From Leifsonia sp. EB41 (GTDB lineage: Bacteria; Actinomycetota; Actinomycetes; Actinomycetales; Microbacteriaceae), in NCBI RefSeq assembly GCF_041262565.1, contig NZ_JBGCCJ010000001.1, positions 2,232,001-2,296,000 on the forward strand: a stretch of 64,000 bases of DNA, written 5' to 3'. Below are positions 1 to 64,000 of the stretch, in pieces. The notes beneath the pieces were generated by a model. The model ran no database searches, had not been told where the DNA came from, and worked only from the letters and a program-made list of their open reading frames with translations. The translations under genes were made by a program, and so were the position numbers. Within the stretch, counting starts at the first letter, position 1. Every line of letters starts with the position of its first letter.

Positions 1-579
1 GAAGGGGGACATCTTCGCGACGTGCAGGATCTCGTCGGAGTAGGCGTTGCCGATTCCGGCGATCAGAGCCTGGTTGCGCAGCACACCCTTGATCTGCGCG
101 CGGCCCTGGCCGGCGAGGATGGCGGCGAACGCGTCCCGTGTGAACGCCGCGTCGAGCGGGTCGGGGCCGAGGCGGGCGACGCCGGGCACCTCCGCCGGGT
201 CGCGGACGATGGAGATGGCGAGGCTCTTCTTCGTGCCGGCCTCGGTGATGTCCAGGCCGGAGCCGCCGTCGAGCACCAGGCGTGCCGCCAGCGGACCCCT
301 GCTCGGGCGCCCGGTCGGCGGGGGCGGGGGAGTCTCACGCCAGCGGATCCAGCCGGCCCGCGCGAGATGGATGACGACATGGAGGTCGCCGGCCGCGATG
401 TCGAGGAACTTGCCGTGCCGGCTGACCCCGGTGATCGTCAGCCCTTTCAGGGCCTCGGGCGGGGGATCGAAGGTCTTCAGCGCGGAGAACGCGACGATGC
501 TCAGCCGGTCGATGACGCGACCGGTCAGCCGCTCGCCCAGGTCGGCGGCGAGGGCGGTGACTTCCGGCAGTTCGGGCAC
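1..579 (-). CDS. Fpg/Nei-family DNA glycosylase, C-terminus beyond window edge
   Basis: Reads from a GTG at 579 into the window edge, leaving 193 residues. The product starts MPELPEV; the proline after the initiator is the Schiff-base nucleophile of Fpg/Nei base-excision glycosylases, followed by the catalytic Glu. A lysine in RHGKFLDI (about residue 55) matches the conserved beta-hairpin Lys. The helix-two-turn-helix signature GIGNAYSDEILH lies near the edge. A second in-frame GTG sits directly upstream (582), but only the 579 start puts Pro at position 2. Family role: removal of oxidised purines and pyrimidines. Whether the C-terminal zinc finger is present cannot be seen, so Fpg versus an actinobacterial Nei/Fpg2 paralogue stays open. 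Confidence 0.9.
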   Translation of the reverse strand, partial: MPELPEVTALAADLGERLTGRVIDRLSIVAFSALKTFDPPPEALKGLTITGVSRHGKFLDIAAGDLHVVIHLARAGWIRWRETPPPPPTGRPSRGPLAARLVLDGGSGLDITEAGTKKSLAISIVRDPAEVPGVARLGPDPLDAAFTRDAFAAILAGQGRAQIKGVLRNQALIAGIGNAYSDEILHVAKMSPF

Positions 580-627
580 CACCCCATACTGCCGCTCTCC
601 ACCGGCGAGCGGCAGTAGGGTGACGGA

Positions 628-1065
628 ATGGACATCAGGGTCGCCGCCTACGGCGTCATCGTGGACGGGCCGCGCATCCTGCTCGCGCACTGGAACGAGG
701 GCGGCCGCTCCGGATGGACGCTGCCCGGCGGAGGGATCGAGCCCGGCGAGGACCCGCTCGACGCGGTCGTGCGCGAGATCGAGGAGGAGACCGGCTTCGA
801 GGCGCGGGCGGACGAGCTGCTCGGCATCGACTCGAAGATCGTCCCTGCCGAGGCGCGCTTCGTCCCGGAGGCTGGGCCGCTTCACGCGCTGCGCATCGTC
901 TATCGCGCGACCGTCACCGGCGGGAGCCTGAGGAACGAGCTGGACGGGACGACGGACGAGGCCGCCTGGTTCGCGCTCGCGAGCATCCCGAACCGGCGGG
1001 TCGACCTGGTCGACGTCGCGCTGCGCATGGCCGGTCTCGGCGACCTGGCCCGCCCGCAGCGCTGA
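628..1065 (+). CDS. Nudix hydrolase
   Basis: A 145-residue protein with a full Nudix box (GX5EX7REUXEEXGU) at about residues 37-59, seen as GGIEPGEDP...REIEEETGF. The family hydrolyses nucleoside diphosphates linked to another moiety; the substrate cannot be read from sequence. It is divergent from the glycosylase gene with only 48 bp between starts. A -10-like TAGGGT (615-620) lies 7 nt before the ATG and there is no clear Shine-Dalgarno, which suggests leaderless transcription. Proximity to a DNA glycosylase fits damaged-nucleotide clean-up, but that is inference. Confidence 0.88.
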   Translation: MDIRVAAYGVIVDGPRILLAHWNEGGRSGWTLPGGGIEPGEDPLDAVVREIEEETGFEARADELLGIDSKIVPAEARFVPEAGPLHALRIVYRATVTGGSLRNELDGTTDEAAWFALASIPNRRVDLVDVALRMAGLGDLARPQR

Positions 1066-1072
1066 ACGGCGG

Positions 1073-1276
1073 TCAGGCCACCCGGGTGACCGGACGCTGC
1101 TCGGACGGGATGATGATCCACATCGCGATGTAGGCGATGAACTGCGGGCCGGGCAGCAGCAGAGACAGCAGGAAGAGCAGCCGCACCGTCAGCGGCTTCA
1201 CACCGAAACGGTTGGCCAGTCCGGCGCAGACGCCGCCGAGGATGCGGCCGTCGAGGGGTCGTTGCAGAGTGTTCAT
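1073..1276 (-). CDS. PspC-domain small membrane protein
   Basis: A 67-residue protein. Residues 5-60 match the PspC domain: RPLDGRILGGVCAGLA near the N-terminus, then a hydrophobic segment at about 32-56 ending in IIIPSEQ. PspC-domain proteins sit in the cytoplasmic membrane and are tied to envelope-stress responses; short actinobacterial versions are usually of unknown role. The ATG at 1276 is preferred over an upstream start at 1312 because the domain begins right after it. It converges with the Nudix gene, 7 bp between stops. Confidence 0.8.
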   Translation of the reverse strand: MNTLQRPLDGRILGGVCAGLANRFGVKPLTVRLLFLLSLLLPGPQFIAYIAMWIIIPSEQRPVTRVA

Positions 1277-1366
1277 GCCTCCAGCCTCGCCGTCACGAGA
1301 CCGGAGCACCATCCGGGAAACCCCCGATTCGACCCTGGGGTGGACCGACGGCTGTACTACGAAGGA

Positions 1367-1921
1367 CTACTCCGTAGCGGGAGTCATCGGCTCCTCGTCG
1401 GCGACCCAGAGCTCGTCGTCCGCCCGGAAGGTCTGCCAGACGGCGTAGAGCAGCCCGGCAGCCGCGATGACCCCGAGGCCGACCGCGATGACCGTGCCGG
1501 CGCCGGGACCCGAGTTGCGGGAGGCCGCGGAGGCCTTCTTCGTGATCTCCTTGCGCGCCTTGGTGAAATCACCGGCGAAGGCGGCGCTGCGTGCGGCCCG
1601 CGCGTGGTCGACGACCGAGAGCGCGGTGCCGACGGCGGTGCCGACGGCCGGGATCACGTCGCCGACGAGGCGATCGCGTGCGACGCCCGCGTAACGGCCG
1701 GCCGAGTCCTTGGCCGACTGGGCCGCGGGACGGACGTACGAGTCGTAGCCCTCGCGCACTCGCGGCGCGAGCTCCTCACGGGAGTAGTGGGCAGCCTGCT
1801 TGCGGGCAGCGGCAGCCAGAGCGTTGGCGTTCGCGATCACTTCCTGCTGCTGCCCCCACAGCTCCTGCGCGTCACTCCGCAGACGGTCGAGCTCCTTCTG
1901 GCGCTTCCGTGTCAGGCTCAT
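1367..1921 (-). CDS. Conserved hypothetical protein with C-terminal membrane anchor
   Basis: 184 residues starting MSLTRKRQKELDRL, with GGAGG 6 nt upstream of the ATG (about 1928-1932). The first 130 residues are charged and alanine-rich, predicted helical, with basic N-terminal repeats. A single hydrophobic segment near residues 148-170 (VIAVGLGVIAAAGLLYAVW) is followed by an acidic tail. No catalytic motif is visible. I know similar proteins from Microbacteriaceae only as hypotheticals. The gene is divergent from ppiA with 124 bp between starts. A tail-anchored membrane protein is the most that can be said. Confidence 0.7.
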   Translation of the reverse strand: MSLTRKRQKELDRLRSDAQELWGQQQEVIANANALAAAARKQAAHYSREELAPRVREGYDSYVRPAAQSAKDSAGRYAGVARDRLVGDVIPAVGTAVGTALSVVDHARAARSAAFAGDFTKARKEITKKASAASRNSGPGAGTVIAVGLGVIAAAGLLYAVWQTFRADDELWVADEEPMTPATE

Positions 1922-2045
1922 TCTGGACCTCCATTGCGTCGGCTGGGCGAACTGACTCCATCTTGCCACCGAAAGCCCTGAGGATGGCCCGAGAGCCGAA
2001 GTGCGCTCCCGAAACCCAACTGGGCCCTGTGCAAGAATTAGTGGC

Positions 2046-2585
2046 ATGTCTAAGCACACCGCTGTCGCCACGCTCCACACTAACTACGGAGACATCAAGG
2101 TCAACCTCTTCGGCAACCACGCTCCGAAGACGGTCCGTAACTTCGTGGGCCTCGCGACCGGTGAGATCGAGTGGACGCACCCCGCCACCGGCGAGAAGAC
2201 GAACAAGCCGCTCTACGACGGCGTGGTCTTCCACCGCATCATCCCCGGCTTCATGATCCAGGGCGGCGACCCGCTCGGTCAGGGCATCGGCGGCCCGGGC
2301 TACCAGTTCGACGACGAGATCAACCCCGAGCTCGACTTCACCCAGCCGTACATCCTCGCGATGGCCAACGCCGGCATCCAGGGCGGCCGCGGAACGAACG
2401 GCTCGCAGTTCTTCATCACCGTCGCACCCACCACGTGGCTGCAGGGCAAGCACACGATCTTCGGCGAGATCGCGGACGACGCGTCCCGCAAGATCGTCGA
2501 CAAGCTCGCGGAGCTGCCGACCGACGCCCGTGACCGTCCCCTCGACGACGTCGTGATCGAGTCGGTCGAGATCGACCAGGCCTGA
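2046..2585 (+). CDS. ppiA: Cyclophilin-type peptidyl-prolyl cis-trans isomerase
   Basis: 179 residues covering one cyclophilin domain. Visible hallmarks are the catalytic segment FHRIIPGFMIQGGDP (about residues 61-75), the substrate-binding MANAGIQ...GSQFFIT, and W(LQG)KHTIFGE. It catalyses cis-trans isomerisation of Xaa-Pro bonds. No signal peptide is seen, so it is cytoplasmic. Start chosen at MSKHTAV; an AAGAAT -10-like hexamer (2033-2038) lies 7 nt before the ATG with no Shine-Dalgarno, consistent with a leaderless mRNA. Its position ahead of the crgA-pknB block matches Mycobacterium tuberculosis ppiA (Rv0009). Confidence 0.95.
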   Translation: MSKHTAVATLHTNYGDIKVNLFGNHAPKTVRNFVGLATGEIEWTHPATGEKTNKPLYDGVVFHRIIPGFMIQGGDPLGQGIGGPGYQFDDEINPELDFTQPYILAMANAGIQGGRGTNGSQFFITVAPTTWLQGKHTIFGEIADDASRKIVDKLAELPTDARDRPLDDVVIESVEIDQA

Positions 2586-2612
2586 GTTCTGCTGGAGGGC
2601 GGAGAGGGAACC

Positions 2613-3470
2613 ATGTCTCAGCCCGTCGACGCTCCGGCGACCGTCTGCTACCGGCACCCCGATCGCGTCAGCCATGTGCGCTGCCAGCGCTGCGGCCGGC
2701 CGATCTGCGGTGAGTGCCAGACTCCCGCCGCGGTGGGGGTGATCTGCCCGGAGTGCATGGCGCAGCAGCGCGCCACAGCACCGCGCACCCGCTCGCCGTG
2801 GGTGTCCCGGCTCACCGGGCCGGGCGCGCCGGTCGTCACGTACGCGATCATCGGCGTCTGCATCGTGGTGTTCATCCTGCAGAACCTGCCCGTGATCGGA
2901 AGTCAGGTCACGAACTCGCTGCTCTACGCCGGCGCCTACTCCTACCCGTCCGGCTCGCTGTCGCCGGCGCTCGGGTTCGAGCCGTGGCGGATGCTGACCT
3001 CGGTCTTCCTGCACGCGAACATCATCCACATCGCGCTCAACATGTACACGCTGTGGATCTTCGGGATGGCGCTGGAGCCCGTGCTCGGCCGGGCGCGCTT
3101 CCTCACCCTGTTCCTGATCAGCGGGTTCGCCGGGTCGCTCGGCGTGCTGCTGCTCTCCCCGGCCAACCAGCCGGTGATCGGCGCGTCCGGCGCGATCTTC
3201 GGCATGCTGGGCGCTTTCTTCATCATCCAGCGCCGGCTCGGCGGCAACGGGATGCAGATCCTCGTGCTGGTCGGCCTCAACCTGGCGATCGGCTTCCTGC
3301 CCGGCATGAACATCGCCTGGCAGGCGCACGTCGGCGGTCTGGTCGGCGGGGCCCTGGCCGGGCTGATCTACGTCGAGACGCGCATGCCGTCTCGCCGTCG
3401 CTGGCAGACACCGCTCATCGTGGTGCTCTGCGTGGTGCTCGTCGGCGCGAGCCTGCTGCATTTCGTCTGA
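2613..3470 (+). CDS. Rhomboid-family intramembrane serine protease with N-terminal zinc finger
   Basis: 285 residues. Residues 10-50 hold a B-box-like zinc-binding stretch (CYRHPD, CQRCGRPICGEC, CPEC). Residues 75-285 are a six/seven-helix rhomboid core with GASGAIFG carrying the nucleophilic Ser (about 191), a conserved His in HANIIHIALNMYTLW, and the catalytic His in AHVGGLVGG. Rhomboids cut transmembrane substrates within the membrane. The gene follows ppiA by 27 bp with GGAGGG upstream of the ATG (about 2593-2608), so it is probably in the same operon. The substrate is unknown. Confidence 0.92.
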   Translation: MSQPVDAPATVCYRHPDRVSHVRCQRCGRPICGECQTPAAVGVICPECMAQQRATAPRTRSPWVSRLTGPGAPVVTYAIIGVCIVVFILQNLPVIGSQVTNSLLYAGAYSYPSGSLSPALGFEPWRMLTSVFLHANIIHIALNMYTLWIFGMALEPVLGRARFLTLFLISGFAGSLGVLLLSPANQPVIGASGAIFGMLGAFFIIQRRLGGNGMQILVLVGLNLAIGFLPGMNIAWQAHVGGLVGGALAGLIYVETRMPSRRRWQTPLIVVLCVVLVGASLLHFV

Positions 3471-3480
3471 CGCCGGGCAC

Positions 3481-3623
3481 TTCCCCACAACGCGTGGATA
3501 AGTTATCCACAGCCTTATTAACAGTGGGGATAATTACACCGGTGTAACTCTCCACAGGCTTATTAACACTGGGGAGAAGCCGACTGCGGGGCTGTGGGCG
3601 GTGGGGAGAACTGCTGTGGATAA
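3481..3623. promoter_or_regulatory. Cluster of DnaA-box-like 9-mers in the rhomboid-crgA gap
   Basis: Two perfect TTATCCACA boxes lie at 3503-3511 (+) and 3615-3623 (-). Near matches: TTATCCACG at 3493-3501 (-), TTATCCCCA at 3525-3533 (-), TTCCCCACA at 3481-3489 (+), CTCTCCACA at 3548-3556 (+), and TTCTCCCCA at 3570-3578 and 3602-3610 (-). The stretch 3503-3570 is strikingly AT-rich for this genome. A perfect 14-bp palindrome, TTACACCGGTGTAA, sits at 3534-3547. The gap 3471-3648 holds no ORF. DnaA binding is inferred from the box sequence; dnaA and dnaN are not in the window, so this is not claimed to be oriC. Confidence 0.6.
3506..3578. repeat. Two imperfect 28-bp direct repeats flanking a palindrome
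   Basis: Copies at 3506-3533 and 3551-3578 differ at three of 28 positions. Each has a TCCACAG head, a CTTATTAACA core and a TGGGGA tail. They are offset by 45 bp, with the TTACACCGGTGTAA palindrome between them. The head and tail of each copy are themselves DnaA-box-like, in opposite orientations. Confidence 0.75.
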
Positions 3624-3648
3624 GTGGAGGACTGCGGCTGGAGCGAGG

Positions 3649-3909
3649 TCAGCGCCAGCGGGTGGTCATCAGGAAGCCGATGAAGGCGATCCCGAAGCCG
3701 ACCAGGATGTTCCACGCGCCGAGGGCGGGGATCGGGTACTGGTTCTGGCTGACGTAGAAGACGATGATCCAGATGAGCCCGAGCAGCATGAAGCCGAACA
3801 TGACGGGCTTGAACCAGACGGGGTTGGGGGCGTCCTCGCCGGTTGCGGCCGAGCTGCGCTCGGGACGGGCGGAGCGCTCGAGCTTGGTCTTGGACTTGGT
3901 GCGTGCCAT
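3649..3909 (-). CDS. crgA: Cell division protein CrgA
   Basis: 86 residues with a charged N-terminal tail of about 30, then NPVWFKPVMFGFMLLGLIWI and a second hydrophobic segment (residues 60-81) ending TTRWR. This two-helix hairpin is the CrgA family. CrgA helps assemble the actinobacterial divisome, contacting FtsZ, FtsQ and PBPs, and can delay septation. It acts in the cytoplasmic membrane. It is divergent from the sortase gene with 108 bp between starts. Position and length match Rv0011c. Confidence 0.93.
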   Translation of the reverse strand: MARTKSKTKLERSARPERSSAATGEDAPNPVWFKPVMFGFMLLGLIWIIVFYVSQNQYPIPALGAWNILVGFGIAFIGFLMTTRWR

Positions 3910-4017
3910 AGCACACAAGTGTAGCGGGAGCGGTCTGAACGTTCGTGGCGATGGAGGCGTGCAGTTCCCGGGAAACACCCGGTTTGGCGGGGCTGCGTCC
4001 CGCTTAGATTGTGTCAT

Positions 4018-4821
4018 ATGACCGACCCCGCAGAGCCAGAGCGCCATCGCGCCGGCTCGCGACGCGCGGCCCGGCCCCGCCGCACGCGCAGCGCGGGCGA
4101 GGTGGTCCTCACCGTCATCGGCGAGCTGCTCATCACGGCCGGAGTGCTGGTCGGCCTCTTCCTCGGCTGGCAGGTGTGGTGGAACAACCTCGTCCTGTCG
4201 GGTCAGCAGACCTCGGCGGCGCAAGAGCAGAGCAAGAAGTGGATCGACGACGCGATCAAGGCCCCGCGGCCCACGCCGACGGACCCGTCGTCTCCCGAGG
4301 CGGTCGATCCTCCCGTGATGGCGCAGCCCGGGGACTACGAGCCGTTCGCCGTCATCTACATCCCCCGCCTCGGGCCGGACTGGAAGCGCACGATCCGCGA
4401 GACGGTCGACGTCGACAAGGTGCTCAACAGCTACACCGCGGGCGTCGGCCACTATGCCGGCACGGCGATGCCGGGGGAGGTCGGCAACTTCGCCGTCGCG
4501 GGCCACGACTCGGGCTGGGGCAACACCTTCATCGACCTGTCCAAGCTGCACATCGGCGACCGCATCTACGTGCAGACCAAGGACGGCTGGTACACCTACC
4601 TCTTCCGCAACTTCGAGTACGTGCAACCCACGCAGGTGCAGGTGATCGCGTCGGTGCCGCACCATCCCGACGTGCAGCCCATCGACAGGCTCATGACGAT
4701 CACGACGTGCAACCCGCCGTTCCACGCGGGCGAGCGGCTGATCGCCTACAACGTCTATGCGGGCTACCAGCCGACACAGGACGTTCCGAATGAGATCCGC
4801 GCCGCGGTGACGGGAGGCTGA
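4018..4821 (+). CDS. Class E sortase
   Basis: 267 residues. A basic N-terminus precedes one TM segment (about residues 30-55, LTVIGELLITAGVLVGLFLGW), then an extracytoplasmic sortase domain. Catalytic elements seen: His in AVAGHDSGWG (about 160), Cys in MTITTCNPPF (about 236) and Arg in the following AGERL. Class E sortases of high-GC Gram-positives join LAXTG-type surface proteins to the wall. A TAGATT -10 (4005-4010) lies 7 nt before the ATG with TTGGCG upstream and no Shine-Dalgarno, so the transcript is probably leaderless. Confidence 0.9.
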   Translation: MTDPAEPERHRAGSRRAARPRRTRSAGEVVLTVIGELLITAGVLVGLFLGWQVWWNNLVLSGQQTSAAQEQSKKWIDDAIKAPRPTPTDPSSPEAVDPPVMAQPGDYEPFAVIYIPRLGPDWKRTIRETVDVDKVLNSYTAGVGHYAGTAMPGEVGNFAVAGHDSGWGNTFIDLSKLHIGDRIYVQTKDGWYTYLFRNFEYVQPTQVQVIASVPHHPDVQPIDRLMTITTCNPPFHAGERLIAYNVYAGYQPTQDVPNEIRAAVTGG

Positions 4822-4824
4822 ACC

Positions 4825-4983
4825 ATGTACGGAGCACTGTGGCGCATCCTCCCCGGGCCGGTCTGGCTGCGCATCGTCATCCTGGTGGTCCTGTTCGCGG
4901 TCGTGCTGTGGGCGCTGGTGACCTGGGTCTTCCCCTGGGTGGATTCGCTCCTCGGACCCCAGGAAGGTACCGTTGGGCCGTGA
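4825..4983 (+). CDS. Small single-pass membrane protein between sortase and pabA
   Basis: 52 residues, MYGALWRILPGPVWLR followed by one hydrophobic segment (about residues 15-38) and a short acidic tail. The ATG lies 3 nt after the sortase stop. Its TGA overlaps the pabA GTG in a GTGA junction, so translation of all three is probably coupled. No function is known to me. The tight fit between two conserved genes and the clean hydrophobic profile argue that it is real. Confidence 0.7.
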   Translation: MYGALWRILPGPVWLRIVILVVLFAVVLWALVTWVFPWVDSLLGPQEGTVGP

Positions 4984-5618
4984 CCCGCGTACTCGTCATC
5001 GACAACTACGACAGCTTCGTCTACACGCTCAACGGCTACCTGCGTGAGCTCGGCGCCGAGACCGAGGTCGTGCGCAACGACGACATCGCGATCGAGGACC
5101 TGCAGGCACGCGTGTCCGAGTTCGACGCGGTGCTGGTGTCGCCAGGGCCGGGCAAGCCGGCCGACGCCGGGGTGTCCATCCCGGTCGTCGAGCTCGCGCT
5201 GAAGGCCGGGATGCCGCTGCTCGGGGTCTGCCTCGGCCACCAGGCGATCGCTGAGGCGTTCGGCGGCGTGGTGACCAACGCCGAGGAGCTGATGCACGGC
5301 AAGACCTCGCAGGTCGAGCACGACGACAGCCTGCTGTTCGACGGCGTGCCTCAGCCGTTCACGGCGACGCGCTACCACTCGCTGGCGGTCGTGGACGGTA
5401 CCCTCCCCGATGAGCTCGTGGTCACGGCGCGCACGGCCGGCGGCGTCATCATGGCGCTGCAGCACACGACCGCGCCCATCTACGGTGTGCAGTTCCACCC
5501 GGAGTCGGTGCTCACCGAGGGCGGCTACCGGATGCTCGGCAACTGGCTCGAGAAGTGCGGTCTCGCCGGCGCCGCGGAGGCGTCCCGTTCGCTCAACCCG
5601 CTCGTGAAGCTGGGCTGA
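4980..5618 (+). CDS. pabA: Anthranilate/aminodeoxychorismate synthase glutamine amidotransferase subunit
   Basis: 212 residues from a GTG at 4980 with AGGAAGG at 4961-4967. A class I glutamine amidotransferase: the catalytic Cys sits in GVCLGHQAI (about residue 81), and the His-Glu pair is in QFHPESVL (about 172). The N-terminus reads VLVIDNYDSFVY, typical of TrpG/PabA. It supplies ammonia to chorismate for anthranilate or 4-amino-4-deoxychorismate; no large subunit is nearby, so folate versus tryptophan use is undecided. This is the trpG/pabA gene found next to pknB across Actinobacteria (Rv0013). Confidence 0.92.
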   Translation: MTRVLVIDNYDSFVYTLNGYLRELGAETEVVRNDDIAIEDLQARVSEFDAVLVSPGPGKPADAGVSIPVVELALKAGMPLLGVCLGHQAIAEAFGGVVTNAEELMHGKTSQVEHDDSLLFDGVPQPFTATRYHSLAVVDGTLPDELVVTARTAGGVIMALQHTTAPIYGVQFHPESVLTEGGYRMLGNWLEKCGLAGAAEASRSLNPLVKLG

Positions 5619-5636
5619 GCCGAGCCTCCCGGTCGG

Positions 5637-7331
5637 TCAGCCCGAGCAGTAGGTGAGGCCGACAGTGCTCCCCTGGGGCACGTCGCCCGGCGCGACCGTC
5701 TGCGTGTGCACCAGCGGCGCGCCGGCGTTCTGCTTGCACGTGGTGTCGGCCTTCGGATCGGCTGTCAGCCCGAGCTGCTGGAGCAGTGAGGTCGCAGCGG
5801 GCAGGGATTGGCCGGTGAGGTCGGTCAGCGTGACCTTGCCGCTGGAGACCGTGAGACCGATCGCGTCGCCTTCGTGCGCGTTGCTGCCGGCGGCGGGCGA
5901 GGTCTGGATGACGACGTTGGCAGGCACCGTCGGCGAGTTCTGCGTCGTGACCGGGCCGAGGGTGAGCCCTGCCGTCGTCAGCGCCTGTTTCGCGGCGTCC
6001 TGCGTCATGTTGGTGAGGTCGGGGACGGCCACGGACTTCTTGCCCGTCGACACGAAGACGTTGATGGTGTCGCCGGTGGCCACGACGATCCCGGCGGCGG
6101 GATCGGTGCGGATGACCTGACCATTGCCGTAAGTCGAGCTGGCCTCCGTGGACTGCGTCCACTTGAGCTTGAGGTCCTCGAGCTGCTTCGTCGCTTTGTC
6201 GAGCGTCTGGCCGGACAGGTTGGGGACCTCGCGGGAGGTGTCCGGCATGGTCGTGCCCGGTGCGATCCGCAGCACCCAGGCGAGGACGGCGACGATCACG
6301 ACCGCCATCACCGCGATGCCGGCCCAGATCCAGATGACCGGTGGGCGGCGCTGCGTGCGGACCATCGTCTGGTCCTCCGCGAGCTGACGGAACGCGGCCT
6401 CCGGGCCCGAGACCGAGCTCGGCGGCGCCCCGAAGAGCGTCTCGGAGAACTCGTCGGGATGCTTGTGGACGGGCACGCGCCCGGCAGCGGCCTCCTCCAG
6501 GTCGTGACGGAAGTCGGCGACGGTCTGGTAGCGCTCGAAGCGGTCCTTGGTGAGGGCATGGGCGACCACGGTGTCCATCGCCGGGGAGACCTTGGGGTTC
6601 ACGGTGCTCGGCGCGACGGCCGTCTCGCTGACGTGCTGGTAGGCGACCGCGACCGGGGTGTCGCCGCGGAACGGCGGCCGGCCGGTCAGCATCTCGAACA
6701 GGACGACGCCGGTCGAGTAGAGGTCGGTGCGAGCGTCGACCGTCTCGCCCTTGGCCTGCTCGGGCGAGAAGTAGCTGGCGGTGCCGAGCACCGCGGTCGT
6801 CTGCGCGACCGTGGCGGAGGAGTCGCTGATGGCGCGGGCGATGCCGAAGTCCATCACCTTGACCTGGCCGGTCGTCGTGATCATGACGTTGCCCGGCTTG
6901 ATGTCACGGTGCACCACGCCCGCGCGGTGCGAGTACTCGAGGGCCGTCAGGATTCCCTCGGTGATCCGGACCGCCTCGGCGACCTCCAGCGGGCCGCGCT
7001 TGATGAGATCTTTCAGAAGAACGCCGTCGACGTACTCCATCACGATGAAGGGGAGCTGCGCCTCGTGACCGTTCGGCTCGCGGACGGTCTCCTCGCCCGC
7101 GTCGAACACGCGCACGATGGTCGGGTGCGTCATCCGCGCCGCGGCCTGGGCCTCCTGACGGAAGCGCGTGCGGAACGCCGGATCGGTCGCCAGGGACGGC
7201 TTGAGCAGCTTGATGGCGACCGTGCGGCCCAGCCGGGTGTCCGTCCCGCGGTGCACGTCGGACATGCCGCCGCGACCGACGAGCTCGCCCACCTGATATC
7301 GGCCTGCGAGCAGGCGGCTATCTGGGCTCAA
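5637..7331 (-). CDS. pknB: Serine/threonine protein kinase with PASTA domains (PknB)
   Basis: 564 residues. Kinase domain about 12-280: glycine loop VGRGGMSDV, Lys41 in VAIK, catalytic HRDIKPGN at 141-148, DFG at 161-163 and a Thr-rich activation loop. One TM at about 331-354, then three extracytoplasmic PASTA repeats (from about 369, 436 and 507), which bind muropeptides in this family. It is a TTG start with AAGGAG 7 nt upstream. It is separated from pknA by 114 bp containing a possible TACACT -10 (7376-7371) and a GC hairpin (7396-7410), so it may have its own promoter. It senses wall precursors and controls growth and division. Confidence 0.95.
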   Translation of the reverse strand: MSPDSRLLAGRYQVGELVGRGGMSDVHRGTDTRLGRTVAIKLLKPSLATDPAFRTRFRQEAQAAARMTHPTIVRVFDAGEETVREPNGHEAQLPFIVMEYVDGVLLKDLIKRGPLEVAEAVRITEGILTALEYSHRAGVVHRDIKPGNVMITTTGQVKVMDFGIARAISDSSATVAQTTAVLGTASYFSPEQAKGETVDARTDLYSTGVVLFEMLTGRPPFRGDTPVAVAYQHVSETAVAPSTVNPKVSPAMDTVVAHALTKDRFERYQTVADFRHDLEEAAAGRVPVHKHPDEFSETLFGAPPSSVSGPEAAFRQLAEDQTMVRTQRRPPVIWIWAGIAVMAVVIVAVLAWVLRIAPGTTMPDTSREVPNLSGQTLDKATKQLEDLKLKWTQSTEASSTYGNGQVIRTDPAAGIVVATGDTINVFVSTGKKSVAVPDLTNMTQDAAKQALTTAGLTLGPVTTQNSPTVPANVVIQTSPAAGSNAHEGDAIGLTVSSGKVTLTDLTGQSLPAATSLLQQLGLTADPKADTTCKQNAGAPLVHTQTVAPGDVPQGSTVGLTYCSG

Positions 7332-7445
7332 GACGGGCTCCTTTTCGGGTGGTGGCTGGTGGCTCCGGATAGTGTAGCGGGCCGACTCTGGATGTCTCCC
7401 CCGGGTGGGGGCAGACCGGTCGTCGTCAGCGCGGCGCGGCTCCCA

Positions 7446-9161
7446 TCACGGCGTCGGCAGGGAGGTCGAGCCGCTGGCGGCCACGACCGTGTACGGGGTC
7501 GTGGGCGACTGGGCGGACTCCACGGACTCGCCCTGGTTGCAGAAGATCGAGTAGCTGAGCGTGTAGTTGCCCGCTGCCGTCGGCGACCAGGTGAACTTGG
7601 AGTCGTTGACGGGGGCCTGCGGCTGCCCGTTGACGAACAGCCGGCGCCCGGTGAGGTTCTGGCCCGCCGGGCAGGTCGCGGAGCCGAATGACACCGTGAT
7701 CTGCGAGTTGGCCGCTCCCTGGCCGGACGGCGGGTTGGCCGAGACCGTGTCGCTCGGCGTCGGGATCGGCGTCACCGGTCCGTAGACCTTGATGGTGATC
7801 GTCGTGCCCTTCTGCACCGGTCCGGTCGGGTTGACCGAGTAGACCGTGTTGACCTGGCCGGAGGAGGAGGCCGCCGAGCCGGTCTGCACGTCGGCGACCA
7901 TCCCGACGCCCTGGAGCTTCTGCCTGGCCTGGTCGCCGGTCAGACCGAGGTAGTCGCCCTCGTTGATCTGCACCGTCGTGCTGGTGGGGGTGGCCGAGGG
8001 GGTCGGTGACGGGGGCGGCGGGGTCGTGTGGACGACGGGGGGCGTCGTCGAGGTCGCGACCGGGGTCTTGGGCTGCGCGAGCAGCGCGATGATCGTCCCG
8101 ATGAGGACCAGGGCCAGGAGTGCGATGAGGGCGATGAGCGGCCAGGTCCACGGACTGCGCTTCTTCTCCTCGACCGGCTCCTCGGTCTCCGTCTCCTCGA
8201 CGGCCGCACCGGCGGCCGCGGCGGGCAGCACCGTGGTGGCCTGCGTCGGGGCGGCGTTCGGGGAGGTCATCAGCACGGTCGCGGCGTCGGCGGCGACAGC
8301 GGCGCCGAGCACCGCGGGCACCGACGCGGCCGCGGCACGGATGTCGCCGCGGCGCAGCGCCTGCGCCGCACGCGCCAGGTGCGCCGCCGAGGCGGGGCGG
8401 TCGGCGGGGTTCTTGGCGATGCAGGCGAAGACGAGGTTGCGGACCGGCTCGGCGACCGTGGCCGGCAGCTCCGGCGGCGCCTCGTTGATCTGCGCCATCG
8501 CGATGGCGACCTGCGACTCGCCGGTGAACGGCCGCCGGCCCGCGAGGCACTCGTAGGCGACGATGCCGAGCGAATAGATGTCGGTGGTCGGCGACGCCGG
8601 GTGGCCGGACGCCTGCTCGGGCGACAGGTACTGCACCGTCCCCATGACCTGGCCGGTGGCGGTGAGTGGGACCTGGTCCGCGATGCGGGCGATGCCGAAG
8701 TCGGTGATCTTGACCCGGCCGTCCGGCGTGATCAGGAGGTTTCCCGGCTTGATGTCGCGGTGGACCAGCCCGGCGGCGTGCGCGGCGTGCAGGGCGGCGG
8801 CGGTCTGCGCGACGATGTCGAGGGTGCGGTCGGTGCTGAGCACGTGCTCGCGCTCGAGGACGGTGGAGAGCGCCTCACCGGGCACCAGCTCCATCACGAG
8901 GAAGGCGCTGCCCTCCTCCTCGCCGTAGTCGTAGACGTTCGCGATGCCTTCGTGGTTGACGAGCGCGGCGTGCCTGGCCTCAGCGCGGAAGCGCTCGAGG
9001 AAGCCGGGGTCGCCGAGGTACTCGTCCTTGAGGATCTTGATCGCGACGGTACGGCCGATGACCAGATCGGTCGCCTGCCAGACCTCGCCCATGCCGCCGA
9101 TCGCGATGCGCGACTGCAGCTCGTAACGTCCTCCGAAGGTGAGCCCTGCTGTGGGTCTCAT
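7446..9161 (-). CDS. pknA: Serine/threonine protein kinase (PknA position)
   Basis: 571 residues. Kinase domain about 10-270 with GGMGEVW, Lys42, HRDIKPGN (133-140) and DFG (153-155). A long Ala/Glu linker leads to one TM (about 338-361) and a Pro/Thr-rich stretch. The outside part carries one PASTA-like repeat (about 398-460) and a C-terminal beta-rich tail of about 100 residues with two cysteines (CPAG, FCNQ). Mycobacterial PknA lacks PASTA, so the extracytoplasmic part is unusual by that standard, though similar architectures occur in Micrococcales. It overlaps pbpA by 4 nt. Confidence 0.92.
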   Translation of the reverse strand: MRPTAGLTFGGRYELQSRIAIGGMGEVWQATDLVIGRTVAIKILKDEYLGDPGFLERFRAEARHAALVNHEGIANVYDYGEEEGSAFLVMELVPGEALSTVLEREHVLSTDRTLDIVAQTAAALHAAHAAGLVHRDIKPGNLLITPDGRVKITDFGIARIADQVPLTATGQVMGTVQYLSPEQASGHPASPTTDIYSLGIVAYECLAGRRPFTGESQVAIAMAQINEAPPELPATVAEPVRNLVFACIAKNPADRPASAAHLARAAQALRRGDIRAAAASVPAVLGAAVAADAATVLMTSPNAAPTQATTVLPAAAAGAAVEETETEEPVEEKKRSPWTWPLIALIALLALVLIGTIIALLAQPKTPVATSTTPPVVHTTPPPPSPTPSATPTSTTVQINEGDYLGLTGDQARQKLQGVGMVADVQTGSAASSSGQVNTVYSVNPTGPVQKGTTITIKVYGPVTPIPTPSDTVSANPPSGQGAANSQITVSFGSATCPAGQNLTGRRLFVNGQPQAPVNDSKFTWSPTAAGNYTLSYSIFCNQGESVESAQSPTTPYTVVAASGSTSLPTP

Positions 9162-10612
9162 TTATTCAGCACCGCCTCTAGTACTTTTTTCGCGATCGGC
9201 GCGGCGATGGAGTTACCCGTGCCGCTCTGACCGCGTCCACCGCCATTTTCAACGACTACCGCAACAGCGAACTGAGGGTCGTTCGCCGGCGCGAATCCTG
9301 TGAACCACAGGGTGTACGGGTCGGTCGACCCGTTCTGCGCCGTCCCCGTCTTACCGCCGACCTCGACCCCGTCTATTCTTGCATTGCTCGCAACGCCGTG
9401 ATCGACGCCGTCGACCATCATCTGCTTGATGGTGTCGGCGTTCTGCTGGGTCATCGGCTGCGAGAACTGCTGGGGCTGGAACGTCTCGATCGGCTGCAGA
9501 TCCGACGAGCGGATGGAGTCGACCAGGTTCGGCGTCATCAGCTTGCCGCCGTTGGCGACCGCTGCCGACACCATCGCCATCTGCAGCGGGGTCGCGCGGT
9601 CGTCCTTCTGCCCGAAGGAGCCGAGCGCCCGCTCCGCGGGGTCGGTGTAGAGCGGGTAGACGCTCTTCTCGACCGGGATCGGGATGCTCAGCGACTGGTT
9701 GAAGCCGAACTTGTCGGCCTGGTCCTTGATCACCTGCGGCTGCAGCTGCATCCCGAGCTCCGCGAACGGGATGTTGCAGGACAGGATCTGCGCGGTCGCG
9801 ATCGACACCGTCGCGCCCGGGCCGCAGGTGGTCAGCGAGTCGTTCTTGACGATGGTCGGGGAGCCCGGGAGGGGAAGCGAGGCCACGTTCGGGAGCTGGC
9901 TGTCCTTGGTGTACTGGCCCGTCCCGAAGGCGGAGGCGCTCATCACCGGCTTGAACGTGGAGCCGGGCGGGTTGAGGTTGCCGCCGATGGTGCGGTTGGT
10001 GAGTGGGCTGCCCGCGGTGTCCAGAAGCTGCTGGTAGGCCGTGTTGACGGCCGCGGTGTCGTGGGAGGCCAGAACATTCGGGTCGTAGGTGGGCTTCGAC
10101 ACCATCGCGAGGATCTTGCCGGTCTTCGGCTCCAGCAGCACCACGGCGCCCTGGTAGTTGCCGAGCGCGTCCCAGGCCGCCTGCTGGGCCTTCGGGTCGA
10201 TCGTCGTCTCGACCGTCGCGCCCTGCGGGTTCTTGCCGGTCAGGATCGAGTTGATCCGCTCGAAGAACTGCGAGTTGGAGGTGCCGGACAGCCGGTCGTC
10301 GAGGGCGCCCTCCAGACCGGTCGCCTCGCCGTTGACCGGGTAGAAGCCGGTCACGGCCGAGTACAGCGGCCCGTTGCTGTACTCGCGCTGCCACTTGTAG
10401 ACGTCGCTCGAGGGCACGGACTGCGCGATCGGCTGGCCGGCGACCAGGATCGCGCCGCGCTGAGCTGCGTAGCTGTCGTTCCGCGCGCGGGTGTTCCGTG
10501 CGTCGGCGGCCAGGCTGTCCGCCTGGAACGCCTGCAGGATGGACGTGGACACCAGGAGTGCCAGGAACATCACCAGCACGATCGTGCTGACCCGCTTGAT
10601 CTCACGATTCAT
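9158..10612 (-). CDS. pbpA: Class B penicillin-binding protein (PbpA)
   Basis: 484 residues. An N-terminal TM (about 8-28) is followed by a dimerisation region and a transpeptidase domain with all three motifs: STFK 218-221 (Ser acyl-enzyme), SCN 278-280 and KTG 421-423 in GGKTGTAQ. It crosslinks peptidoglycan outside the membrane, probably as the partner of the adjacent SEDS protein. It starts 3 nt after the rodA stop and overlaps pknA by 4 nt, inside one operon. Confidence 0.95.
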   Translation of the reverse strand: MNREIKRVSTIVLVMFLALLVSTSILQAFQADSLAADARNTRARNDSYAAQRGAILVAGQPIAQSVPSSDVYKWQREYSNGPLYSAVTGFYPVNGEATGLEGALDDRLSGTSNSQFFERINSILTGKNPQGATVETTIDPKAQQAAWDALGNYQGAVVLLEPKTGKILAMVSKPTYDPNVLASHDTAAVNTAYQQLLDTAGSPLTNRTIGGNLNPPGSTFKPVMSASAFGTGQYTKDSQLPNVASLPLPGSPTIVKNDSLTTCGPGATVSIATAQILSCNIPFAELGMQLQPQVIKDQADKFGFNQSLSIPIPVEKSVYPLYTDPAERALGSFGQKDDRATPLQMAMVSAAVANGGKLMTPNLVDSIRSSDLQPIETFQPQQFSQPMTQQNADTIKQMMVDGVDHGVASNARIDGVEVGGKTGTAQNGSTDPYTLWFTGFAPANDPQFAVAVVVENGGGRGQSGTGNSIAAPIAKKVLEAVLNK

Positions 10613-10615
10613 CGT

Positions 10616-12013
10616 TCAGCTCACCACCAGACGGGGTTGGTTGCGGACGGTGTCGGAGAGTCGCAGCAGCAGTGCCACGATGATCCAGTTGGCCACCAGG
10701 GACGAGCCTCCCGCGGCGAGGAACGGCGTCGTCAGGCCCGTGAGCGGGATGACCCGCGTCACGCCGCCGATGACGATGAAGCACTGCAGGCCCACCGTGA
10801 ACGACAGCCCCACCGCGAGCAGCTTTCCGAAGTCGTCCTGCCCGGCGAAGCCGATCCGGAGGCCGCGCGCGACGAAGATCAGGTACAGCGCGAAGATCGC
10901 GAACAGGCCGGCCAGCCCGAGCTCCTCTCCGATGCTCGCGATGATGTAGTCGCTCTGCGCCACCGGGGTGACCCAGGGTTCTCCCTGGCCGAGCCCGGTG
11001 CCGATCAGGCCGCCGTGCGCGAGGCCGAAGAGGCCCTGGACGAGCTGGAAGCTTCCGCCCTGCGCGTCGTAGACCTTCTGGGAGAACGGGTCGAGCCAGT
11101 TCGCGAACCGGTCGTGGACGTAGGGGAGGAGCTGGCTGGCGATGATCGCGCCTCCGCCGATAAGCAGCAGACCGAGGATCACCCAGCTGATCCGGGCGGT
11201 GGCGACGTACACCATAACGAGGAACAGCCCGAAGATGAGGAGGCCGGTGCCGAGGTCGCGCTGGAACACGATGACGGCCATCGACATCAGCCAGACGATC
11301 AGCAGGGGGCCGAGGTCGCGGGCGCGCGGGAAGCGGATGCCGAGGAACTTCTTGCCCACCATCGACAGCGAATCCCTGGCCTGCACCAGGTAGCCGGCGA
11401 AGAAGATCGCGAGGCAGAGCTTGGCGAGCTCGCCCGGCTGGAAGCTGAACGGGCCGATGCCGATCCACACCCGCGCCCCGTAGATCTCCCGACCGATGCC
11501 GGGCAGCATCGGCAGGAGCAGCAGCACGAGCGCGGCGAGGCCGAAGATGTAGGTGTAGCGCTGCAGCACGCGGTGGTTGCGGATGACGACGATGACCGCG
11601 ATGGCGCAGGCGATGGCGATGCCGGCCCAGGCGATCTGCTTGACGCCCGCGCTGTTCCAGCCGGAGTCCTTGAAATGGATGTCGATGCGGTAGATCTCTG
11701 CGATCCCGAGCCCGGTCAGGACGGTGGCGATCGGGAGCAGGAACGGGTCGGCCTGCGGGGCGACGATCCGCAACGCGATGTGCATCCCGAGCACGAGGGC
11801 CGCCAGGCCGGCGCCGAGGTAGACGAGCGTGAGGTCGACGTGGCCGAGCGCGCCGAGCTGCACGAGCACGATCGCGGCCGCGTTGATGCCGCAGGCGATG
11901 ACCAGGAGGAACAGCTCGAGGTTGCGCTGTTTGGCGGGCAGGCGCAGCCGCTTGACCGGGCCGGTGGCCGGCCTGGCCTGCTTCCGCTCGCTCACGCTAC
12001 TGTTTTGCGGCAT
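10616..12013 (-). CDS. rodA: SEDS-family peptidoglycan glycosyltransferase RodA/FtsW
   Basis: 465 residues with about 12 TM segments. SEDS features include the W(I)GIGPFSFQPGELAKL stretch, QRDLGTGLL with its conserved Asp, and a C-terminal TGLTTPFLAAGGSS. It polymerises lipid II glycan strands together with PbpA. The ATG start overlaps pstP by 17 nt; an in-frame GTG (11995) lies 1 nt after the pstP stop and is an equally possible start. Neither has a clear Shine-Dalgarno. Confidence 0.94.
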   Translation of the reverse strand: MPQNSSVSERKQARPATGPVKRLRLPAKQRNLELFLLVIACGINAAAIVLVQLGALGHVDLTLVYLGAGLAALVLGMHIALRIVAPQADPFLLPIATVLTGLGIAEIYRIDIHFKDSGWNSAGVKQIAWAGIAIACAIAVIVVIRNHRVLQRYTYIFGLAALVLLLLPMLPGIGREIYGARVWIGIGPFSFQPGELAKLCLAIFFAGYLVQARDSLSMVGKKFLGIRFPRARDLGPLLIVWLMSMAVIVFQRDLGTGLLIFGLFLVMVYVATARISWVILGLLLIGGGAIIASQLLPYVHDRFANWLDPFSQKVYDAQGGSFQLVQGLFGLAHGGLIGTGLGQGEPWVTPVAQSDYIIASIGEELGLAGLFAIFALYLIFVARGLRIGFAGQDDFGKLLAVGLSFTVGLQCFIVIGGVTRVIPLTGLTTPFLAAGGSSLVANWIIVALLLRLSDTVRNQPRLVVS

Positions 12014-13244
12014 CGGTCAACTGGTCCACGATCGCGCGGGCGGCCGCCAGGTCGTCCGCGTTGATGGTCTGCTGCACGAGCTGCTTGTCGTACTGCGGGA
12101 GGCTCTTCACCGGCACATCGGACTCCTCGTACACGTGCGAGAGCACGATCGGCCCGAGGTTCTGCTGCACGCCCTGGTAGATCGCGACCTTGCCGGTGGG
12201 CGACGAGCCGACGAAGAAGCGGGACTGGGTCCACTGGTACCCGAAGAGCACCGCGAGCACGATCGCGACGACGAGCACAGCCAGCCCGATCATCCACGTG
12301 AGCCGGCGGCGGCGCGCCCGGCGCTCGTCCTCCTCGATCAGCTCGTCGAAGTAGTCGTCCGACTGCGGCTCGAAGTGCGTCGGTCCGGTGGCGGGCCGCA
12401 CCGGGTGGAGGCGGAGGGTCGGGAGGCGCGTGGCGCGGGTCGCGGGCTTGGGCTCGCCGAACTGGAGGGGGGCGGCCGCCGAGCCGACCGTGATCGGCTC
12501 CTTCACGACGTCGCCGCGGGCGACGTCCGCGATGTCGAGGATCACCACGGTGACGTTGTCGGGCGCCCCGGCGTCGAGGCTCTGCTTGAGGAGCTTGTCC
12601 GCGACCTGCTTGGGCGCGTCGCGCGCGCCGAGGGCCGCGAGGAGGTCGTCGTTCTTCACGACGCCGCTGAGCCCGTCCGAGCAGATCAGCCAGCGATCGC
12701 CCGGTCGCGTCGCGAGGATGAGGGTGTCGATCTCGGGGGAGGCGTCGACGTCGCCGAGCACGCGCATCAGCACAGAGCGGCGCGGGTGGACCATCGCCTC
12801 CTCCTCCGTGATGCGGCCGCTGTCGACCAGCCGCTGCACGAAGGTGTGGTCGACCGAGACCTGGCTGAGCTCGCCGTCGCGGAAGAGATAGATCCGGGAG
12901 TCGCCGATGTGGGCGATGGCCATCTCGTCGCCGACCCGCATGAGCGCGCTGACGGTGGTGCCCATCCCGGTGAGCTCCGGATGCTCGAAGACGGTCTCGG
13001 CGAGCAGCGAGTTGGCGGCGATCAGCGCGGACTGGAGGGCGAACTCCGCCTCCGGAGCCGTCTCGTACTCGCCGTCTGCCTCCTTGATGCGGTTGACCGC
13101 GATCGCGCTGGCGACGTCCCCGCCGGCATGGCCGCCCATGCCGTCGGCCACCACGAACAGCTCATGACCCGCGTAACCGGAGTCCTGGTTGTTCGAGCGG
13201 ATCTTCCCGACGTGGGAGACGGCCGCTGCCCGATTGCCTGCCAC
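11997..13244 (-). CDS. pstP: PP2C-family Ser/Thr phosphatase PstP
   Basis: 415 residues. Phosphatase domain about 1-235 with metal-binding motifs RSNNQD, VADGMGGHAGGD, HIGDSRIY, SDGLSG and APDNVTVV. One TM at about 285-308, then a short extracytoplasmic tail. It reverses PknA/PknB phosphorylation of division and wall targets and of the kinases themselves. It begins 3 nt after fhaB and runs into rodA. Confidence 0.95.
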   Translation of the reverse strand: MAGNRAAAVSHVGKIRSNNQDSGYAGHELFVVADGMGGHAGGDVASAIAVNRIKEADGEYETAPEAEFALQSALIAANSLLAETVFEHPELTGMGTTVSALMRVGDEMAIAHIGDSRIYLFRDGELSQVSVDHTFVQRLVDSGRITEEEAMVHPRRSVLMRVLGDVDASPEIDTLILATRPGDRWLICSDGLSGVVKNDDLLAALGARDAPKQVADKLLKQSLDAGAPDNVTVVILDIADVARGDVVKEPITVGSAAAPLQFGEPKPATRATRLPTLRLHPVRPATGPTHFEPQSDDYFDELIEEDERRARRRRLTWMIGLAVLVVAIVLAVLFGYQWTQSRFFVGSSPTGKVAIYQGVQQNLGPIVLSHVYEESDVPVKSLPQYDKQLVQQTINADDLAAARAIVDQLTDAAKQ

Positions 13245-13247
13245 GGG

Positions 13248-13841
13248 TTACCGTCGCAGCTCGAATGTGGTGGTCCCGATCTTGATCGGGGTGTCGAGCG
13301 GGACCTGGGTCGGGACGGTGACACGCCGGCCGTCGAGGAACGTGCCGTTGGTCGAGTCCAGATCCTGGATCATCCACTCGTCGTTCCACAGGAGCAGGCG
13401 GGCGTGGTGGGTGGAGGTGTAGTCGTCGCGGATGACCAGCCCGGACTCGCTGGACCGGCCGATCGTGATGGGGTCGCGGCCGAGCGCGAGCTCGGTGCCC
13501 GCGCGCGGCCCGGAGGTGAGGACGAGGCGGTGGGCCGTCTGGACGCTGGCCTTCGTGCCGCCCCCTGCGGTGTTGGCGCCGGCCGGGAGGTTGGAGACGG
13601 GCGCGTGCTGCATGACCGGCTCGGTCGGGCCGGCGGGAACGGGGACCGCTGCGGGGGCTGCGGCGGGCGCGGCTGCCGGCGTCGGGAACGGCGAGGCGGC
13701 AGCCTGCGACTCCGGGAGCTTGCGCACGCGCTGGCCGAACAGGTCGGTGCGGAGGGCGTAGACGATGCCGAACACGAACAGCCACAGCAGCAGCAGGAAG
13801 CCGAACCGCAGCACCAGGAGGGTGAGCTCGCTCGGATTCAC
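13248..13841 (-). CDS. fhaB: FHA-domain protein FhaB/FipA
   Basis: 197 residues. A hydrophobic N-terminus (about 5-30), then a low-complexity Pro/Ala linker (60-90), then an FHA domain (about 112-190) with GRSSESG, a conserved Ser/His and STNGTFLDG. FHA domains bind phosphothreonine, here most likely from PknA/PknB. The GTG start overlaps the fhaA TGA in a GTGA junction. Confidence 0.92.
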   Translation of the reverse strand: MNPSELTLLVLRFGFLLLLWLFVFGIVYALRTDLFGQRVRKLPESQAAASPFPTPAAAPAAAPAAVPVPAGPTEPVMQHAPVSNLPAGANTAGGGTKASVQTAHRLVLTSGPRAGTELALGRDPITIGRSSESGLVIRDDYTSTHHARLLLWNDEWMIQDLDSTNGTFLDGRRVTVPTQVPLDTPIKIGTTTFELRR

Positions 13842-14551
13842 GAGGTGCTCCAGAAGTTGTCGCCCTGCGCGGAGCCGGGGGAGGGCGCCGCCTGCGGGAG
13901 CACGCGGAAGACGATGCGGGTGCGGCCGATGGTGACGACGGAGTCGGGTTCGAGGATCGCCTTCTTCACCGGCTGCCCGTTCAGCTTCGATCCGTTGGTG
14001 GAGCCGAGGTCCTCCACCTGGGCGCGGCGGCCGTCCCAGATGATCATGACGTGCCGGCGCGAGATGCCGGTGTCGTCGACCGTGATGTCGGCGTCCTGTC
14101 CGCGGCCGACGACCGTGCGGCCCCCGGTGAGCGGGTAGTGCCGGCCGTCGATGTCGAGCACCGGCGTCCAGGCGACGTCGCCTTTCACGTTCTCGGAGTC
14201 GATCTGGAGCATCCCCACGCTGATGTCGGGGTCCTCCCGGAGGTCGATGGAGAGCCCGCCGGCGAACGCGTAGTGCTGGCTGGTGGCGTGCTTCTGCGCG
14301 AACGCCACGAGTTCGTCGGTGAGCGCTGCGCCCATCGAGCTCATGCGCTTGTAGTCGGCGCCCGACATCCTCAGCACGAAGCGGTTCGGCGCTAGGACCC
14401 TGTCTCGGGAGACGACGGCCGCCTTGGTGTCCATCTCCTTGCGGATGGCGCTGGTGAGCTCCACGGGTTGCAGCCCGGAACGGAAGGTCTTCGCGAACGC
14501 GCCATTGACGGCGCGCTCGAGCCCCCGCTCGAAGTTGTCCAGAATGCCCAC
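13838..14551 (-). CDS. fhaA: FHA-domain protein FhaA with DUF3662 domain
   Basis: 237 residues starting (M)GILDNFERGLERAV, with GGGAG 4-5 nt before the GTG; an upstream ATG at 14587 lacks this. Residues 1-125 form the DUF3662 domain and about 150-225 an FHA domain (GRGQDADI, SRRH, STNGSKLNG). M. tuberculosis FhaA has a long disordered linker between these; here it is nearly absent. Family role: phosphothreonine-dependent recruitment of wall-synthesis partners such as MurJ. First gene of the fhaA-to-pknA run. Confidence 0.92.
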   Translation of the reverse strand: MGILDNFERGLERAVNGAFAKTFRSGLQPVELTSAIRKEMDTKAAVVSRDRVLAPNRFVLRMSGADYKRMSSMGAALTDELVAFAQKHATSQHYAFAGGLSIDLREDPDISVGMLQIDSENVKGDVAWTPVLDIDGRHYPLTGGRTVVGRGQDADITVDDTGISRRHVMIIWDGRRAQVEDLGSTNGSKLNGQPVKKAILEPDSVVTIGRTRIVFRVLPQAAPSPGSAQGDNFWSTS

Positions 14552-14704
14552 TAGTCTCCCGCTCCCGGCTTGGCCAGCTACATGCATGTTAGTCGGAACC
14601 CCCTGGAAGACGACCCTGCACGGCTGCCTCCCAGGTGAAGAGCCTTTTCAGAGGGCTCGCGGATTCGTTCTCGGAGACGCTGTCGTGTTAGTCTTCCTGG
14701 GTTC

Positions 14705-14788
14705 GCGCGAGTGGCGGAATTGGCAGACGCGCTGGCTTCAGGTGCCAGTGCCCGCAAGGGCGTGGGGGTTCAAGTCCCCCCTCGCGCA
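14705..14788 (+). tRNA. tRNA-Leu (anticodon CAG)
   Basis: 84 nt folding as a class II tRNA. The acceptor stem pairs GCGCGAG (14705-14711) with CTCGCGC (14781-14787), with discriminator A. The anticodon stem CTGGC/GCCAG encloses TTCAGGT, giving anticodon CAG. The long variable arm is GTGCCCGCAAGGGCGT and the T-arm loop TTCAAGT. CCA is not encoded. A tRNA-Leu after fhaA is also found in mycobacteria (leuT), confirming the synteny. A TTAGTCT -10-like element lies about 10-16 nt upstream. Confidence 0.96.
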
Positions 14789-14796
14789 CGAACGAG

Positions 14797-14841
14797 AGGG
14801 TCGCCTCGACGGAATGTCGGGAGCGGCCCTTTCTGTTTCTT
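14797..14841 (+). terminator. Intrinsic terminator after tRNA-Leu
   Basis: AGGGTCGC (14797-14804) pairs with GCGGCCCT (14823-14830) with one wobble. The stem continues inward as CTCGAC/GTCGGG around a GGAAT loop, with one bulged A. The stem is followed by TTCTGTTTCTT. It starts 9 nt after the tRNA. Confidence 0.72.
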
Positions 14842-14900
14842 GTCGCTGTACTCCTGCGTCGACGGCGGGCCGGACGGCCTCAGGCACGAGGAAAGGCTGC

Positions 14901-15962
14901 TCACAGCTGTCTCGATCGCCGTATGTACGTGCACAGGATGAGCACCGCGTAGCAGAGCAGCGCGCCCGTCAGCCATACGCCGCTGGAGCCCGTCGGTGAG
15001 ACCGCAGTCACGATGAGCGCGGCGTAGACCGCGACTCCGAGGAGTGCGATCCAGCAGATCCAGCGGTCGAACCGCCACGCCGCGCGGAGGATCTGTCTCA
15101 GCCGGATGCCCGCACCCGCGACGAAGCGCACGCCGAGCACCGTCCAGCCGAGGCCGATGGCGATCACGACCAGGATGGTCGCGACCTTGGCGTCGAGTGC
15201 GGCGACGCTCGAAGAGCCCTCAGCGGCTGCGATGGACGCGTTCCGGAGCACGACGGACGCCACGACTCCGGCGCCGAGGAGGATGCGGCCGCGGTTCACC
15301 GTCGCCGCGACCGCGGCGAGGACATTGCGCCGGGCGAGATCGGAGACGGGATTCGCGGCGAGGACATCCACGAAGCCCGCCGCGGCCGCGCCGGTCGCTC
15401 CCTGGCGCATCGACGCGACGGCGAGGTTGTTCCTGGCCGACTCCATCTGGGGATCCAGCGCAAGGGCCCGGCGGAACGCCTTCTCGGCGTCCTTCGGGGA
15501 GTGCTGCGCGAGGTGCACGTTGCCGACCATGAAGTGGGTGACGGCTTGGTGCGGCGCGAGCTCGACGGCGCGGAGGGCGGCCGCGAGGGTGGCGCGGGTC
15601 GCGGTCCCTGCCACGAGGTCGACCGAGGCCGCCTGCATGTGGGTCTGCCAGGTCAGTGGCGCGAGCTCCCGCGCCCGGGCGGCGGCCCCCGCCGCAGCAT
15701 GGTGGTTGCCCGCATCCGACTCGGCGAGGGCGAGGACCCGCCACGCCCATTCGTCCTCCGGAGCGAGGGAGACCGCACGCCGCGCGCTCTCGGCCCCTCT
15801 GCGCGCGTCGCCGGAGTCGACCAGGGCGCGCGCGTGCAGGCACAGCGCGCGAACGTCCTCCGGCGCCGAGGCGAGGTAGGGGCCGAGCAGTCGCAAGGCG
15901 TCGAGTGGCCGGGAGGCGTCGAGGTAGACGGCCGCGCGCTCGGTGACACTCGCGTCGGCCAC
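14901..15962 (-). CDS. TPR-repeat membrane protein, partner of the upstream AAA+ ATPase
   Basis: 353 residues. Residues 1-210 are consecutive tetratricopeptide-like helical pairs (for example AEKAFRRALALDPQ, ARNNLAVASMRQG). The C-terminal 140 residues hold about four TM segments. The GTG start overlaps the ATPase stop by one base (TAGTG), so translation is coupled. TPR arrays bind proteins; with the membrane part inside the bilayer, this looks like a membrane receptor or scaffold for the ATPase. I recognise no named family. Confidence 0.8.
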   Translation of the reverse strand: MADASVTERAAVYLDASRPLDALRLLGPYLASAPEDVRALCLHARALVDSGDARRGAESARRAVSLAPEDEWAWRVLALAESDAGNHHAAAGAAARARELAPLTWQTHMQAASVDLVAGTATRATLAAALRAVELAPHQAVTHFMVGNVHLAQHSPKDAEKAFRRALALDPQMESARNNLAVASMRQGATGAAAAGFVDVLAANPVSDLARRNVLAAVAATVNRGRILLGAGVVASVVLRNASIAAAEGSSSVAALDAKVATILVVIAIGLGWTVLGVRFVAGAGIRLRQILRAAWRFDRWICWIALLGVAVYAALIVTAVSPTGSSGVWLTGALLCYAVLILCTYIRRSRQL

Positions 15963-17191
15963 TACAGTCGTCGCATCCGACGCAGATAGGCGCCGAGCTC
16001 GGAGTAGGTGCCGTCGTCGTTGCCGAAGGCGACGACATTCCGCGCGCTGTCCAGCCAGGAGGTCGTCGACGGCTTGACCTGATCCAGCGCGGCGAGGAGG
16101 TCGGCCATCGCGATCAGGCGCGGCACGCCGCTCCGCACGCTGTCGAGCAGTGCCCGCTCCGCCGCGAGCTCGCAGACGTACGCGATGTCCGCCCCGGAGA
16201 ACAGCTCCGTCCGTTTGGCGAGCTTCTCGAGGTCGATGCCTTCCACGGGGCGGGAGGCGAGATGCGTCCGGAAGATGGCCATCCTCGCGTCGTGGTCCGG
16301 CGGCAGCACGAGAACCGTGCGGTCCAGCCGGCCGGGGCGGCGCATGGCCGGATCGACGTCCCACGGCTGGTTGGTGGCGGCCAGCACGAAGACGCCCTCG
16401 TTGGTGCCGTCCACACCGTCGAGTTCGGTCAGGAGTTGGTTGACCGTTCCGCGGATCGCGCTGTTCCTGGTCTGCGACCGGCGCTGGCCGAGCGCGTCGA
16501 TCTCGTCGAAGAAGAGGACGCACGGCGCCTCGCGCCGCGCGAGCTGGAACGCCTCGTGGACGTTGTGCTCGCTGTTCCCCATGTACGGATCGAGGATGTC
16601 GGTCAGCCCGATCGAGATGAAACGGGCCCCGATCTCGCCGGCGACGGCGCGGGCGATGAACGTCTTCCCGCACCCGGGAGGTCCGTACATCAGGAGGCCG
16701 CCGCGCAGGCTCTTGGCGTACAGCTTCCGGAGCTCGGGGTTTCCGAGCGGCGCGAGGAAAGATGCCTGCAGGCGGTCCTTCACGCTCTGCATCCCGCCCA
16801 CATCGCGGAGGGTCACGCTCGGCGACTCGGCGTCGAACGCAGGCTCCCCATCCGGCTCGTCGCCGCGGACGAACGCCGGCAGGGCGACACCATCCACCTC
16901 CTGCTCCGCGGCCTTCCAGTCGAATTCGTCCGGTCGACCGGGTGGGGCGGCCTCCGGGGCCGGAGCGGTCTCAGCGGCCGGAACGGGAGGCCGGCCGCTC
17001 AACGACCAAGCCATCAGCTCTCGGGCCTCCTGATTCGCCGGGTCCGACTGGAGCACGGAACCCATCACGGAGACGGCCTCCTCGCCGAGGCCGCGCTCGA
17101 GCAGCAGTCTCGCAAGGTGCAACCGCAGAGCGACATCGTCCGGCGCAGCGTCGACGGCGCGCCGGAGGGAGTCGAGCAAGGCATCGTCCAC
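15962..17191 (-). CDS. AAA+ ATPase with N-terminal TPR-like region
   Basis: 409 residues. Residues 1-65 look like one or two TPR units; 70-125 are a Pro/Ala/acidic linker. The AAA+ module (about 127-350) has Walker A GPPGCGKT at 170-177, Walker B LFFDEID, sensor-1 AATNQ and the second-region-of-homology RRPGRLDR with arginine fingers. It most resembles classical-clade remodellers such as FtsH, Cdc48 or SpoVK, but has one AAA domain and no protease. The GTG start has TAAGCT 6 nt upstream, suggesting a leaderless transcript. Substrate unknown; probably acts with the TPR membrane partner. Confidence 0.85.
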   Translation of the reverse strand: MDDALLDSLRRAVDAAPDDVALRLHLARLLLERGLGEEAVSVMGSVLQSDPANQEARELMAWSLSGRPPVPAAETAPAPEAAPPGRPDEFDWKAAEQEVDGVALPAFVRGDEPDGEPAFDAESPSVTLRDVGGMQSVKDRLQASFLAPLGNPELRKLYAKSLRGGLLMYGPPGCGKTFIARAVAGEIGARFISIGLTDILDPYMGNSEHNVHEAFQLARREAPCVLFFDEIDALGQRRSQTRNSAIRGTVNQLLTELDGVDGTNEGVFVLAATNQPWDVDPAMRRPGRLDRTVLVLPPDHDARMAIFRTHLASRPVEGIDLEKLAKRTELFSGADIAYVCELAAERALLDSVRSGVPRLIAMADLLAALDQVKPSTTSWLDSARNVVAFGNDDGTYSELGAYLRRMRRL

Positions 17192-17257
17192 GTTCGGAGC
17201 TTAGCGACCGCGGAACCCCCGACGCGGTTCCGTGGCGAGGCTGTGTCGCGGCGGCGC

Positions 17258-18466
17258 TCATTCCGGTGCTCGCAGCGCCTCCGACGGCGAAAGCCGCGAC
17301 GCACGGATCGCCGGGTAAACGCCCGCGATCGCTCCGGTGAGCACCGACGCCGTCAGCGCCACCGCGAGCGCCGCGGGCGGGATGACAACCGTCTCCCCTT
17401 GGGTGGACGCGATGACCGCCGTCGCCGCGGCCCCCAGGAGTGCGCCGGCCAGACCGCCGGCGGCCGCGAGCAGCAGTGCCTCGGTGAGGAACTGCGCGGC
17501 GATGTGCCGGGCGCGTGCGCCGAGCGCCCGTCGGAGCCCGATCTCCGAGCGTCGCTCGATGACCGACACGATCATCACGTTGGCGATGCTGATCCCGCCG
17601 ACGAGGAGCGCGACGCCGGCGAGGGCGAGGAAGAGGTCGACGAAAGCGTTCCGGGCGGTGATCCGCGCGATCAGCAGGTCGGACGGATGACGCACCTCGA
17701 TCGCCTCCGGCTGCTGCGGTGACACGGTGAAGGGGAGGACGGCGGCCACCGCAGCCACCTGGTCGGGATCGCTGCGCACGTAGATGCGGGTCGCGGCTCC
17801 GTCGAAGCCGAGGAGCCGTTCGGCGATCGGAAAGGAGATCAGCGCCGCGTCGTCGATCTCCGGCGCGACCGCCGAGGCGGCGAGCACGCCGGCCACGGGC
17901 CACAGCCGCCCGTCGATGAGGACCGTCGTCGCGGGGTCGACCCGGTCGATCCCGAGGTTGCGGGCGGCGCCGAAACCCAGCACCACCTCGGGGTAGGCCT
18001 CGGCGACGCGGTCGAGGTACCGGCCGAGGACGGGGTGGGTTCCCATCACCCGCAACAGGGTCGGCTCGGCGGCGAGCACGGAGATGCCGCTGGTCTGCAA
18101 CTCGGGGATGACGGCGCTGCGGCGCACGGTGACGCCCGCGACGGTGCCGACCGCGGTGACGGCTTCGACGGGAGCAATCGCCCGCACCATCGTCTCGGCG
18201 GTGAGCGGGAGCTCTGTCGCGTTCCCGCTGAAGGTCTGGCCGGCGGCGACGGTGAGGAGGTTGCCCTCTTGTCCTAACTCGTCGAGCAGCGCCGACTGCG
18301 CGGACGCCGCCAGTCCGGTGACACAGACCAGCGACGCGACCGCGATCGCGATCCCGGTCACCGAGAGGGCGCTCCGCAGCCTGCGTGCGGCGAGGCCTCC
18401 CCAGCCGGCTGCCAGGGCGTCGAGCGCCCGGAGCGTGGACCGTTGGGAGGTCGCACGCGGTCTCAT
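17258..18466 (-). CDS. MacB/FtsX-type ABC transporter permease
   Basis: 402 residues. One TM near the N-terminus (about 30-50), a large periplasm-facing MacB-PCD-like domain (60-270), then three TM segments with the FtsX signature (ERRSEIGLRRALGA). The ATG overlaps the ATPase stop (ATGA). With the ATPase and adaptor it forms a MacAB-like export system of the mechanotransmitter type, probably for peptides, antibiotics or lipoproteins rather than small ions. Confidence 0.9.
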   Translation of the reverse strand: MRPRATSQRSTLRALDALAAGWGGLAARRLRSALSVTGIAIAVASLVCVTGLAASAQSALLDELGQEGNLLTVAAGQTFSGNATELPLTAETMVRAIAPVEAVTAVGTVAGVTVRRSAVIPELQTSGISVLAAEPTLLRVMGTHPVLGRYLDRVAEAYPEVVLGFGAARNLGIDRVDPATTVLIDGRLWPVAGVLAASAVAPEIDDAALISFPIAERLLGFDGAATRIYVRSDPDQVAAVAAVLPFTVSPQQPEAIEVRHPSDLLIARITARNAFVDLFLALAGVALLVGGISIANVMIVSVIERRSEIGLRRALGARARHIAAQFLTEALLLAAAGGLAGALLGAAATAVIASTQGETVVIPPAALAVALTASVLTGAIAGVYPAIRASRLSPSEALRAPE

Positions 18467-19146
18467 CGCGTGCCCCCCGTGTCGGAGACGATCCGGCCGT
18501 CCACCACGGTGACCGTGCGGCCCAGCCCGGCCGCCACCCCCGGATCGTGGGTGACCACGACGACGGCGGTCGTCCCGTCGGCGAGACCGCACAGTAACTC
18601 CATCACCGCCCGCCCGTTGACCGAGTCCAGATTGCCGGTCGGTTCGTCGGCCAGCACGAGGCTCGGGCGCCCGGAGACCGCCCGGGCGATGGCGACCCGC
18701 TGGCGCTCCCCGCCGGACAGGTGCACCACTCTTTCGCCGGCGCGGTGGGCGAGCCCGACGCGCTCCAGGGCCGTGAATGCGGCAGAGCGGCGCCAGGACG
18801 CGGGTCCGCCGCGATAGAGCAGTCCCGTCGCGACGTTCTCCAGCACGCTGAGGTGCTCGATCAGGTGGAACTGCTGGAAGACGAAGCCGATGCCGAACGC
18901 GCGCAGCGCGGCGATGTCGCGGTCGGCGAGCGCGGACAGGTCGTGACCGGCGAACAGCACGCTCCCGGCGGTGGGACGCTCCAGCCCGCCGAGGATGCTC
19001 AGGAGGGTTGTCTTCCCGGAGCCGGACGGCCCCACGACGGCGACCGTCTCCCCGGCATCGATGGACAGCGTCGCCCCGGTGAGGGCGGAGATAGGCACGG
19101 GTGAGCGGTAGACCATCCCGACCCGGTCGAGGACGACGAGTGTCAT
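18463..19146 (-). CDS. MacB/LolD-type ABC transporter ATP-binding protein
   Basis: 227 residues with Walker A GPSGSGKTT (about 38-46), Q-loop FVFQQFHL, signature LSGGERQRVAIARA, Walker B LVLADEPTGNLD and the H-loop His in VVTHD. Typical length for LolD/MacB ATPases. It overlaps the adaptor stop and permease start by ATGA junctions on both sides, so the three proteins are made in linked amounts. Confidence 0.94.
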   Translation of the reverse strand: MTLVVLDRVGMVYRSPVPISALTGATLSIDAGETVAVVGPSGSGKTTLLSILGGLERPTAGSVLFAGHDLSALADRDIAALRAFGIGFVFQQFHLIEHLSVLENVATGLLYRGGPASWRRSAAFTALERVGLAHRAGERVVHLSGGERQRVAIARAVSGRPSLVLADEPTGNLDSVNGRAVMELLCGLADGTTAVVVVTHDPGVAAGLGRTVTVVDGRIVSDTGGTR

Positions 19147-20237
19147 GAGGACGGGACCACCACCTCGTCGCCGGCGTGCAGGCCGCTCGATGTCACTTGC
19201 ACCAGTGTGTCGGCGAAGAGACCGGGAGTGACGCCGACAAGCCTCCGCGTCACGCCGTGCCGGACGTAGACCCCGTAGCCGCCTCCCTGGAGCGCGACCA
19301 GCGCCGTGACCGGGACGGCGAGGACGTCGTGCACCGTGCGGTCGGTGACGTCGATCGTGACGGGCGCCTGATCCAGTCCGGCCGCCGCGGCGGGGTCGTC
19401 GAGCACGATCGTGGCCGGCACGGTCGGGGGGCCGTTCTGCTGACCGGACCCGGACCCCGATGCGTCCGGGTTCGCCGCCACGGCAGACACCGTGGTCACG
19501 TGCGCCTTCACCTCCGTTCCGGCCGGAAGCGTGACCGTGACGGCGTCGCCGATGTGGACGAGGGAGGTCTGCGTCACCGGCACATCCGCGCTGACCACGA
19601 CCTGGGTCGAACCGACCGACAGGGCGGGCTGGCCGTCCCCGATCCGGGAGCCCGGAGGTGCTGCGACGCCGAGGATGCGCAGCGGCGATGCCTCGAACAC
19701 GATCGCGGAACGGCTCACGGCGCCGGTGGCAGGCATCCCGAGTGAACGCTGCCAGCGCTCCACCGCGATCGCAGTCGTGCCGGTGAACACCCCGTCGACG
19801 GTGAGGTCGAGTCCTGTCGCGTAGCCGAGGGCGACCAGATCCTGTTCCAGCTGGGTGACGTCCGGTCCCGGCGGGACCCCCGCGCTCAGGTCGCGCCAGG
19901 CGGGGATGGTCCCGGCGAGGAGGACGACGGGCCTGTCGTCGACCGCGAACAGGGTCGCGCCCTGGGTCACGGTCGAGCCGACCGTCGCGGTCGCCGTCAC
20001 CGTTCCGGAGGCCGGACTGAAGATGGTGCGCGCTGCCCCGTGGCCGAGCGTGCCGGAGAGCTGCGTCGTGCTGGACAGCGTGGTCGCGATCACCTTCGCC
20101 GACGCTGTCGGCACCGCCGGAGGAGCGGGGGGCGGCGTGCGACCGGACGCCCACGCCGCACCCCCGGCGCCGGCTGCCACGATCGCCACGGCCGCCGCCG
20201 CGATCCAGAGCGCGCGGTTGCGCCTAGTCCTTGGCAA
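19143..20237 (-). CDS. Efflux adaptor (HlyD/MacA-like) with embedded peptidoglycan-binding domain
   Basis: 364 residues. An N-terminal signal anchor (about 10-30), a lipoyl/barrel-sandwich half-motif near SGTVTATATVGSTVTQG, then a peptidoglycan-binding-1-like stretch (TQLEQDLVALGYATGL...TGTTAIAVERWQRSLG, about 128-170), then a beta-barrel region. In Gram-positives such adaptors span the wall layer next to MacB-like pumps. It overlaps the lipoprotein gene by 14 nt. Confidence 0.86.
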   Translation of the reverse strand: MPRTRRNRALWIAAAAVAIVAAGAGGAAWASGRTPPPAPPAVPTASAKVIATTLSSTTQLSGTLGHGAARTIFSPASGTVTATATVGSTVTQGATLFAVDDRPVVLLAGTIPAWRDLSAGVPPGPDVTQLEQDLVALGYATGLDLTVDGVFTGTTAIAVERWQRSLGMPATGAVSRSAIVFEASPLRILGVAAPPGSRIGDGQPALSVGSTQVVVSADVPVTQTSLVHIGDAVTVTLPAGTEVKAHVTTVSAVAANPDASGSGSGQQNGPPTVPATIVLDDPAAAAGLDQAPVTIDVTDRTVHDVLAVPVTALVALQGGGYGVYVRHGVTRRLVGVTPGLFADTLVQVTSSGLHAGDEVVVPSS

Positions 20238-20835
20238 GGCTCGTCAGCTCCGAAGCGCGGATCTCGGCGTCCAGTACGGTCCTGCACGCGTGGAAAGCCC
20301 GTTGCACGGCCGGGTCGGCCTTCCCGAGGCTGCCGTTGTTCGGCAGGTCCTGGGCCCTCAGCCCGAAGCCGTGGCCCGGTGTGTAGGTGCTGCTGCTCGT
20401 CGGATCGTGCATGTTCGGCATGCCATTCTGGCGCAGGCATTGGGCGGAGCGGACTCCCGCGGCGACCAGGGCAGGAGGTGCAGGCGGTTCGTCGCTCGGG
20501 CTGAAGCCGGCCGCCGCGGCAAGCGGACCGCAGGCGTGTTCGAGATCCGACAGCGTCCCCCGGCTGAGGTTGTCGAGGCTGCGACGGTCGGAGTACACGT
20601 GGCCCTCGGCGTCGAGGACCGGCTCGCTGTAGGTGGGGGCGCCGTGCGAGCGGATGCACTCGGCGACCGCGTGGATCGCCGCGACCCTGTCCGTCCCGGT
20701 CCCGGACGTCGCCCGCGCCGATCCCAGCACAGGGACGGTCGGCCCGGAGCCGGAGGTGCAGCCGCCGAGTGCGAGCGCGAGCACGGCGAACCCGGTGGCG
20801 AGCGCGGCGAGTGCGGACCCAGGCGTGCGTGTCAT
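20224..20835 (-). CDS. Lipoprotein with paired Cys-rich motifs
   Basis: 203 residues. Signal peptide with lipobox ALGGC (Cys about 26). The mature part holds two related motifs, CIRSHGAPTYSEP and CLRQNGMPNMHDP, each with a later partner Cys (EHAC, FHAC). This C-R-x-x-G-x-P-x-x-x-x-P pattern recurs in actinobacterial lipoproteins of unknown role beside MacB-like pumps. It is likely the first gene of the efflux operon, divergent from the response regulator. Confidence 0.8.
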   Translation of the reverse strand: MTRTPGSALAALATGFAVLALALGGCTSGSGPTVPVLGSARATSGTGTDRVAAIHAVAECIRSHGAPTYSEPVLDAEGHVYSDRRSLDNLSRGTLSDLEHACGPLAAAAGFSPSDEPPAPPALVAAGVRSAQCLRQNGMPNMHDPTSSSTYTPGHGFGLRAQDLPNNGSLGKADPAVQRAFHACRTVLDAEIRASELTSLAKD

Positions 20836-20901
20836 GTCGGCCTCCCGATCATCTCGTCCCGGCGGATCCGGGACACTCGACTCCGTTCTAGGCGGAGGGC
20901 G

Positions 20902-20940
20902 GTGACACCTTCCGAACGCACGCTGTTATCGCGGTGTCAC
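20902..20940. promoter_or_regulatory. 8-bp inverted repeat between efflux operon and two-component genes
   Basis: GTGACACC (20902-20909) and GGTGTCAC (20933-20940) are perfect inverted repeats separated by 23 bp, in the 128-bp divergent intergenic region. A TGTTAT -10-like hexamer (20924-20929) lies between the arms. A regulator site for the adjacent OmpR-type response regulator is plausible but not shown. Confidence 0.4.
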
Positions 20941-20963
20941 ACGGGCGCGGCGACAATGTGGTC

Positions 20964-21614
20964 ATGCGTGTACTCGTGGTGGAGGATCACCGTCAGCTCG
21001 CGGACCTGATCGTCGAGGGCCTGGCGGACGCGGGTCTGGCGGCGGACGCGGTCTACGACGGGGCCCGCGCGCTGGAGCAGACCGAAGAGGAGGACTACGA
21101 CGTCGTCGTGCTCGACCGTGATCTCCCGGGGGTGCACGGCGACCGGGTCTGCCGCGAGCTGGCGAGCCGGGATCCCGCCGTGCGGATAATCATGCTCACC
21201 GCCGCAGCGGACGTGTCGGACCGTGTGGACGGCCTCGAGCTGGGCGCGGACGACTATCTCGGCAAACCGTTCGCCTTCGAGGAGCTGATCGCCCGGGTGC
21301 GCGCGCTCGGCCGGAGGGAGGCGTCGAAAGCCGCGGTGGTCCGCCGTGGGGACCTCGTGATCGACCGCCCTCGTGTTCGCTGCTCCCGCGCCGGCCGGCC
21401 GCTCGCCCTCACCCGCAAGGAGTTCGGGGTGCTGGAGGCGCTCGCCGCCGCCGACGGCGGTGTGGTGAGCGCGGAGGAGCTCCTCGAGCACGTGTGGGAC
21501 GTCAACGCCGACCCGTTCAGCAACACGGTCGCCGTGACGATCGCGAGACTGCGCAAGAAGCTCGGTGAGCCCCCGCTGATCGAGACCGTCGTCGGGGTCG
21601 GGTACCGGTTATGA
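20964..21614 (+). CDS. OmpR-family DNA-binding response regulator
   Basis: 216 residues. Receiver domain 1-115: acidic pocket ED at 7-8, phosphoacceptor Asp51 in VVLDRDLPG, Lys101 in KPFAFEEL. Winged-helix output domain about 125-216 (LTRKEFGVLEAL, VAVTIARLRKKL, VVGVGYRL). The start at MRVLVVED matches the family; an earlier in-frame ATG at 20934 would add ten non-homologous residues. It overlaps the kinase gene by 4 nt and is divergent from the efflux operon, its likely target. Confidence 0.94.
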   Translation: MRVLVVEDHRQLADLIVEGLADAGLAADAVYDGARALEQTEEEDYDVVVLDRDLPGVHGDRVCRELASRDPAVRIIMLTAAADVSDRVDGLELGADDYLGKPFAFEELIARVRALGRREASKAAVVRRGDLVIDRPRVRCSRAGRPLALTRKEFGVLEALAAADGGVVSAEELLEHVWDVNADPFSNTVAVTIARLRKKLGEPPLIETVVGVGYRL

Positions 21615-22831
21615 GGAGGTTCGCGATGACGGCCCGCATGAAGCTGGCTCTCCTGTTCTCCGGCCTGTTCGCGATCGCCGGTTTCGTCCTCGTCGCGCTG
21701 ACCTACGTGCTCGTCGCGTCGAACGTGAAGTCGACGGACATCAGCACCCCCGCAGACAGCAAGAGCTTTGTGAAGACCTGCGCCGAACTCGGTGCGAACG
21801 GTGCTCCGGTGGATCCGACCCTCAAGATGAAGTGCGGCACGCTGCTCTCGCATTCGACCGCCGCAGCTGCCGCCGCCCAGCGCGCCGACATGCTGCAGAC
21901 GCTCGCGGTGGACGCACTCCTCGTCCTCGCGGTGCTGACCGTCGCGGCCGGCTTCGCCGGTTGGTTCGTCGCGGGCCGCATCCTGCGACCGGTGCGGTGC
22001 ATCACGGCGGCGGCCCGGGCCGCCGGCGACGGAGACCTCACCGCCCGCCTCGCCCTGGGCGGACCCCGTGACGAGATCCGGGAGCTCGCCGACACCTTCG
22101 ACGGCATGTTGGACACGCTGGAGGAGGCGTTCGCCGCGCAGCGCCGCTTCATCGCGAACGCGAGCCACGAACTGCGCACCCCGCTCACCGTCATCCGCAC
22201 CCGGGTGGACGTCGCCCTCGCCAAACCGGAGGCGTCGATCGCCGACCTCCAGCGGATGGGCGAGGACGTCCGCGCCGAGACCGAGCACGCCGGAGACCTC
22301 GTCGAGGCCCTCCTCACCCTCAGCCGCAGCGACTTCGGCCCGCACCGCGAGGAGCGGATCCGGCTCGCCGAACTCACCCGCCGGGTGGTCGACCGCACGA
22401 GCGCCCCCGGCATCACGGTCTCGCTCACGGGCGATCCCGGTGACATCACGGGCGACCCCGACCTGCTGGAACGACTGATCGGCAACCTGGTCGACAACGC
22501 CGTCCGCTACAACGCGCCGGATGGCGCCGTGACTATCTCCATCGCGGAGAGCGACGAGCACACCGTGTTCCGGATCCAGAACACCGGGCCCGCGATTCCG
22601 CAGGAGGAAGTCGCCCGGCTCCTAGAACCCTTCACCCGGCTCAACGACCGAGTCGGGGAGGGCTTCGGGCTGGGCCTGAGCATCGTGGCCACGATTGCGC
22701 GCGCGCACGACGCGACCCTCGACGTGCTCGGCTCGCCCGATGGCGGCCTCGATGTCACGATCACGTTCGGCCAGCCCCGCGGGCCGATCCCGGCAGACAC
22801 CGACGTCGAGGATCAGCTCGAACGGATCTGA
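21611..22831 (+). CDS. Sensor histidine kinase
   Basis: 406 residues. TM1 about 12-36, an extracytoplasmic loop of about 60 residues with two Cys (TCAELG, KCGTLL) that could form a disulphide, TM2 about 97-122, a HAMP linker, HisKA with phospho-His186 in ASHELRTPL, and a HATPase domain with N box NLVDNAVRYN and G box VGEGFGLGL. Partner of the overlapping response regulator. The small loop suggests a ligand near the membrane surface, such as an antibiotic. Confidence 0.93.
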   Translation: MRRFAMTARMKLALLFSGLFAIAGFVLVALTYVLVASNVKSTDISTPADSKSFVKTCAELGANGAPVDPTLKMKCGTLLSHSTAAAAAAQRADMLQTLAVDALLVLAVLTVAAGFAGWFVAGRILRPVRCITAAARAAGDGDLTARLALGGPRDEIRELADTFDGMLDTLEEAFAAQRRFIANASHELRTPLTVIRTRVDVALAKPEASIADLQRMGEDVRAETEHAGDLVEALLTLSRSDFGPHREERIRLAELTRRVVDRTSAPGITVSLTGDPGDITGDPDLLERLIGNLVDNAVRYNAPDGAVTISIAESDEHTVFRIQNTGPAIPQEEVARLLEPFTRLNDRVGEGFGLGLSIVATIARAHDATLDVLGSPDGGLDVTITFGQPRGPIPADTDVEDQLERI

Positions 22832-22844
22832 GGATGCTCGCGCC

Positions 22845-24101
22845 TCACCGCGCGACACGCAGCCGCACGGCTCGGTAGACGACTCCCACCGCCAGTACCA
22901 GGACGCCCGCCACGATCGACGCCACCGGCAGCGTCACCACCAGCACCAGGCATCCCACCGCTCCCGCGACCGTCAGCGCGCGCGGGTACCGCCGGTTCGT
23001 CGGGTCCTGCGTCCAGGCCGACAGGTTCGCCACGACGTAATAGAGGAGAACGCCGAACGACGAGAAGCCGATCGCGCCGCGGAGGTCGGTCACCGCGACG
23101 AGCACGCAGACCACGAGCCCGAGCGCGAGCTCGGCGCGGTAAGGGACGCGGAAGCGCGGGTGCACGGCGGCGAACCAGCTCGGGAGGTCACGGTTGCGGG
23201 CCATCGCGAGGCTCGTCCGCCCGATGCCGGCGATCATCGCGAGCAGGGCGCCGAGCGCTGCCGCGGCTGCGCCGACGCGGATCACGATGCCCGGCCAGTC
23301 CGCTCCCGTGGTGTCGGCCACGGCGCTGAGCGGGGCGGTCGCCGACGCGAGTCCTGCGGCGCCGAGCGCGTGGAGCGCGGACAGCGCGACGAGCGCGTAG
23401 ACCACGAGCGCGATCGTCAGGGCGGTCGTGATCGCGCGCGGGATGGTGCGCGCCGGGTCGACGACCTCCTCGCCCATCGTGGCGATGCGGGCGTAGCCGG
23501 CGAACGCGAAGAAGAGGAAGCCGGCCGACTGGAGGACGCCGTAGACCGTCGGGGTGACGCCGGGGGCGGCCGCGCTCGCCGCGGCGTGGGTGAAGCCGAT
23601 GACAACGGCCACGGTAAGCGCGAGGAGGGCCACCCCGACCAGGATGCGGGTGAGGAGGGCCGTCCGCGTGATCCCGAGCGTGTTGACGACCGTCAGCACC
23701 ACGACCGCGAGGATGGCGACGGGCTTCACCCAGGCCGCGGGCACCGCGTAGGTGGCGAACGTGATCGCCATCGCGGCCGAGCTGGCGGTCTTGCCGACCA
23801 CGAACGACCAGCCGGCGAGGAAGCCGGGCCACTCGCCCAGCCGCTCGCGCCCGTAGACGTATGTGCCGCCCGAGGTCGGGTACTGGGCAGCGAGCTGCGC
23901 GGAAGAGGTCGCGTTGCAGAAGGCGATGAAGCCGGCGATGACCAGGCCGACCAGCAGCCCGACGCCGGCGGCCGCGGCGGCGGGGGCGAACGACGCGAAG
24001 ATCCCGGCGCCGATCATCGAGCCGAGGCCGATCGTCACGGCGTCGCCGAGGGTCAGCCTCCGGGCGAGCGCGCCAGGTGGCGGGGAGGCGGGGGTGGTCA
24101 C
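22845..24101 (-). CDS. APC-family amino acid permease
   Basis: 418 residues from a GTG at 24101; longer ATG-started reading from 24155 would run into the divergent MarR promoter. About 12 TM segments with the APC opening GDAVTIGLGSMIGAGIFASF and FAFAGYARIATMGEEV in TM6. It imports or exchanges amino acids or polyamines; the substrate cannot be read. It converges with the kinase gene, 13 bp between stops. Confidence 0.88.
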   Translation of the reverse strand: MTTPASPPPGALARRLTLGDAVTIGLGSMIGAGIFASFAPAAAAAGVGLLVGLVIAGFIAFCNATSSAQLAAQYPTSGGTYVYGRERLGEWPGFLAGWSFVVGKTASSAAMAITFATYAVPAAWVKPVAILAVVVLTVVNTLGITRTALLTRILVGVALLALTVAVVIGFTHAAASAAAPGVTPTVYGVLQSAGFLFFAFAGYARIATMGEEVVDPARTIPRAITTALTIALVVYALVALSALHALGAAGLASATAPLSAVADTTGADWPGIVIRVGAAAAALGALLAMIAGIGRTSLAMARNRDLPSWFAAVHPRFRVPYRAELALGLVVCVLVAVTDLRGAIGFSSFGVLLYYVVANLSAWTQDPTNRRYPRALTVAGAVGCLVLVVTLPVASIVAGVLVLAVGVVYRAVRLRVAR

Positions 24102-24138
24102 GGGCGGCAGCCTAGCCGCCGCGCGTGAATCGCAATTA

Positions 24139-24181
24139 GACAGTCTGAGCTGCACAGTTACGACTGAACAGCTAGACTGTC
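24139..24181. promoter_or_regulatory. Inverted-repeat operator candidate at the MarR promoter
   Basis: Left arm GACAGTCTGAGCTG (24139-24152) and right arm CAGCTAGACTGTC (24169-24181) are reverse complements except for one extra base. The right arm contains TAGACT (24173-24178), a -10-like hexamer 6 nt before the MarR ATG. A repressor bound there would block the start site, so MarR autoregulation is likely, perhaps also affecting the divergent permease. Confidence 0.6.
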
Positions 24182-24184
24182 GAT

Positions 24185-24625
24185 ATGCCCGATCCCTCCG
24201 TCTCCTCCATCCGCGCGGCCCTCGACCTCCGGGTCGCCTTCGCGCGGCTCCGCCGCCGGCTGCGCGAGGTGGCGACCGAGCCGGCCGGTCTCAGCGCGCA
24301 GCAGTCGTCCGCGCTGGCGCGCATCGGCAAGGGCGAGGGCAACACGGCCTCCCGCCTGGCGGAGCTGGAGGGCGTGCGCCCGCAGTCGATGGCCACCACG
24401 ATCGCGTCGCTCGAGGAGCTCGGCCTCGTCGTCCGCACGCCCGACCCCACCGACGGCCGCCGCCAGCTCGTCTCACTGACCGACGCCGGGCGGGAGGCTG
24501 AGAGCGGCAACCTGGATGCCCGGCGCGAGTGGCTCGTGCAGGCGATGGAGGAGCGGCTCACCGAGGACGAACGCCAGACTGTGCTCGCCGCGACCGTGCT
24601 CATCGACAAGCTGGTGAGCGCGTGA
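24185..24625 (+). CDS. MarR-family transcriptional regulator
   Basis: 146 residues. A winged helix about 30-100 with recognition region GNTASRLAELEGVRPQSM and wing DPTDGRRQLVSLTDAGR. It sits directly before an MFS exporter gene with a GTGA overlap, the usual local-repressor arrangement for drug efflux. It is preceded by the inverted repeat at 24139-24181, and its start appears leaderless. Confidence 0.92.
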   Translation: MPDPSVSSIRAALDLRVAFARLRRRLREVATEPAGLSAQQSSALARIGKGEGNTASRLAELEGVRPQSMATTIASLEELGLVVRTPDPTDGRRQLVSLTDAGREAESGNLDARREWLVQAMEERLTEDERQTVLAATVLIDKLVSA

Positions 24626-26029
24626 TCGACCTGATCGCCGCCAAGCCCGGCCCCGCCGACCGGTTCGACCGGCGGCTGCTCGCGCCGATGATGATCGGCG
24701 CCGTGCTCAACCCGGTCAACTCGTCGATCATCGCGGTCGCGCTCGTCCCCATCGCCACCGCGCTCGGCGCGCCGGCCTCCGAGACGGCCTGGCTGGTGTC
24801 CTCCCTCTACCTGGCGACCTCGATCGGGCAGCCGCTCGTCGGCCGGCTGGTGGACATGTTCGGGCCGCGGAAGCTGTCCGTCGCCGGCGCCATCCTGACC
24901 GGGCTGGCCGGGGTGATCGGCGTGTTCGCGCCGAACATCGCCGTGCTGGTGATCGCGCGCGTCATCCTCGGCTTCGGCACCTGCGCCGGCTACCCGGCGG
25001 CCATGTACCTCATCCGCAGCGAGGCGACCCGCACCGGGATGCGGAGCCCGGCGGGCGTGCTGACCGCGCTGTCGGTGACGACCCAGACCATCGCGGTCAT
25101 CGGGCCGACGCTCGGCGGCCTCCTCATCCAGGTGGGCGGCTGGCGGGCGACGTTCGCTGTGAACATCCCGCTGGCGATCGCGTCGCTGGTGCTCAGCCTG
25201 CTCTTCCTCCCGAAGTCGACGGCGCTGGACGCGACCCGGCCGCCGCGGGGACGGCTCGACTACCTCGGCGTCGCCCTGTTCGCCGGCACGCTGGTGAGCC
25301 TCCTGCTCTTCCTGATGGACATCCATCTCGCGCAGCTCTGGCTGCTCGGGCTCGCCGCGGTGTTCGGTGCGGCCTTCGCGCTCTGGGAGCTGCGCCGCCC
25401 CGACCCGTTCATCGACGTGCGGGTGTTCGCGGGCAATATTCCGCTGTTGGTCACGTATGCGCGCGCCGTGCTCGCGGCGACCGTCTCGTACTGCTACCTC
25501 TAACGGGTTCACGCAGTGGCTGGAGGGCGGCCGCGGCCTGTCGCCGGCGGCCGCGGGCCTCATCCTGCTGCCGACTTTCGGGGTCGGGATCGTGGTCGCG
25601 TCCCTGTTCGGACGCAAGCCGGAGATCCGCTGGAAGCTCATCGTGGGCGCGGCCGGTCAGATCGTGATGGCCGTGCTGCTGCTCCTGGTGGGAGCGGAGG
25701 CCGCGATCTGGTTCCTCGTGCTCATCGCGATCGTCACCGGCATCCCGCAGGGCCTGGTGAACCTCGCCATCCAGAACACCCTCTACCACCAGGCCGACCC
25801 GACCCGGATGGGCGCGACGTCGGGTCTGCTGCGCACCTTCATGTACCTGGGCGCGATGCTCGCCTCGGCGGCCACCGGAGCGTTCTTCCACACGACGGCA
25901 GACACCGGCGGCCTGCACGACCTGGCCTGGTTCATGCTCGGCGCCGGCGCGCTGTTCCTGGTGATCACGCTCGTGGACCGCTCCCTGCGACGGGTCGACC
26001 GGCTCGCGACCGGGGTCGCCGGCCACTGA
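24622..26029 (+). pseudogene. MFS drug-efflux transporter interrupted by a one-base frameshift
   Basis: Starts GTG 24622 overlapping the MarR stop. The first frame runs 293 residues (eight or so TM segments, motif A-like GRLVDMFGPRK) to a TAA at 25501. The remaining five or so TM segments (GFTQWLEGGRGLSPAAAG onward, to 26029) are in the next frame. Removing one A from CTCTAACGGG (about 25498-25507) restores SYCYLYGFTQW, so a single inserted base explains the break. Total restored length is about 468 residues. It may be a true recent inactivation or a sequence error; codon use on both sides is normal. Confidence 0.85.
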
Positions 26030-26037
26030 TCGCCCCG

Positions 26038-26102
26038 TCGCCGAAGGGCACGTCGTTGCCCCTAAAAGCGGGTTTTAGGGGCGTTGACGTGCCCCTCGGC
26101 GG
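26038..26102. repeat. Long near-perfect hairpin (30-bp arms, 5-nt loop)
   Basis: Arms 26038-26067 and 26073-26102 pair across a GCGGG loop with two mismatches and a few wobbles; the inner part is GCCCCTAAAA/TTTTAGGGGC. It begins 9 nt after the MFS stop and ends 17 nt before the next gene's -10-like hexamer. No T-tract follows, so it is not a classic intrinsic terminator; a REP/MITE-like palindrome or mRNA-end hairpin is possible. No second copy was noticed in the window. Confidence 0.7.
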
Positions 26103-26131
26103 TTGATTGCCTCGCGCCGTAGAATCCTCTC

Positions 26132-26695
26132 GTGTCCGAGGACGTCCCGGTGCTGAGCGAGCAGCTCTTCGACGTGTTCGCGAGCGGGAGCTGGATCTTC
26201 CTGCCCGCCGGTCCCGCACGCGGCGTCGCGACCGAGCTGGAGGCCGAAATCCTCGACGAGCAGTTCTCCTGGTGCGAGAACCCGCACCTCGGTGAAGGCT
26301 CAGGGCTGCTCGTCCTCACCTCCGCCATGAACGGCTGGATGCTGCTGCACGGCGCCACCGAGACGGTCGGCTGGGCCGCCGGGCTCCTGAGCGAGCAGCG
26401 GGACCTCTACCGGGCGACGATCGACGTGCGGCTGCCGGCGATGAGCTGGAGCTTCCTGGAGCGCGGAGCGCCGACCCGCTCGGTCTCGGTGGAGCTGGGC
26501 GACGACGGCGACCTGGTGACCCGCACCTCCGGCCACCCGCTCCCGTTCGAGTCGGACGGCGTGCACCTCCCCGGCACGGCAACCGGGTACGACGCCTTCT
26601 TCTACCCGGTCGCCATCCTCGGCGAGCACGGCGTCACGCTGCACGACCTGGAGGTCGCGCTCGACCGGCCCAGCGTCACGCTGCGGGTGAACTGA
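26132..26695 (+). CDS. Hypothetical protein
   Basis: 187 residues from a GTG, with TAGAAT (26120-26125) 6 nt upstream and no Shine-Dalgarno, so probably leaderless. The protein is soluble, acidic and rich in Trp and Leu (SGSWIFLPAG, MNGWMLLHGATETVGWAAGLL). No signal peptide, TM segment or catalytic motif is visible. Unknown to me. Its end overlaps the convergent reductase gene by 20 nt. Confidence 0.65.
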   Translation: MSEDVPVLSEQLFDVFASGSWIFLPAGPARGVATELEAEILDEQFSWCENPHLGEGSGLLVLTSAMNGWMLLHGATETVGWAAGLLSEQRDLYRATIDVRLPAMSWSFLERGAPTRSVSVELGDDGDLVTRTSGHPLPFESDGVHLPGTATGYDAFFYPVAILGEHGVTLHDLEVALDRPSVTLRVN

Positions 26696-27239
26696 CCCGG
26701 TAGCGCAGCATCACGGTCCCGGACGGGAAGGCGTGCTCCTCAAGCAGTTCGAGGTTCAGCATGAGGTCGGTCGGCAGCGCGGCCGTGCCGCCGCCGACGG
26801 ACACCGGGACGAGGTAGAGCACGACCTCGTCGACCAGTCCGGCGCGGAAGGCCTCGGCCGCGAGCGTCGGGCCGCCGATGGACACGTCGCCGGGCGCGGC
26901 CTCCACCAGTGTGCGGACGGCGGCCGGATCGAACACCGGCTCGACGGTGGTGCGGGGCGTCGTGACACCGGTGAGCGAGGACGAGTACACGACCTTGTCG
27001 GCGTCGCGCCAGATGTCGGCGTACTCGCGCATGACCGCCGGCTCGTCGTGGGATCCGATGTCCTGCCACACGTGCATGGTCTCGAACATGCGACGGCCGT
27101 AGAGGTAGGTCCCGATGCCGCGCTCCCGGGCGTTCACCGCGGCGTGCACCTCCGCGTCGGGAGTGGCCCAGTCGAAGGAGCCGGAGGTGTCGACGGTGTA
27201 GCCGTCAAGGGACGCGAGAGCCGAGAAGACGAGCGACAT
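26676..27239 (-). CDS. Dihydrofolate reductase/RibD C-terminal-family protein
   Basis: 187 residues. Start MSLVFSALASLDGYTVD, then YGRRMFETM, SSSLTGV, and the nucleotide-binding SIGGPTLAAEAFRAGLVDEV with LYLVPVSVGGG: the RibD_C/DHFR-like fold found in many stand-alone actinobacterial reductases. Such proteins probably bind NADPH; the substrate is unknown and a housekeeping DHFR role is unlikely. It converges on the previous gene with overlapping stops. Confidence 0.85.
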   Translation of the reverse strand: MSLVFSALASLDGYTVDTSGSFDWATPDAEVHAAVNARERGIGTYLYGRRMFETMHVWQDIGSHDEPAVMREYADIWRDADKVVYSSSLTGVTTPRTTVEPVFDPAAVRTLVEAAPGDVSIGGPTLAAEAFRAGLVDEVVLYLVPVSVGGGTAALPTDLMLNLELLEEHAFPSGTVMLRYRVSSPAA

Positions 27240-27282
27240 GCGGCGACTCTAGGCCTCCGGAGCGGCGGAGGGGAGGGGTACC

Positions 27283-27507
27283 TCAGTGCGGGAAGAGCAC
27301 GGCCAGCGCCCGCAGCTCGTTCCCGAAGACCAGCGGCACGACCACGTCGAGCACGAATCCGATCACGAGAACCAGCGACGCGGCGCCGGCCGCGAGGATG
27401 ACCAGCGTGGAGAACAGCCTGAGGTAGGCGTTGTCCGCCACCTCCGCGAGCGTTCCCCGTGCTCGCACCAGGCCCCCCTGGTGGTGGCGGTGCTCCAGCG
27501 TGGTCAT
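27283..27507 (-). CDS. Small hypothetical membrane protein
   Basis: 74 residues: a polar N-terminus with histidines (MTTLEHRHHQGG) and one or two hydrophobic segments (about 31-66). No family recognised. It stands alone between a reductase gene and a MerR regulator. Kept because the hydrophobic pattern is coherent and the ATG is preceded by GAGGGGGAG (27513-27521). Confidence 0.5.
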   Translation of the reverse strand: MTTLEHRHHQGGLVRARGTLAEVADNAYLRLFSTLVILAAGAASLVLVIGFVLDVVVPLVFGNELRALAVLFPH

Positions 27508-27632
27508 CGTCTCCCCCTCCTCGGCCGGCCCCTCGTCCGGCTGATGGGTGGCCGTCCGCCGGGCGGAGCGGCCACGACATCAAGTCAAGCGGGGGAGGGC
27601 GCCGGGGGCATCGGTCGATGGTCGGGAGGGGG

Positions 27633-28046
27633 TCATCCCGTGGGATGATCTCCGGCCACCGTGCAGCCGTACCCGGTGTCGGGCGCCTGCGGGACGTCGC
27701 CGGTCGCCGAGGCGAGGCGCCGGGCGAGCTGCTCGCGGCGCGCCTCCAGGACCGCGATCGCGGCCTCCACCTCCGCGAGGCCGTCGAGGTAGGCGGCGAC
27801 GGAGGCCGGGCACTCGTCGCTGCGGGCGTGCCCAGAGCCGAGGCAGGCGATGAAGGGCGCGGCCTTCCCCGGCGGGATGCCGGTGGCCGCCAGCTCGCGG
27901 ATCTCCCGGACCGCGCGCAGCTGGGCGTCGTCGTAGTCGCGGTAGCCGTTCGGCAGCCGCCCGGGCGCGACGAGACCGAGGCGCTCGTAGTAGCGGACGG
28001 CCTTCACCGTCACGCCGGCGCGGCCGGCCAGCTCGCCGATCTGCAT
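27633..28046 (-). CDS. MerR-family transcriptional regulator
   Basis: 137 residues. Winged helix 1-70 (MQIGELAGRAGVTVKAVRYYERLGL, PNGYRDYDD) followed by a dimerisation coil. C-terminal cysteines in FIACLGSGHA, DECPAS and GYGCTVA could bind metal or act as redox sensors, as in many MerR proteins. No clear target with a 19-20-bp MerR spacer was found next to it; the neighbouring small membrane protein is a candidate. Confidence 0.88.
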   Translation of the reverse strand: MQIGELAGRAGVTVKAVRYYERLGLVAPGRLPNGYRDYDDAQLRAVREIRELAATGIPPGKAAPFIACLGSGHARSDECPASVAAYLDGLAEVEAAIAVLEARREQLARRLASATGDVPQAPDTGYGCTVAGDHPTG

Positions 28047-28132
28047 GTTCCACCTCGCGGAGCCGGGATGATTCGCTCCGCCGTCAGCTTAAACCCTGAC
28101 CCCCGGGTCATGGTCGAATCGCGCTACACTAT

Positions 28133-28150
28133 TAGTTAGTGCCCTAACTA
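28133..28150. promoter_or_regulatory. Inverted-repeat operator upstream of zinc-ribbon microprotein
   Basis: TAGTTAG (28133-28139) and CTAACTA (28144-28150) form a perfect 7-bp dyad around TGCC, 26 bp before the start of the microprotein gene. TACACT (28125-28130) just upstream is a good -10. The sequence type resembles MarR/OhrR-family operators, and an OhrR-like gene lies on the other side of the microprotein. Confidence 0.55.
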
Positions 28151-28175
28151 GTTACACGTCGGTGGGAGAGTCGAG

Positions 28176-28394
28176 ATGTCCGGTCGCTTCGCGCAGTGGT
28201 ACGCGAGCTGGAACGCCAAGCTGATCCGCGTGGCCGGTCCCGCGCAGCTCGGCGCCGGGCATCCCGAAGGTCCCGACCTCCGTTCGCCGGCCGCGCCGTG
28301 CCCGATCTGCGGGCACCCGATGACCGAGCACTCCGTGCTGCGGCCCGAGGGGCAACGCGACGCCAGCCGGCTGGTCTGTCCTATCGCCGCCTGA
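28176..28394 (+). CDS. Zinc-ribbon microprotein
   Basis: 72 residues: MSGRFAQWYASWNAKLIR with an aromatic amphipathic start, a flexible middle, then CPICGHPMTEHS...VCPIAA. The Cys-X2-Cys, a His pair and a later Cys look like a small zinc knuckle. GGGAGAG about 8-14 nt before the ATG serves as the ribosome site. Unknown function. It sits between a MarR-type operator and a convergent OhrR-like gene, so it may be induced by oxidants or aromatic acids; that is inference. Confidence 0.65.
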   Translation: MSGRFAQWYASWNAKLIRVAGPAQLGAGHPEGPDLRSPAAPCPICGHPMTEHSVLRPEGQRDASRLVCPIAA

Positions 28395-28416
28395 AGCCCG
28401 ATCGCGCCTGACGCGC

Positions 28417-28854
28417 TCAGGACTCCCGGACGGCCGCCGCGATGATCGTCCGCAGGCTCTCGCGCAGGTTCAGGATGTCGTCCACCGGCAGACCGAGCCG
28501 TTCCACGATCCGCGGCGGGATCTTCTCCGCCTCGGCGCGCAGCTCGCGCCCTGCGCGGGTGAGGGTGACCTCCAGCGCTCGCTCGTCGGCCGAACTCCTC
28601 CTGCGTTCGACGTAGCCGTTCGCCTCCAGCCGCTTGAGCAGCGGGGAGAGGGTGGCCGGCTCGAGCTGCAGCGCGTCGCTGAGTTCCTTCACCGACCGCG
28701 GCTCGCGCTCCCAGAGGGCGAGCATCACCAGGTATTGCGGGTGGGTCAGGTTGAGGGGCTCCAGCACGGGCCGGTACAACGCGATCACGCTGCGCGCGGC
28801 GACGGCGAGGCCGAAGCAGACCTGATTCTCCAGGGCGAGGAGGTCTTCTGACAC
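28417..28854 (-). CDS. OhrR-like MarR-family regulator
   Basis: 145 residues from a GTG at 28854, with TAGACT (28867-28862) 7 nt upstream, pointing to a leaderless message; an ATG at 28884 is less likely. The start SEDLLALENQVCFGL carries a Cys at the position of the peroxide-sensing Cys of OhrR. The winged helix shows LSDALQLEPATLSPLLKRLEA and an RRR wing. OhrR proteins release DNA when this Cys is oxidised by organic hydroperoxides. No ohr gene is adjacent, which is unusual. Confidence 0.82.
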   Translation of the reverse strand: MSEDLLALENQVCFGLAVAARSVIALYRPVLEPLNLTHPQYLVMLALWEREPRSVKELSDALQLEPATLSPLLKRLEANGYVERRRSSADERALEVTLTRAGRELRAEAEKIPPRIVERLGLPVDDILNLRESLRTIIAAAVRES

Positions 28855-28910
28855 GTCGGTAAGTCTAGGCTCCGGCCCGGCCATGCTGCCTGATCACTCG
28901 GTCTGCCTGA

Positions 28911-29726
28911 TCACTCGGCCCGGGAGAACTCGGACGCCCGCGACACCTGGTCCGGGGTGAGCGCGACGCCGGTGTACCGCTCGAACTGACGCGCCGCCTG
29001 CAGGGCGATGACCTCCGCGCCGGTGATCAGCCGCTTGCCCGCCGCCCGTCCCGCCGCGATGAGCGGCGTCTCGGACGGGAACGCGACGACGTCGAAGACG
29101 ACGGACGAGCGCTCCACGAACGCGTCGCCGAACGACCGCGCGGACTCGTCGGCTCCGCGCATCCCGAGCGGCGTGACGTTCACGATCACGTCGAAGTCCG
29201 GCTCGGGCTCGCTCGCGGTCCAGGTGTAGCCATACTTGCCGGCTAGCGCCGTGCCGGCCTCCTCGTTGCGGGCCAGCACCGTCAGGTCGTCGAACCCGGC
29301 GCCGCGGAACGCCGCGACGACCGCCTTGGCCATGCCGCCGGACCCGCGCACGACGACGCGCGACGCCGGATCGACCGCGTGCTCGGAGAGGAGCTGGGCA
29401 ACCGCCTCGTAGTCGGTGTTGGAGGCCGTGAGCAGCCCGTCCTCGTTGACGACGGTGTTGACCGACTCGATCGCCAGCGCCGACGGCTCGAGGTTGTCGA
29501 CCAGCGGGATGATGGCCTCCTTGAACGGCATCGACACCGAGCACCCGCGGAAGCCGAGCGCCCGGATGCCGCGGACGGCGCCCTCCAGGTCGTCGGTGGT
29601 GAACGCCTTGTAGACGAAGTTCAGCCCGAGCTCGTCGTACAGGAAGTTGTGGAACCGCGTGCCGATGTTGCTGGGACGGCCGGAGAGCGAGATGCAGACC
29701 TGCATGTCCTTGTTCAGGATGGGCAT
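28911..29726 (-). CDS. Shikimate dehydrogenase-like oxidoreductase
   Basis: 271 residues from MPILNKDMQVC. The N-terminal substrate domain carries SGRPSNIG (shikimate-site Ser) and SVSMPFKE (catalytic Lys); NTDYE follows. The Rossmann part shows VVRGSGGMAKAVVAAF and NVTPLGMRG. This is the AroE/YdiB superfamily, but the opening differs from housekeeping AroE (CISLSGRPSNIGTRFHNFL), and its chromosomal partner is a ROK regulator, not aromatic biosynthesis. It may act on quinate-like or other cyclitol substrates. Confidence 0.85.
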   Translation of the reverse strand: MPILNKDMQVCISLSGRPSNIGTRFHNFLYDELGLNFVYKAFTTDDLEGAVRGIRALGFRGCSVSMPFKEAIIPLVDNLEPSALAIESVNTVVNEDGLLTASNTDYEAVAQLLSEHAVDPASRVVVRGSGGMAKAVVAAFRGAGFDDLTVLARNEEAGTALAGKYGYTWTASEPEPDFDVIVNVTPLGMRGADESARSFGDAFVERSSVVFDVVAFPSETPLIAAGRAAGKRLITGAEVIALQAARQFERYTGVALTPDQVSRASEFSRAE

Positions 29727-29828
29727 GCGTCCATTGTCGCAGCCCGCCTGAACACCTTCGCAGCCGCCCCTGTCCAACCGTTACGTTCACAACTTGACTA
29801 CATCTCAGACATCATTCACTCTTATCGC

Positions 29829-31019
29829 ATGACCGCCACACAGGGTCTTCCCTCGCGTGGCGCACGCAATCCCGGGTCGCAAGGCGCGCTGAGGCACTTG
29901 AACCAGGAGCGGCTCGTCGAGTTCCTCCTGGCCAACGGACCATCCACCCAGGCTGAGCTGGCGCGCGGGACGGGGCTCTCCACCGCAACCGTGTCCAACA
30001 TCGTCCGGGACATGGCCGCGAAAGGCGTCGTCGAGACCTCGCCGGTGACCTCCAGCGGCCGCCGCGCGCTGCTCGTCCAGCTCACCGACACCGGGGACAT
30101 CGCGGTCGGTGTGGACTTCGGCCGCCGGCACGCGCGCATCGTCCTCTCCACCCTCGGCTACGAGGTGATCGCGGAGGAGGCGATGGCGCTCCCGCTGGGC
30201 TACGACGTGTCCGACGCGGTGCGGCAGGCAGCCGAGCTCCTCGACCGGATGCTGGCGGACGGCGGGCACGACCGGCAGGCCGTCCTGTCGGTCGGGATCG
30301 GCATCCCCGGCCCCATCGACCGGCGCACCGGAACCGTGCTGCAGGGCGCCATCCTCCCGGAGTGGGTGGGCGTGCGGCTGCGCGACCTGGAGGACGCGTT
30401 CCGGTTCCCGGTGGTCGTGGACAACGATGCCAACCTCGGCGCGCTCGCGGAAGTGACGTGGGGCGCCAACCGCGGTGTCCGCAACCTGATCTTCGTGAAG
30501 ATCGGCACCGGCATCGGCGCCGGGCTGATCCTCAACGGCCTGCCGTACTACGGGTTCCTCGGGATCACGGGCGAGCTCGGCCACACACCGGTCACCGAGC
30601 AGGGCGTGATCTGCCGGTGCGGCAACCGCGGCTGCCTGGAGACGATCGCGTCCACGAGCGTGATGCTCGAGACGCTCGGGCACGGGGTCAACGCCCCGGT
30701 CAGCACGGCGGACATCCTGCGGCGCGGACGCGAGCGGGACCCGGCCGTGCTGCGGGTGGTGAGCGACGCCGGGACGGCGATCGGCCAGGCCATCGGCAGC
30801 ATCGCGAACGTCATCAACCCGGAGCTGGTGCTCATCGGCGGGCCGCTGGTCGGGCTCGGGGACGCGCTCCTCGAGCCGATCCGGCGCGGCATCCAGCACA
30901 ACGCCATCCCGGTCATCGCCGAGACGACGGTCGTGCGGATCTCGTCGCTCGGCGACCGCGCCGAATCGCTCGGCGCTGCTGCCCTGGTCATCCAGGGCGC
31001 CCTCGACGGCAACGAGTAG
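29829..31019 (+). CDS. ROK-family transcriptional repressor of the sugar ABC operon
   Basis: 396 residues. An N-terminal winged helix (about 22-80, AELARGTGLSTATVSNIV) joins a ROK sugar-kinase-like domain with DNDANLGALAE, GTGIGAGLI and the zinc signature CRCGNRGCLE. XylR/NagC-type repressors of this class bind a sugar and release DNA. It is divergent from the shikimate-dehydrogenase-like gene and codirectional with mmsA 147 bp on. TTGACT (29794-29799) marks a -35 close to its start. Confidence 0.92.
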   Translation: MTATQGLPSRGARNPGSQGALRHLNQERLVEFLLANGPSTQAELARGTGLSTATVSNIVRDMAAKGVVETSPVTSSGRRALLVQLTDTGDIAVGVDFGRRHARIVLSTLGYEVIAEEAMALPLGYDVSDAVRQAAELLDRMLADGGHDRQAVLSVGIGIPGPIDRRTGTVLQGAILPEWVGVRLRDLEDAFRFPVVVDNDANLGALAEVTWGANRGVRNLIFVKIGTGIGAGLILNGLPYYGFLGITGELGHTPVTEQGVICRCGNRGCLETIASTSVMLETLGHGVNAPVSTADILRRGRERDPAVLRVVSDAGTAIGQAIGSIANVINPELVLIGGPLVGLGDALLEPIRRGIQHNAIPVIAETTVVRISSLGDRAESLGAAALVIQGALDGNE

Positions 31020-31026
31020 GCGCCGC

Positions 31027-31042
31027 ATCCCGTGCACGGGAT
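31027..31042. promoter_or_regulatory. 16-bp perfect palindrome after the ROK gene
   Basis: ATCCCGTGCACGGGAT, perfectly self-complementary, begins 7 nt after the ROK stop and 28 bp upstream of the mmsA -35. With no loop or T-tract it is a poor terminator, so an operator is the better guess. Confidence 0.45.
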
Positions 31043-31070
31043 ACCGTTATGCATCCGTTGTCTTCACTAT

Positions 31071-31100
31071 TTGACGTCAAGACTGAACTTAGCGTTTACT
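31071..31100 (+). promoter_or_regulatory. Promoter of the CUT2 sugar transporter operon
   Basis: TTGACG (31071-31076) and TTTACT (31095-31100) with an 18-bp spacer. The -35 is inside the palindrome TTGACGTCAA. The preceding TTCACTATTTGAC (31063-31075) resembles TTCACAACTTGAC (29786-29798) at the ROK gene's own promoter, so both may share a regulator site. AAGGAG at 31156-31161 precedes the mmsA ATG. Confidence 0.55.
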
Positions 31101-31166
31101 ACTTAGGCGCAAGCGAGTCACCCGCGCAGCGACCACCCAGCCCGAACAGCACACCAAGGAGCGACG

Positions 31167-32714
31167 ATGCCGTCGAACGCAGTCATCCTGCAGATGCGCG
31201 CCATCACCAAGGAATTCCCGGGAGTGAAGGCGCTCGAGGATGTCTCCCTCACCGTCCACGCCAACGAGATCCACGCTATCTGCGGCGAGAACGGCGCAGG
31301 CAAGTCCACGCTGATGAAAGTCCTCTCCGGCGTGTACCCGTTCGGGACTTATACGGGGGACATCGTCTACCAGGGCGAGGTCATGCGCTTCAAGGACATC
31401 AAGTCCTCCGAGCAGCGCGGCATCGTGATCATCCACCAGGAGCTGGCGCTGATCCCGGAGCTCTCGATCACCGAGAACATCTTCCTCGGCAACGAGCCGG
31501 GCCGCGGCGGCGTCATCGACTGGAGCGCGGCCAAGCGCCGCGCCATCGAGCTGCTCGCGCGCGTCGGCCTGAACGACGACCCGGACACGCAGATCAAGAA
31601 CATCGGCGTCGGCAAGCAGCAGCTCGTGGAGATCGCCAAGGCGCTCAACAAGGACGTCAAGCTCCTCATCCTCGACGAGCCGACCGCCGCACTCAACGAG
31701 GCCGAGTCCGCCCACCTGCTCGACCTGATCGTCGGTCTCAAGCACAAGGGCGTCAGCTCCATCATCATCAGCCACAAGCTCAACGAGATCGAGAAGGTCG
31801 CCGACCAGATCACGATCATCCGCGACGGCCGCGCGATCGAGACCCTCGACGTGAAGGGCGATGGCGTGGACGAGGACCGCATCATCCGCGGGATGGTCGG
31901 CCGCACCCTCGAGAGCCGCTTCCCCGACCGCACGCCGGACATCGGCGACGTCCTCTTCGAGGTGCGCGACTGGGTCGTGCAGCACCCGCAGGTCGCCGAC
32001 CGGCTCGTCGTCAAGAACTCCAGCTTCACCGTCCGCCGCGGAGAGATCGTCGGCTTCGCCGGGCTCATGGGCGCCGGCCGCACCGAGCTCGCGATGAGCG
32101 TCTTCGGCCGCTCCTACGGCACCTTCGTCTCCGGCGAGATCTACAAGGACGGCAAGGAGATCCAGGTCCGCAACGTCTCCGAGGCGATCGACAACGGCCT
32201 CGCCTATGTGAGCGAGGACCGCAAGGTGCTCGGCCTCAACCTCCTGGACGACATCAAGCAGTCGATCGTCGCCGCCAAGCTGAAGAAGATCGCGAAACGC
32301 GGCGTCGTGAACGACCAGCAGGAGTACGCGGTCGCGGACGAGTACCGCAAGAGCCTCCGGATCAAGACCCCGGACGTCGACCGCGGCGTCGCGACCCTGT
32401 CGGGCGGCAACCAGCAGAAGGTCGTGCTGGCCAAGTGGATGTTCACCGATCCCGACATCCTCATCCTCGACGAGCCCACCCGCGGCATCGACGTCGGCGC
32501 CAAGTACGAGATCTACGGCATCATCCAGGCCCTCGCGGCGCAGGGGAAGGGCGTCATCGTCATCTCCTCCGAGCTGCCGGAGCTGCTCGGCATCTCGGAC
32601 CGCATCTACACGATCTTCGAGGGCCAGATCACCAACGAGCTTCCGATCGCGGAGGCGACCCCCGAGACCCTGCTGAAAAGCATGACGTCCGCCAAGAAGA
32701 AGGCCACCCGATAA
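31167..32714 (+). CDS. mmsA: CUT2 monosaccharide ABC transporter ATP-binding protein (MmsA/GguA/XylG type)
   Basis: 515 residues with two fused ATPase domains. The first has Walker [10 protein letters not shown] and Walker [12 protein letters not shown]; the second has a degenerate P-loop (GLMGAGRTE), signature LSGGNQQKV and [13 protein letters not shown]. This two-domain design is diagnostic of CUT2 pentose/hexose importers. Its closest recognised type is the multiple-monosaccharide ATPase beside ChvE. It overlaps the permease by one base (TAATG). Confidence 0.95.
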
Positions 32715-34063
32715 TGACCACTCAGATCGAAGAGAAGAAGAAGTCCGGCGGAATCCGCGACCTCGGCAAGATGTTCGGCGGCGGCCAGTCCACCGGTCGC
32801 CAGTTCGGCATCCTGGGCGCGCTCGTCGTCATCGTCCTGCTGTTCGAGCTGCTCACCGGCGGCAAGACCCTCGACCCGGTCAACCTGATCAACCTGGTCA
32901 ACCAGAACGCGTACGTGCTGGTGCTGGCGATCGGCATGGTCATGGTGATCATCGCCGGCCACATCGACCTGTCGGTCGGGTCGGTGGCAGCGGTCGTCGG
33001 CATCATCGTCGCGCAGTCGATGACGCAGTGGAACTTCCCCTGGCCGCTCGCGATCCTGCTCGGCCTCGTGGTGGGCGCAGTGATCGGAGCCTGGCAGGGC
33101 TGGTGGGTCGCCTATGTCGGGGTTCCCGCGTTCATCGTGACCCTCGCGGGCATGCTCATCTTCCGCGGCCTCAACCAGCTCATCGGAAATGCCAACACCA
33201 TCCCGGTGCCGGACGGCTTCACCTTCATCGGCGGCGGCTTCCTCCCCGAGTGGGGCCCGGACACCGGCTATAACAACTCGACCCTCCTGCTCGGCATCGT
33301 CATCGCCGTCGTCATCGCGCTGCTGGAGGTCCGCACCCGCCGCAGCCAGACGAAGATGGGCTCCGACAAGGCCCCGCTGTGGGTGAGCGTCTTCAAGGTC
33401 GTCGTGCTCGACGCCGTCGTGATCTACTTCACGTTCCTGTTCGCGGGAGGCCGCGTCGGCACGTCGTTCCCGGTCTCGGGCATCATCCTCGGCGTTCTGA
33501 TCATCCTCTACTCGTTCGTCACCCGGAACACGATCTTCGGCCGCCACATCTACGCGGTCGGCGGCAACTCGCACGCCGCGGAGCTGTCCGGCGTCAAGAT
33601 CAAGCGCGTCAACTTCTACGTGATGATGAACATGTCCGTGCTCGCCGCGCTGGCCGGCATGATCGCCGTCGCCCGATCGGTCTCCTCCGGCCCGCAGGAC
33701 GGCCTCGGCTGGGAGCTCGACGCGATCGCCGCCGTCTTCATCGGTGGCGCCGCGGTCTCCGGCGGCATCGGCACCGTGGCCGGCTCGATCGTCGGTGGTC
33801 TCGTCATCGCGGTCCTCAACAACGGCCTCCAGCTCCTCGGCGTGACGAGCGACTGGGTGCAGATCATCAAGGGCCTCGTCCTCCTGATCGCCGTCGGCAT
33901 CGACGTCTACTCGCACCGCCGCGGCGGCCCCTCGCTGATCGGGCGCCTGCTCGGCGGCCGAGGTCGCCGGGAGTCCGCGGTCGACGCGGCCGGCGCCGAG
34001 CAGCCCGCCGTGCTCCCCACGTCCGACCCTGCCGAGGACTCGGCGCGGTCGCTGACCTCCTGA
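32714..34063 (+). CDS. mmsB: CUT2 monosaccharide ABC transporter permease (MmsB/GguB type)
   Basis: 449 residues, longer than RbsC because of extra segments between helices, as in GguB/XylH. About 11-12 TM helices; motifs IAGHIDLSVGSVAA and the late GGAAVSGGIGTVAGSIVGG are typical of the family. The N-terminus is Lys-rich and cytoplasmic, and the C-terminus is a polar tail. It pairs as a homodimer with MmsA. A gap of 55 nt separates it from the binding-protein gene. Confidence 0.94.
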   Translation: MTTQIEEKKKSGGIRDLGKMFGGGQSTGRQFGILGALVVIVLLFELLTGGKTLDPVNLINLVNQNAYVLVLAIGMVMVIIAGHIDLSVGSVAAVVGIIVAQSMTQWNFPWPLAILLGLVVGAVIGAWQGWWVAYVGVPAFIVTLAGMLIFRGLNQLIGNANTIPVPDGFTFIGGGFLPEWGPDTGYNNSTLLLGIVIAVVIALLEVRTRRSQTKMGSDKAPLWVSVFKVVVLDAVVIYFTFLFAGGRVGTSFPVSGIILGVLIILYSFVTRNTIFGRHIYAVGGNSHAAELSGVKIKRVNFYVMMNMSVLAALAGMIAVARSVSSGPQDGLGWELDAIAAVFIGGAAVSGGIGTVAGSIVGGLVIAVLNNGLQLLGVTSDWVQIIKGLVLLIAVGIDVYSHRRGGPSLIGRLLGGRGRRESAVDAAGAEQPAVLPTSDPAEDSARSLTS

Positions 34064-34118
34064 CCCGCACCTCCCTTCGAAGAACCCTGCACCATCACAA
34101 CCAGAGAAAGAGATACGA

Positions 34119-35210
34119 ATGCGCAAGATCGCACTCGCGACCGTGGCTGTCGCCGCTGCCGCCGCGCTGGCCCTGTCGGGCTGCTCGAGCCGTGACGGCT
34201 CCGGCACCGCCTCGACCGCCTCGGGCTTCGCCAAGGACGCCTCCATCGGCGTCGCCCTCCCGACCAAGACGTCGGAGAACTGGGTCCTCGCCGGTGGCCT
34301 GTTCACCGACGGCCTCAAGGCGGCCGGTTTCAAGGGCGACGTGCAGTACGCCGGTGGCTCGGGCGTCTCCGACCAGCAGTCGCAGATCCAGTCGATGATC
34401 ACCAACGGCGCCAAGGTCGTCATCATCGGCGCCGTCGACGGCGGCCAGCTCGCCGCGCAGGCCAAGGCCGCGCACGACGCCGGCGCGACCGTCATCGCGT
34501 ACGACCGCCTCATCCTCAACACCAAGGACGTCGACTACTACGTCGCGTACGACAACGAGAAGGTCGGCGAGCTGCAGGGTCAGGCCCTCCTCGACGGCAT
34601 GAAGGCCAAGTACCCGGGCAAGACCAAGTTCAACATCGAGCTGTTCTCGGGCTCGCCCGACGACGCCAACTCGAAGGTCTTCTTCGACGGCGCCATGAAG
34701 ATCCTGCAGCCGAAGATCGACGACGGCACGCTGAAGGTCGTCTCCGGTGAGACCGACATCAAGCAGACCGCGACCCAGGGCTGGCTGCCGGCGAACGCGC
34801 AGACCCGCATGGACACCCTGCTCGCGAAGAGCTACGGCTCGACCGAGCTCGACGGCGTCCTGTCGCCGAACGACACCCTGGCCCGCGCCATCATCACCTC
34901 GGTGAAGGGTGCAGGCAAGGCGGTCCCGATCGTCACCGGTCAGGACTCGGAGGCCGAGTCGGTCAAGTCCATCATGGCGGGCGAGCAGTACTCGACCATC
35001 AACAAGGACACCCGCAACCTGGTCAAGCAGGCCATCGACATGGTCAAGGACCTGCAGGCGGGCAAGAAGCCGGCGACGAACGACGACAAGTCGTACGACA
35101 ACGGCGTCAAGGTCGTCCCGGCCTACCTCCTGAAGCCGATCATCGTCACCAAGGCGAACGCGGCGGAGGCCTACGCCAACGACCCGACCCTGGAGCCGCT
35201 GACCAAGTAG
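34119..35210 (+). CDS. chvE: Sugar-binding lipoprotein (ChvE/XylF type)
   Basis: 363 residues. Signal peptide with lipobox ALSGC (Cys about 22), so it is lipid-anchored outside the membrane. The periplasmic-binding-protein-1 fold shows GVALPTKTSENW, IGAVDGGQL, IAYDRLI and LSPNDTLARA. ChvE-type proteins bind xylose, glucose, galactose or arabinose. Lysine-rich and highly codon-biased, suggesting strong expression. Last gene of the operon, closed by the terminator at 35225-35258. Confidence 0.93.
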   Translation: MRKIALATVAVAAAAALALSGCSSRDGSGTASTASGFAKDASIGVALPTKTSENWVLAGGLFTDGLKAAGFKGDVQYAGGSGVSDQQSQIQSMITNGAKVVIIGAVDGGQLAAQAKAAHDAGATVIAYDRLILNTKDVDYYVAYDNEKVGELQGQALLDGMKAKYPGKTKFNIELFSGSPDDANSKVFFDGAMKILQPKIDDGTLKVVSGETDIKQTATQGWLPANAQTRMDTLLAKSYGSTELDGVLSPNDTLARAIITSVKGAGKAVPIVTGQDSEAESVKSIMAGEQYSTINKDTRNLVKQAIDMVKDLQAGKKPATNDDKSYDNGVKVVPAYLLKPIIVTKANAAEAYANDPTLEPLTK

Positions 35211-35224
35211 TCGTCAGCGCAGAG

Positions 35225-35258
35225 CAGAAGGCCGGTCCCTCTCGGGACCGGCCTTCTG
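35225..35258 (+). terminator. Strong hairpin terminator after chvE
   Basis: Perfect 15-bp stem, CAGAAGGCCGGTCCC (35225-35239) with GGGACCGGCCTTCTG (35244-35258), and a TCTC loop, 15 nt after the chvE stop. A weak pyrimidine run (TCGTCCCCCC) follows, as in many actinobacterial terminators that lack a full U-tract. Confidence 0.85.
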
Positions 35259-35378
35259 TCGTCCCCCCTGGACTGCCCCCTCTGGCCGGACTGATCACAC
35301 GGTAACGCCGGCGAACGGTCTCGGGCATCCGGGGCAGCACGGATATCGCCGCCCGTGGTGGCTCGGAGGGAGCCGTGG

Positions 35379-36029
35379 TCAGAGCTCCGCGAGGACCTCC
35401 CCGATCCGCGTCACGGAGTCGTCGATGAGCGTGACCGCGGCGCGACCGTCGCGGCGTGCGATGGCCTCGCGGAGATCGCGCGTGAAGCCTTCGAGGGCGA
35501 GCGGGTCGAGGCGGCCGTGCAGCTTGCGGCCGAGCCGGCGGACCTGGGGGAGCACGTTGTTGAGCGCTCGGAGGCGGACCTGGTTGCCTTCGATGCGCGT
35601 GAAGGTGCTGACGAGGTGCGCCCACACGGTGATGAACTTGACGGTGTCGTCCTGCGAGGCCGCCTCGAGGAGCTCGGTCTGGATGTCCCCGATGACCTCA
35701 TCGTCCGCGGCCTCCCAGAGCGGGAGTCCGCGCAACGCCGCGCCGGCCCACAGGTCGCCGGCGACCTGCACGGAATCGAGGACGCCGTGGATGTCGAACG
35801 GGGCCACGCGTGTGAAGCGGTTGCGCTCCATCTCGACGAGGCCCTGCTCGGCGAGTCGGTCGAGCGCGTGGCGGATGGGGGTGCGGGAGATCCCCAGCCA
35901 CTCGACGAGGTCGGCGTCGCGGAGGCGTTCACCCGGTTCGAGGGTGCCGTCCATGATGGCGGCTTCGATGCGCACATAGGCCTCTTCGGAGAGGGAGATG
36001 CGGGCGACGTGGGCGGTGGGCATTGGCAT
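35379..36029 (-). CDS. GntR-family (FadR-type) transcriptional regulator
   Basis: 216 residues. Winged helix about 10-75 (LEPGERLRDADLVEWLGISRTPIRHALDRL), then an all-helical FCD-like effector domain. Two in-frame ATGs (36029, 36023) are possible starts. It shares a 96-bp divergent promoter region with a second GntR gene. No metabolic gene is attached, so the effector is unknown. Confidence 0.88.
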   Translation of the reverse strand: MPMPTAHVARISLSEEAYVRIEAAIMDGTLEPGERLRDADLVEWLGISRTPIRHALDRLAEQGLVEMERNRFTRVAPFDIHGVLDSVQVAGDLWAGAALRGLPLWEAADDEVIGDIQTELLEAASQDDTVKFITVWAHLVSTFTRIEGNQVRLRALNNVLPQVRRLGRKLHGRLDPLALEGFTRDLREAIARRDGRAAVTLIDDSVTRIGEVLAEL

Positions 36030-36066
36030 GGTCGGGTGCTCCTGGGTCGGGGGGTGGAACGAGCAG

Positions 36067-36116
36067 TTTGCTCTGGTCAGATGCTTACTGGTAATCTATA
36101 AATATACCAGAGCAAA
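36067..36116. promoter_or_regulatory. Nested dyad between two divergent GntR genes
   Basis: Outer arms TTTGCTCTGGT (36067-36077) and ACCAGAGCAAA (36106-36116) are perfect reverse complements. Inner arms CTGGTA (36088-36093) and TACCAG (36105-36110) form a second dyad sharing the right arm. The spacer is very AT-rich (TCTATAAATAT) and likely contains the promoter of the right-hand gene. One operator serving both regulators is the simplest reading. Confidence 0.65.
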
Positions 36117-36125
36117 ACTGAGTTC

Positions 36126-36824
36126 ATGAAACGAGTTCCCCCCATGACCCTCGAAGAACTCCGCCAGCGCTTCCCCTCGCTCGCGGCCGACCGGCGTCTC
36201 CTCCGAAACGATGTCTACGCGGTACTCCTCGCCGGCATCATCACAGGAGACCTCGCACCAGGCGAGCGCCTCAAAGACGGGGAGCTCACCGATGCGCTGC
36301 GCGTCTCCCGCACCCCGGTGCGCGAGGCGATAGGCAGGCTGCAGCAAGTCGGACTGATCCGCACGGCCCCCAACCGCTACACCCTGGTGTCGCCCCTCGA
36401 GATCCGCGAGATCGTCGACGTCATCGGCGTGCTGCGCCTCCTGATGCCCCCGGCGATCCGCCACGCGGTCCAGGGTGTCGATGTGGATACGGAGCTGGAG
36501 CTGACGGTCGTGGCCGAGCGGCTCGAGCGCGAGAGCGACGGAATGGGCGACACCTCGCCGATCGACGCGTTCCAGCGCTCGACCGCGGCCATCCTGGCCG
36601 TGATCCCCGACCGCGTGCTCGCCGAGACGATCGAGAACCTCATTCCGCGTTTCGTCCGCTACGTCACGCTGTCGGACGAGGGCGCGGCTGCGGTCTCGCG
36701 GGAGCGCGTTCTCGAGTTCGTGCGGGCGGTGGTCCTGCGCGACGACAAGGCGGCGGCCGTCCTGGAAGAGATGCTCCTCGAGCTCTCCGGGGTGCTCAGT
36801 CCGCGCGTCGGCGGAGCCGGCTGA
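36126..36824 (+). CDS. GntR-family (FadR-type) transcriptional regulator
   Basis: 232 residues. An N-terminal extension precedes the winged helix (about 28-90, LAPGERLKDGELTDALRVSRTPVREAIGRLQ) and a helical C-terminal domain. It is similar in plan to the GntR gene across the shared promoter but not a recent duplicate. The ATG is 10 nt from the right operator arm. Its 3' end overlaps the convergent DUF6328 remnant by 29 nt. Confidence 0.88.
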   Translation: MKRVPPMTLEELRQRFPSLAADRRLLRNDVYAVLLAGIITGDLAPGERLKDGELTDALRVSRTPVREAIGRLQQVGLIRTAPNRYTLVSPLEIREIVDVIGVLRLLMPPAIRHAVQGVDVDTELELTVVAERLERESDGMGDTSPIDAFQRSTAAILAVIPDRVLAETIENLIPRFVRYVTLSDEGAAAVSRERVLEFVRAVVLRDDKAAAVLEEMLLELSGVLSPRVGGAG

Positions 36825-37321
36825 GCACGGCCGCCGGGAACACCAGCAGCAGGAGCACGAGCACCAAGCAGGATCCCGGCGCCCGCGACGATCGCCGGGG
36901 TGATGCCCAGCGTCACGTCGAAGACGAAGAAGACCACGCCGGAGGTCAGCAGGGCCACGAGGGTCAGGTTGATCCTCAGCAGCCGGTTGGCGATGGCGAC
37001 GGACTGCGCCTTCTCGTGGTGCCGGAAGAGCTGGCGGTGCAGCGCTACGGGTGCGAGCCCGAGCGCGGTGCTGCCGGCGGCGAGCACGACGAGGACCAGG
37101 TAGAAGCCGACCTGGAACGCGTCCAGTGTGCCGAAGCGCGCCTGGAACGCGATCGCGAGCAGGAAGCCGCTGATGAGCTGGGTGCCCGTCTGGGTGACCC
37201 GGAGCTCCTGCAGGATCTCGTTCCAGTTGCGGTCGGCGCGCTGCGTCGCCGACTCCGGGCGTCCGTCGTCCGGGTCGATGTCGTCCCGGCCCGGCGGCTG
37301 CGGTTCCGGAGTCTGGGTCAT
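36796..37321 (-). pseudogene. DUF6328 membrane protein with a C-terminal frameshift
   Basis: From ATG 37321 the frame encodes ATQRADRNWNEILQELRVTQ and four TM helices, typical of DUF6328. After GAGILL (about 36864-36876) the frame turns into Pro/Ala/Arg junk running to 36659. One base out, the sequence reads LVLVLLLLVFPAAVLSRLRR and stops at 36796, the expected last helix and tail. Dropping one C from CTGCTTGG mends it; the annotated 526-nt span is one base over a multiple of three. This is the second such indel in the window. Confidence 0.78.
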
Positions 37322-37722
37322 CGCTCCATCGTCGTCCGGGGAGGGGACCCACGCAACGGGTGGACTCCTTGCGCCGCCAGTGCCGCGCGGTAGAACCGCA
37401 CGAGCTCGGCGGCGCTGGGCCGCTTCGCCGCCATCGTCGCGGTGTCCGACCTCCGCGCGGCCATGTGGTGCCGCCACGACTCCGCGGCGCACCGGTGGTC
37501 CCACGCGACGGCCGCCGCGGCCTCCAGCGTCCGGCACCAGCCGATCAGCTCCCGGCCGTCCGAGCCCGGCGCCCAGGTGACGACGCGGTACCAGACGTCG
37601 GGCCGGTTCGGGTCGCCGAACGCGAACCGGCGGACGACCGCATACGGCGTGCCGAGGGCACCCTGGCTCAGCACCCATTCCGAGGGCTGCGCGTTCGCCA
37701 CGGGATGCCAGGATACGGTCAC
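37318..37722 (-). CDS. Hypothetical protein
   Basis: 134 residues, soluble, rich in Trp and Arg (VSWHPVANAQPSEWVL, DVWYRVVTWAP, CRTLEAAAAVAWDH). No recognised domain. Its TGA overlaps the ATG of the DUF6328 gene (ATGA), so the two are probably coupled. Function unknown. Confidence 0.65.
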   Translation of the reverse strand: MTVSWHPVANAQPSEWVLSQGALGTPYAVVRRFAFGDPNRPDVWYRVVTWAPGSDGRELIGWCRTLEAAAAVAWDHRCAAESWRHHMAARRSDTATMAAKRPSAAELVRFYRAALAAQGVHPLRGSPPRTTMER

Positions 37723-37774
37723 GTCAGAACGTTAGAGACGGCCGCCGACACCGGGTACGCGGCGCCGCCGGGCC

Positions 37775-38080
37775 TCAGGTCAGCAGCCGGATGAGCGCCG
37801 CGACGACGGCCGCCGCGGGCACCACCACGATGAACGGCACGCGCAACGCGTACAGCCCCGCGGCGATGGCGACCGCGGGCAGCCGCGCGTCCAGGTGCAG
37901 CGACTCGCCGGCGCCGAAGGTCTGCACGCAGATCAGCGCGGCGAGCAGGGCGGCCGTCAGCAGGTCGCTCGTGCGCGCGACGACGGGATGGTCGAGCGCC
38001 TTGGGCGGGACCAGCCAGCCCACGGCCTTGAGTGCGAGCACGGCGATCGAGCCGAGCAGGATGATGTTCCAGGTCGTCAC
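37775..38080 (-). CDS. azlD: AzlD-family branched-chain amino acid exporter subunit
   Basis: 101 residues with three or four TM helices (LGSIAVLALKAVGWLVP, LLTAALLAALICVQTF, VPFIVVVPAAAVVAALIRLL). AzlD proteins work with AzlC to export branched-chain amino acids or analogues. The GTG start overlaps the azlC stop by GTGA. Confidence 0.9.
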   Translation of the reverse strand: MTTWNIILLGSIAVLALKAVGWLVPPKALDHPVVARTSDLLTAALLAALICVQTFGAGESLHLDARLPAVAIAAGLYALRVPFIVVVPAAAVVAALIRLLT

Positions 38081-38820
38081 GGCTCGACCTCCCGCTCCAT
38101 CGGGATGGGGTCGGGATGCGGCCGGTCGTCGCCCCGGCCGAACAGGTTGAGGACGCCGAACACGATCGCGACGACCGCAGCTGCGAGCACGGGCAGACCT
38201 GGCATGAGGACGGGCGTCAGCAGGGTCGCGACGAACCCGGCGGCGACGGCGACAGCCTGGGTCTGGCGTGCCTTCAGCCGTGGCCAGAGGAGTCCGAGGA
38301 ACGCGGCGGCCGCCGCCGCGTCCAGGCCGTACGCCTTCACATCGCCGATCAGGTTACCGAGGAGCGCCCCGGCAAGGGTCATCAGGTTCCAGCCGAGATA
38401 GACGACGAGGCCGGTCACCCAGAACCCGATGCGCTGCGCGCGCGGCTCGGTCTGGGCGGTGGCGACCGCAGTGGACTCGTCGATGGTGAGCTGGGTGGCC
38501 GCGGATCGCCTCCAGAAACCGGGGCCGATGATGCGTGACAGGCGCAGCGCATAGAAGGAGTTGCGCACGCCGAGGAGGGCGGCGGAGGCGATGGCCGTGC
38601 CGCCGGCCGCGACCCCGCCCGACGCGAGCACGCCGATGAGGGCGAACTGCGAGCCGCCGCTGAACATGACGAGGCTGAGGACGCACGCCTGCCACACGTC
38701 GAGTCCCGACGCGGTCGCGAGCGCGCCGAACGAGATGCCGTACAGCGCCGTCGCGACGCCGACCGCCCAGCCTGAGCGGGCGGCGGCGCGCTCCTGTTCG
38801 GTGCGGGGACGGCGTGCCAT
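38077..38820 (-). CDS. azlC: AzlC-family branched-chain amino acid exporter subunit
   Basis: 247 residues, about seven TM helices, with SLVMFSGGSQFALIG and DESTAVATAQ motifs typical of AzlC. First gene of the azlCD pair. No Lrp or specific regulator is adjacent; a TetR gene lies 30 bp upstream in the same orientation and could be cotranscribed. Confidence 0.91.
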   Translation of the reverse strand: MARRPRTEQERAAARSGWAVGVATALYGISFGALATASGLDVWQACVLSLVMFSGGSQFALIGVLASGGVAAGGTAIASAALLGVRNSFYALRLSRIIGPGFWRRSAATQLTIDESTAVATAQTEPRAQRIGFWVTGLVVYLGWNLMTLAGALLGNLIGDVKAYGLDAAAAAAFLGLLWPRLKARQTQAVAVAAGFVATLLTPVLMPGLPVLAAAVVAIVFGVLNLFGRGDDRPHPDPIPMEREVEP

Positions 38821-38850
38821 TCTGACGAGACTAGCGGGCCGGGACGACGC

Positions 38851-39414
38851 CTACCGGGCGGAGCCGGCGCCCGGCCGGAACAGCCGCGCGACCATGTCCT
38901 CCGCCGTGGTGTCGCCGAGCGTCCACGGCTGGAAGATGACGCGGTTGACGATCGGGGCGATCACGACGTCCATCACGTCGTCCTCGGTCACGCCGGTCTC
39001 GGGGTGCCGCGCGAGCAGCATCCCCGCCTCCGTGCGCCGGTTGCGGAGGCAGTCGGAGGTGCGCTCGCCCGCCGCGCCCGCGCCGCCGCGCAGCAAGGCC
39101 GCGTTGACCGGCTTGCGGAAGTGGGTGACGATCCCGCTCGCCCAGTCGGTGAGGTCGTCGCGCAGGTCGCCGCGGTCGGCGAGCGGACGGTCGGTGTCGA
39201 GGTGGTAGGTGGCGATGTCGTTGAGGAGGGTCGGGAGGTCGCCCCAGCGCCGGTAGATGCTGGTCGGGTTGACCCCGGCGCGCTCGGCGATCATCGGCAC
39301 GGTGACGCGCTCGCTGCCCTTCTCGCGGACGAGGTCCTCGACGGCGGTGCGGACGCTGTGGATGACCGCGGCGCTGCGTCCGCCCGTCCGCTTCGACGGT
39401 GTGGTCGTAGTCAT
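38851..39414 (-). CDS. TetR-family transcriptional regulator
   Basis: 187 residues. The N-terminal HTH (about 18-62) shows VPMIAERAGVNPTSIYRRWGD; the C-terminal ligand domain belongs to the TetR_C group. It is divergent from an MFS exporter with two copies of the same dyad in the 90-bp gap, so autoregulation and control of the exporter are likely. Confidence 0.92.
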   Translation of the reverse strand: MTTTTPSKRTGGRSAAVIHSVRTAVEDLVREKGSERVTVPMIAERAGVNPTSIYRRWGDLPTLLNDIATYHLDTDRPLADRGDLRDDLTDWASGIVTHFRKPVNAALLRGGAGAAGERTSDCLRNRRTEAGMLLARHPETGVTEDDVMDVVIAPIVNRVIFQPWTLGDTTAEDMVARLFRPGAGSAR

Positions 39415-39425
39415 GGGAATAGCTT

Positions 39426-39445
39426 AAAGCAAAGATTGTTGCTTT
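39426..39445. promoter_or_regulatory. TetR operator candidate 1
   Basis: AAAGCAA, six bases, TTGCTTT. It lies 12 bp upstream of the TetR start. Same arms and spacing as the site at 39473-39492. Confidence 0.7.
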
Positions 39446-39472
39446 TTACCAGACCGCGCTTTATAGTCCATT

Positions 39473-39492
39473 AAAGCAATCAAATTTGCTTT
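39473..39492. promoter_or_regulatory. TetR operator candidate 2
   Basis: AAAGCAA, six bases, TTGCTTT, centred 47 bp from the first copy. It ends directly before AGGAGG (39494-39499), the ribosome site of the MFS gene. TTTATAGT (39460-39467) between the two operators includes a probable -10. A bound repressor would cover the transcription start. Confidence 0.7.
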
Positions 39493-39504
39493 TAGGAGGC
39501 CGAG

Positions 39505-40809
39505 ATGTCCACTGCAGGAGAGAGCTGCCCGACCCTCACGACCGGGTCCATCACAGCCACCCGGCCGCGCGCTCGCTCGCTGCGGCTGCGCCCGACCGCC
39601 GCGTTCACCGGCACAGCCCTGGCGTTCGTCGCCGTGGCGCTCGCCGTCGGCGCGCCCAGCCCGCTGTTCGTCCTGTACCAGCAGGAGTGGGGCTTCCCGT
39701 CCTGGCTGCTGACGGTCGCCTTCGCGATCTACGCGGTGACGCTGCTGATCACCCTGCTCGTCGCCGGTTCGCTGTCCGACCACATCGGCCGCCGTCCGGT
39801 GCTGGTCGGCGCGCTCGCGCTTCAGATCGCGGCGATGCTGATGTTCCTGTTCTCGAAGGACATCGGGTCGATCATCGCCGCCCGCTCGGTGCAGGGCGTG
39901 GCCACCGGCGCCGCGATGAGCACCTTCACCGCCTCCCTGGTCGAGCTGGCCCCCGAGAGGCAGAAGAAGCTGGGCGCGACCATCGGCTCGACAGCCCCGG
40001 TCGGCGGGATCGCGCTCGGTGCGTTCTTCACCGGGCTGGCCGTGCAGTTCACGGCCCAGCCGACGACGCTCGTCTTCGTGACGCTGGCGCTGCTCTTCGC
40101 CGCGGGCATCCTCGTCGTGCTGGCGTCGCCGGAGACCGTCGCGGCCCGTCCCGGCGCTCTGCGCTCGCTGACGCCGCGGCTGTTCATCCCGCGGGCCGCA
40201 CGCGGTGAGTTCGTGGCGGCGCTGCCGCTCTTCCTCGCGACCTGGATGCTCGCCGGGCTGTTCATCGGACTGTCCCCGTCGATCCTGCACGGCGTCTTCC
40301 ACCTGGACTCCGGCCTCCTGAACGGCGCGATCGTCGCGGTGCCGCCCGCGGTCGGCGCCATCGCCGGGCTGCTGCTGACCCGCGCGCCGGCCCGGACAAC
40401 AACGGTCTGGGCGATGGCGGCGATCATGGCCGGGATCGCGCTGACCGCCGTCGGGATCGGCGCCGGCCTCCTGCCCGTGCTGTTCGCGGGCGCGGTCGTC
40501 GCGGGAGCGGGCTTCGGCGCCGGGTTCTCGGCGATGCTGCGGATCATCGCCCCGCTCGCGCCGAACGACCAGCGCGCCGAGCTGTTCGCCGGGGTGTTCC
40601 TGGTGAGCTACCTGGCCTACGGCGTCCCCGCGCTGGCGGCGGGCGAGCTGATCGGCGTCGTCGGTCTGCTGCCCACCGCGCTCGGCTACGCGGCGGCCAT
40701 CGCCGTAGCCGCCGCGGTCGCGATGGTGGTGCAGATCGTGCGGCTGGCGCGCGGTGTGCGTGCCGAGGCGGCGGCCTCCGCGGAGCCCGCCCTCACGCCA
40801 GGTCGATGA
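39505..40809 (+). CDS. MFS transporter under TetR control
   Basis: 434 residues, 12 TM helices. MFS motif A at GSLSDHIGRRPVL (between TM2 and TM3) and a motif C-like GSTAPVGGIALGAFF in TM5, a drug/H+ antiporter sign. Strong AGGAGG 6 nt before the ATG. The divergent TetR and two operators suggest inducible efflux; substrate unknown. Its end overlaps the convergent oxidoreductase gene by 17 nt. Confidence 0.9.
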   Translation: MSTAGESCPTLTTGSITATRPRARSLRLRPTAAFTGTALAFVAVALAVGAPSPLFVLYQQEWGFPSWLLTVAFAIYAVTLLITLLVAGSLSDHIGRRPVLVGALALQIAAMLMFLFSKDIGSIIAARSVQGVATGAAMSTFTASLVELAPERQKKLGATIGSTAPVGGIALGAFFTGLAVQFTAQPTTLVFVTLALLFAAGILVVLASPETVAARPGALRSLTPRLFIPRAARGEFVAALPLFLATWMLAGLFIGLSPSILHGVFHLDSGLLNGAIVAVPPAVGAIAGLLLTRAPARTTTVWAMAAIMAGIALTAVGIGAGLLPVLFAGAVVAGAGFGAGFSAMLRIIAPLAPNDQRAELFAGVFLVSYLAYGVPALAAGELIGVVGLLPTALGYAAAIAVAAAVAMVVQIVRLARGVRAEAAASAEPALTPGR

Positions 40810-41812
40810 GCACCTTGCCCACGGCGCCGTCCTTCACAGCGTCGTGGGCGGCCGCCGTCTCCTCCAATGGGAAGCGCGTGATCGGGAGGCCGTGCTCGGC
40901 CCCCACGGGCAGCGCGCCCGCCGCGACAGCCGCCGACACTGCGCGCACCGCGGCCGCCTTGGCCTCCGGCGTGACCGTGTAGGTGAGCAGGAACTGCCAG
41001 CGCAGGTTCTTCTGCATGGCCGGGCGGATCGGCATCGTCACCTCGGTCGAGCCGGGAGCGTCGGCGTAGACCGAGATCGTGGCGCCCCGGGCGGCGACCT
41101 TCGTGTCGAGTTCGGCGTTCGCGCTGGCGTTGACCTCCACGACGATATCGACGCCGCGCGGGGCGAGTGCGCCGATCGCCTCGGCCGTGTCCGGCTCGCG
41201 GTAGTTGACGACATGGTGGGCGCCCGCGGCACGCGCGAGCTCGGCCTTCTCGTGGCTGCTGACGGTCGCGATCACCGTGGCGCCCGCCCAGACGGCGAGC
41301 TGGATGGCCGCGTGGCCGACCGCTCCCGCGCCTCCCGCGACGAGCACCGTCCGCCCGTCGAGCGTGCCCGGCGCGAGTTCTGCCGCCACGCCCTCGTGCG
41401 CCGTGAGCGCGCGGTGCGCCGTGAGAGCGGGGATGCCGAGCGACGCCCCGACGTCGAAGCTAGCGCTCTCCGGTAGCGGCACGACGAGCGCCTCCGGGAG
41501 GACGACGAGCTCCTGGGCCGTGCCGTCCGGGCGCTGGTAGGCGGCGTCCCACACCCAGACCCGGTCGCCCGGACGGACCGCGCCGACACCCGCGCCGACC
41601 TCGTCGACCACTCCGGCGCCGTCCTGGTTCGGCACCTGCGCCCGCGGGAGGTCGGCCGGGCCGCTGCCCTGTCGCGCCTTCCAGTCAGTCGGGTTGACGC
41701 CCGAGACATGGATGCGCACGCGCACCTCGCCGTCTCCGGGGTGCGGCTCGGCGCGTTCGCCGAGGACGAGGACGTCGGAGTCGCCGGTCGAGGTGTAGCT
41801 GACAGCCTTCAT
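40793..41812 (-). CDS. Zinc-independent quinone oxidoreductase (MDR superfamily)
   Basis: 339 residues. GroES-like half (GVNPTDWKARQG, PNQDGAGVVDEVG) and Rossmann half with VLVAGGAGAVGHAAIQLA (NADPH site). No structural or catalytic zinc Cys/His set, so it belongs with quinone/enone reductases rather than alcohol dehydrogenases. Cytosolic; probably detoxifies electrophiles. Confidence 0.9.
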   Translation of the reverse strand: MKAVSYTSTGDSDVLVLGERAEPHPGDGEVRVRIHVSGVNPTDWKARQGSGPADLPRAQVPNQDGAGVVDEVGAGVGAVRPGDRVWVWDAAYQRPDGTAQELVVLPEALVVPLPESASFDVGASLGIPALTAHRALTAHEGVAAELAPGTLDGRTVLVAGGAGAVGHAAIQLAVWAGATVIATVSSHEKAELARAAGAHHVVNYREPDTAEAIGALAPRGVDIVVEVNASANAELDTKVAARGATISVYADAPGSTEVTMPIRPAMQKNLRWQFLLTYTVTPEAKAAAVRAVSAAVAAGALPVGAEHGLPITRFPLEETAAAHDAVKDGAVGKVLIDLA

Positions 41813-41844
41813 GGCTCAAGCCAACCACGTGGCGGCGCCCGTCG

Positions 41845-43044
41845 TCAGCCCGCGGAGCAGGCTCCCGAGCTGATCGGCGCCGAGCCGACCGAGGCGAGCA
41901 CCGGGTGGAGCTCGTCCAGGGTCAGCGCGTAGCCGGTCTGCGGGTCGATGGTGGAGCGGGCGAAGACGACGCCGACCACATCGCCCGCCTGGTCGAGCAG
42001 CGGGCCACCGGAGTTGCCCGGGCGGATCGTTCCGCGCAGCGAGTAGATCTGGCGCTCGACCGAGCCGCTCTGGTAGATGTCCGTTCCGCGGGCGGTGACC
42101 TGGTCGCGGACGCGCTGCGGGCTGATCGTGAACGGCCCGTCACCGGGGTAGCCGGCCGCGTACGCCGAATCGCCGGCGCCCAGGTTCTGACCGAGGTGCA
42201 GCGCAGGCGCCCGGAGGTCGGTGACGTCGAGCACGGCCAGGTCGCGCTCCGGGTCGAACGCCACGAGCGTGGCCCGGTCGACCGTCGTGCCGCCGGACTC
42301 GCGGACCACGACCGACGAGGCGCCCGCGACGACGTGCGCGTTGGTGACCACACGGCCCGGCTGCACGACCCAGCCGCTGCCTTCGGAGTCCACGCCGCAG
42401 GCCGGCTTGGACGCGAGAATGGTGACGGTGGACTGCTGCGCCGAGGCGACCGCGGCGGGGACGTTCGGGTCGGGTGCGCCGATCGTCTTGATCGACTCGC
42501 CGCCCTCGAAGACCTTCGGCAGTCCGGCCCCGGCGAGGGCGTCGTCCACAGCGCCGAGCACGGTCGAGGAGGGGATCGGCGCGATGCTGTTCAGGGTGGA
42601 GACGACCTGCGACGAGTTCGCGGCCTGTACAACGGTCGCGAGGCTGGTGGCCATCGCGAAGCCGGCGACGAGCCAGACGACGACGGCCCAAGTGACGAAG
42701 CCGAGGACCGCGCCGATCAGCGAGTCCACCCACTTGACCGGCCCGTGCCGGAGCACCTTGCCGATCACCGACGCCGCCGCGGTCGCGAGCGCGTAGACGA
42801 TGCCGGCGCACACGACCAGGACCACCGCGGCCACGATCGAGCGCTGGCTGACGCCGGTCAGCCCGGAGGCGGCCATCCAGTTCACGACCATCGGCGCCAG
42901 CAGGAGCCCGAGCGAGAGCCCCACTCCGAGCCCGATCAGCGCCCCCGCTGCGCGGATGGCGCCATTGCTCCAGCCTGCCGCCATCGCGAGGACGGCGAGC
43001 ACCAGCAGCACGACGTCGACCACGATCTCCACGGCTCTCACCAT
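41845..43044 (-). CDS. marP: MarP-like membrane serine protease (CvpA + trypsin-like domain)
   Basis: 399 residues. The first 160 form a four-helix CvpA/colicin-V-type domain; the rest is an extracytoplasmic chymotrypsin-like protease with His in NAHVVAG, Asp in ERDLAVLDV and Ser in PGNSGGPLL. Two cysteines (PACGVD, GACSAG) may pair. M. tuberculosis MarP protects against acid and oxidants by processing the hydrolase RipA. The orthology is inferred from architecture. Confidence 0.88.
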   Translation of the reverse strand: MVRAVEIVVDVVLLVLAVLAMAAGWSNGAIRAAGALIGLGVGLSLGLLLAPMVVNWMAASGLTGVSQRSIVAAVVLVVCAGIVYALATAAASVIGKVLRHGPVKWVDSLIGAVLGFVTWAVVVWLVAGFAMATSLATVVQAANSSQVVSTLNSIAPIPSSTVLGAVDDALAGAGLPKVFEGGESIKTIGAPDPNVPAAVASAQQSTVTILASKPACGVDSEGSGWVVQPGRVVTNAHVVAGASSVVVRESGGTTVDRATLVAFDPERDLAVLDVTDLRAPALHLGQNLGAGDSAYAAGYPGDGPFTISPQRVRDQVTARGTDIYQSGSVERQIYSLRGTIRPGNSGGPLLDQAGDVVGVVFARSTIDPQTGYALTLDELHPVLASVGSAPISSGACSAG

Positions 43045-43160
43045 GCCCCACCAGGCTGGGCGCGGGCTGGGGTACAGATGTACGGAGCCGGAAACCTGGA
43101 TGTGCGTGGGTATATTACGAGGGACGCCGGGTTCCCGACCCGAGCGTGGAGGAGGATGCC

Positions 43161-44408
43161 GTGCCGAAGGGAGCGAACCTCCCGGCGATCGCCGCGTTCA
43201 ACGAGACCGTGGTGCTGGACGCCGTGCGGCGCTCGGAGGGCGGCCTCAGCCGTGTCGAGCTCGCCTCGGTCACGGGCTTGTCGGCGCAGACCGTGACGAA
43301 CGTGACCCGCCGGCTGCTCGGCCAGGGCCTGATCCGGGAGGCCGGAAAGCAGAGCGAGGGCAGCCCGGGCAAGCCGCGCACCCTGCTCCGCCTGGACCCC
43401 GCCGGCGCGTACGCGGTCGGTGTGCATCTGGACCCCACCGTGATCACCTGCGTGCTCCTCGACCTCGAGGGCGAGGTGGTCGAGCACCTGCGCCGGCCGT
43501 CCCCTCCGGACGGTGACGCGAAGGCGACGCTCGCCGTCACCCTGGAGGCCATCCGCGTGCTGCTCGCGACACCGGGCGTCGACGCGTCGCGGGTGATCGG
43601 CGTGGGTGTCGCCGCTCCCGGCCCTCTCGACACCGCGACCGGCGTCGTCGTCCGTCCGCCGCTCGTCCCCGGCTGGAACGACTTCCACCTCCGCGACGAG
43701 CTCACCGCCGCGACCGGCCTCCCGTCGCTGGTCGCGAAGGACGTGATCAGCGCCGCCGTTGCCGAACGCTGGCGCGACCCCGCGGGCGCGAGCAAGGACT
43801 ACGCGTTCATCTACTACGGCACCGGCGCCGGCATCGGCCTTGTCCTCGGCGGCGAGGTCTACACGGGATCGACCGACAACGCGGGCGACGCCGGCCACGT
43901 GCTGGTGGACCCGGGCGGAGCGCTGTGCGCATGCGGCCGCCGCGGCTGCTGGGGCGAGTCGGTGCGGCCGCAGCGCCTGGTGACGCAGGGGCTCTGGGCC
44001 GGAGTGCTGACAGCGCCGGCGGGGTTGTCGGTCGTCGATGGGGTCGATCCGGACCTCGACGTGGAGGTCGTCGACGCGCTCTTCACGCAGCTGACCGAGG
44101 CCGCCGACGCGGGCGACGAACGGGCGGCGGCGATCATCGACCGCTCCATCCGCAACACGGCGTACTACCTGTCGAACCTCACGGCGTTGCTCGATCTCGA
44201 CCGGGTGGTGTTCGGCGGCCCGTCATGGTCGCGCGTGGAGCGGCGCTACCTCGGCCAGCTCGACGACCGTCTCGCCGAGATCGACATGGGGATCCTGACC
44301 CATCCGGTGCTTCTCGAGGGGAGTGCTGTGGGGGAGGACGTGGCGGCCGTGGGGGCGGCGTGTCTGGTGCTGAATGAGACGTTCTCGCCGCGGGTGGGGC
44401 GCGGCTGA
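43161..44408 (+). CDS. ROK-family transcriptional regulator of the mannoside operon
   Basis: 415 residues from GTG 43161, set by GGAGGA at about 43148-43154 (an in-frame GTG at 43146 overlaps that site). Winged helix about 20-65 (ELASVTGLSAQTVTNVTRRLL), then a ROK fold with GTGAGIGLVLGG, GDAGH and the zinc signature CACGRRGCWG. TATATT (43111-43116) is a good -10. It precedes the sugar transporter operon, whose promoter carries a 23-bp palindrome that it probably binds. Confidence 0.9.
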   Translation: MPKGANLPAIAAFNETVVLDAVRRSEGGLSRVELASVTGLSAQTVTNVTRRLLGQGLIREAGKQSEGSPGKPRTLLRLDPAGAYAVGVHLDPTVITCVLLDLEGEVVEHLRRPSPPDGDAKATLAVTLEAIRVLLATPGVDASRVIGVGVAAPGPLDTATGVVVRPPLVPGWNDFHLRDELTAATGLPSLVAKDVISAAVAERWRDPAGASKDYAFIYYGTGAGIGLVLGGEVYTGSTDNAGDAGHVLVDPGGALCACGRRGCWGESVRPQRLVTQGLWAGVLTAPAGLSVVDGVDPDLDVEVVDALFTQLTEAADAGDERAAAIIDRSIRNTAYYLSNLTALLDLDRVVFGGPSWSRVERRYLGQLDDRLAEIDMGILTHPVLLEGSAVGEDVAAVGAACLVLNETFSPRVGRG

Positions 44409-44464
44409 GCCGCCTCCTCTCACGTCCCCCACTCGAGGGTGGACACGCGATTTGCTCTGCGCTC

Positions 44465-44493
44465 TTTACTTATAAATCAATTTGATTTATAAA
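44465..44493 (+). promoter_or_regulatory. Promoter with embedded 23-bp palindromic operator
   Basis: A perfect palindrome spans 44470-44492: TTATAAATCAA, a central T, TTGATTTATAA. It covers the spacer and -10 of a TTTACT (44465-44470) / TATAAA (44488-44493) promoter with exact 17-bp spacing. AT-rich palindromes are usual NagC/Mlc-type (ROK) targets, and a ROK gene lies directly upstream, so sugar-released repression is the likely control. Confidence 0.75.
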
Positions 44494-44547
44494 TTACGAA
44501 GAGTCCGCGGCATGGGAGCCGGAGGACCCCAATGCAAAGGAGCATCG

Positions 44548-45900
44548 ATGAAGCGAAGCAGGGTTGTGGTCGCAGCAGTCGCCGCCGCCGCACTCGTCGC
44601 ACTGGCGGGCTGTTCGTCGTCGTCCGGGGGTGGTGACGGCAAGACCATCAAGGTCGCCTTCCAGGATTTCGGGTCGGACATCATGGCCAACTTCATGAAC
44701 AAGGCCAAGACCGACTTCGAGAAGGCCAATCCCGGCACTACGGTCGACCTGGTGCCCATCAAGGCCGCGGAGAACGACTACTACACCAAGCTCGCTCTCA
44801 TGAACCGGGCCGCCACCACCGCGCCTGACGTGATGAGCGAGGACACCTTCCTCATCCGCGCCGACGCCCAGGCCGGGTACCTCGCGCCGCTCGACTCCTA
44901 CGTCTCGAAGTGGTCGGACTGGTCCAACTTCTTCGACAACGCCAAGGACGCGGGCAAGGGTGACGACGGCAAGGTGTACGGCATCCCCACCGGCACCGAC
45001 ACCCGCGGGCTCTGGTACAACAAGCAGATCTTCGCCAAGGCCGGCATCCCCACGCCGTGGCAGCCGAAGAACTGGGCGGACGTGATCAGCGCGGCCAAGA
45101 AGATCAAGGCCGCCGACCCCGGCGTCATCCCGCTCAACATCTTCTCCGGCAAAGCCGCGGGTGAGGCCAGCTCGATGCAGGGCTTCGAGATGCTCATGTA
45201 CGGGGCGAGCCAGAAGGGTCTGTACGACGACTCCAACTCCAAGTGGATCACCGGCTCGAAGGCGTTCATCGACGCGCTCGACGTGATCAAGGAGGTCTAC
45301 CAGGGCGGCCTCGGCCCGAGCCAGGAGGTCACCAGCGACACCAACTACCAGAACACGATCAACAACGAGCTGGTGCCGCAGGGCAAGCTGGCGATCAACC
45401 TCGACGGCTCCTGGGCCTCCAACGCGTGGCTGCCCACCGGCGCCACCCCGTGGGCCGACTGGGACACGGTGATGGGCACGGCGAAGATGCCGACGCAGAA
45501 CGGCGGCGCGCCCGGCTCGATCAGCCTCTCCGGCGGCTGGACGTTCTCGATGGGCTCCAAGAGCTCGGCGAAGGACACGGCCTGGAAGTTCATCACCTTC
45601 GTGACCGACAAGCAGCGCTCGCTCGAGTACAACATCAACACGGCCGGCATCCCGGTGCGCAAGGACGTCGCGGACGACGAGAAGTACAAGACGTCCAACC
45701 CGACGTCGGAGTTCTTCTCCTCCCTGGTCGCGGTCACCAAGTTCCGCCCGGCGACCCCGGACTACCCGAAGATCTCCAACGGCATCCAGGTGGCGATGGA
45801 GTCGGTGATGACCGGGCAGGCCACTCCGGCCCAGGCCGCCAAGACCTACGACGACTCGGTCGTGGGGATCGTCGGTAAGGACAAGACGGAGTCGAAGTAA
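44548..45900 (+). CDS. CUT1 ABC transporter sugar-binding lipoprotein
   Basis: 450 residues from MKRSRV (GGAG at 44533-44541 region precedes it). Signal peptide with lipobox ALAGC (Cys about 23). Extracellular solute-binding family 1 fold: KADFEKANPGT-like start, DTFLIRADAQAGYLAPLD, GIPTGTDTRGLWYNK and LSGGWTFSMG. Family 1 proteins bind oligosaccharides or glycosides; the alpha-mannosidase downstream suggests mannosides. Confidence 0.92.
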   Translation: MKRSRVVVAAVAAAALVALAGCSSSSGGGDGKTIKVAFQDFGSDIMANFMNKAKTDFEKANPGTTVDLVPIKAAENDYYTKLALMNRAATTAPDVMSEDTFLIRADAQAGYLAPLDSYVSKWSDWSNFFDNAKDAGKGDDGKVYGIPTGTDTRGLWYNKQIFAKAGIPTPWQPKNWADVISAAKKIKAADPGVIPLNIFSGKAAGEASSMQGFEMLMYGASQKGLYDDSNSKWITGSKAFIDALDVIKEVYQGGLGPSQEVTSDTNYQNTINNELVPQGKLAINLDGSWASNAWLPTGATPWADWDTVMGTAKMPTQNGGAPGSISLSGGWTFSMGSKSSAKDTAWKFITFVTDKQRSLEYNINTAGIPVRKDVADDEKYKTSNPTSEFFSSLVAVTKFRPATPDYPKISNGIQVAMESVMTGQATPAQAAKTYDDSVVGIVGKDKTESK

Positions 45901-45901
45901 C

Positions 45902-46864
45902 GTGACCTCCACTCTGGATGCCGTCGGCACCGACGCGCGCGGCCGGACCACCCCGGTCCGGCCGCCGCGCGGTCCGAGGACACGTTCGCGCGCACACGCC
46001 CGGCGCTCGCTCGCCCGGGCCGTCCCCCTGGTCCCGGCGATCGGCCTGCTGGTCGTCTTCCTGGTCGGGCCGATCCTGTCGTCGTTCTACGGCTCGTTCA
46101 CCAACATGTCGCTCACCGGCTCTGCGGCGGCGTCGGCGCAGTGGGTGGGCCTCCAGAACTACATCGACCTGTTCACGAGCCCGGACTTCCCGGTCTCGGT
46201 GTGGCTGACCCTGGTCTTCCTGATCGGCTCGGCCGTGATCGGCCAGAACATCGTCGGCATGGTGCTCGCCCTGCTGATGCGCAGCGGCAGCCGGTGGGTC
46301 GGCGCGCTCGTCTCGACCTTCGTGGTCGGCGCCTGGGTGCTGCCGGAGATCGTGGCGGCGTTCGCGTCGTACGCGTTCTTCAGCCAGCACGGCACGCTCA
46401 ACGCCATCCTCGCCGGGTTCGGCATCGTCGGGCCGTCCTGGCTGTTCGCCTTCCCGATGCTGTCGATCATCCTCGCCAACACCTGGCGCGGCGCGGCGTT
46501 CTCGATGCTGGTCTACTCGGCGGCGCTGCAGGAGGTGCCGCCGGAGATCACCGAGGCGGCGGAGGTCGACGGCGCCAACGGGGCCAAGCGGTTCTTCCTC
46601 GTGACGCTGCCGATGATCCGGCGCAGCATCTCCACCAACCTCATGCTCATCACGCTCCAGACCCTCTCCGTCTTCACGCTCATCTACGTGATGACCGGCG
46701 GCGGGCCGGGCAACAAGAGCATGACCCTGCCGGTGCTGGCCTACCAGGAGGCGTTCAAGTTCTCCGAGCTCGGCTACGGCACCGCGATCGCGACCATCCT
46801 GCTGCTCGTCGGGGCGGTCTTCGCGATCGTCTACGTGCGAGCGCTCAAGACGGAGGTGGACTGA
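45902..46864 (+). CDS. CUT1 ABC transporter permease (MalF/UgpA type)
   Basis: 320 residues from a GTG 1 nt after the binding-protein stop. Arg-rich N-terminus, six TM helices and the EAA loop EITEAAEVDGANGAKRFFLVTLP that docks the ATPase. No ATPase gene is in this operon, so it probably uses a shared MsiK-type ATPase encoded elsewhere, as is usual in Actinobacteria. Confidence 0.92.
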   Translation: MTSTLDAVGTDARGRTTPVRPPRGPRTRSRAHARRSLARAVPLVPAIGLLVVFLVGPILSSFYGSFTNMSLTGSAAASAQWVGLQNYIDLFTSPDFPVSVWLTLVFLIGSAVIGQNIVGMVLALLMRSGSRWVGALVSTFVVGAWVLPEIVAAFASYAFFSQHGTLNAILAGFGIVGPSWLFAFPMLSIILANTWRGAAFSMLVYSAALQEVPPEITEAAEVDGANGAKRFFLVTLPMIRRSISTNLMLITLQTLSVFTLIYVMTGGGPGNKSMTLPVLAYQEAFKFSELGYGTAIATILLLVGAVFAIVYVRALKTEVD

Positions 46865-47700
46865 TGAGACTCTCGTCGCCCAACGGCATCGCCCTCAAAT
46901 GGACGGCCAACGTCCTCCTGCTGCTCATCGGCGTGGTCTTCGTGCTGCCGCTGGTGTGGGTGGTGCTGGCCTCGTTCGACGGCAGCGCGACCCTCTCGGT
47001 CGCGTGGCCGAAGCAGTGGACGCTGGAGAACTTCCAGAAGGTGCTCACGCCCGAGCTGGCGTTCGTGCCGCTGTGGAACAGCCTCCTGCTGTCGGCCGGG
47101 TGCGCGATCCTCACCGTGGTCATCGCGGTGCTCGCCGCCTACCCGCTGTCGCGCTACCGCAACCGGTTCAACCGGCCGTTCCTCTACGCGATCCTGTTCG
47201 GGACCTGTCTGCCGATCACCGCGATGATGGTGCCGGTCTACAGCCTCTTCGTGTCGCTCAACCTGATCGACTCGCTCGGTGGGACGATCCTGTTCATGGC
47301 GGCGTCATCGCTCCCCATGGCCATCTGGATGACGAAGAACTTCGTCGACTCCGTGCCGATCTCCCTGGAGGAGGCGGCCTGGGTCGACGGCGCGTCCAGC
47401 ATGAAGACACTGTGGACCGTCGTGGTCCCGCTCGTGCGGCCCGGGATCGCGGTGGTGTTCATCTACGTGTTCGTCGCCGCGTGGGGCAACTTCTTCGTCC
47501 CGTTCGTGCTGCTGCTCAGCCCCGGCAACCAGCCGGCGGCGGTGAGCATCTTCACGTTCTTCGGGCAGTACGGCGCGGTCGCCTACGGCCAGCTCGCCGC
47601 CTACTCGCTCATCTACTCCGTGCCCGTCATCGCGCTCTACGTGATCGTGTCCCGTGCGCTGGGCGGCTCGTCCGCGCTCGCCGGCGCGGTCAAGGGCTAG
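46864..47700 (+). CDS. CUT1 ABC transporter permease (MalG/UgpE type)
   Basis: 278 residues, overlapping the first permease by one base (TGATG). Six TM helices; EAA loop ISLEEAAWVDGASSMKTLW. Second half of the membrane channel. 29 bp separate it from the mannosidase gene. Confidence 0.92.
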   Translation: MRLSSPNGIALKWTANVLLLLIGVVFVLPLVWVVLASFDGSATLSVAWPKQWTLENFQKVLTPELAFVPLWNSLLLSAGCAILTVVIAVLAAYPLSRYRNRFNRPFLYAILFGTCLPITAMMVPVYSLFVSLNLIDSLGGTILFMAASSLPMAIWMTKNFVDSVPISLEEAAWVDGASSMKTLWTVVVPLVRPGIAVVFIYVFVAAWGNFFVPFVLLLSPGNQPAAVSIFTFFGQYGAVAYGQLAAYSLIYSVPVIALYVIVSRALGGSSALAGAVKG

Positions 47701-47729
47701 CCGTACCTCTTATATAGAAGGAGTCCTCC

Positions 47730-50720
47730 TTGTACCAGCAGAACCAGCTCGCCGAGTTGCGGGTCGACCGTTTCGTCCGCGAGCGCCTGACGCCCGCCCT
47801 CGAACGGGCGTCCGTCCCGGTGACCGTGGAGGCGTGGGAGGTGCCGGACGAGCCGGTGCCGTTCGCGCAGGCGATGGAGGGCGCCTTCGAGCCGTTCGCC
47901 GTCGGGAGGCCGTGGGGGCGGCCGTGGGGCACGGTCTGGTTCCGCGTGACCGGGACGGTCCCGGCCGAATGGGAGGCCACCGCCGATGAGGTGGAGCTGG
48001 TCGTCGACCTCGGCTTCACCGCGGGCCAGGTCGGCTTCCAGGCGGAGGGGCTGGTCTGGGCGACGGACGGCACGATCGTCAAGGCGCTGGAGCCGCTCAA
48101 CAACTACGTGCGGCTGCAGGCGGCGCCGGGGGAGTCGTTCGAGCTGTTCGTGGAGGCGGCATCCAACCCCGACGTGGGGTCGGACTGGTCGTTCCGGCCC
48201 ACGCCGGTCGGCCGCAAGTCGACCGCGCCGACGGACTCCATCTACACGCTGCGACGGGTGGACGTCGTCCACCGCGACCGGGAGGTGTGGGAGCTCATCC
48301 AGGACATCTTCACGGCGCGCGGCCTGGCCGCCGAGCTTCCGGCGACCTCCCCGCGCCGCGCGGCCTTGTTCGCTGCGCTGGAGGACGCGGTGACGGCGGT
48401 CGACCCGTTCGACGTCGGCGCGAACGCCTCGGCCGGTCGCGCGGCGCTCGCCGACGTGCTGGTGTCGCCCGCCGCCGCGACGGCGCACCGGGTGTTCGCG
48501 GTGGGCCACGCGCACATCGACTCCGCCTGGCTGTGGCCGGTGCGCGAGACGATCCGCAAGTGCGCGCGCACGTTCTCCAACGTCCTCGACCTCATGGACC
48601 AGGACCGGGGCTTCGTGTTCGCGTGCTCGTCGGCGCAGCAGTTCGCGTGGATGCAGCAGTTCTACCCCGAGCTGTTCGAGCGCATCCGCGTCCGCGTCGC
48701 CGAGGGCCGCTTCGTCCCGGTCGGTGGGATGTGGGTGGAGTCGGACACCAACATGCCCGGCTCGGAGGCGATGGCCCGCCAGTTCGTGGAGGGCAAGCGG
48801 TTCTTCCTGGAGGAGCTCGGCTACGAGCCGCGCGAGGTCTGGCTGCCCGACTCGTTCGGCTACTCGGGCGCCCTGCCGCAGATCGCGCGCGAGGCGGGGA
48901 TGGACTACTTCCTCACCCAGAAGATCTCGTGGAACGAGACGAATAAGTTCCCGCACCACACCTTCGACTGGGAGGGCATCGACGGCACGCGCATCTTCAC
49001 GCACTTCCCGCCGGTCGACACCTACAACTCCATCCTCTCCGGGGGAGAGCTCGCCCACGCCGAGCAGAACTTCGCCGACAAGGGCCGCGCGAACACCTCG
49101 CTCGTGCCGTTCGGGTTCGGCGACGGCGGCGGCGGGCCGACCCGCGAGATGGTCGCCGCGGCCGCGCGCACGGCCGACCTGGAGGGCTCGCCGACCGTCC
49201 GCGTCGCGGCGCCGTCCGCGTTCTTCGCCGCCGCGCGCGCCGAGTTCGACCCGGCGCCGGTCTGGGCGGGGGAGCTCTACCTGGAGTTCCACCGCGGCAC
49301 CTACACCTCCCAGGCGCGCACCAAGCAGGGCAACCGCCGCAGCGAGGCGCTGCTGCACGAGGCCGAGCTGTGGGCGGCGACCGCGGCGGTCAGGGCCGGC
49401 GCGGCGTATCCGGCGGAGGAGCTGCGCGAGGCTTGGAGGACGGTGCTGCTGCAGCAGTTCCACGACATCCTGCCCGGGTCGTCCATCGGCTGGGTGCACG
49501 ACCAGGCCGTCGAGAACTACGCCGCCGTGGCGCGCAGCCTGGAGGATCTGATCGGGAGGTCGCTGGCGGCGCTCGCCGCGGGGGCGACCGACCGCGATGC
49601 TGTCGCCAACGCCTCGCCCTACAGCGTGGACGGGATCGCGCCCGGTGCCATCGGCGTGCCGGCCCGCGGCTCGGACGCCCGCGTCGAGCGCGACGGCGAC
49701 GGCCACCGGCTCGTCAACGACCGCATCGCGGTCACGGTCGACGCCGAGGGGCTCATCCCGTCGATCGTGGAGCTCGCGACCGGCCGGGAGGTCGTCCCCG
49801 CCGGCACCCGCGCCAACCTCCTCCAGCTCTTCCGGGACACTCCCACGCAGTGGGACGCCTGGGACGTCGACATCGAGTACCGGCTCGCGGGGGAGGACCT
49901 CACGCGGGTGGAGTCCCTCGAGGTCGCCGCCGAGACGCCCGAGTCGGTGTCGCTGCGCCTGGTCCGCCGCTTCGGCGCCTCCACAGTGACCCAGACACTG
50001 ACCCTCGCCGCCGGGTCGCCCGCGCTCGACATCGAGACCCACGTCGACTGGCACGAGCGCCAGCGGATGCTGAAGCTCGGCTTCCCGGTCGACGTCCACA
50101 CCACGTCGGCGCGCTCGGAGATCCAGTTCGGGCACATCGAGCGGCCGACGCACACCAACACCAGCTGGGACGTCGCCCGGTTCGAGACCAGCGCGCACCG
50201 CTGGGTGCACGTGGCGGAGCCCGGCTTCGGCGTCGGCGTCGCCAACGACGCGACCTACGGCCACGACATCACCCGGCACGAGCGCGAGGGTGGCGGCACC
50301 TACTCGCTGGTGCGCCAGACCCTCCTGCGCGCGCCGCTGTTCCCGGACCCGGAGGCCGACCAGGGCGAGCACACGCTGCGCAGCTCCCTCGTGGTCGGCG
50401 GCGTGGACGAGGCGATCGAGGCGGGCTACCGGCTGAACCTCCCGCTGCGGTCGGCCGCTGCCGCGGTCGAGCCGCTCGTCGCCTCCTCGTCGGCGGGCGT
50501 CGTGGTCGAGACCGTCAAGCTCGCCGAGGACGGCTCGGGCGACGTTGTCGTCCGGCTGTACGAGGCGCACGGCTCGCGGACGTCGACCACGCTCGCGGTC
50601 GGCTTCCCGTACGAGCGGATCGAGCGCACCGACCTGCTGGAGCGGGTGACCGGCGACGCCGGGACGACGCTCGCGCTGCGCCCCTTCGAACTCGTCACGC
50701 TGCGGTTCGTCCGCGGCTGA
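47730..50720 (+). CDS. Alpha-mannosidase, glycoside hydrolase family 38
   Basis: 996 residues from a TTG with AGAAGGAG (47716-47723) 6 nt upstream. The GH38 domain (about 245-510) shows zinc ligands in GHAHIDSAWLWPVRET, the nucleophile Asp in VESDTNMPGSEAM, FGYSG and FHDILPGSSIGW; the rest is the C-terminal beta-sandwich region. No signal peptide, so it acts in the cytoplasm on imported oligomannosides or mannosyl glycans, releasing mannose. Confidence 0.95.
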   Translation: MYQQNQLAELRVDRFVRERLTPALERASVPVTVEAWEVPDEPVPFAQAMEGAFEPFAVGRPWGRPWGTVWFRVTGTVPAEWEATADEVELVVDLGFTAGQVGFQAEGLVWATDGTIVKALEPLNNYVRLQAAPGESFELFVEAASNPDVGSDWSFRPTPVGRKSTAPTDSIYTLRRVDVVHRDREVWELIQDIFTARGLAAELPATSPRRAALFAALEDAVTAVDPFDVGANASAGRAALADVLVSPAAATAHRVFAVGHAHIDSAWLWPVRETIRKCARTFSNVLDLMDQDRGFVFACSSAQQFAWMQQFYPELFERIRVRVAEGRFVPVGGMWVESDTNMPGSEAMARQFVEGKRFFLEELGYEPREVWLPDSFGYSGALPQIAREAGMDYFLTQKISWNETNKFPHHTFDWEGIDGTRIFTHFPPVDTYNSILSGGELAHAEQNFADKGRANTSLVPFGFGDGGGGPTREMVAAAARTADLEGSPTVRVAAPSAFFAAARAEFDPAPVWAGELYLEFHRGTYTSQARTKQGNRRSEALLHEAELWAATAAVRAGAAYPAEELREAWRTVLLQQFHDILPGSSIGWVHDQAVENYAAVARSLEDLIGRSLAALAAGATDRDAVANASPYSVDGIAPGAIGVPARGSDARVERDGDGHRLVNDRIAVTVDAEGLIPSIVELATGREVVPAGTRANLLQLFRDTPTQWDAWDVDIEYRLAGEDLTRVESLEVAAETPESVSLRLVRRFGASTVTQTLTLAAGSPALDIETHVDWHERQRMLKLGFPVDVHTTSARSEIQFGHIERPTHTNTSWDVARFETSAHRWVHVAEPGFGVGVANDATYGHDITRHEREGGGTYSLVRQTLLRAPLFPDPEADQGEHTLRSSLVVGGVDEAIEAGYRLNLPLRSAAAAVEPLVASSSAGVVVETVKLAEDGSGDVVVRLYEAHGSRTSTTLAVGFPYERIERTDLLERVTGDAGTTLALRPFELVTLRFVRG

Positions 50721-50728
50721 CCCAGACC

Positions 50729-50762
50729 GCCCGCCCCGGGCCGCGCGAACCCCGGGGCGGGC
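50729..50762 (+). terminator. Hairpin terminator after the mannosidase
   Basis: A perfect 12-bp GC stem, GCCCGCCCCGGG (50729-50740) with CCCGGGGCGGGC (50751-50762), and a 10-nt loop, 8 nt after the stop. No T-tract. Confidence 0.7.
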
Positions 50763-50851
50763 AACATCCAGCGACCTGCACCGTTCTGATCCCGAACGGG
50801 GGGCGCGTAATGCGGGCAATACATACTGCACGCCCGGTTAGTCTTTCCAAC

Positions 50852-51511
50852 GTGGCGGTCGGTATGTGGCGCAGGCGGGTGCTCGTGGTCGAGGACCACG
50901 CCCTGATGCGTTCGCTCGTGGCCGACGCCTTCGGGCAGCGCGGATTCGAGATCACCACCGCGCCCTCCGCGCTGGACGCGCTGCGGCTCGTGGACGACGC
51001 CGACCCCGACCTGCTCGTGACCGACATCGACCTCGGCTCCCGGCCCAACGGCGTGGAGCTGGCGACGATCGTCCGCGAGCGCGCCCCGCACGTCGCGGTG
51101 ATGTTCCTCAGCAACCTGTCGCGGGAGGCCGCGGCGGCCCAGGCCCGCGACACCGTCGAGGGGGCCTCCTTCGTCAACAAGGGCGCGATCGGTTCGGTCG
51201 CCGAGCTGGTCGACGCCGCGGAGGCCGTCCTGGCCGACCGGCCCGTCGAGCACCTGACCGGCTCGACCGGCTCGCAGGGCGCGCTCCTGCGGCTGAGCCC
51301 TGCCCAGCGCGAGACGACCCGGCTGCTCGCCGCGGGCCTCACGAACGCGGAGATCGCACGCCGGCGCGGCGTCTCGGTGCGGGCGGTCGAGAAGAGCGTG
51401 GAGCGCGTCTTCCAGGCGCTCGGCCTCACCGGGGACGACGGCATCGCCCCGAGGGTGGCGGCCGCGACCCTCTACACGGCGACGTTCGGCGACCCGGGGT
51501 CGGGGTTGTGA
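50852..51511 (+). CDS. LuxR-type response regulator
   Basis: 219 residues from GTG 50852; TAGTCT (50839-50844) lies 7 nt upstream, suggesting a leaderless message (an ATG at 50864 is the alternative). Receiver domain: ED pair at VVEDHALM, phosphoacceptor Asp in VTDIDLGSR. C-terminal LuxR HTH about 155-205 (LAAGLTNAEIARRRGVSVRAVEKS). It overlaps the downstream kinase by GTGA and is probably its partner. Confidence 0.88.
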   Translation: MAVGMWRRRVLVVEDHALMRSLVADAFGQRGFEITTAPSALDALRLVDDADPDLLVTDIDLGSRPNGVELATIVRERAPHVAVMFLSNLSREAAAAQARDTVEGASFVNKGAIGSVAELVDAAEAVLADRPVEHLTGSTGSQGALLRLSPAQRETTRLLAAGLTNAEIARRRGVSVRAVEKSVERVFQALGLTGDDGIAPRVAAATLYTATFGDPGSGL

Positions 51512-53196
51512 ACCCGTCCGTCGCGTCGCGGATACGGCGCATCGTCGCGCAGGCGACCGGCCGTCACGCCATCACCTGGTGGACGTGGCTGATCACGGCC
51601 CCGGTCGCGCTGACCGTGATGTCGGGGCTTCAGTACGTCACCGGCGGCCCCTGGGCGGTCGTCGCGGTGGCCGCCGTCGAGCACCTGGGGGTCGGCCTCC
51701 TCATGCTCGTGGGCTGGGCGCTGCTGCGCGTCACGCCGGCGCCGGTGCGTGCCGCGACGGTGATCGCCGTGTTCGCTGTGATCGGCGTCCTCCGTCCCCT
51801 CCTCTTCCTCGCCGCCGGATGGCTGCTGGGCATCCCTGCCGCCGCCGGTGACCTCGGCGGCCGGATGTCGATCAACCTGGTCACGTCCGTCGCCGTGTTC
51901 TCGCTCATCGCGATCGGTGTCCAGCTCGTCGAAGACCATCTCGGCGTCTATCGACGGCTCCGTGCGGCGCAGGAGGCGTCGGCGCGTGATGCGGTGCTGG
52001 CGGCGGACCGTGCGCGCGCACTGCGGGACTCGGCCCTGGACGCCGTCTCCGAAGGACTGGAGCGCGCCACCGTCGCGGCCGAGAGCCACGGCATCCGTCC
52101 CGCCGATGCGGCGAACCTGCTTCGCGAAGTGGCCGAGCAGATCGTGCGCCCGGCCAGCCACCGGGTCTTCGACACCGACGCCCCGGCGGGCGAGGAGTCC
52201 GAAGCCGGCCGGGTGCGCAAGCGCGACTGGATCGCCTCGGTGCTCGGCGGGATGCAGGCGGCCCCACCGCTCCTGCTCGCCGTGCTGTTCGCGGTGATGG
52301 TGCTGCCGTTCGGCGTCTGGCAGTACGGGCTGCTGTTCTGCCTCCCCCCACTGCTGTGCGGCCTTCTCGTGATGTGGGGAGGGAATGTGCTGTTGGCGCG
52401 AGCGGCGACGCGGACCCCTCCCGCCCTGCGTGTTGTCGCCCTGCTGACCGGGTACGGCCTGATCGGTGTGCTGCTCTCCGCGAGCAGCGAGGCCACGGTC
52501 CGCGTGATGGGCGGCGATCCCGAGCTGGTCTGGTTCGAGGCCGCCTCGTACTGGCTGGTCGGCCTCGGGGTCGCCTTCGTCGCCTCGCTCACGGCCCAGG
52601 TGCGCCGGGATCAGAGCGAGCTCGAGGAGGCGGTCCAGGACAACATCCGCGCGGCGGCCGCCATCCGAGGCACCTTCGAGACGGAACGGGCCGCGCTCGC
52701 GAGACTGCTGCATTCGGGAGTCCAGTCCGAGCTGATCGCCTCCGCGCTCGCCCTGGCTGCCGGTCCCTCGGCGGATGCGTCGGCCGAGTTGCGCAGGGTG
52801 GTGTCGAGCATCCGCGCCGAGCTGAGCGCGCCGCGCGTGGAGCCGGACGCCGCCGAGCGGATCGCTGCCCTGGTCGAGAGCTGGGGATGCGCCATCCCGT
52901 TGCGGTCGTCGTTCGGCGACGACGTCTGGGAGCGTCTGCGCGAGCCCGTGCGCGCCGCCGCGGTGATCGACACGATCTCGGAGGGCCTGGCGAACGCGGT
53001 GCGCCACGGCGACGGGTCGGAGGTCACGCTCGACGTCCTCGCCGCACCCGGAGACGGCGTCTCGGTCGTGATCGTCTCCGGAGGGGCGCTGTCCGCCGCC
53101 GTGCCGGGGATCGGGCTCCGTCAGCTCGCCGAGCGCGGGGCCGTTGCACTGCAGGAGGCCGCCGGCCGCGTCGAGCTCGCCGTGGCGATTCCCTAG
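51508..53196 (+). CDS. Large multi-TM sensor kinase-like protein
   Basis: 562 residues. Two membrane blocks (four TM at about 25-145, four more at about 245-365) flank a cytoplasmic helical segment. The C-terminus has a dimerisation helix with RLLHSGVQSEL, matching the phospho-His region of HisKA_3-like kinases, and a weak HATPase with EGLANAVRHGDG as N box. G boxes are poor. Eight TM helices without a loop domain suggest sensing within the membrane. It may be a kinase or a degenerate one. Confidence 0.75.
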   Translation: MNPSVASRIRRIVAQATGRHAITWWTWLITAPVALTVMSGLQYVTGGPWAVVAVAAVEHLGVGLLMLVGWALLRVTPAPVRAATVIAVFAVIGVLRPLLFLAAGWLLGIPAAAGDLGGRMSINLVTSVAVFSLIAIGVQLVEDHLGVYRRLRAAQEASARDAVLAADRARALRDSALDAVSEGLERATVAAESHGIRPADAANLLREVAEQIVRPASHRVFDTDAPAGEESEAGRVRKRDWIASVLGGMQAAPPLLLAVLFAVMVLPFGVWQYGLLFCLPPLLCGLLVMWGGNVLLARAATRTPPALRVVALLTGYGLIGVLLSASSEATVRVMGGDPELVWFEAASYWLVGLGVAFVASLTAQVRRDQSELEEAVQDNIRAAAAIRGTFETERAALARLLHSGVQSELIASALALAAGPSADASAELRRVVSSIRAELSAPRVEPDAAERIAALVESWGCAIPLRSSFGDDVWERLREPVRAAAVIDTISEGLANAVRHGDGSEVTLDVLAAPGDGVSVVIVSGGALSAAVPGIGLRQLAERGAVALQEAAGRVELAVAIP

Positions 53197-53572
53197 CATC
53201 CCGTCTGCGGTGCGAACGTCAGTCGTACCAGCCGTACCCGGCGGCGTCTGAGTGGACTCGCAGGGTTACCTTCGAGGTGATCGGAACCCGCATCCGTCTT
53301 CGTCAGGGCCGGGGTGTTTCCGCGCGACCCGAACGCGCGGGATGCGCCCCGCCCCCGGCATCCCGCGGCATTCTCCGGCTGTCCGCTTTCCTGCGCGAGT
53401 TCGTCCGTTCGCCGGTGTCGTGCCCGGAATTGGTGCGATCTATTCGTCTGCATTGATAGAACGTTCAGCGGAAATTTGATAAGAATGATCGGTACGCCTG
53501 ATTGCGTCGTCCCCCCGCGACGCTCGGACCCGACCGTCCCAGGCGAGTTCCGTTCTTCCCAGGAAGGCCAGT
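53197..53572. other. 376-bp intergenic region with hairpin and AT-rich promoter zone
   Basis: No convincing gene. A nested hairpin lies at about 53268-53292 (GGGTT...AACCC around ACCT-TCG-AGGT). The tail 53440-53490 is AT-rich with two TTGATA hexamers (53453-53458, 53476-53481) 17 bp apart and TAAGAAT beyond, a probable promoter for the downstream gene with a 5' leader of about 80 nt. It was checked for ydaO-type riboswitch motifs; none were convincing. Confidence 0.4.
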
Positions 53573-54952
53573 TTGCCCGAGTCCTCTGCCCCCTTGCGGC
53601 CTCGCCGCAGTACTCGGGGACCCGTCGTACTCGACGTGGACGAGCAGACGCAGGCAGTCGCCGACCCGATCATGGACTTCACGCGGGCCGAGTCGCTGGC
53701 CCCGCCCGCGACGGTCGTCCCGGTGGCGCCCGCCGCTCCGGCGCCGATGAGCCGCCGTGCCGCTCTGGAGGCCGAGCGTGCCCAGGCGCGCCGGACGCGG
53801 GACGCTGAGAAGGCGCAGGCGGCGCAGGTCGTCGCGCCGCAGTCGGTCGCACCGGCTCCGCAGGCCGCTCCGGAGGACGGCATCGCGTCGCTGTTCGCCG
53901 AGACCTTGGGGGCTGAGACCCCCGCAGCCGAGCGTGTTGCGGTGGAGAGTGTTGCGGCCGAGAGCGTCGCCGCCGAGAGCACGGTGGCCCGCCGTCGCGC
54001 CGAGCAGCACACCCCGTCGCGGAAGAAGAAGCGCGTCGTCCGCGAGCGCGTCGTCGTCAAGCCGACCCGCCCCTCCCGCGCCGAACGGCGTGCCGCCGCG
54101 CAGCAGTCGTCCGTCCCCGCCGCGCAGGTCGCCGCCGGTCCGTCGGTCGCCGACCGCACGAACCCCCGCCACCCGCGTCTCGGCATCTACCGCAAGCTCC
54201 ACACCGAGGGCCGCCACCGCCGCGGCTTCCACCTCTTCGTGCTCGTCGCGCTGACCGCGTTCTTCGGCACCGCCTCCCTCCCGGCCTATGCGACGTCGGG
54301 CGAGGCCTCCGTCGGTGGGGCAGCGCGCACCGCACTCGCCGTCCAGACCCTGACCGGCGGCAACGCGACCGCGCAGGTCGTCTCCCGCGACGGCCTCGGC
54401 ATCGCCGAGAGCCCGCAGGCCCTCGACTCGACCACCAACAGCAGCGTGTCGCCCACTGTGCAGGCCCTGGCGGTGCAGCTCATGGGCGCGGTCGCCGCGG
54501 GCCGCCTGGTCGGCTCCACGCCGAACCACATCCCCGAGATCGCGAACCTCGCCGAGGGCAAGGTCGTCCCGAACTGCGGCGTCGACTACCGCGTGCTGCA
54601 GGCGATTTCGGTCGCGCTGGACAACTTCAGCCAGGTCGGCATCAGCGACATCAACCGCAAGTGCACCGGCCAGATCGAGGGCGCGGGCACCGACTCCGCG
54701 CACTACGCGGACGGCGGCGGCCACGCGGTCGACTTCTACCTCCTCAACGGCTCGGCCCTCACCGGCGGCGACTCCAAGTCCCTCCAGCTCATCCGCCTCC
54801 TCGACCCGCTGGTCCCCAAGGGATCCGGCCTGGGCCAGTCGGAGTGCCGCGGCTCGATCAGCGTCCAGAACTTCGCCCCGTTCGACGACACCTGTAACCA
54901 CGTTCACATCGACTTCCTGAAGTCGCAGGGGGCGACGCTCCGCTACGGCTGA
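53573..54952 (+). CDS. Membrane-anchored LAS-peptidase-like protein with long charged cytoplasmic N-terminus
   Basis: 459 residues from a TTG with AGGAAGG 4 nt upstream. Residues 1-215 are low complexity, rich in Ala, Pro, Arg and Glu (MSRRAALEAERAQARR, RKKKRVVRERVVV). One TM about 222-245, then an outside domain with four Cys and two metal-like motifs: SAHYADGGGHAVDFYLL and CNHVHIDF. The His...Asp plus His-X-His set resembles LAS metallopeptidases (VanY/DD-carboxypeptidase fold), suggesting wall-peptide cleavage, but the spacing is not canonical. Confidence 0.65.
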   Translation: MPESSAPLRPRRSTRGPVVLDVDEQTQAVADPIMDFTRAESLAPPATVVPVAPAAPAPMSRRAALEAERAQARRTRDAEKAQAAQVVAPQSVAPAPQAAPEDGIASLFAETLGAETPAAERVAVESVAAESVAAESTVARRRAEQHTPSRKKKRVVRERVVVKPTRPSRAERRAAAQQSSVPAAQVAAGPSVADRTNPRHPRLGIYRKLHTEGRHRRGFHLFVLVALTAFFGTASLPAYATSGEASVGGAARTALAVQTLTGGNATAQVVSRDGLGIAESPQALDSTTNSSVSPTVQALAVQLMGAVAAGRLVGSTPNHIPEIANLAEGKVVPNCGVDYRVLQAISVALDNFSQVGISDINRKCTGQIEGAGTDSAHYADGGGHAVDFYLLNGSALTGGDSKSLQLIRLLDPLVPKGSGLGQSECRGSISVQNFAPFDDTCNHVHIDFLKSQGATLRYG

Positions 54953-54958
54953 GCCGGC

Positions 54959-54990
54959 CGTGGCCGCGCCGCCGAAGCGACGCGACCACG
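54959..54990. terminator. Hairpin between converging LAS-like gene and rtcB
   Basis: CGTGGCCGCG (54959-54968) and CGCGACCACG (54981-54990) pair with one mismatch, in the 51-bp gap between two stop codons. Probably serves both directions. No T-tract. Confidence 0.5.
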
Positions 54991-55003
54991 CCGACCCGAT
55001 GGG

Positions 55004-56179
55004 TCAGTCGCCCTTCACGTTGACGATCTGACGCAGCGTGTGCCGGACCTCGACCAGGTCGGCGGCGTCCGCCATCACCTGGTCGATCGGCTTGTACGCC
55101 TGCGGGATCTCGTCGAGGAACGCGTCCGTGTCACGGAACTCGATCCCCGTCATGGCCTCCCGCAGCTGGTCGATCGTGAACGTCCTCCGCGCGGCCGACC
55201 GCGAGTACTGCCTCCCGGCGCCGTGCGGCGACGAGTGCAGTGCGAGCGGGTTCCCGAGGCCGGCGACGACGTAGGACGCCGTCCCCATCGAGCCGGGGAT
55301 GAGCCCGAGCTGGCCCTCGCGGGCCGAGATGGCGCCCTTGCGGGACACCCACACATCCTTGCTGAAGTGCCGCTCGCGCTCCGTGAAGTTGTGGTGGCAG
55401 TTGATCCGCTCCTGCTCGAGCACAGCCGTCCCGAAGTACTCGGCGGTCTGCCGGATGACGCGGTCCATCATCTCCTCGCGGTTCAGCAGTGCGAAGTGCT
55501 GCGCCCACCGCAGCTCGGCGATGTACGCGTCGAACTCCGGCGTCCCCTCCACCAGGTAGGCCAGATCGCGGTCCGGGAGGTCGATCCACCACTTCGCCAT
55601 CAACCCCTGAGCGACCGTGATGTGGTGCCCGGCGATCCGGTTCCCGACGCCGCGGGAGCCCGAGTGCAGGAAGAGCCACACCGTGTCGGTCTCGTCCAGG
55701 CTCACCTCGATGAAGTGGTTGCCCGAGCCGAGCGAGCCGAGCTGGCGCTGCCAGTCCTTCACGTAGCCGGCCGGGTCGAAGCCGACCTCCGCGGCCATCC
55801 GGGTGAGCTCGTCAACGCGTGGTTCCGCGGTCGCGACGACGCGGTTGTTCTTGCCGCCCGCCGAGAGCGGGATGGCACGCTCGATCGCCTCGCGCAGTGC
55901 CGACAGCGGCGTCGGCGCCGCCTCGACGTCGTCGCGGGTGAACTGGGTGCGCACGGCGATCATGCCGCAGCCGATGTCCACGCCGACGGCAGCGGGCATC
56001 ACCGCGCCGAGGGTGGGGATGACCGAGCCCACGGTCGCGCCGAGGCCCAGATGCGCATCCGGCATCAGGGCGAGGTGCGGGTGGATGAATGGCATCCGCG
56101 ATGTGGTGACCGCCTGGTCTCTGGTGTTGTCCTCCAGCAGGGAGGCCCAGTTCAGCAGGCGGTTCGAGATTCTCTCCAT
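55004..56179 (-). CDS. rtcB: RtcB-family RNA ligase
   Basis: 391 residues from MERISNRL, with AAAGGAC just upstream. RtcB motifs: PDAHLGLGATVG, GVDIGCGM (Mn-binding Asp/Cys), LGSGNHFIEV, LHSGSRGVG and HGAGRQYSRSAA with the His that takes GMP. It joins 2',3'-cyclic-phosphate or 3'-phosphate RNA ends to 5'-OH ends. No rtcA, rtcR or archease gene is adjacent. The 292-bp region upstream is structured and includes a possible small ORF. Confidence 0.93.
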   Translation of the reverse strand: MERISNRLLNWASLLEDNTRDQAVTTSRMPFIHPHLALMPDAHLGLGATVGSVIPTLGAVMPAAVGVDIGCGMIAVRTQFTRDDVEAAPTPLSALREAIERAIPLSAGGKNNRVVATAEPRVDELTRMAAEVGFDPAGYVKDWQRQLGSLGSGNHFIEVSLDETDTVWLFLHSGSRGVGNRIAGHHITVAQGLMAKWWIDLPDRDLAYLVEGTPEFDAYIAELRWAQHFALLNREEMMDRVIRQTAEYFGTAVLEQERINCHHNFTERERHFSKDVWVSRKGAISAREGQLGLIPGSMGTASYVVAGLGNPLALHSSPHGAGRQYSRSAARRTFTIDQLREAMTGIEFRDTDAFLDEIPQAYKPIDQVMADAADLVEVRHTLRQIVNVKGD

Positions 56180-56292
56180 TGTCCTTTCGTCTCTTCTCGG
56201 GGTGGTCCGGGAACGGCCCACGCACCTCGAAGCGAGGAGGAGAGGACAGCCCCGGGAACGGTCGGGGCTGTGCGGCATCCGTGGATGCGGTG
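56180..56292 (-). promoter_or_regulatory. Structured leader upstream of rtcB
   Basis: On the minus strand, before the rtcB ATG, lie a GC hairpin (CAGCCCCG/CGGGGCTG, 56247-56270) and a compact GCATCC-AC-GGATGC hairpin at about 56276-56289. Further upstream a perfect CCTGCGCC-GACC-GGCGCAGG hairpin sits at 56405-56424. Such an array between a short ORF and rtcB could act as a leader, attenuator or processed RNA. No tRNA-like or Y-RNA fold was recognised. Confidence 0.4.
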
Positions 56293-56367
56293 CTACAGCC
56301 CCCGAGAGCGCTCATTCTGCGGGAGGGCGCGCTGATAGCGCTTCAGGTCGAGGCTGTCGTGCCGCAT
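56293..56367 (-). CDS. Possible 24-codon leader ORF upstream of rtcB
   Basis: ATG at 56367 with GGAAGGA about 7 nt upstream, ending TAG at 56293. The peptide begins MRHDSLDLKRYQRALPQNE and ends RSRGL: charged, no TM. The good ribosome site and position ahead of a structured rtcB leader make it worth noting, but length alone cannot prove coding. Confidence 0.35.
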   Translation of the reverse strand: MRHDSLDLKRYQRALPQNERSRGL

Positions 56368-56471
56368 CCTGATCCTTCCGCCGTGAGCGTTCCGCTGGGG
56401 CCGTCCTGCGCCGGTCGGCGCAGGATTCCAGACCTTACACGCTCGCGGCTCGCCCTGTCCAGCACCGGAGC

Positions 56472-56927
56472 TCACCCCAACGGCACCGAAACCCCCGACC
56501 CCAGCCGCTTCATGACCAGCGTCGACGTCATCCGCTGGATGCCCGGCAGCCCGCCGAGCTCGCCGTCGTAGAGCTCCTGGTAGGCCGCCAGGCTCGGCGT
56601 CAGGATGCGCAGCATGTAGTCCGGGTCGCCGAAGAGGCGTTCGGCCTCGATCACGTTCGGGATGGCGACCACCGCCTCCTCGAACGCCCCGACCGTGTCC
56701 GGGTCGGTGCGGCTGACCGTCACGAACACGATCGCCTCGAACGTCAGTCCGACCGCGGTCGGCGACACGACCGCGCGGTACTGCTCGATGACGCCCGACT
56801 GCTCCAGTTCGCGCACCCGGCGGTGGCAGGCCGACAGGCTCAGCCCGACCGTGGAGGCCAGTTCTGTGACGCTGATGCGGCCGTCCTGTTGGAGGGTTGA
56901 AAGAATCTCCCGGTCGAGGCTGTCCAT
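56472..56927 (-). CDS. Lrp/AsnC-family transcriptional regulator
   Basis: 151 residues from MDSLDREIL. HTH about 5-50 (VTELASTVGLSLSACHRRVRELEQ), then the RAM effector domain (FVTVSRTDPDTVGAF, GDPDYMLRILTP). Divergent from a LysE-type exporter with 82 bp between starts: the classic local-sensor arrangement in which an amino acid induces its own export. Confidence 0.93.
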   Translation of the reverse strand: MDSLDREILSTLQQDGRISVTELASTVGLSLSACHRRVRELEQSGVIEQYRAVVSPTAVGLTFEAIVFVTVSRTDPDTVGAFEEAVVAIPNVIEAERLFGDPDYMLRILTPSLAAYQELYDGELGGLPGIQRMTSTLVMKRLGSGVSVPLG

Positions 56928-56961
56928 GAAAACTATTCTCCCGCTGTTTCGGCGATTCCGC

Positions 56962-56991
56962 CGCAGATATCGAAGCACCTTTCGCAGATAT
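56962..56991. promoter_or_regulatory. Direct repeats in the Lrp/LysE intergenic region
   Basis: CGCAGATAT occurs at 56962-56970 and 56983-56991, exactly 21 bp (two helical turns) apart on the same face. Lrp-type regulators often bind phased repeats, so these are candidate sites. Confidence 0.5.
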
Positions 56992-57009
56992 TGCCGTAGC
57001 TTCTGCGTC

Positions 57010-57630
57010 ATGAATCCCGCACTGGTCGCGCAGTTCTGGACGATCGGCGTCCTGCTGACGCTGACGCCCGGCGCCGACTGGGCCTACATCATGGGCGCCG
57101 GCGTGCGCGCGAAGTCCGCAGCGCCCTCGATCCTCGGGATGCTGACCGCCTACGCAGTGGTCATCGCGGCCGTCGCGCTCGGTGTCGGCGCGCTCGTCAC
57201 GCGGTTCCCCGTCGTCCTCACGACGCTCACGCTCGGCGGCGGCGCGTACCTGGTCTGGCTCGGGATCACCGCCCTCGTCAAGCGGGCCGAGCCGGTCGGG
57301 CCGCACGGCGAGCCGATCGTCGGGAGCGCGACCTCGCAGTTCCTCCGCGGCGCGGGGGTCTCCGGGTTCAACCCGAAGGGCCTGCTGCTGCTGCTCGCGC
57401 TGCTGCCGCAGTTCACGTCGCCGACCGGGATGCCGGCGGCGGTCCAGATGCTGGTGCTCGGTGCGATCCAGCTGGCCGACATCGCAGTCATCTACACGAT
57501 GGTGGCCCTGCTCGCGCGGCGGTTGCTGCGGTCCCGGCCGCGCGCTCTCGTGATCGTGGGGAAGCTGTCCGGTGCGATGATGGTGCTCATCGGCGTGAGC
57601 CTGCTCGTCGAGCGGTTCCTGCAGCACTGA
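57010..57630 (+). CDS. LysE/RhtB-family amino acid exporter
   Basis: 206 residues, about six TM helices. The N-terminal TLTPGADWAYIMGAGVRA matches the LysE/RhtB signature, and GFNPKGLLLLLALLPQF is the usual second motif. Probably exports an amino acid sensed by the divergent Lrp protein. Confidence 0.92.
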   Translation: MNPALVAQFWTIGVLLTLTPGADWAYIMGAGVRAKSAAPSILGMLTAYAVVIAAVALGVGALVTRFPVVLTTLTLGGGAYLVWLGITALVKRAEPVGPHGEPIVGSATSQFLRGAGVSGFNPKGLLLLLALLPQFTSPTGMPAAVQMLVLGAIQLADIAVIYTMVALLARRLLRSRPRALVIVGKLSGAMMVLIGVSLLVERFLQH

Positions 57631-57651
57631 CCCGCGTCGGCCGCGCCGAAC

Positions 57652-58326
57652 TCAGAACAGGTTCAGCGCCGCCCACTGCAGCAGGATGACGGTCTTCCCG
57701 TCCACGATCCGCCCGTCCGCCACCATCGCGAGAGCCTCGTCGTAGCGGACGACGACCGGTTCAATCTCCTCGCCCTCCTCGGCCACGCCGCCCCCGCCGA
57801 CGATCTCGCCGGGCCGGTACTCGGCCGCGTAGAAGTGCACGCGCTCGGTCACCGAGCCCGGGCTCATGAACAGGTCGAACAGGTGGCGGAGGTCGCCCAC
57901 CCGCACGCCCAGCTCCTCGGCGGCCTCACGGCGGATCGCCTCCTCCGGGGCGTCCCCGTCCAGCAGGCCGGCGGCAGCCTCCACCAGCATCCCGTCCGGG
58001 TGGCCGTTGACGTACGCCGGGAAGCGGAACTGCCGGGTGAGCAGCAGGGTGCGCGCGGCTGGGTCGTAAAGCAGCACGGTCGCGCCGTTGCCGCGGTCGT
58101 AGGTCTCGCGCGCCTGCGTCACCCACGCGCCGTCGCGCCCGCGGTAGTCGAAGGTGGTCCGGCGCAGGACGTGCCAGCCGTCGGACACGACCTCCACGTC
58201 GGTGACTTGGACGGACGGATTTCCGGTCGCGTCGAGGCCGGTGCGATGCAGCCCGGTGCGTCCCCTGCTGTCCGGGACGTCGTGCCCGGGTCGTGCGTCG
58301 TGCTCCGTGGATCCCTCACCGCTCAT
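57652..58326 (-). CDS. Nudix hydrolase (ADP-ribose/GDP-mannose pyrophosphatase group)
   Basis: 224 residues. The Nudix box lies at about 131-153 (GLLDGDAPEEAIRREAAEELGV), preceded by LLLTRQFRFPAYVNGHPDGMLVEAAAG. This N-terminal arrangement and MSPGSVTERVHFYAAEY fit the NudF/NudK group acting on ADP-ribose or GDP-mannose. Its ATG overlaps the YCII stop (ATGA). GDP-mannose would fit the nearby mannosidase only loosely. Confidence 0.86.
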   Translation of the reverse strand: MSGEGSTEHDARPGHDVPDSRGRTGLHRTGLDATGNPSVQVTDVEVVSDGWHVLRRTTFDYRGRDGAWVTQARETYDRGNGATVLLYDPAARTLLLTRQFRFPAYVNGHPDGMLVEAAAGLLDGDAPEEAIRREAAEELGVRVGDLRHLFDLFMSPGSVTERVHFYAAEYRPGEIVGGGGVAEEGEEIEPVVVRYDEALAMVADGRIVDGKTVILLQWAALNLF

Positions 58327-58682
58327 GGCAGGAGGGTATCGGACCTCTCTCCCGGGCGAATGTACGAGCCGACGATCTCGCGGACCTCGACACCGCCGCC
58401 TTGCCAGGTGGCGGGGTTGCGGCGGGCGATCGCGAGCGCGGCCTCCCGGTCGGCGGCCTCCACGATGCCGATGCCCGCGATGATCTCCTTGCTCTCGGTG
58501 TACGGCCCGTCCGTGACGCCGTCGCCGCGCACGGAGGTCGCCTCCGTGAACGGGGCGAGCGCGAACGCCGCGGTCAGCGATCCGTCGCCGATCAGGTCCT
58601 CCGAGTGCCGGTCGTGCTCGGCGAGCTCCTCGGGAGTGCCGGCGACGCCGTTGCCGTAGATGAAGATGGCGAACTGGGCCAT
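58323..58682 (-). CDS. YCII-related (DGPF) domain protein
   Basis: 119 residues: MAQFAIFIYGN, TDGPYTESKEIIAGIGIVEA (the DGPF-type motif), and AIARRNPATWQGGGVEVREI. Ferredoxin-like fold; often near ECF sigma factors, though none is here. Biochemical role unknown. First gene of a two-gene unit with the Nudix hydrolase. Confidence 0.88.
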   Translation of the reverse strand: MAQFAIFIYGNGVAGTPEELAEHDRHSEDLIGDGSLTAAFALAPFTEATSVRGDGVTDGPYTESKEIIAGIGIVEAADREAALAIARRNPATWQGGGVEVREIVGSYIRPGERSDTLLP

Positions 58683-58740
58683 GAGCGATCCTCTCTGTCG
58701 TCACCAGGACGTCGAACCGGCCGGTGCGGATTCGACAGCG

Positions 58741-59721
58741 TCAGCGCAGTTTCCGCCGCATGGCACGCACGGCCAGGATGTCGGCCGCGTCGGCATCCTG
58801 CGCCTTCACGATGGCCTTGTCCGACTTGAGCGGCAGGTCGTAGCCGTTTTCGACCTCCACCCCGGCCAGGATCAGCCGGGCACGGGCGATCTCCGCGTCG
58901 AAGACCGCGCCAAGCAGCAGCACGACGTTGGCGATCCAGATCCACAGCAGGAACACGATGATCCCGGCGAGCGTGCCGTACGTCTTGTCGTAGTGCCCGA
59001 AGTTCGCCACGTAGAAGGCGAACAGGGCGGAGGCGACGCCGAGCAGGACGATGGCCACGACGGCCCCGGGGGTCAGCCAGCGGAACTTCGGTTGTCGGAT
59101 GTTCGGCGTCGCCGAGTACAGCAGCGCGACCAGCAGCACCAGTGCGAACACGACCACCGGCCAGCGCAGGATCGACCACGCCGTCTTGGCCGCGTCCCCG
59201 ACACCGAGAACGTTGCCGAGCGCCTGGAGGACCGGCCCGGAGATCACGAGCAGCACAGCCACGATGGCGATGAGAACCAGCGACGCGAGTGTCACGCCGA
59301 GCTGGACCGGGCGCAGCGCGAACGCCGACCGGCCCTCCCGCACGCCGTACACCCGGTTGAGCGCGCGCCCGAAGCCGCCCACGTACCCGGACGCCGACCA
59401 GATCGCGCCGACGATGCCGATCACCAGCGCGACGCCGGTGGCGGGGGAGGTGGCGAGTGCCTCGATGGGGGCCTGGATCACAGTGAGCATCCCGGGAGCG
59501 AGCTGGTCGATCATCCCGAACAGCGCATCGATGCCCGACTTGCTCTGACCGACCAGACCGAGCACGCTGACGAGCGCGATCATGGCCGGGAACAGCGACA
59601 GCACGCCGAAGTAGGTGAGTCCCGCCGCGAGGTCGGTGCACGACGCCTGGCCGAAGCTGCGCAGCGTGCGCTTGAGGATGTAGCCCCACGGCAGGCGGCG
59701 CCGGGAGGCCTCAGCGGCCAC
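58741..59721 (-). CDS. YihY/BrkB-family membrane protein
   Basis: 326 residues, six or seven TM helices, with DLAAGLTYFGVLSLFPAMIAL, GRALNRVYGVREGRSAF and FLLWIWIANVVLLLGAVFDAE typical of YihY/BrkB. The GTG lies inside the end of the DUF3618 gene (11-nt overlap). Role uncertain; the old RNase BN name is wrong for this family. Downstream member of an envelope cluster. Confidence 0.9.
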   Translation of the reverse strand: MAAEASRRRLPWGYILKRTLRSFGQASCTDLAAGLTYFGVLSLFPAMIALVSVLGLVGQSKSGIDALFGMIDQLAPGMLTVIQAPIEALATSPATGVALVIGIVGAIWSASGYVGGFGRALNRVYGVREGRSAFALRPVQLGVTLASLVLIAIVAVLLVISGPVLQALGNVLGVGDAAKTAWSILRWPVVVFALVLLVALLYSATPNIRQPKFRWLTPGAVVAIVLLGVASALFAFYVANFGHYDKTYGTLAGIIVFLLWIWIANVVLLLGAVFDAEIARARLILAGVEVENGYDLPLKSDKAIVKAQDADAADILAVRAMRRKLR

Positions 59722-59914
59722 GCGTCATCCCTCGCGCCACAAGAGCGGCGGCGCCACCCAGCACCGTCAGGAACGCCGCAGCGGCGATGACGGGGTGCGA
59801 CCGGATCTGCACACGCACGTTGAAGGTGGCGAAGATGTCGTCGAGCGTCCCGGCGAGCTGGTCGCGCGTCTCCTCCAGCTCGAGCTTCAGTGTGTTCATC
59901 CCCTTGCCGCTCAC
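59711..59914 (-). CDS. DUF3618 small membrane protein
   Basis: 67 residues from a GTG overlapping the holin-like stop (GTGA). LELEETRDQLAGTLDDI followed by one TM helix (PVIAAAAFLTVLGGAAALVA) is the DUF3618 pattern. Function unknown; regularly found with holin-family membrane proteins in Actinobacteria. Confidence 0.87.
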   Translation of the reverse strand: MSGKGMNTLKLELEETRDQLAGTLDDIFATFNVRVQIRSHPVIAAAAFLTVLGGAAALVARGMTRGR

Positions 59915-60342
59915 GGCCGTTCCCCCTTCAGCGCCTGCACGTCGGCCTTCAGCTCCGGCCCCAGATCCTCCGGGACCGGCGGCATCCCGCGCTTCAGCAT
60001 CCCCCGGCCGATGAGGGCGATGATGATCGCCAGCACGATCAGGATGCCTGCGACGATGAGCGCCGCCAGCCAACCGGGCACGATGAGCGCGAACGCGAAC
60101 ACGGCGGCCGCGACGAGGACGCCGAGCGCGAAGAACACGAACACCAGGGCGCCGACGAGGAGTCCGGCTCCCACCCCCGCGGCCTTCGCCTTCGCCGTCA
60201 TCTCGGCTTTGAACAGGGCCAGCTCGGCGCTGAGCAGCCGCTTGAGCTGGGCTGTCGCGTCGCGCGTCAGCTCCGGCAGCGGCCGGAGTCCGCGGGTGGT
60301 CCGGCGGCGCTCGCGGGGGAGCGCGGCCTTGTTCTCGGTCAT
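59911..60342 (-). CDS. Phage-holin-family (PF07332-like) membrane protein
   Basis: 143 residues from MTENKAAL. A cytoplasmic helix (LKRLLSAELALFKAEM) precedes two TM helices (about 60-110). This is the chromosomal Phage_holin_3_6 group, not a sign of a prophage: no phage genes surround it. Starts a run with DUF3618 and BrkB genes, all overlapping, suggesting a shared envelope function. Confidence 0.85.
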   Translation of the reverse strand: MTENKAALPRERRRTTRGLRPLPELTRDATAQLKRLLSAELALFKAEMTAKAKAAGVGAGLLVGALVFVFFALGVLVAAAVFAFALIVPGWLAALIVAGILIVLAIIIALIGRGMLKRGMPPVPEDLGPELKADVQALKGERP

Positions 60343-60445
60343 TGCGTGGCCTCCCTGGGTTCGCGTCCGAACGTACCCCACGGCTGGGGAGGTGCCAAGG
60401 GAGCGCCCTCACCGCGTGGCCCACGCGATGGTGCACACTAGTCGC

Positions 60446-61000
60446 ATGAGCGGCATCGGCGGCAAGGGGGCGGGCGGCGGCGGATCGGCCGGCATCAGAC
60501 CCGGGGGAGTGCTCGTCGCGGTCGTCCCCGGTCAGCCGACTGCGGTGCTCGACGCGGCGGCGCGGCTCGCCGACGACCTGGACGTCCCGCTGGTGTGCGC
60601 CAACGTCGACCCCAACCGGTACCTGGTCTCCAGCTACGTCGACGGCACCGTCGTCGCGCTGCCGTACGACCCCGACCTCCCCGAAGTGGAGGACGAGACC
60701 TTCGACGCCGAGCTGGAGTCCGACATCCGGGAGGCGCTGAACGGCCGCGGCGTCCCGTACTCCCTCAAGCAGCTCGCGGGCGACCCGGCCTGGGCGCTCG
60801 CCCGCCTGGCGGACGAGATGGACGCGCGGTACATCGTGGTGGGCACGCGCGAGGCGGGCCTGCGTGGCAGCCTCCGCGAGTTCTTCAACGGCTCCGTCGC
60901 GGTGCACCTGGCGCATCGGCAGCACCGGCCCGTGATCGTGGTGCCGCTGGCGCCGGTCAGCGGGTCGGGCGCGCTGCCGTGGGAGGACCCGCCGGTATAG
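60446..61000 (+). CDS. Universal stress protein family protein
   Basis: 184 residues. A Gly-rich start, then a Usp fold: VLVAVVPGQP, LAGDPAWALARLADEMDARYIVVGTR, and GSVAVHLAHRQHRPVIVVPL. The ATP-type G-2x-G-9x-G(S/T) motif is only partly seen (GTREAGLRGSLREFFNGSVA). CACACT 6 nt before the ATG and no Shine-Dalgarno hint at leaderless expression. Its stop lies 7 bp before the fluoride riboswitch. Confidence 0.85.
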   Translation: MSGIGGKGAGGGGSAGIRPGGVLVAVVPGQPTAVLDAAARLADDLDVPLVCANVDPNRYLVSSYVDGTVVALPYDPDLPEVEDETFDAELESDIREALNGRGVPYSLKQLAGDPAWALARLADEMDARYIVVGTREAGLRGSLREFFNGSVAVHLAHRQHRPVIVVPLAPVSGSGALPWEDPPV

Positions 61001-61007
61001 TGGTCCA

Positions 61008-61068
61008 GCGGCGATGGATCTCGCCGGGGCCCACGGCCCGAACCGCGACGGTCGCTGATAGTTCCTGC
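61008..61068 (+). promoter_or_regulatory. Fluoride (crcB-motif) riboswitch
   Basis: The RNA has the conserved crcB order: GGCGATGG...CTCGCC (61010-61024), a hairpin GGGCCCACGGCCC, AACCGC (61041-61046), GGTCGCTGATAG (61050-61061) and the closing TTCCTGC (61062-61068). GGCGATGG, CTGATAG and TCCTGC are the family's most conserved blocks. Two fluoride exporter genes follow directly. It binds fluoride and switches on the exporters, here perhaps at translation since no terminator hairpin was seen. Confidence 0.93.
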
Positions 61069-61094
61069 GCTTCATTGTGAAGGGTGGATGCCGC

Positions 61095-61544
61095 TTGCCC
61101 GCGAGAACCCCGTTGCCTGTGCACCTGCACTGGCGCTCCGTCCTGCTCGTCTTCGCCGGCGGTGCGATCGGCACCACCGTGCGCTACCTGCTGTCGGCCG
61201 CCGTGCCGACCGTGGGCGGCATCCCGCTCATCACGCTCGTCATCAACGTGACCGGCGCGTTCGTGCTCGGCTGGCTGCTGGAGGCGCTGGCCCTGCGGGG
61301 ACCGGACGCCGGGCGGCGCCGCGACCTGCGGCTGTTCGCCGGCACCGGCATCCTGGGCGGGTACACGACCTACAGCTCGTTCGCGGTGGACACGGACGGG
61401 CTGTTCGTGGCGCACAACCCCGGCGGCGGCATCGGGTACGCGGTGGCGACGATCCTGATCGGCGCGTTGGCGTCGGTGGCGGGGATCGCCGCTGCTGCTG
61501 CGCTCGGGAGGCGACGTGCGCGCCGGGCGGGGGCGGTCGAGTGA
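61095..61544 (+). CDS. crcB: Fluoride channel CrcB/Fluc, first copy
   Basis: 149 residues from a TTG preceded by AAGGGTGG (61080-61087); an in-frame GTG at 61077 lacks a good site. Four TM helices; GGAIGTTVRYLL, LVINVTGAFVLG (Asn in the pore) and GILGGYTTYSSF are Fluc signatures. Fluc dimers pass F- out of the cell. Overlaps the second copy by GTGA. Confidence 0.92.
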   Translation: MPARTPLPVHLHWRSVLLVFAGGAIGTTVRYLLSAAVPTVGGIPLITLVINVTGAFVLGWLLEALALRGPDAGRRRDLRLFAGTGILGGYTTYSSFAVDTDGLFVAHNPGGGIGYAVATILIGALASVAGIAAAAALGRRRARRAGAVE

Positions 61545-61918
61545 CGCCGCTGCTGGTGCTCGCCGTCGCGGTCGCGGGCGGCCTCGGAGCGGTGGCGCGG
61601 CTGGTGTTCGACGGCGTGCTGCGCAGCCGGTTCCGGATCAACTTCCCGTTCGGCACGACGGTCATCAACGTGACGGGGTCGTTCCTGCTGGGTCTCGTCA
61701 CCGGGCTGGCGCTCGCGCACGGCCTGCCGCCCGAGTGGCGGGCCATCCTGGGGACCGGGTTCCTCGGCGGCTACACGACGTTCAGCACCGCGAGCTACGA
61801 GACCGTGCGGCTGGCGCAGCAGCGGCGGTACCGGGCGGCGCTGTTCAACGGCGTGGGCATGCTGATCCTCGCGCTCGCCGCGGCCGGACTGGGACTGTGG
61901 CTGGGCGGCCTGCTCTGA
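61541..61918 (+). CDS. crcB: Fluoride channel CrcB/Fluc, second copy
   Basis: 125 residues from a GTG, four TM helices with GGLGAVARLVFD, VINVTGSFLLG and GFLGGYTTFSTAS. Tandem crcB pairs in Gram-positives can form heterodimers whose subunits sit in opposite orientation; the coupled start supports equal expression. End of the riboswitch operon. Confidence 0.92.
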   Translation: MTPLLVLAVAVAGGLGAVARLVFDGVLRSRFRINFPFGTTVINVTGSFLLGLVTGLALAHGLPPEWRAILGTGFLGGYTTFSTASYETVRLAQQRRYRAALFNGVGMLILALAAAGLGLWLGGLL

Positions 61919-61936
61919 GGCCGTCGCCGCGCAGGC

Positions 61937-62290
61937 TCAGGCCTGCTGCTCCATCCACCACTCGGTGAACTCCCCGGCTCGGCCGTCGTCGGCCAGCACC
62001 ACCACCCACAGGTTCGAGTAGGTGGGCCCGTCGTGGTAGTCGGTGACGCCCTCCACGAAGTATTGCGACCCGTCCTGGCCGAGCAGCCGCCACTCGAAGT
62101 CGACCGAGCCGGGGTCGTCCTGCGCGTCGAGCCAGCCCTCCACGATCTCGAGGTGACCGTCCCACGGCTCGGCGAACGGCTCGGTGCGGTAGCTCGCGTC
62201 CTCGGTGAAGAGGGCCCGGATGTCGTCGGGGTCGTTCGTCTCCCACGCGCGGCGATAGCGGTCGATCCAGGACGTGATCGCGTCGGCCAT
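61937..62290 (-). CDS. NTF2/SnoaL-like fold protein
   Basis: 117 residues: ITSWIDRYRRAWETNDPDDIRALFTEDASYRTEPF is characteristic of the SnoaL-like polyketide-cyclase/NTF2 superfamily, with a later WRLLGQDG and ending WWMEQQA. Single-domain proteins of this type bind small hydrophobic ligands or act as isomerases; no substrate is suggested by context. It converges on crcB. Confidence 0.85.
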   Translation of the reverse strand: MADAITSWIDRYRRAWETNDPDDIRALFTEDASYRTEPFAEPWDGHLEIVEGWLDAQDDPGSVDFEWRLLGQDGSQYFVEGVTDYHDGPTYSNLWVVVLADDGRAGEFTEWWMEQQA

Positions 62291-62357
62291 GTTCCCCGTT
62301 ATACGCCCAGGCCGTGCGCGCCCGCCAGACTTGACAGCGCGCCGCTACTCTGGGCGC

Positions 62358-62858
62358 ATGGTGGGGATCTTCCGCGAGTGGTCGGAGTTCAACGTCGCTG
62401 TCGCGGGCGCCGGCGCGGCCCTGGGCGGCCTCCTGATCGTGGCGCTGTCGGTCAACATCCGGCAGATCGCGGAGTCGCGGGGGCTCGCCGCGCGGGCCGG
62501 TGCGTCGATCGCGACCCTCATCCTCGGCGTCGCGCTGAGCTGCGCGGCGCTCATCCCCGGGCAGGTGCCGTGGGGGTTCGGCGTGCAGGTGGTCGTGGGG
62601 ACGCTGATCGGCGGGTTCGTCGCCGTCCGGTCGTCGATCGCGATCCGGCGGGACTCGGCGACGACGGGGTACGGACGGTACGACGCCGAGCGCATCTCCC
62701 TGTTCACGGTGCCGTTGCTGCTGGACCTGGCCGGCGGAGTGCTGCTGCTCAGCGGGGTCGCGGCGGCCGGGCTCGTGCTCGTTGCGGTGGCGACGATCCT
62801 CGCGATCGTGACCACCGTGGTCTTCTCGTGGGTGGCGCTGGTGGAGGTGCTGCGGTAG
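62358..62858 (+). CDS. Hypothetical four-TM membrane protein
   Basis: 166 residues from MVGIFREWSEFNVAVAGAGAALGGLLIVALSVNI. Four TM segments with a central cytoplasmic stretch (RRDSATTGYGRYDAERIS). I do not recognise a named family beyond conserved actinobacterial hypotheticals. TACTCT (62346-62351) 6 nt before the ATG suggests a leaderless message. Confidence 0.7.
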   Translation: MVGIFREWSEFNVAVAGAGAALGGLLIVALSVNIRQIAESRGLAARAGASIATLILGVALSCAALIPGQVPWGFGVQVVVGTLIGGFVAVRSSIAIRRDSATTGYGRYDAERISLFTVPLLLDLAGGVLLLSGVAAAGLVLVAVATILAIVTTVVFSWVALVEVLR

Positions 62859-62883
62859 GTCGCGCGGTCAGCTCCGGGCCCGA

Positions 62884-63336
62884 TCAGCTTCGCGCGAGGG
62901 CGAGCTGCGGCAGGGCGTCGAGCAGCGGCGCGAGCTCGGGGATGCTGTGCGCCTCCTGGAGGGCGGCCTCCAGCGCGTCGTCGTGCACCGGACGGGCGCT
63001 GTCGAGCAGTTCGTGGCCTCCGGAGGTCAGCTCGGTGTAGATGCCGCGCCGGTCGTCCAGGCAGTCGATGCGGGTCAGGAGGCCGCGCTCCTCCAGGCGG
63101 TTGACCAGTCGGGTGGTCGCTGACGGGCTCAGCGCGCTGGCGCGGGCGAGCTGCTGCATGCGCATGTGCCAGCCGTCCTGCCGGCTGAGTGCGTCGAGGA
63201 CGGTGTACTCGACGACGGAGAGGCCGGCTGCGCGGGAGAGCGCCTTCTCCAGCTCGTTCTCGATGAAGTTGTGCAGTGCGGCGAGGGTGCGCCAGCCCTG
63301 TGCGCGCACCTCGACGGCGTCGTCGGCGATGCCCAT
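62884..63336 (-). CDS. MarR-family transcriptional regulator
   Basis: 150 residues from MGIADDAVEVRAQGW, with GAGGAGA (63350-63344) before the ATG. Winged helix about 45-110: ARASALSPSATTRLVNRLEERGLL and DDRRGIYTELTSGG. Divergent from an MFS exporter; the intervening 134 bp hold a small palindrome. Confidence 0.91.
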   Translation of the reverse strand: MGIADDAVEVRAQGWRTLAALHNFIENELEKALSRAAGLSVVEYTVLDALSRQDGWHMRMQQLARASALSPSATTRLVNRLEERGLLTRIDCLDDRRGIYTELTSGGHELLDSARPVHDDALEAALQEAHSIPELAPLLDALPQLALARS

Positions 63337-63384
63337 GTGCGGTCTCCTCGTGTTCTGTTGGTGGCTCGTGCTTGCGCAAAGTAA

Positions 63385-63396
63385 TTGCATGTGCAA
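63385..63396. promoter_or_regulatory. MarR operator candidate
   Basis: TTGCATGTGCAA (TTGCA, TG, TGCAA), in the MarR/MFS intergenic region. A nearby TTGCGCAA palindrome (63372-63379) and the AT-rich AACTATTTATGA that follows fit a regulated promoter. Confidence 0.5.
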
Positions 63397-63470
63397 CTAT
63401 TTATGACGCGTCTGCAAGTACTTAGTGTACGCGGTCGCCCCTCCCATCCCCGACTTTCCCAGGAGTTCTC

Positions 63471-64000
63471 ATGCCTGCTGGCCTGATCGCCCTCGCGCTG
63501 GGCGGCTTCGGCATCGGCCTCACCGAGTTCGTCATCGCCGGCCTGCTGCCCGAGGTGGCCGCCGACTTCCACGTCGACGCCGCCGCGGCCGGCTGGCTCA
63601 TCTCCGGCTACGCGCTCGCCGTCGCCGCCGGCGCGATCGGCCTCACCGCCGCCGTCACCCGCCTCCCGCGCAAGACCGTGCTGCTGGGATTGATGGTGCT
63701 GTTCATCCTCGGCAACGCGATCTCCGCCCTGGCGACCGACTACCCGACGATGCTCACCGGACGCCTCGTCGCCGCCCTCTGCCACGGCGCCTTCTTCGGC
63801 ATCGGCTCGGTCGTCGCCGCGAGCCTGGTCGACCCCAGCCGCAAGGCGCGGGCCATCGCCATCATGTTCACCGGTCTGACGGCCGCAAACGTCCTCGGCG
63901 TGCCGTTCGGGACGCTGCTCGGTCAGCAGTTCGGGTGGCGGTCGACGTTCTGGGCGATCACGGTCGTGGGAGTAGTGGCGTTGGCGGGTGTGGCGGTGCT
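63471..64000 (+). CDS. MFS transporter (AraJ/Cmr-like), truncated by window end
   Basis: About 176 residues visible, starting after AGGAG at 63461-63465. Opening GGFGIGLTEFVIAGLLPEVA is typical of the YdhP/AraJ/Cmr drug-exporter group. Five TM helices seen, with GFGIGLTEF in TM1 and a late TGLTAANVLGVPFGTLLGQQFGWR (motif C-like, split here at TM5). Likely regulated by the divergent MarR. Confidence 0.9.
   Translation, partial: MPAGLIALALGGFGIGLTEFVIAGLLPEVAADFHVDAAAAGWLISGYALAVAAGAIGLTAAVTRLPRKTVLLGLMVLFILGNAISALATDYPTMLTGRLVAALCHGAFFGIGSVVAASLVDPSRKARAIAIMFTGLTAANVLGVPFGTLLGQQFGWRSTFWAITVVGVVALAGVAV

What the first reader, a model, noticed from the sequence alone, without database searches (positions are those of the whole stretch)
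3481..3623. DnaA-box cluster with paired 28-bp repeats away from dnaA
Two perfect TTATCCACA boxes, at least six near-matches, two 28-bp direct repeats and a 14-bp palindrome lie in a 143-bp AT-richer gap between the rhomboid and crgA genes. Box density like this is normally found in oriC, datA/DARS-like elements or DnaA-regulated promoters. This locus sits near the origin in related genomes but is not the usual dnaA-dnaN site. It may be a DnaA-titrating or initiation-control element linking replication to the division gene crgA.
Basis: partly seen in the sequence, partly recalled or inferred. Interest (0 to 1): 0.72.

Follow-up and report, generated by a model that had tools for sequence, protein, structure and literature searches.

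The report
DnaA-box control site beside crgA
A short stretch of non-coding DNA next to the cell-division gene crgA, about 15 kb from the replication origin, carries a fixed array of binding sites for the replication starter DnaA directly abutting what looks like a binding site for a growth-and-division regulator, and the same array is found in many other genomes of its class, where it may tie the start of DNA replication to cell division.

Summary
The DnaA-box cluster is real: 10 boxes with at most 2 mismatches in the 178-bp gap, shuffle mean 0.37, 0 of 2000 shuffles reaching it. The gap lies between the 3' ends of two convergent genes, so it is no promoter of either. Relatives share a rigid core: TTATCCACA, 3 nt, a second direct box, 1-2 nt, an inverted box, then an abutting 18-bp palindrome. 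A profile of it matches 146 of 150 family genomes (E<=0.1) and 274 of 394 class genomes (E<=0.01); 81 of 88 fetched loci carry crgA. The orthologous M. tuberculosis gap is an experimentally mapped DnaA site (PMC7738170). New here: the palindrome fits the published ResR/McdR operator AATnACA-n4-TGTnATT (PMC10336103) with at most 1 mismatch in 31 of 40 gaps, and the same operator precedes whiB in the 30 best hits of a promoter profile. In two other genera the module also sits at the dnaA promoter or dnaA-dnaN gap. I read it as a composite DnaA-ResR control site; ResR binding here and its effect on DnaA are inferred.

The parts
3503..3511 (+). DnaA box 1 of the core, TTATCCACA
   Evidence: Exact match; at most 1 mismatch in 27 of 35 gaps in one automatic scan
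3515..3523 (+). DnaA box 2 of the core, TTATTAACA (TTnTCCACA-like in many relatives), 3 nt after box 1
   Evidence: Same columns in relatives; at most 2 mismatches in 23 of 35 gaps
3525..3533 (-). DnaA box 3 of the core, TTATCCCCA, inverted, 1 nt after box 2 (head-to-head pair)
   Evidence: at most 2 mismatches in 19 of 35 gaps
3532..3549 (.). 18-bp palindrome AATTACACCGGTGTAACT, putative ResR/McdR operator (one mismatch to AATnACA-n4-TGTnATT), overlapping the end of box 3 by 2 bp; its 14-bp centre, 3534-3547, abuts box 3
   Evidence: consensus from PMC10336103
3548..3578 (+). Second copy of the three-box array without palindrome: CTCTCCACA 3548-3556 (+), TTATTAACA 3560-3568 (+), TTCTCCCCA 3570-3578 (-); with the first array it makes the paired 28-bp repeats
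3481..3501 (.). Two flanking boxes: TTCCCCACA 3481-3489 (+), TTATCCACG 3493-3501 (-)
3602..3623 (-). Two flanking boxes: TTCTCCCCA 3602-3610 (-), TTATCCACA 3615-3623 (-)
3649..3909 (-). crgA, cell division protein CrgA; its 3' end faces the element
   Evidence: PF06781, 104.6 bits
2613..3470 (+). Rhomboid-family membrane protein; its 3' end faces the element
   Evidence: PF01694, 122.1 bits

Best explanation
The gap is a composite, non-coding chromosomal control site. DnaA can bind a fixed array of three boxes (box 1 and box 2 head-to-tail, box 2 and box 3 head-to-head), and a dimer of the MerR-type growth and division regulator ResR/McdR can bind the abutting palindrome. Lying about 15 kb from oriC, and so doubled soon after initiation, it would hold or change DnaA in a way that ResR occupancy modulates (competition or cooperation across the abutting sites), so that initiation is tuned by the same regulator that acts on whiB and other division genes. 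Shown here: the boxes, the recurrent geometry, the conservation beside crgA in many genomes of the class, the operator match. Shown by others in mycobacteria: DnaA binding of the orthologous gap, longer cells when the site is altered, ResR binding to the whiB2 promoter. Inferred: ResR binding at this site, direct interplay with DnaA, and whether the outcome is titration or a change of DnaA's nucleotide state.
For: Geometry: of 35 gaps of at most 500 bp (34 from named records plus the window), 26 have 3 nt between boxes 1 and 2, 1 or 2 nt between boxes 2 and 3, and box 3 abutting the palindrome centre. Profile R1 matches 146 of 150 family and 274 of 394 class genomes; CrgA in 81 of 88 fetched loci. 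The palindrome fits the ResR consensus with <=1 mismatch in 31 of 40 gaps, which were chosen by crgA and not by the motif, against 1.3% of random windows. The same operator, with no DnaA box (<=2 mismatches) within 150 bp in 12 of 13 promoters checked, overlaps the -10 of whiB promoters: the 30 best R2 hits all lie 43-148 bp upstream of the WhiB match. The module is also at the dnaA promoter (L170) and in the dnaA-dnaN gap (L178) of other genera. G000 encodes a ResR/McdR-like protein beside an FtsR-like one; a relative is found in 379 of 394 class genomes. DnaA binding of the mycobacterial gap in vitro and of its M. smegmatis homolog in vivo: PMC7738170. ResR consensus: PMC10336103.
Against: No protein has been shown to bind the palindrome in this organism, nor ResR to bind the crgA gap in anything I could read. 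Three Streptomyces-size genomes (family f26) keep the three boxes beside crgA but not the palindrome (L140-L142), although f26 genomes have the ResR-like protein, so protein and operator do not co-vary. 120 of 394 class genomes gave no R1 match at E<=0.01, under strict filters. 300 of 394 gave no whiB-promoter (R2) match at E<=0.01, and no mycobacteria-like (f11) genome is among the 94 that did. In mycobacteria the palindrome has been read as two degenerate DnaA boxes (PMC7738170), and another regulator, HigA2, binds ATCAC-N6-GTGAT upstream of Rv0010c in vitro at 8 uM (PMC11205783 passages). The name ResR for the G000 protein rests on similarity to a mycobacterial neighbour of FtsR and on a gene order that I recall; NCBIfam and PDB gave no entry that names it.
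Confidence: 0.6

Rival explanations
1. A DnaA-only titration site: all its parts, the palindrome included, are DnaA boxes of varied strength, and it acts by soaking up DnaA near oriC, like datA or the B. subtilis DnaA-box clusters.
For: 10 boxes in 178 bp; 9 of 26 exact boxes within 80 kb of the origin; PMC7738170 reads the mycobacterial palindrome as two DnaA-like boxes; deletion of six B. subtilis clusters gives early initiation (PMC5295017, passages).
Against: The palindrome also overlaps whiB promoters with no DnaA box (<=2 mismatches) within 150 bp in 12 of 13 cases. In the window its arms differ from TTATNCACA at 3 or more positions (my reading). Titration alone does not ask for a recurrent geometry or one chromosomal address.
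Confidence: 0.17
2. A DARS-like site that reactivates ADP-DnaA through the head-to-head box pair, assisted by the third box and by a neighbouring protein (as IHF and Fis do in E. coli).
For: Same order and orientation as the DARS1 and DARS2 cores that I picked out of MG1655 DNA (two boxes in one orientation 3 nt apart, then a head-to-head partner; loci recalled, DARS2 anchored by a primer printed in PMC4585315). Head-to-head boxes I and II are functionally essential in DARS (PMC10380432 passages).
Against: Head-to-head spacing is 1-2 nt here and 5 nt in both DARS cores, so the DnaA pair is phased differently. The oriC of G000 also has a head-to-head pair, so the pair is not specific to such sites. 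Nothing is known here about nucleotide exchange on this DnaA.
Confidence: 0.12
3. A transcription control region of a neighbouring gene.
For: One sigma-70-like match in the gap (3506-3534; shuffle mean 0.1). In M. tuberculosis the gap is upstream of Rv0010c.
Against: Here both neighbours end at the gap. Neither Rv0010c nor Rv0011c expression changes in M. tuberculosis dnaA mutants (PMC7738170 passage). No terminator-like hairpin was reported in the gap. The array is inverted relative to crgA in four Curtobacterium gaps (L024, L026, L036, L037).
Confidence: 0.06
4. A displaced second part of a bipartite replication origin, or an ancestral copy of oriC sequence.
For: The module sits in the dnaA-dnaN gap (L178) or the dnaA promoter (L170) of other genera; partial match in the G000 dnaA-dnaN gap (24 bits).
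Against: It is 12-15 kb from dnaA in five other genomes where I checked and 24 kb in a sixth, with many genes between. G000 keeps a box cluster at dnaA-dnaN. An unwinding element was not searched for.
Confidence: 0.05

Closest known systems
M. tuberculosis / M. smegmatis DnaA interaction site Rv0010c-Rv0011c (PMC7738170)
   Same: Same address (3' side of crgA), DnaA-box cluster, palindrome; two mycobacteria-like genomes examined carry the R1 element there (L126, L133).
   Different: The other flanking gene differs (Rv0010c, not a convergent rhomboid gene). [quoted passage not shown]
ResR/McdR (Rv1830) operators, e.g. the whiB2 promoter (PMC10336103)
   Same: 18-bp AATnACA-n4-TGTnATT; same operator at whiB promoters of Leifsonia-like and other genomes.
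   Different: There it is a promoter operator; here it abuts a DnaA array in a gap downstream of both genes.
E. coli DARS1/DARS2 cores
   Same: Three boxes, same order and orientation; DARS2 has neighbouring sites for other proteins.
   Different: Head-to-head spacing 1-2 nt against 5 nt; the neighbouring sites (IHF, Fis at DARS2) differ; other address.
B. subtilis DnaA-box clusters and E. coli datA
   Same: DnaA-box clusters outside oriC that restrain initiation.
   Different: No such core with an abutting palindrome is described in the passages read.
RefZ-binding motifs of Bacillus (PMC6657595, passages)
   Same: Near-palindromes with conserved positions relative to oriC that tie chromosome to division.
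   Different: TetR-family protein, no DnaA boxes described, five sites per chromosome.

Membership tests
Rv0010c-Rv0011c (crgA) DnaA site | Gap on the 3' side of crgA | tested here: met
   CrgA in 81 of 88 loci
Rv0010c-Rv0011c (crgA) DnaA site | DnaA-box cluster with palindrome | tested here: met
Rv0010c-Rv0011c (crgA) DnaA site | Bound by DnaA | not testable with these tools
   Shown only in mycobacteria (PMC7738170)
ResR/McdR operator | Match to AATnACA-n4-TGTnATT | tested here: met
   One mismatch of 12 in the window; <=1 in 31 of 40 gaps
ResR/McdR operator | Cognate protein encoded in the same genome | tested here: met
   G000:C1:743871-744419, 57% identical over 174 aa to a mycobacteria-like protein near FtsR; the name ResR rests partly on recalled gene order
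ResR/McdR operator | Bound by ResR/McdR | not testable with these tools
   No binding data for this site in what I read
DARS | Three boxes, two direct and one head-to-head | tested here: met
DARS | Head-to-head spacing as in DARS1/DARS2 (5 nt) | tested here: not met
   1 nt in the window, 1 or 2 nt in 26 of 35 gaps
DARS | Promotes ADP release from DnaA | not testable with these tools
   needs a biochemical assay
oriC | Lies in the dnaA-dnaN gap | tested here: not met
   About 15 kb from dnaA-dnaN
oriC | Contains an unwinding element | not tested
   not searched for

The most novel reading that the evidence does not exclude
Across the class, a conserved nucleoprotein switch beside crgA joins DnaA and ResR/McdR, so that one regulator sets both the division programme (whiB, sepX/glpR, ripA) and the supply of active DnaA. 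The tuberculosis DnaA site whose recurrent changes were ascribed to DnaA boxes would then hold a ResR operator inside a DnaA array, which would unite two separately described drug-survival pathways in one cell-cycle circuit.
Probability: 0.45. Interest if true: 0.9.

Novelty: new variant of a known kind. Interest (0 to 1): 0.8.

Why it matters
How actinobacteria couple replication initiation to growth and division is poorly known. This element gives a precise, testable address for such coupling, found in many genomes of the class, and names the two proteins to test. It also offers a new reading of a clinically recurrent DnaA site in M. tuberculosis.

Tried and rejected
FtsR as the palindrome's reader: its motif is a different 25-bp repeat (PMC6683498 abstract and passages). 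MtrA: a direct repeat, not this palindrome (PMC6265350 passages). HigA2 of M. tuberculosis: binds a similar palindrome in vitro; its spread over the class was not checked; kept as a weak lead. An RNA family: no Rfam match at gathering score in window 1-6000. Terminator: none reported in the gap. Co-occurrence of ResR with the palindrome: not informative, the protein being nearly universal. The BFN domain as an anchor to find ResR: none in G000; PF13411 then gave the FtsR/ResR-like pair. The DARS2 core was first sought in the wrong gap and found upstream of mutH. Seven of 88 class loci showed no CrgA in the stretch (L120, L123, L125, L130, L134, L136, L144): L130 proved to be the dnaA-dnaN gap, L144 a whiB promoter, L123 and L125 have the rhomboid gene beside the match; L120, L134 and L136 stay unresolved. 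Two palindrome loci of the exact-pattern search, L189 and L190, were not assigned to a gene.

Literature: ten searches (PMC library only). led to PMC7738170, to PMC11205783, to PMC10336103. Searches returned no paper. The listings of the others held nothing nearer that I opened. The 2022 report that named resR and the M. smegmatis McdR paper are known to me only as citations or recall; supplements were not open to me. So ResR binding at the crgA gap may already be in print.

Papers seen: PMC7738170 abstract, outline, passages, section 9 whole; PMC10336103 and PMC6683498 abstract, outline, passages; passages only of PMC4585315, PMC10380432, PMC8682772, PMC4245941, PMC12371093, PMC5295017, PMC6657595, PMC11205783, PMC6265350, PMC12584712.

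Full report
Observation. The gap 3471-3648 lies between a rhomboid gene (2613-3470, +) and crgA (3649-3909, -), which converge on it (families). It holds ten DnaA boxes with at most two mismatches to TTATCCACA; the mean of 2000 dinucleotide shuffles is 0.37 and none reaches ten. The paired 28-bp repeats and the palindrome are there. TTACACNNGTGTAA occurs exactly once in the 4.16-Mb genome; with one mismatch there is one more place, six bases from another TTATCCACA, but the reversed control pattern then scores as often. The site is about 15 kb from the dnaA-dnaN gap. Exact TTRTCCACA occurs 26 times (control 9), 9 of them within 80 kb of the origin (p 3e-7).

Anatomy. The 28-bp repeats belong to two copies of one array: box, 3 nt, box, 1 nt, inverted box. 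The palindrome sits between the copies and its centre abuts the first. In 39 gaps extracted from named records the best segments mostly show the same core. In one automatic scan of the 35 gaps of at most 500 bp (window included), 26 show 3 nt between boxes 1 and 2, 1 or 2 nt between boxes 2 and 3, and box 3 abutting; 7 show other spacings and 2 gave no arrangement. The same scan counted box 1 with at most 1 mismatch in 27, box 2 with at most 2 in 23, box 3 with at most 2 in 19, and the palindrome with at most 1 in 28. Two Arthrobacter gaps (L046, L051) are long and hold related repeated units that did not fit the core well.

Distribution. A sequence profile of 28 cores (R1) matches 146 of 150 family genomes at E<=0.1 and 274 of 394 class genomes at E<=0.01, 256 of 360 of the good-quality ones (strict filters that lose weak matches). 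Of the 88 loci fetched from three R1 searches, 81 carry CrgA. These loci were best hits and hits in 40 hand-picked genomes, 39 of which were already known to match, and they include the window's own; the share is not a random sample. In five other genomes where I located dnaA the crgA copy is 12-15 kb from its nearer end (L170, L178, L179, L180, G435); in a sixth, G275, it is 24 kb.

Known counterpart. In M. tuberculosis the gap between Rv0010c and Rv0011c (crgA) was one of five regions highly enriched by DnaA in vitro, and homologs of the same five were found by ChIP-seq in M. smegmatis (PMC7738170, section 9 read). Changes in a small palindromic region there recur in clinical strains, and engineered ones lengthen cells as dnaA mutants do. 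The authors read the palindrome as two DnaA-like boxes and leave the mechanism open. Mycobacteria-like genomes carry the R1 element beside crgA (L126, L133; CrgA of L133 matched to CrgA structures).

The palindrome. Its wider form AATTAC-N6-GTAATT with at most 1 mismatch occurs at 2-4 places in each of the 19 same-genus genomes, the control pattern at none in all but one of them. Outside the crgA gap it recurs upstream of whiB in Leifsonia-like, Agromyces-like and one far-family genome, overlapping the -10 element, and in mycobacteria-like genomes upstream of SepX/GlpR (L205, L191), RipA (L209) and a small excisionase-type HTH gene (L207). PMC10336103 (passages) gives the ResR/McdR operator as AATnACA-n4-TGTnATT, in the whiB2 promoter among others; Rv0010c is not mentioned in its main text. 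The crgA-gap palindromes fit this with at most one mismatch in 31 of 40 gaps (39 named plus the window; 5 gaps over 500 bp cut to their first 200 bp), against 1.3% of random windows of the same loci. Of the 88 class loci 72 fit, against 4.7%; those loci were found with a profile that includes the palindrome, so this second figure is no independent test. Six of the 88 have three or more mismatches. A profile of ten whiB promoters (R2) matches 94 of 394 class genomes at E<=0.01, all 21 of the same family among them and no mycobacteria-like (f11) genome, and the 30 best hits all lie upstream of WhiB (five of the 30 promoters were in the profile and a sixth is identical to one of them). The ResR-like protein of G000 is 57% identical over 174 residues to one near FtsR in a mycobacteria-like genome, the next best MerR of the two genomes 32% over 112, and a relative is present in 379 of 394 class genomes.

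Module at the origin. In G553 the module also lies between rpmH and dnaA; in G442 it also lies just after dnaA in the dnaA-dnaN gap; both have a crgA copy. G519 has a weak match in its dnaA-dnaN gap (14 bits). G000, G435 and G275 do not show the palindrome with boxes at dnaA-dnaN. This ties the palindrome to DnaA control rather than to crgA as a gene.

Comparison with DARS. In MG1655 DNA the cores that I take for DARS1 and DARS2 have the same order and orientation of three boxes, but 5 nt between the head-to-head pair. It may work like DARS; I do not file it there.

Reading. The best reading is a composite DnaA-ResR site that lets a growth and division regulator act on DnaA near the origin. 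The DnaA half is well founded through the mycobacterial work; the ResR half is a strong motif match supported by division genes that share the operator; the mechanism between them is inferred. Against it: three Streptomyces-size genomes keep the boxes without the palindrome while that family has the ResR-like protein, 120 of 394 class genomes have no R1 match and 300 no R2 match at the thresholds used, and no binding of ResR to this site is known to me.

Noticed in passing
G000:C1:2145924-2146120 (L012 5925-6121), outside the window: A second DnaA-box plus palindrome arrangement (TCATCCACA ... AATTACGAGGATGTAATT) about 73 kb upstream of dnaA, near an FHIPEP flagellar gene; similar sequence in two congeners (L152, L153).
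   Followed up: partly
L166 2637-2672 (G000:C1:3447136-3447171): The whiB promoter of this genome carries the ResR-like operator over its -10; conserved in the genus and beyond.
   Followed up: yes
L205, L191, L209, L207: In mycobacteria-like genomes exact AATTAC-N6-GTAATT sites precede SepX/GlpR, RipA and an excisionase-type HTH gene, which suggests a division regulon.
   Followed up: partly
L170 18232-18281; L178 2044-2091: The DnaA-palindrome module occurs in the dnaA promoter region and in the dnaA-dnaN gap of two other genera.
   Followed up: partly
L140-L142: Streptomyces-size genomes keep the three-box array beside crgA, but in place of the palindrome have a different short motif (AGATCT) followed by a further inverted DnaA box.
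   Followed up: no
G000:C1:2201667-2201742 (L010): Another box cluster (TTATCCACA, TTATCCCCA, TTTTCCACA, all on the minus strand) about 19 kb upstream of oriC, about 1 kb from an SSB gene.
   Followed up: no
L180 15463-15513 and 16036-16083: One family genome has the module on both sides of crgA.
   Followed up: no
G000:C1:1953165-1953192 (L055): An isolated TTATCCACA with a one-mismatch palindrome six bases away, far from the origin.
   Followed up: no
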